NCBI GenBank assembly: GCA_017472105.1
Contig: JAFUQY010000445.1
Coordinates: forward strand, 1 to 13,217
Direction of reading: 5' to 3'
From: Clostridia bacterium
GTDB taxonomy: Bacteria; Bacillota_A; Clostridia; Oscillospirales; CAG-272
DNA: 13,217 nt
A program made the position numbers and the translations under genes. Below are positions 1-13,217 of this stretch, piece after piece (positions within the stretch are counted from its first letter, which is position 1; the number at the start of each line of letters is the position of its first letter). The notes beneath the pieces were generated by a model. The model was not told where the DNA came from. It saw only the letters and a list, made by a program, of their open reading frames with translations, and ran no database searches.

Positions 1-46
1 AATAACAAAAAACGGAGCATCCCATTTTTCAGTGGGACGTTCCGTT
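1..46 (-). terminator. Rho-independent terminator after eda
   Basis: On the minus strand a 14-bp stem (arms at 33-46 and 11-24, with one mismatch and one G-U pair) encloses an 8-nt loop and is followed by a T-rich stretch over positions 10 to 1. It lies 8 bases past the aldolase stop codon, as expected for the end of that operon. The plus-strand side of the stem is also followed by a T-rich stretch, so it may work in both directions. Confidence 0.88.
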
Positions 47-54
47 TTCTCGTT

Positions 55-708
55 TTACAGGGATTCTGCCGCCGCGACGTATTTTCTCGCCAGAGCGGTG
101 ATGGCGGCGTAGTCTCCCGCTTTGATTTTTTCCTTGTTCACAATTCCCGTAGCCACGCCGATTCCGCATGCACCCGCACGGATGTAGTCCGCGAGGTTGT
201 TTTCGTTCACGCCGCCGACCGCGAGGAATTTCAGATGGGACAGCGGTACGGCAACGGCATGGAGGTAGGACGGCTTCATCTCACCGTTCGGGAAGAGCTT
301 GATGAAATCCGCGCCCGAGCGATGTGCCAGCGTTGCCTCAGACGGCGTCAGGGAACCGGGGATTGACACCAGTCCGAGCTCGCGGGTGCGCCGGATCACG
401 TCGGGATTGGTGTCGGGCGAGATGATGAATTTCCCGCCTGCCTCTGCGGTGAGCTCTGCCTGACGCTCCGTGAGAACCGTGCCCGCGCCGATGTGCATGC
501 CCGGGAAGGCTTTGGCAAGTGCGCGGATGTTTGCGGCGGTTTCTTCGTCCGACGGATTGCCGAGACTGTCGTAGGTCACTTCCGCAAGACGGATGCCGCC
601 CTTGTACATGGCTTCTGCGGTGTTGATAAGCTGATCCCGGGTCAGACCGCGCAGGATCACGATGATTTTGTGTTTTTCAATGGCTTCGATTACGGTGTTT
701 CTGTTCAT
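55..708 (-). CDS. eda: KDPG/KHG aldolase (2-dehydro-3-deoxy-phosphogluconate aldolase family)
   Basis: A cytoplasmic class I aldolase of 217 residues, the usual length for the family. Family members cleave 2-keto-3-deoxy-6-phosphogluconate to pyruvate and glyceraldehyde 3-phosphate, and many also act on 4-hydroxy-2-oxoglutarate. Visible motifs are an early VILRG strand, a GIRLAEVTY strand with the presumed catalytic Glu43, GAGTVL, PGSLTPSE, and DFIKLFPNG with the Schiff-base Lys137, followed by AVGGVNENN in the phosphate-binding loop. I chose the ATG at 706-708 because GAGG lies 6 bases upstream. An ATG at 718-720 forms an ATGA overlap with the stop of the upstream gene, but has no recognisable ribosome binding site. 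The gene is the second in an operon with a beta-helix protein, which suggests it handles ketodeoxy sugar acids from uronate- or galactonate-containing glycans. The exact substrate (phosphogluconate or phosphogalactonate type) cannot be read from the sequence. Confidence 0.93.
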   Translation of the reverse strand: MNRNTVIEAIEKHKIIVILRGLTRDQLINTAEAMYKGGIRLAEVTYDSLGNPSDEETAANIRALAKAFPGMHIGAGTVLTERQAELTAEAGGKFIISPDTNPDVIRRTRELGLVSIPGSLTPSEATLAHRSGADFIKLFPNGEMKPSYLHAVAVPLSHLKFLAVGGVNENNLADYIRAGACGIGVATGIVNKEKIKAGDYAAITALARKYVAAAESL

Positions 709-716
709 ATTCTGCC

Positions 717-2693
717 TCATTTTGTCTGTCTGCCGATGGCGGCGGTGTCGATTTCCGGGAAACCTTCGCGCGGATGACGGAAGGTGAGGGTTTCGGGATC
801 GAGATCCGCTTCGTCGGTGGTGTGATAGGTGTGGTTGACGCCGATTTCGTTGTAGTCGTACACGGACTGAGCCATCCAGCCGAACCGGGCGTCCTTGTTG
901 ATGATGACATTGTTCTCAACGACCGCACCTGCCGGATTGATGGGGAAGTCGGGATCGTTGAACTGTGCGAAATCGTGAATCAGCCGGCTGAGCTGCGGGT
1001 ATTTCGTGATCCACGGCTCGTCGTTTACCGGAGTTGCACGGAGTTTGACCCAGTGCGGGGAATCCGGGGTGTCGCATGCCTGATGTGCCCAGCCGCCGTT
1101 GACAAATCCGTCGCGGTTGCGGTCGTCGTAGGAGATGGGATTGATGCTTTCGCCGATGATGATGTTGTCACGTACCACGCAGTCCCGTCCGCCGCCGATG
1201 AGGAACGCGTTTTTCCGCACGTCGATGAGGATGTTGCCGTACGCGGTCTGACCGGAGAGTCCGTCGTCCCAGTAAATGCCGTCAGGTGAGAAGCCGTCTC
1301 CGCCGATGTTTCGCAGAAGATTGTACCGGATCACCGTTCCGTGGCCGCACCAGTCGTAGCCGGAGTAGATCGCGCCCGCGTCGCTGGAATGCGTCACCAC
1401 ATCGTGGATGTAGTTGTATTCGATCAGGTGCTCGTTGCCGCCGTAGCCGATTGCCATGTGCGGCGAGTGGCTGATTTCGTTGTGTGCGGCAGTGTTTCCG
1501 ACGCCATGCAGGGAAATGCCCGCCTGATAGGTCTGGAATACCTCGGAGAAATCGTGGATGAAGTTGTTCACGGCGCGGTTATTCCCGGGAGTGAGGGTTT
1601 TGCGTTCACCGCCGTTGAGGATGATGCCGCCGCGTCCGGTGCGTGTGATTTCACAGTTTTCGACGGTGTTGTCCGATCCCGTGACGGTGATGCCGTTTTC
1701 CGCGACGTTTTTGACGACGAGATTTTTCAGTACATTTCCGTTTCCGCTCGCCGTGATGCCGCCGGATCTGGTGCAGGTCAGCGTGAAGCCGTCGATGGTG
1801 GCATTGTCCGCGTTTTCGATCGTGATGAGCGGCTTCTGCGAGATCGAGACTTCAAACACGCCGTCCTCGGATGTGGGATAGACGTACAGGAGCCCCGTTT
1901 CGCGGTCAAGGTAGAATTCGCCCGGCGCGTCCAGCTCTTCCAGTACGTTGTAGAGATAGTACAGCGCACCCGGACGGCATCCGAAATTGCTCACATACTT
2001 CGGGGAAATGGCGCGGTTGTCGGTGTTCACCCGGATCGGCGAGGAAGAATCCGCCCAGTCCCAGTAGAAATAGCCGAACGTCCATGCTGTTTCCGGGGTC
2101 TTCCAGTTCTTCATCCGCTCATTGGTTGCTTTGTCGACGATGTACGTGCCGCCGCGCGGATTGCGGATGTCATAGTTGCACTTCCAGTAGTTCTGCGGCG
2201 GGAATTCGTTGACCTCACCGAGATCGAGCACGGCGTCGAGCTTGAGATAGCCTTCGTTCGGGTACCGCGCCAGCGTCATCCGGCGGTCGTTTTCGAACAC
2301 TTCCAGATTGATCCCGCATTCGCCGTTGTCGTAACGGGATGCGGTGTGGTATGCCCCGATCGGATACACGCTGCCCCAGTCGGATTTCGTCAGTCCGTAT
2401 GCTGTAAGATCAATCACGCGCACATGTTCTGCGGCATCCGGAGAAAGCCGTGCAAGAATGTCATCCGCCGGGCGCGCGGTTTCGCTGTGGGAGACGGAAA
2501 TGCCGCCCGTGAGAATGGCACCGGGTTCGCCGAGGTAAGTGCATCCCGAGTCCCGCTTGTCGAGTGCGATGCTCTCGCGGTAAACACCTGCCCTGACGAG
2601 AACGGTGCCGCAGCATTCACGTGCCGCCGCTTGTGCAGACGCAACGGTCGGATATCCGCTGTCGGGAGAAACGGTAAAAATTCTGTTTTCCAT
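717..2693 (-). CDS. Right-handed parallel beta-helix protein, probable glycan-active enzyme
   Basis: A 658-residue protein with no signal peptide, so probably cytoplasmic. The N-terminal part (about 8-65) has the FTVSPDSGYPTV and VLVRAGVYRE signature that opens many pectate-lyase-like beta-helix proteins. A middle region (about 90-280) contains FGYFYWDWAD near residue 206 and EFYLDRETGLLYVYPT near 259, features I associate with bacterial beta-helix glycosidases of the GH141-like kind. From about 295 onward come repeated helix coils rich in GGI, NGI, NTVENCEIT and VIRYNLLRNI-type steps. The start at 2693 has AAGGA 7 bases upstream. An in-frame ATG at 2754-2756 would run through the promoter -35 region and is unlikely. 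The gene heads an operon with the KDPG-type aldolase, with a 4-bp ATGA overlap if the outer aldolase start is used. The linkage fits breakdown of an acidic polysaccharide or its oligomers, but the substrate is unknown and catalytic residues cannot be named from sequence alone. Confidence 0.82.
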   Translation of the reverse strand: MENRIFTVSPDSGYPTVASAQAAARECCGTVLVRAGVYRESIALDKRDSGCTYLGEPGAILTGGISVSHSETARPADDILARLSPDAAEHVRVIDLTAYGLTKSDWGSVYPIGAYHTASRYDNGECGINLEVFENDRRMTLARYPNEGYLKLDAVLDLGEVNEFPPQNYWKCNYDIRNPRGGTYIVDKATNERMKNWKTPETAWTFGYFYWDWADSSSPIRVNTDNRAISPKYVSNFGCRPGALYYLYNVLEELDAPGEFYLDRETGLLYVYPTSEDGVFEVSISQKPLITIENADNATIDGFTLTCTRSGGITASGNGNVLKNLVVKNVAENGITVTGSDNTVENCEITRTGRGGIILNGGERKTLTPGNNRAVNNFIHDFSEVFQTYQAGISLHGVGNTAAHNEISHSPHMAIGYGGNEHLIEYNYIHDVVTHSSDAGAIYSGYDWCGHGTVIRYNLLRNIGGDGFSPDGIYWDDGLSGQTAYGNILIDVRKNAFLIGGGRDCVVRDNIIIGESINPISYDDRNRDGFVNGGWAHQACDTPDSPHWVKLRATPVNDEPWITKYPQLSRLIHDFAQFNDPDFPINPAGAVVENNVIINKDARFGWMAQSVYDYNEIGVNHTYHTTDEADLDPETLTFRHPREGFPEIDTAAIGRQTK

Positions 2694-2727
2694 GATTCGT
2701 TCCTTTCGCAGAGATGGATTTTTCTTC

Positions 2728-2756
2728 ATTGTAGCACAAATTCCGTCCGACTGCAA
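2728..2756 (-). promoter_or_regulatory. Sigma-A-type promoter of the beta-helix/eda operon
   Basis: On the minus strand the -35 box TTGCAG (2751-2756) and the -10 box TACAAT (2728-2733) are separated by exactly 17 bases, with TGTGC directly before the -10. The start codon lies 34 bases past the -10 box. It sits immediately after the terminator of the neighbouring TPM gene. Confidence 0.78.
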
Positions 2757-2793
2757 GAGAAAACGCAGTCCCCGTGACAGGAAAACTGCGTTT
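2752..2793 (-). terminator. Probable intrinsic terminator after the TPM gene
   Basis: On the minus strand a perfect 9-bp stem (AAACGCAGT / ACTGCGTTT, arms at 2785-2793 and 2761-2769) with a 15-base loop is followed by the T-rich run TTTTCTCTT. It begins 10 bases after the TPM stop codon. The T tract runs into the -35 box of the next operon's promoter, so the two units are packed back to back. Confidence 0.7.
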
Positions 2794-2803
2794 GATGATA
2801 AAT

Positions 2804-3745
2804 TCAGAATCTGCCGGAGCGTCCGCCGTGGGATCTGCCGGATGAAGACCGGTGAACGGAGCCGCCGCCGTGATGCATACCGCCGGAACGGTTCTGCTGG
2901 GTCTGGCGTCGTGTCCTTCTCACGTTGCGGTACAGGAACAAGTCGCGCGATAACGTCACACGGATGCTGTCCCGCTTGGCGTAATCCGATGCACCCGCCT
3001 GCTTGCCGACGGATTTCAGCTCATTCTTCCACACACCGACGATGAGACCGGAGAAGAGAAATCCCGCGAGGAGGGATAGGGGAAGGGCAAACGGAATTCC
3101 GCCGGATACCCGGATCGCGGTAGGACCGGATGCACCGCCGATGATTGCCATGGCGTCGTCGGAGCTGTAATAATCATCCGCTGAGCCGTAGAAGGGATCG
3201 TATCCGACGTAGGTATTGTTATCGGTGTATCCGTTTTTCGCCTTGGTGATGTACTCGTCGCAGAGTCCGGCGAAATACGAGAAACCGCTGAAATACGCGC
3301 CGTCGGAGATGTAGTACAGGCAGTCGTCCATGATGAGGTCGATGATGCCTTCCGGGAAAGCCGTGATGCCGTACCCGTAGGTCGAGACTGCCCATTCGCG
3401 TTCCGCCATGGAGAGCAGGAGCAGAATGCCGTCGTCATCGGTGCCGTAACCGTAGCCGAAGTAGTCGAAAATATCGTCCGCATAGCTCTGCGCCGTGTAT
3501 CCGTCGGGAAGCTCGGGAACGGTGATGACCACGACGTCGACTTCCTGTCGCTCGGAAATCTCATCGAGAGCCGCATTCAGCTCATCCGCTTCGCCGGAGG
3601 TGAGAAGAGCGGCGTCATCCACAAGGCGCGGGAGCGTGCGGTCATCCGGAATCGTGCCGGGCATGTCGGAAAATTCCGTCGCCGATACGGGCAGGGAAAG
3701 CGCGAAAACAAGAGTGAGGATGAGTGCGAAAATTCTCAGTTTCAT
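2804..3745 (-). CDS. TPM-domain membrane protein (YdjH-like)
   Basis: A 313-residue exported membrane protein. Residues 1-22 form a signal peptide with a VSA cleavage site. A TPM domain covers about 38-165, with LVDDAALLTSGEADEL at its start, the VDVVVITVPEL strand and GILLLLSMAEREWAVSTYGYG. One transmembrane segment lies at about 216-238, followed by a basic cytoplasmic tail ending in a Gly/Ser/His/Arg-rich stretch (HHGGG, SSSGRSHGG), which is common in clostridial TPM proteins. The start has AGGAGG 5 bases upstream, and that box overlaps the stop of the preceding zinc-ribbon gene, so translation is probably coupled. In B. subtilis the TPM protein YdjH works with YdjG to recruit PspA to the membrane under stress; a similar role here is inference. 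An odd feature is IIGGASGPTA at 201-210, just before the membrane segment, which resembles the conserved GGADGPT motif of sodium-pumping decarboxylase beta subunits. Confidence 0.88.
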   Translation of the reverse strand: MKLRIFALILTLVFALSLPVSATEFSDMPGTIPDDRTLPRLVDDAALLTSGEADELNAALDEISERQEVDVVVITVPELPDGYTAQSYADDIFDYFGYGYGTDDDGILLLLSMAEREWAVSTYGYGITAFPEGIIDLIMDDCLYYISDGAYFSGFSYFAGLCDEYITKAKNGYTDNNTYVGYDPFYGSADDYYSSDDAMAIIGGASGPTAIRVSGGIPFALPLSLLAGFLFSGLIVGVWKNELKSVGKQAGASDYAKRDSIRVTLSRDLFLYRNVRRTRRQTQQNRSGGMHHGGGSVHRSSSGRSHGGRSGRF

Positions 3746-3755
3746 GACATCCTCC

Positions 3756-4838
3756 TCAGAACATAAACTGCATCAGCAGGTAGATCGCCGCACCGAACGC
3801 CGCCGTCAGTCCGAGCCGCCATTTCCAGTACGCGGACTTGTCCATCGGGAGATTGCCCACGAATTTGCCGGTCTGACCGTTCATGGCGAAGGTGTAGGTT
3901 TCGTCGTTCCACTTCGTGTGCAGGATCCACACGGGCAGGAGAACGTACTTCACCGTGCCGTTTCTCAGCTGTACATTGGTCTGCTCGGGGATGAGCGTCG
4001 TGTAGCCCTGTGCCTGTGACTGGAACACTGCCTGCGCAGTTTTCTTGACGCGTTCGTTGGCACGGGGAATGCATTCGTCGGCAGTCGAGCCGTATTTTTC
4101 CGCAAGATATCCCGAGAGATACGCGGTGCGGAAATCTACGGCGTCCTTCATGTCGTACGGCTCGATGGATTCCATCAGATCGTCCGGCATTTTCGCGGAA
4201 GAATCGACCGGAACCGCCGCAAACGACATGGAACCGCCTCTCTGGACGGAGTAGAACTGCGTTTCGGTGTAGTTGTAATTGTGATCGCTCCAGATGCGGT
4301 TTTTCGTCCCCTTGAAGCGGAGCTGAACATCCGCATCCGCGTCGAAGAGCCAGAACGGAACGTAGATTCCCTGAATTTCCTCGAGATGGTTTTCATCCGA
4401 GAAAATCTTCGGCAGGAGCTTCTTGCCGGTCGTGTGCCGTTTCAGAGCTTCCTTTGCCGCCTTTTTGTCGATCTTGAAGGGAATCACGAGATCGGGCTTG
4501 AGCGTTCCGGCGAGATTGCCCGTCATCACCACGGGATTTCCGCAGTACGGACAGGCGGATGCCGCAGTGTGCTCGTCGCAGACAATTTCACCGCCGCAGG
4601 ACTGACAGAGATAGGAACGCATGCCCTCCGTGTCACTGTCCGTCCATTCGGAGGAGGAACCGGTGTTCCACTGCATGTCGTCCGGCTTCTCGTCCTGGAG
4701 GCTTTCGTCCATGGCGTGCAGGGATTCCACCGCAAACTCCGAGTCGCAGTACGGACACTTCATGTTCTGCGTCTGGCTGTTGAATTCCACCTGACCGCCG
4801 CAGTTCGGGCATTTGTATTGGAGTAATTCTTCGGACAT
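3756..4838 (-). CDS. Double zinc-ribbon membrane-anchored protein (YdjG-like)
   Basis: A 360-residue protein with two N-terminal zinc ribbons. The first uses CPNC at 10-13 and CPYC at 28-31. The second uses CQSC at 78-81 and CPYC at 96-99. An acidic linker joins them. The body (about 105-335) contains IPFKIDK, IYVPFWLFDA and LLPVWILHTKW, typical of TFIIB-type zinc-ribbon proteins of Bacillota. A single transmembrane segment lies at the extreme C-terminus (about 340-360), so the ribbons probably face the cytoplasm. The ATG at 4836-4838 is preceded by AGGAG 7 bases away; the TTG one codon upstream is an unlikely start. Gene order and content match the B. subtilis ydjG/ydjH/ydjI set tied to PspA, suggesting a scaffold in membrane-stress response (inference). 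A 67-bp gap to the upstream SPFH gene holds only short stem-loops without a T tract, so all three genes are probably cotranscribed. Confidence 0.85.
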   Translation of the reverse strand: MSEELLQYKCPNCGGQVEFNSQTQNMKCPYCDSEFAVESLHAMDESLQDEKPDDMQWNTGSSSEWTDSDTEGMRSYLCQSCGGEIVCDEHTAASACPYCGNPVVMTGNLAGTLKPDLVIPFKIDKKAAKEALKRHTTGKKLLPKIFSDENHLEEIQGIYVPFWLFDADADVQLRFKGTKNRIWSDHNYNYTETQFYSVQRGGSMSFAAVPVDSSAKMPDDLMESIEPYDMKDAVDFRTAYLSGYLAEKYGSTADECIPRANERVKKTAQAVFQSQAQGYTTLIPEQTNVQLRNGTVKYVLLPVWILHTKWNDETYTFAMNGQTGKFVGNLPMDKSAYWKWRLGLTAAFGAAIYLLMQFMF

Positions 4839-4908
4839 CAATATGTCTCCTGTTGATAAAATACAGCAGAATCAGCGGAAATACGCCGATCCGCGCCTGT
4901 GAGAGTTC

Positions 4909-6312
4909 TCACTTAACGTCTTCGTCACCGAATCTGTCACCGCATTCGGGGCAGAACTTCGGGGGATTTGCGGGATCTTCCGGTTCCCAGCCGCACTTGT
5001 CGCAGATATAGAGCTTCGCCTGAGCCGGCTTTTTCGCACCGCATTCGGAGCAGAACTTGCCCTTGTTCAGCTTACCGCAGGAGCAGGTCCAGCCGTCCGC
5101 GTCATCGGGCTTCTTTGCACCGCATTCGGGACAGAACTTGCCGGAGGCTGTGTGACCGCATGCGCATTTCCACTCACCCGGCTTCTTGGCTTCGGGTTTC
5201 TTCGATCCGCATTCGGGGCAGAATTTACCGGATGCCACAGCACCACAGGAGCATTTCCAGCTGTTTGCGGGTGCACTTGCCTGAGCGGGAGCCTGCTGCT
5301 GATTCTGCTGACCCATCGCGAAGAGGGATGCCGCGTTCATGCCGCCGTTCTGGTTTGCCATGTTCATGCCCATGAATCCGGTCATCGCACCCGCGGAGTT
5401 GCCGGCAGCGGTCTTCATTGCCTCAGCCTGTGCATCCACGAGAACGGCAGCAGCCATGGTGGGATCGCGGTACATGGCGTTCTTCTGTGCGGTCTTGATT
5501 AATTCCTGATCCTCTTCGGGGAGGGTCGGCGGATTCATCGCAACGGACTTGACGCGGATGCCGCGCTTTTCTGCCCATTCGTTCGACAGCTCTTCGTTGA
5601 GGGCGTCTTCCAGCTCCTGATTGTGCAGGGGAATCTGGTTCGGGCGGATTTCAAGTGCGGACAGACGACCGACTGCCGGACCGAGCGCGCTGATGAATTC
5701 CGTCTTGAGCTGGGATGCGATTTCATCCACGGTGTATTCACGCTGTACATTGCCGCAGACGTTCGCGTAGAAAATCAGCGGGTCGGTGATGGCGAAGGAG
5801 TACGTACCGAAACAGCGGAGGGATACGTCGATGTCGAGATTGATCCGGCTGTCGACCACGCGGAAGGGAATCGGCTGGGGTGTGCCGAACTTGTTGTCCA
5901 TGATTTCCTTCGTGTTGAAGTAGTAAACGCGCTGATCCTTGCCGGTGTCTCCGCCGAAGGTGAACCGCTTGCCGATGAGCTTGAAGGTGGCGAGAATGCT
6001 GTCTCCGAGGCTGCCGGAGAAAATGGAGGGTTCGGTGGATGCGTCCCAGATAAATTCACCGGGTTCCGCGCAGACTTCGACAACCTTGCCCTGTTCAACG
6101 ATAATCATGCACTGACCGTCGGCAACGGCAATGGCGGAACCGCTGGAAATGATATTTTCCGATCCTTTCGTGTTGGAGGAGCCGGAAGAAACTCTCTTTT
6201 TGCCCTTGGTTACGAGTACGTCGTTCGGAAGTGCGTCGCAGTAGAAAAATTCCTTCCACTGGTCAGCGAGAGTGGTGTTCAATGCGTTCAGACCTGCCTG
6301 AATAAGTCCCAT
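4909..6312 (-). CDS. SPFH/band 7 protein with four C-terminal zinc ribbons (YdjI-like)
   Basis: A 467-residue protein with no signal peptide. An SPFH-type domain spans about 20-275 (VLVTKGKK, the CMIIVEQGKVVEV strand, EPGEFIWD, then LKTEFISALGPAVGRLSALEIRP and the helix ending EDQELIKTAQKNAM). A Met/Gln/Ala-rich flexible linker covers about 300-350. Four zinc ribbons follow at about 352-373, 381-402, 408-429 and 435-460. The first three are near-copies with pattern W-x-C-x-C-G then GKFC-x-EC-G-x-KKP; the last is CDKC...CPEC. B. subtilis YdjI is shorter, so the extra ribbons account for the greater length. The start at 6312 has AAAGGAG 8 bases upstream. The family is thought to assemble membrane-associated scaffolds; in Bacillus it is induced by envelope stress through sigma-W, but the promoter here looks like ordinary sigma-A. 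Confidence 0.88.
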   Translation of the reverse strand: MGLIQAGLNALNTTLADQWKEFFYCDALPNDVLVTKGKKRVSSGSSNTKGSENIISSGSAIAVADGQCMIIVEQGKVVEVCAEPGEFIWDASTEPSIFSGSLGDSILATFKLIGKRFTFGGDTGKDQRVYYFNTKEIMDNKFGTPQPIPFRVVDSRINLDIDVSLRCFGTYSFAITDPLIFYANVCGNVQREYTVDEIASQLKTEFISALGPAVGRLSALEIRPNQIPLHNQELEDALNEELSNEWAEKRGIRVKSVAMNPPTLPEEDQELIKTAQKNAMYRDPTMAAAVLVDAQAEAMKTAAGNSAGAMTGFMGMNMANQNGGMNAASLFAMGQQNQQQAPAQASAPANSWKCSCGAVASGKFCPECGSKKPEAKKPGEWKCACGHTASGKFCPECGAKKPDDADGWTCSCGKLNKGKFCSECGAKKPAQAKLYICDKCGWEPEDPANPPKFCPECGDRFGDEDVK

Positions 6313-6350
6313 GATATAGTCTCCTTTGATTCAGAAATTTCTTTGGATTC

Positions 6351-6379
6351 AGTATAGCACAGATACCGCTCCGATGCAA
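6351..6379 (-). promoter_or_regulatory. Sigma-A-type promoter of the SPFH/zinc-ribbon/TPM operon
   Basis: On the minus strand TTGCAT (6374-6379) and TATACT (6351-6356) are separated by 17 bases, with TGTGC directly before the -10. The start codon is 38 bases past the -10 box. The layout closely matches the promoter of the beta-helix operon at 2728-2756. Confidence 0.75.
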
Positions 6380-6460
6380 TCGCATTTTGTTAAATCTCAT
6401 AAAAAAACCGCCGGGAGAGCTGTTTGTTGAATAATTATTTCTGTAATCCGTCTGATTTTT

Positions 6461-6482
6461 TTCAAATAGTGTTGAAATAGTG
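6461..6482 (+). repeat. 11-bp tandem repeat overlapping the -35 box, possible operator
   Basis: TTCAAATAGTG (6461-6471) is followed at once by TTGAAATAGTG (6472-6482), differing at one base. The second copy contains the -35 box of the plus-strand promoter. The same stretch holds an inverted repeat, TTTCAA (6460-6465) and TTGAAA (6472-6477), separated by 6 bases. Either could be a binding site for a regulator of the cytochrome operon; the region is AT-rich, so chance cannot be excluded. Confidence 0.4.
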
Positions 6483-6500
6483 ACAGAAATAAGGTATAAT
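6472..6500 (+). promoter_or_regulatory. Sigma-A-type promoter of the cytochrome operon
   Basis: TTGAAA (6472-6477) and a perfect TATAAT (6495-6500) are separated by 17 bases. A transcript starting near 6507 would have a leader of about 28 bases before the ATG at 6535, which is preceded by AAAGGAG at 6523-6529. No comparable promoter is visible in the downstream gaps, so the four plus-strand genes may form one transcript. Confidence 0.82.
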
Positions 6501-6534
6501 ATTATAATGAAGAAACCTATCGAAAGGAGCAATT

Positions 6535-7236
6535 ATGCACAATTCAGCCAAACAGAACAAAGGACGCATGATGTACGATATCTCGTGCCTCATCATCTGC
6601 GGGATCACAGCGATCTTCCTTGTCATGGCTATTCTCTACTCCTTCGGAATTGACATCAACTGGCACGGACCGTGGACCGCGATCCTTCTTGCCGTCGGCG
6701 GAACTCTCACCGGAATCGGCGGCTTCATGGGGAAACCCACGAAAAACTGGGCAAAAAACATCGGCAAATGGGCAATGCACTTCGGGCTTGTCATCATGCT
6801 GATCGGGTTTGCCGTGTTCGCAGCAGCCGGTGAAACGGTCAGTGCGAATGTCCCCGTTGGCAGCGATACATATTACGCCAACATCCAGCGCGAAAACGGG
6901 GAGGTCTGCGAGCTGGGATTCAATTTCCGGATCACCGACTTCAACATCGACTATCACGAGGACGGTACGGATAAAATGTACCGCGCAGGTATCGAGTTCG
7001 CGGACGCCGTCAGTCTCCGTGTGGATTCCGACGAGCTTTCCGTCAACGGTACCATCGTAAAGAACGGCTGGCGCATCTATCTCATGAGCTACTCCGGCGA
7101 TACCGTCAACCTCATGTTCCGCCGCGACCCCGGTGAAATCTGGGTCAAGACCGGCATCTGGATGACCGTTGCGGGTACCGTGCTCTCCCTCCTTGTAGCC
7201 AACATGCTTCCCGTGAAAAAGGAGGATGACAAATGA
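6535..7236 (+). CDS. resB: Minimal ResB/Ccs1-like cytochrome c biogenesis protein
   Basis: A 233-residue integral membrane protein with predicted membrane segments at about 15-37, 46-64, 79-97 (containing His82) and 203-225. Between the third and fourth lies an extracytoplasmic domain of about 105 residues with FRITDFNIDY and the typical ResB phrase NGTIVKNGWRIYLMSY. RDPGEIWVKTGIW then leads into the last membrane segment, as in ResB-like proteins. Known ResB/Ccs1 proteins pair with CcsA/ResC in System II, holding apocytochrome and passing heme to CXXCH motifs outside the membrane. This one is much shorter than Bacillus ResB because the outer domain is small. It overlaps the CcsA-like gene by 4 bp (ATGA), and two CXXCH proteins follow, which strongly supports the role. 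The start has AAAGGAG 5 bases upstream. Confidence 0.85.
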   Translation: MHNSAKQNKGRMMYDISCLIICGITAIFLVMAILYSFGIDINWHGPWTAILLAVGGTLTGIGGFMGKPTKNWAKNIGKWAMHFGLVIMLIGFAVFAAAGETVSANVPVGSDTYYANIQRENGEVCELGFNFRITDFNIDYHEDGTDKMYRAGIEFADAVSLRVDSDELSVNGTIVKNGWRIYLMSYSGDTVNLMFRRDPGEIWVKTGIWMTVAGTVLSLLVANMLPVKKEDDK

Positions 7237-8021
7237 GTCCGGCTGTACTGAAAACCATCATCATCATTTCCACCGCACTCTACGCCGGATCCCTCGTGAT
7301 CTGGAACCTGAAAAAGCAGAAAATCGCACTCTGGGGCTGGTCACTGGCGTGGCTGTGCTCGCTTGCGGTGGTCATCAACAACTTCATCGTCAACCATTAC
7401 GTGCCCTTCGTGAGCATGTATCAGATTCTCACCTTCTCCGCAGTCCTGTTCGCGCTGGTGTACCTCTATACCCGGTACTGCCGGAGGGGCGCATGGACAG
7501 CTCCGTACTTCATCGGATGCTCCCTGTTCGTCTCCATCGGGCTCTGCTTCATGGACGCACAGGCTGTGTGGAACTTCGCACCTTCTCTCAACTCCCCGTG
7601 GTTCATCCCGCACATTCTCCTGTACCTCATCTCCTACGTCATGGGCGCGGTTGCGTTCCTGATGATGCTCTCCCGGTACTTCACGAAAAAGGAGAACCGT
7701 CCCGAGGCTGACCGGCGCATTGACAGCGGTATTTACGACTGCGTCTGCGTGCTCTTCCCCTGCATGACCATGGGCATGTTCTTCGGTGCGCTGTGGGCGA
7801 ATGAGGTCTGGGGCGGATTCTGGAGCTGGGACATCAAGGAAATCTGGGCGTTTGTCACCTGGATGATCTGGATGTGCTGGCTGCATTTCAGACGCTCCGC
7901 GAAGCTGAAGAAGTACGGCGATATTCTCGTAGCCGTCGGCTTCATCGCAGTCATCGTCACGTTCGTGTTCGTACGGTTCATGAACACCGCCGGATCCTCC
8001 ATGCACGCATACATGGGCTGA
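7233..8021 (+). CDS. ccsA: CcsA/ResC-like heme-handling cytochrome c biogenesis protein
   Basis: A 262-residue polytopic membrane protein of the CcsA/CcmC/CcmF heme-handling family. The tryptophan-rich WWD signature is clear at about 188-205 (WANEVWGGFWSWDIKEIW), followed by WLHFR. Candidate heme-ligand histidines are visible in the expected places: His55 in NHYVPFVSMYQ, His127 in SPWFIPHILLYLISY, and His258 in GSSMHAYMG at the very end. His218 follows the WWD motif. About six to eight hydrophobic segments are apparent. With ResB it forms the System II synthase that brings heme across the membrane and attaches it to exported apocytochromes. The start codon overlaps the resB stop, and an AAGGAGG-like site (AAAAGGAGGA) lies in the end of resB, so the two are translationally coupled. 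At 262 residues it is a compact CcsA without the extra N-terminal segments of some homologues. Confidence 0.92.
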   Translation: MSPAVLKTIIIISTALYAGSLVIWNLKKQKIALWGWSLAWLCSLAVVINNFIVNHYVPFVSMYQILTFSAVLFALVYLYTRYCRRGAWTAPYFIGCSLFVSIGLCFMDAQAVWNFAPSLNSPWFIPHILLYLISYVMGAVAFLMMLSRYFTKKENRPEADRRIDSGIYDCVCVLFPCMTMGMFFGALWANEVWGGFWSWDIKEIWAFVTWMIWMCWLHFRRSAKLKKYGDILVAVGFIAVIVTFVFVRFMNTAGSSMHAYMG

Positions 8022-8080
8022 TCCGTATCCATCGCTTTCGCATAACAATTTTATATCATCTCCAAAGAAAGGCAAACATC

Positions 8081-10219
8081 ATGAAGCGAAAACTTTTATT
8101 CCTTCTGTCCGCGATCCTGCTTCTGACCGTATCCTGCGGCAAGGCAGAACCGGCATCGGACAACGTCGCCTCCGCGGATGCCGAATACGGTGAACGGGTT
8201 CCGTCTGAGAACTACATTTCACCCGCATCGGTTTACGCCGCTGACGACGGTTACGTTTACGCGGCAGATGCTACCGGCGGACGTATTTTCAAAATCGCTT
8301 CCGACGGCACCATCGCGGCACAGATCCAGCTCGACGGCTCCGCAAACTGCATCAAGACCCACGACGGTCTGATCTATGTGGGACGCGGCGGTCTTGGCGG
8401 CACTCTCACCGTGCTTGACAGCGAGCTGAAGGTCAAGAGCGAAATCACGGTCGGTCATACACCTCTGGACGTGGAATTCGCTGACGGCAAGGCTTACGTT
8501 GTCAACCGTTTCTCCGACGACATTACCATCGTCAATCTCTCCGATAACTCCACCACCACTGTGGAAGTCGGCAGAGAACCCATGGCGGCGGCATATCTGA
8601 ACGGCAAGCTCTACGTTGCATGTCACCTCCCCGAAGGTGCTGCCGATGAAGACAAGGTCAGCTCGAATGTTTACGTGGTTTCCGCGGACGGCAGTGTCAA
8701 GGCAATTGAACTCTGCAACGGCGCAGGCGGTGTTTCCGATATCGCGGCGACTCCCGACGGAAAATACCTCTTCGTGACCACTGTTATCGCGCGGTATCAG
8801 TATCCCACCACTCAGCTCGACGGCGCGTGGATCAACTCCAACGGCTTCGCGGTGATCGATGCATCCGACGACAGCTACAAGACCTCCATCCTGCTCGACG
8901 ATCCCATGCTCGGCGCGGCTTCTCCCTGGGGCATCGCGTTCGACAGCAGCACCGCGTACTTTGCGGCATCCGGCGTACATGAAATCGTGTCCGTTCCGCT
9001 CGACAAGCTGTACAGCATCCTCGAGTCGAACAAGAACAAGGGCGTTGAGCTCGCTGACCGGATCGGCATCCTCGACCTCATCCGCACCCGCACCAAGCTT
9101 CCCGGTGAAGGCGTACGTTCCATCTCCTACGCAAACGGCAAGCTCTACTGCGGTCAGTATTTCACCGGCGATATCGCTGTGATGGACGCGGAAACCTTTG
9201 AAATCACTTCCATTTCCCTCGGTGAACAGCCGGCGGCAGACATTGTCCGTGTCGGTGAAACCCTGTGGTACGACGCAACCGCGTGCTACCAGTACTGGGA
9301 ATCCTGCGCATCCTGCCACCCGAACGGACGCGTCGACGGCTTCAACTGGGACAACCTGAACGACGGTCTGGGCAACCCGAAATCCGCGGCATCCATGACC
9401 TACACCCACAGAACGCCTCCGGTAATGACCACCGGTATCCGTGCGGATGCTGAAACCGCTGTCCGTGCCGGTATGAAGTTCATCCAGTTCAACACCATCA
9501 GCGAGGAAGACAACAAGGCGATTGACGAATACCTCAAGAGCCAGCTTCCCGAACCTTCTCCCGCTCTTAATCTCGACGGTACTCTGAATGAAACCGCAAA
9601 GGAAGGCGAGGAACTCTTCGTTCAGTACGGCTGTGCGGAATGTCATCCCGCTCCGCTTTACACCGACCTCGAATACCACACCTCTCCCATTCTCGGTGAG
9701 GACGGCGGCTGGGAAAACCGTGACTTCGCAACACCCACTCTCGTGGAAGTATGGAGAACCGGTCCCTATATGTACAACGGCTCCGCGGCAACTCTTGAAG
9801 AAGCGGTAACGGCATTCATGCCCGACGGCGCATCCGAAGAAGACATCGCGAAGATCGCAGAATTTGTCCGCTCCATCGGTATGGAAGGCGAAGATTACGG
9901 CGTGGAACAGTTCTGGTCCGAGCTTGACGGCACCGTATCCCAGGGCAGACCCGCGGCAGGCGCTTCCGTCACCGGATACACCGTACGCTGCCAGTCCAAG
10001 GATACCAAGCCCGCGTACACCACCATCACCGTAAAGAACGCGGACGGTTCCGTGGCATTTGAAAACCAGTCCATCCTCGGCGAAATGCAGTACAACACCG
10101 CAGTCAAGGTGAATGTTGAAAACTGCATCGTTCCCGAAGGCGGCTCCGTTGAAATCTCCATCACCGACAAGAAGGGCAATGCGCTGGCAACAACCTATGT
10201 CCTGAGCGTGAAAAGCTGA
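8081..10219 (+). CDS. Di-heme c-type lipoprotein: beta-propeller fused to MauG/peroxidase-like domain
   Basis: A 712-residue exported lipoprotein. A hydrophobic signal ends in a lipobox with Cys19 (LLLTVSCGK). Residues about 45-400 form a YVTN/YncE-type beta-propeller (VYAADDGYVYAAD, TPLDVEFADGKAYVVNRF, EPMAAAYLNGKLYVACH). A di-heme domain follows: CASCH at 409-413 in the phrase CASCHPNGRVDGFNW, and CAECH at 518-522 followed by PAPLYTD. FATPTLVEVWRTGPYMYNGSAATLEEAV near 550-575 matches the C-terminal signature of bacterial cytochrome c peroxidase/MauG proteins, and Met580 is a candidate axial ligand by position. Residues about 645-712 look like a small beta-sandwich. The start at 8081 has GAAAGG about 9 bases upstream; earlier in-frame codons lie inside ccsA. 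The domain order resembles hydrazine synthase beta and gamma subunits joined together, and many uncharacterised planctomycete proteins. Reaction and electron partner are unknown. Confidence 0.88.
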   Translation: MKRKLLFLLSAILLLTVSCGKAEPASDNVASADAEYGERVPSENYISPASVYAADDGYVYAADATGGRIFKIASDGTIAAQIQLDGSANCIKTHDGLIYVGRGGLGGTLTVLDSELKVKSEITVGHTPLDVEFADGKAYVVNRFSDDITIVNLSDNSTTTVEVGREPMAAAYLNGKLYVACHLPEGAADEDKVSSNVYVVSADGSVKAIELCNGAGGVSDIAATPDGKYLFVTTVIARYQYPTTQLDGAWINSNGFAVIDASDDSYKTSILLDDPMLGAASPWGIAFDSSTAYFAASGVHEIVSVPLDKLYSILESNKNKGVELADRIGILDLIRTRTKLPGEGVRSISYANGKLYCGQYFTGDIAVMDAETFEITSISLGEQPAADIVRVGETLWYDATACYQYWESCASCHPNGRVDGFNWDNLNDGLGNPKSAASMTYTHRTPPVMTTGIRADAETAVRAGMKFIQFNTISEEDNKAIDEYLKSQLPEPSPALNLDGTLNETAKEGEELFVQYGCAECHPAPLYTDLEYHTSPILGEDGGWENRDFATPTLVEVWRTGPYMYNGSAATLEEAVTAFMPDGASEEDIAKIAEFVRSIGMEGEDYGVEQFWSELDGTVSQGRPAAGASVTGYTVRCQSKDTKPAYTTITVKNADGSVAFENQSILGEMQYNTAVKVNVENCIVPEGGSVEISITDKKGNALATTYVLSVKS

Positions 10220-10240
10220 GACCAAGGAGGATATACTTAA

Positions 10241-13217
10241 ATGAAGAAAACTTACCGCATTCTTTCTCTCCTGCTCGCTGTTCTGATGATCTGCTCCACT
10301 GCGCTGATCATTGTGCAGGCGGCGGAGGGTACGACTGAGGGTCTGACCTTCAGCGGCAGAAAGGCTGAGGCTGTCGGCAAGCTGTACGAAGAAACTCCGT
10401 ACTACGTGCTCGTCCGTCACCGTCAGCTCGGCGCATCCCACTACGCATACACCGAAGCTCTCGCAGAAGACCTCGGCAGCTCCAACCAGGATCCCGAAGG
10501 CAGTGAAGCCGTATTCAATCCCGGTTCCGAATTGGTTCTCGTTACCATCGTTGACAACGGCGACGGTACCTACAAGACTGTGGAAGAACAGCTTCTCAAC
10601 TCCCAGAAGGGCGTCATCCGTGACCCCGATGTTTCCACCGACGGCGAACGCATCCTCTTCTCCTGGAAGCAGAGCTCCGTGGACGATTACCACCTCTACG
10701 AAATGACCCTCGCAACCCGCGAGATCAAACAGCTCACCTTCGGCTCCGGTGCTGCGGACATCGAAGGCAAGTACCTCTCCGACGGATCCATCGTGTTCAG
10801 CTCCACCCGTGACATCCAGTCCGTTGACTGCTGGAAGACTCCGGTATCCAACCTGTACAAGATGAACGGCGACGGCACCGAAATCCTCCGTCTCGGTTAT
10901 GACCAGGTACATACCACCTATCCCACCGTTACCTCCGACGGACGTATCATCTACACCAGATGGGACTACAACGACCGTACCCAGATGTGGATTCAGGGCG
11001 TGTTCCAGATGTTCGAAGACGGTACCAACCAGACCGAGCTCTACGGCAACAACTCCAACTATCCCACGACCCTGATGCACACCAGAGAAATCCCCGGTGA
11101 GAGCGGCATGTACCTCTCCATTGCATCCGGTCACCACACCTACCAGCACGGTAAGCTCGTAACCATTGACACCACCACCGGCAGAAACGGTCCCGACGCG
11201 GTTGACTTCGTGTTCAACGACGGCACCAGAAAGCAGGACAACGTTGACGCATTCGGTCAGCAGGGCCGTCAGTACAAGTACCCCTACGCATTCTCCTCCG
11301 ACCTCTTCATGTATGCGGCAGTTGACCAGTACTCCAGCGTCAATGCCATGTTTGAAATCTGCGTATATGACAAGGAACTGGATCTGGAATTCACCTTCGT
11401 GGAACGCAACGGCAAGCTCCCTTGCAGCCAGATCGTTCCCGTATATACCCGCGATCTCTTCACCAGACCTTCCATGGTAAACTATGCCAAGGAAACCGGT
11501 ACCTTCTACGTTTCCAACGTGTATGAAGGCCCCGCAATGGAAGGCATCGAACCCGGTACCGCGAAGTACCTCCGTGTGGTTGAGCTGGAATTCCGTTCCT
11601 CCTCCATCGGCGCGACCTTCGCAGTCGGTTCCGGTACCGCTGACCCGTTCTCTCCTATTGCAACCGGTACAGGCTCGTGGGACGTCAAGACCGTGCTCGG
11701 CGTGGTTCCGATTGAAGCGGACGGCAGTGCACTGTTCACCGCTCCCGCAAACACTCCCATGTACTTCCAGCTTCTCGACGAAAACGGCAGTGTGATCCAG
11801 ACCATGCGTTCCTGGACGACGCTGATGCCCAACGAAACCTTCTCCTGCGTCGGCTGTCATGAAGACAAGAACATCGCGCCCACCGTCAGCGGTACCGTTA
11901 CCATGGCGATGAAGAAGGGTGTTCAGCAGCTCCAGCCCGACCTGTGGATGGAATCCGACCACGATCCTTACAGCGACGCTGACACCGAAGGCTTCTCCTT
12001 CCTCAAGGAAGTACAGCCCATCCTCGATGAAAGCTGCGTCGTATGTCACTCCAACCCCAACACCGCACTTTCCATGATCGGTCAGAGAGCAAGAGCGGTC
12101 AAGGTTCTCAACAACATCATTCCCGAAGACGCGGCATGGTTCTTCACCACCGCAAAGCCTGCCGACAAGTGGGAAACCCTCACCACGGTTGACTGGAACG
12201 GCGCACATGCTCCCTTCAGCTCCGGCAACGGCGATTACAACACCGAATGGGATTCCGGCGAAATCTGGGTGATGACCACCTTCACCGGTACCTATTACGA
12301 CCTCAACGAAGCATCCCTCACCTTCTCCGGCAATATCGTCGGTGATATCGAAATCTACGTCAACGGCAAGCTGATCCACGAAGGCTCTTACGACGGCAAG
12401 ACCGCTATCAAGGTCGACAACACCATGCGCAAGGCATTCCAGTTCGGCGACAACACCATTTCCGTTCATGTCAAGGGCTCCGCGTTCTCTCTTGCACTCG
12501 ATGCTGAAGAAGGAGAAGCCGGCGTTCAGAAGAATTTCTTCGATAACCTGACTGACTGGGAATACATCCAGGGTCCCAGCGAAGCAAAGGTTCAGGTTGA
12601 AGGCTGGATCGCCGGCGAAGACGACTCCACCAAGTGGAAGACCGCGCAGGCTCCCTTCGGTGACAGAAACATCGACGGCATCAAGTGGAAGACCGACTGG
12701 TCCGGCGACACCAGAAAGGCGATTGTACTCCGCAAGACCTTCACCGTCGACGATGTCAGCAAGTTTGCAGGCAGCGCACTCTCCACCAACATCACCTACG
12801 ACGACAGCATTGCAATCTACATCAACGGTGAGAAAGTATTCAGCGACGGCGGCTGGGTTGACTCCTACGTGGAACTCACCCTCGCGGCAGACGCTTCCAA
12901 GGTGCTCAAGAACGGCGAAAACATCATCGCTGTCTCCCTCATCAACACCGCGGGCGGACGTCAGTTTGACATGTCCCTCTTCTCCTTCGAAAAGCCCGAA
13001 GGCACCGAAACCGTTGAACCTCTCGATCCCTCCGTCGGTGCGGCGCAGTTCTCCCTCGAAGCACTGGATATCCTCGGTGCACGTCAGAAGAAGTACTGGC
13101 CCGTATCCTACCTCGTTCTGACCAGCTCCTATCAGAGCGGTTCCAACTGGTTCGCAACCTCCGACGGTGATTTCGTGAACTTCCTCTCCTCCATGAGCGT
13201 TCCCGAAATCATCACTC
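10241..13217 (+). CDS. Hydrazine synthase alpha-like exported di-heme propeller protein (3' end cut off)
   Basis: An open frame of 992 codons running off the window; it has no stop inside. Residues 1-27 are a signal peptide ending VQA. About 110-480 is a PD40/TolB-like beta-propeller (RDPDVSTDGERILFSW, YLSDGSIVFSSTRD, NLYKMNGDGTEI, DGRIIYTRWDY at about 233). CVGCH at 536-540 and CVVCH at 599-603, the latter in VQPILDESCVVCH, are c-type heme sites. This order, propeller then two hemes, matches the hydrazine synthase alpha subunit and its uncharacterised relatives. Residues about 630-755 and 785-918 are two jelly-roll-like modules (EIYVNGKLIHEG, IAIYINGEKVFSDGG) that appear inserted before the conserved YWPVSYLVLTSS motif at 952. 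AAGGAGG stands 10 bases upstream of the ATG, and the gene is 21 bases from the di-heme lipoprotein, so the two are cotranscribed. Substrate unknown. Confidence 0.88.
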   Translation, partial: MKKTYRILSLLLAVLMICSTALIIVQAAEGTTEGLTFSGRKAEAVGKLYEETPYYVLVRHRQLGASHYAYTEALAEDLGSSNQDPEGSEAVFNPGSELVLVTIVDNGDGTYKTVEEQLLNSQKGVIRDPDVSTDGERILFSWKQSSVDDYHLYEMTLATREIKQLTFGSGAADIEGKYLSDGSIVFSSTRDIQSVDCWKTPVSNLYKMNGDGTEILRLGYDQVHTTYPTVTSDGRIIYTRWDYNDRTQMWIQGVFQMFEDGTNQTELYGNNSNYPTTLMHTREIPGESGMYLSIASGHHTYQHGKLVTIDTTTGRNGPDAVDFVFNDGTRKQDNVDAFGQQGRQYKYPYAFSSDLFMYAAVDQYSSVNAMFEICVYDKELDLEFTFVERNGKLPCSQIVPVYTRDLFTRPSMVNYAKETGTFYVSNVYEGPAMEGIEPGTAKYLRVVELEFRSSSIGATFAVGSGTADPFSPIATGTGSWDVKTVLGVVPIEADGSALFTAPANTPMYFQLLDENGSVIQTMRSWTTLMPNETFSCVGCHEDKNIAPTVSGTVTMAMKKGVQQLQPDLWMESDHDPYSDADTEGFSFLKEVQPILDESCVVCHSNPNTALSMIGQRARAVKVLNNIIPEDAAWFFTTAKPADKWETLTTVDWNGAHAPFSSGNGDYNTEWDSGEIWVMTTFTGTYYDLNEASLTFSGNIVGDIEIYVNGKLIHEGSYDGKTAIKVDNTMRKAFQFGDNTISVHVKGSAFSLALDAEEGEAGVQKNFFDNLTDWEYIQGPSEAKVQVEGWIAGEDDSTKWKTAQAPFGDRNIDGIKWKTDWSGDTRKAIVLRKTFTVDDVSKFAGSALSTNITYDDSIAIYINGEKVFSDGGWVDSYVELTLAADASKVLKNGENIIAVSLINTAGGRQFDMSLFSFEKPEGTETVEPLDPSVGAAQFSLEALDILGARQKKYWPVSYLVLTSSYQSGSNWFATSDGDFVNFLSSMSVPEIIT

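Follow-up and report, generated by a model that had tools for sequence, protein, structure and literature searches.

Hydrazine synthase (HZS), the HzsABC complex of anammox bacteria (structure 5c2v; NCBIfam models NF052339-NF052342), has been called unique, and even a case of de novo birth, a view discussed in PMC12758564. The same paper describes HZS homologues outside anammox bacteria, in clades I-IV, from Planctomycetota, Syntrophobacter, Paludibaculum and others. In its account, the alpha gene comes first and Trp stands at gamma-144 in clades I-III, while in clade I gamma-Cys165 is present and alpha-His772 missing. It also names beta-gamma homologues in Bacteroidota and Bacillus; the string 'clostridi' does not occur in its main text. 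Non-anammox HZS homologues are already known; in open-licence papers we found no account of a clostridial HZS-like cassette that includes its maturation genes, of its joint occurrence with CcsA or of the loop result described below.

We analysed a clostridial window, i.e. the whole stretch of 13,217 nucleotides, that encodes two adjacent proteins, here called BC and HA. The pair resembles anammox HzsABC in its plan of an alpha and a beta-gamma part, with the beta-gamma gene before alpha, in its four CXXCH motifs, PF18582 domain and alpha-His772, in the alignment of a conserved propeller stretch with the HZS tunnel loop, and in the best fold match of the BC propeller and HA. Unlike HzsABC, it lacks alpha-Tyr591, gamma-His144, Cys165 and Asp168, carries extra GH2-like and F5/8C-like parts on HA, falls far below the cut-offs of all four NCBIfam models and was found without the anammox partner enzymes. 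As far as PMC12758564 describes them, the non-anammox homologues share the fused beta-gamma protein beside an alpha homologue and the missing hydrazine-specific residues. Compared with clades I-III of that account, however, the clostridial BC comes first, has no Trp at gamma-144 and is adjoined by ResB/CcsA; compared with clade I, the pair lacks Cys165 and has His772. The BC di-heme domain also passes the Pfam cut-offs of di-heme CCP/MauG proteins (PF03150, PF00034), but BC is fused to a propeller, paired with HA and devoid of Trp at the cited position. The features of the window are as follows.

55-720, minus strand: KDPG/KHG aldolase
717-2756, minus strand: right-handed beta-helix protein
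2804-3745, minus strand: TPM-domain protein
3756-4841, minus strand: zinc-ribbon protein
4909-6312, minus strand: SPFH protein
6535-7236, plus strand: ResB-like cytochrome c maturation protein (PF05140, 67.6 bits, cut-off 24.6)
7233-8021, plus strand: CcsA-type cytochrome c assembly protein (PF01578, 94.2 bits, cut-off 29.9)
8081-10219, plus strand: BC, homologue of fused HzsB and HzsC, with lipobox-like N terminus, beta propeller and di-heme domain
8789-8836, plus strand: BC loop ARYQYPTTQLDGAWIN, aligned with HzsB 245-260, the tunnel loop
9305-9319, plus strand: BC CXXCH 1, gamma-I type heme site, residues 409-413
9632-9646, plus strand: BC CXXCH 2, gamma-II type heme site, residues 518-522
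10241-13217, plus strand: HA, secreted HzsA homologue, cut by the contig end
11555-11863, plus strand: PF18582 (HZS_alpha middle domain) in HA, residues 439-541 (112.6 bits, cut-off 26.6)
11846-11860, plus strand: HA CXXCH 1, alpha-I type heme site, residues 536-540
12035-12049, plus strand: HA CXXCH 2, alpha-II type heme site, residues 599-603

ResB and CcsA lie side by side in overlapping genes, as a System II maturation pair, and both exceed their Pfam cut-offs; against the CcsB equivalog TIGR03144 the CcsA-like protein scores 120.8 bits, under the cut-off of 187.6. BC runs from an ATG at 8081 to a stop at 10219 (712 aa), has TVSC as its lipobox-like motif, and its propeller precedes both CXXCH motifs. 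The ATG of HA (10241) follows 21 bases after the BC stop and is preceded by AAGGAGG. HA is composed of a signal peptide, a propeller, the PF18582 domain, two CXXCH motifs and GH2-like beta domains. Its frame stays open up to the window end, leaving 992 aa visible; the full length is seen in a database copy, P0125 (1348 aa), which is identical to the window protein at 990 of 992 residues. The first HA motif is followed by Glu-Asp-Lys-Asn, the anammox counterpart being Gly-Ser-Tyr. At the other end of the window, the beta-helix protein beside the aldolase has a weak, sub-threshold match to a GH141 domain, and these two genes (55-2756, minus strand) may form a unit of their own for sugar acids or glycans.

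BC is homologous to HzsB/HzsC, and HA to HzsA. This was found at the level of sequence, with PF18582 present in the alpha homologue, and hydrazine synthase 5c2v was also the top-ranked PDB chain among those compared, both for the BC propeller and for the HA model (pTM 0.57). The structural alignments span mainly BC 44-375 and HA 33-504, and hence give no indication on other families elsewhere in the proteins; BC residues 422-457, which adjoin the first heme, were modelled at pLDDT below 50. The NCBIfam hydrazine synthase models do match, at scores far under their cut-offs (fusion 76.8 against 1250, gamma 51.5 against 625, beta 49.3 against 560, alpha 48.3 against 800). In Pfam, the di-heme domain of BC scores 35 bits with PF00034 (cut-off 21.3), 30.1 with PF13442 (cut-off 27) and 26.2 with PF03150 (cut-off 25.6). 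The number of CXXCH motifs is exactly two in all 120 BC relatives among the matches listed, and two in 113 of the 120 HA relatives listed (one in 4 and three in 3). The first BC motif aligns with gamma Cys102/Cys105/His106, which are kept in 99 of 99 rows. In one clostridial HA relative, P0149, both cysteines are gone from the second CXXCH and Tyr takes the place of the His aligned with alpha-His772, a joint loss that would be predicted for two sites sharing one heme. The initial annotation had described the first gene as a propeller followed by two CXXCH in a MauG/peroxidase-like domain, the second as an exported propeller with two CXXCH in the HZS alpha pattern, and the two together as following the subunit plan of HZS, in which beta and gamma are fused in some anammox bacteria. 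All of this is borne out: CCP/MauG Pfam families exceed their cut-offs in BC, PF18582 does so in HA, and homology, folds and gene pair agree on the plan. We consider an HZS-like architecture of BC and HA highly probable.

We then assessed how widely the pair is conserved. Protein searches gave 905 BC relatives among 7998 scored candidates and 1767 HA relatives among 7993. Among the matches listed (120 for each protein), every row with an organism name belongs to the Firmicutes, and the label is almost always Clostridia, Eubacteriales or Oscillospiraceae/Ruminococcaceae. A scan with one genome per species gave 144 BC relatives, and the best 80 of these 144 were analysed as loci: 29 core clostridial (L001-L028, L033), two other clostridial (L078 and L040, the latter from Bacilliculturomica massiliensis), 32 from Bacteroidota and 17 PVC-type or other. 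Neighbouring HA, ResB and CcsA were counted by profile search over all ORFs of the loci. HA lies directly 3' of BC in 27 of the 29 core loci, at gaps of -41 to 25 bases, and BC is first in all 27 that have both genes; L018 and L026 end at contig edges, and L022 has BC split into two ORFs. ResB and CcsA are upstream, as in the window, in 24 of the 29 and downstream in one (L013); they were not in the examined stretch of the other four (L009, L012, L022, L025). The two other clostridial loci are arranged as ResB-CcsA-HA-BC (L078) and HA-ResB-CcsA-BC (L040). Outside the core, HA occurs within the stretch in 40 of 51 loci, up to 4.9 kb away, and was not seen in the stretch in 11, several being short contigs. 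A fused ResB/CcsA-type protein adjoins HA in seven Bacteroidota loci (L041, L049, L052, L053, L055, L057, L062; identity checked by Pfam in L049). Across 19 loci, BC and HA distances correlate at 0.88, and at 0.61 when CcsA is partialled out, with none of 2000 permutations as high; on these sequence distances, we read the correlation as co-inheritance, short of proof of contact. Cultured-strain records with the pair include Parabacteroides distasonis, Bacteroides congonensis and B. massiliensis.

The BC tree (84 rows, with L018, L022 and L026 left out as partial) places the 27 core clostridial rows, i.e. 26 loci and the window, in one clade with a support of 100. L040 and L078 are its sister (support 98), and three Bacteroidota groups come next beside the Clostridia (support 95), PVC rows branching elsewhere and the anammox sequences far off. 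The clostridial host proposed in the initial annotation fits the nearest BC kin, which are clostridial, and the relatives listed for the flanking SPFH protein, of which the five named out of 120 are all Clostridia-type. Its statement that the proteins most resemble planctomycete or verrucomicrobial sequences did not hold: Clostridia and then Bacteroidota are nearest in the BC tree, and PVC kinship of BC was rejected on this basis. The distribution may reflect an old transfer between phyla. PF18582 copies number 24, 26, 36 and 52 in four PVC genomes (G159, G160, G161 and G167, the genomes of L030, L043, L066 and L038), where these proteins form a large paralogous family, nine in a Bacteroidota genome (G166), and one each in G149, G162, G163, G164 and G165 (Clostridia, Parabacteroides, Bacteroides). 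Near BC in L043 and L047 there is a GH106-type, Gfo/Idh/MocA-type or sulfatase gene.

The link between the pair and heme maturation extends to whole genomes. In 13 carrier genomes, CcsA and PF18582 were each matched exactly once per genome; CcsA is within about 5 kb of HA in ten of them, at 12 kb in G005 and on a separate contig in G007 and G010. PF00034 matches occur in 9 of the 13, each at a place and in a frame fitting BC, and the model missed BC itself in the other four, so that the search, which detected no other cytochrome, had limited sensitivity. Among 147 genomes of one clostridial order, that of G001, which is also the centre of the sample, PF18582 was found in five, and the same five have CcsA over the cut-off and BC matches with E < 1e-170 (HA being on a different contig in one of them, G027). 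One further genome (G097) has a sub-threshold CcsA match, and four more have borderline BC propeller matches, with E between 2.7e-4 and 9.5e-4. The genomes G012 and G149 are those of studied loci, found via BC irrespective of CcsA. Leaving out G001 and G012, the chance agreement of the remaining three would be 2e-6 for independent genomes, which these are not. The expectation that c-type cytochrome machinery is rare in such hosts was thus confirmed within this order, with CcsA over the cut-off in 5 of 147 genomes. We conclude with good confidence that ResB/CcsA provide heme maturation dedicated to BC-HA. Four hemes outside the cell, with a dockerin on some HA (e.g. in L008), might also serve as a conduit carrying electrons to the outside in extracellular respiration. 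This is very unlikely: three cytochrome families tried revealed no further cytochromes in the carriers, and in HZS, according to PMC12607021, heme alpha-II lies too far from the other hemes for efficient transfer.

Does the complex make hydrazine? The same subunits, the same gene order as in anammox bacteria (HzsB-HzsC-HzsA in L091), the conserved loop aligned with that of the HZS tunnel and the retained bis-His residue alpha-His772 would all suit a true hydrazine synthase, or another enzyme that couples NO or hydroxylamine to an amine through an N-N bond. We confronted this idea with the residues whose roles in HZS and its homologues are given in PMC12758564 and PMC12607021, using HzsA and HzsC references from anammox loci; in L091, the published residues Cys303, Cys583, Cys586, His587, Ser590, Tyr591 and His772 lie at their published numbers. 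Alpha-Tyr591, a ligand of heme alpha-I, is Tyr in 13 of 13 anammox rows and in none of the 51 non-anammox rows, and Asn replaces it in 23 of 23 clostridial rows. Alpha-His772, the second ligand of heme alpha-II, is His in all 13 anammox and all 23 clostridial rows; the residue aligned with it is number 1011 of P0125, past the window end. The zinc residue alpha-Cys303 is present in only 5 of 13 anammox rows. Around heme gamma-I, in an alignment from which one fragment without heme motifs was dropped, His144, Cys165 and Asp168 are found in 11/11 anammox rows and 0/88 others; Cys165 and Asp168 fall in a segment missing from all 88, and Asp replaces Glu122 in every one of the 88. Searches for partner enzymes in 17 carriers also speak against N-N bond formation: they retrieved no NrfA, no HAO/HDH-type octaheme protein (PF13447; 12 matches in the anammox genome G255 used as positive control) and no heme-copper oxidase over the cut-off (one sub-threshold match in G013), absences that are provisional because most carriers are drafts. 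An enzyme forming N-N bonds is accordingly a highly improbable reading. With both the hydrazine-specific ligands and the sought partner enzymes missing, the complex does not run anammox chemistry; we rejected hydrazine synthesis as its function and consider it very probable that BC-HA is not a hydrazine synthase. The initial annotation, which expected an uncharacterized chemistry in an HZS-like plan, is supported here. Judged from its residues, BC-HA probably does another job, perhaps one that acts on sugars. Further invariant residues near alpha-I allowed a metal site to be rebuilt, but the result depended on the alignment and is hence not claimed.

The CCP/MauG character of the di-heme domain raises two further options. 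A peroxidase detoxifying hydrogen peroxide at the cell surface would be in line with the family cut-offs passed by BC, and 33 of 36 clostridial rows keep a Glu aligned with what we take to be the distal Glu of CCP. However, at the position of gamma-His144, where a Trp is important in CCP and MauG (PMC12758564), all 36 clostridial rows have Ile, Val, Ser, Ala or Thr, and none has Trp. Detoxification would also leave HA and the conserved loop unexplained, and the families tried in the carriers yielded no electron-donating cytochrome, which makes a peroxidase unlikely. MauG acts on a propeller-bearing partner, and BC could similarly be a maturase modifying side chains of the adjoining propeller protein HA or of another secreted protein. 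Against this, there are two hemes on each protein, both proteins match HZS subunits and the HZS gamma subunit is not a maturase; we see little probability in this option.

Our main ground for expecting an HZS-like mode of action, with two sites and a putative tunnel, is a conserved loop that aligns with the tunnel loop of HZS. When 16-residue windows of the BC propeller were ranked over 43 rows, conservation was highest for ARYQYPTTQLDGAWIN, at 0.88 against a propeller mean of 0.60, and the next ranks are shifted copies of it. Although its letters differ, its counterpart in the alignment is HzsB 245-260, according to PMC12607021 a loop close to the tunnel that joins the two active hemes of HZS. 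Nothing in the ranking steered it towards this segment. We infer that BC-HA would work like HZS, with two sites and a putative tunnel, whatever its substrate.

Hints on the substrate come from accessory domains and neighbouring genes. Among 23 clostridial HA rows, at E 0.001, F5/8 type C domains were found in 11, dockerins in four and GH2_N in three. The window HA has no carbohydrate-binding domain over the cut-off, and the F5/8C match in P0125 is sub-threshold. In 28 selected other HA (20 from Bacteroidota, 6 from PVC and 2 clostridial), 16 have an FGE-sulfatase (formylglycine-generating-enzyme-like) domain, C-terminal in these proteins (e.g. L049:13517-17518), four have NPCBM and three PA14. 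The dockerin type I domain of a Lachnospiraceae HA (L008:12080-17428, 40.6 bits) suggests display on a scaffold. Cohesin partners were sought beside dockerin-bearing HA, and Pfam gave no cohesin in L008:17457-18497, L040:13448-17047 or L040:19897-21381.

Beyond the clostridial core, the genes near the pair fall into BLAST clusters that include chorismatase-like proteins (22 loci), DhaK (8), FGGY kinases (6, of which one is PVC) and DeoC-type aldolases (5), counts that are not independent because many of these loci are close kin. One representative of each neighbour cluster was checked with profiles, and DeoC, XylB, LsrF-type (NF006081), Dak1, Dak2 and FGGY models were over the cut-off; the chorismatase equivalog model was not, in the chorismatase-like representative checked. 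A Bacteroidota operon (L049:8937-21476) encodes an IclR regulator, BC, a chorismatase-like and a cupin-like protein, HA, the fused ResB/CcsA and DhaK; those of L069 and L073 are similar, with DhaL and an LsrF-type aldolase in addition. The three operons possibly encode an undescribed catabolic pathway. In clostridial loci, the only recurrent neighbours are ResB/CcsA and an AraC-type regulator, the latter in 8 of 30 loci (as counted by a greedy ORF-picker, with one checked). Since the metabolic neighbours are in Bacteroidota and not in Clostridia, the substrate may differ between them. A sugar-like carbon substrate is a tentative proposal, to which we attach rather less than even confidence; as a counterpoint, a tunnel would suit a small intermediate better than a sugar. 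A redox-neutral overall reaction would fit best, given that no partner cytochrome or oxidase was found.

We propose that ResB-CcsA-BC-HA would be a four-gene cassette making and maturing a secreted complex that is homologous to hydrazine synthase without being one. ResB/CcsA would load the four CXXCH sites with heme c, and BC, anchored at its N terminus, would form a complex with HA. A tunnel at the conserved loop of the propeller would connect the peroxidase-like site of gamma-I type with the site of alpha-I type. The most likely activity of such a complex would be a heme conversion at two sites, taking place outside the cell on a sugar or on some other hydroxylated compound and perhaps redox-neutral overall. 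To this explanation as a whole, from the cassette to the two-site conversion, we give an even chance.

A broader and doubtful proposal, for which we would claim only a modest likelihood, is that HZS is an offshoot of a widespread secreted family of two-site heme enzymes acting on glycan-derived or polyhydroxylated carbon, and that some gut Clostridia mature cytochrome c for it only. A self-contained gut relative, together with cultured carriers, would open the family's older chemistry to assay, and thereby to a test of how an enzyme forming N-N bonds arose. Some fermenting Clostridia would, moreover, be maintaining an entire c-type heme pathway on behalf of a single complex, and such a single-use pathway would point to a still undescribed reaction in the animal gut that is worth its cost.
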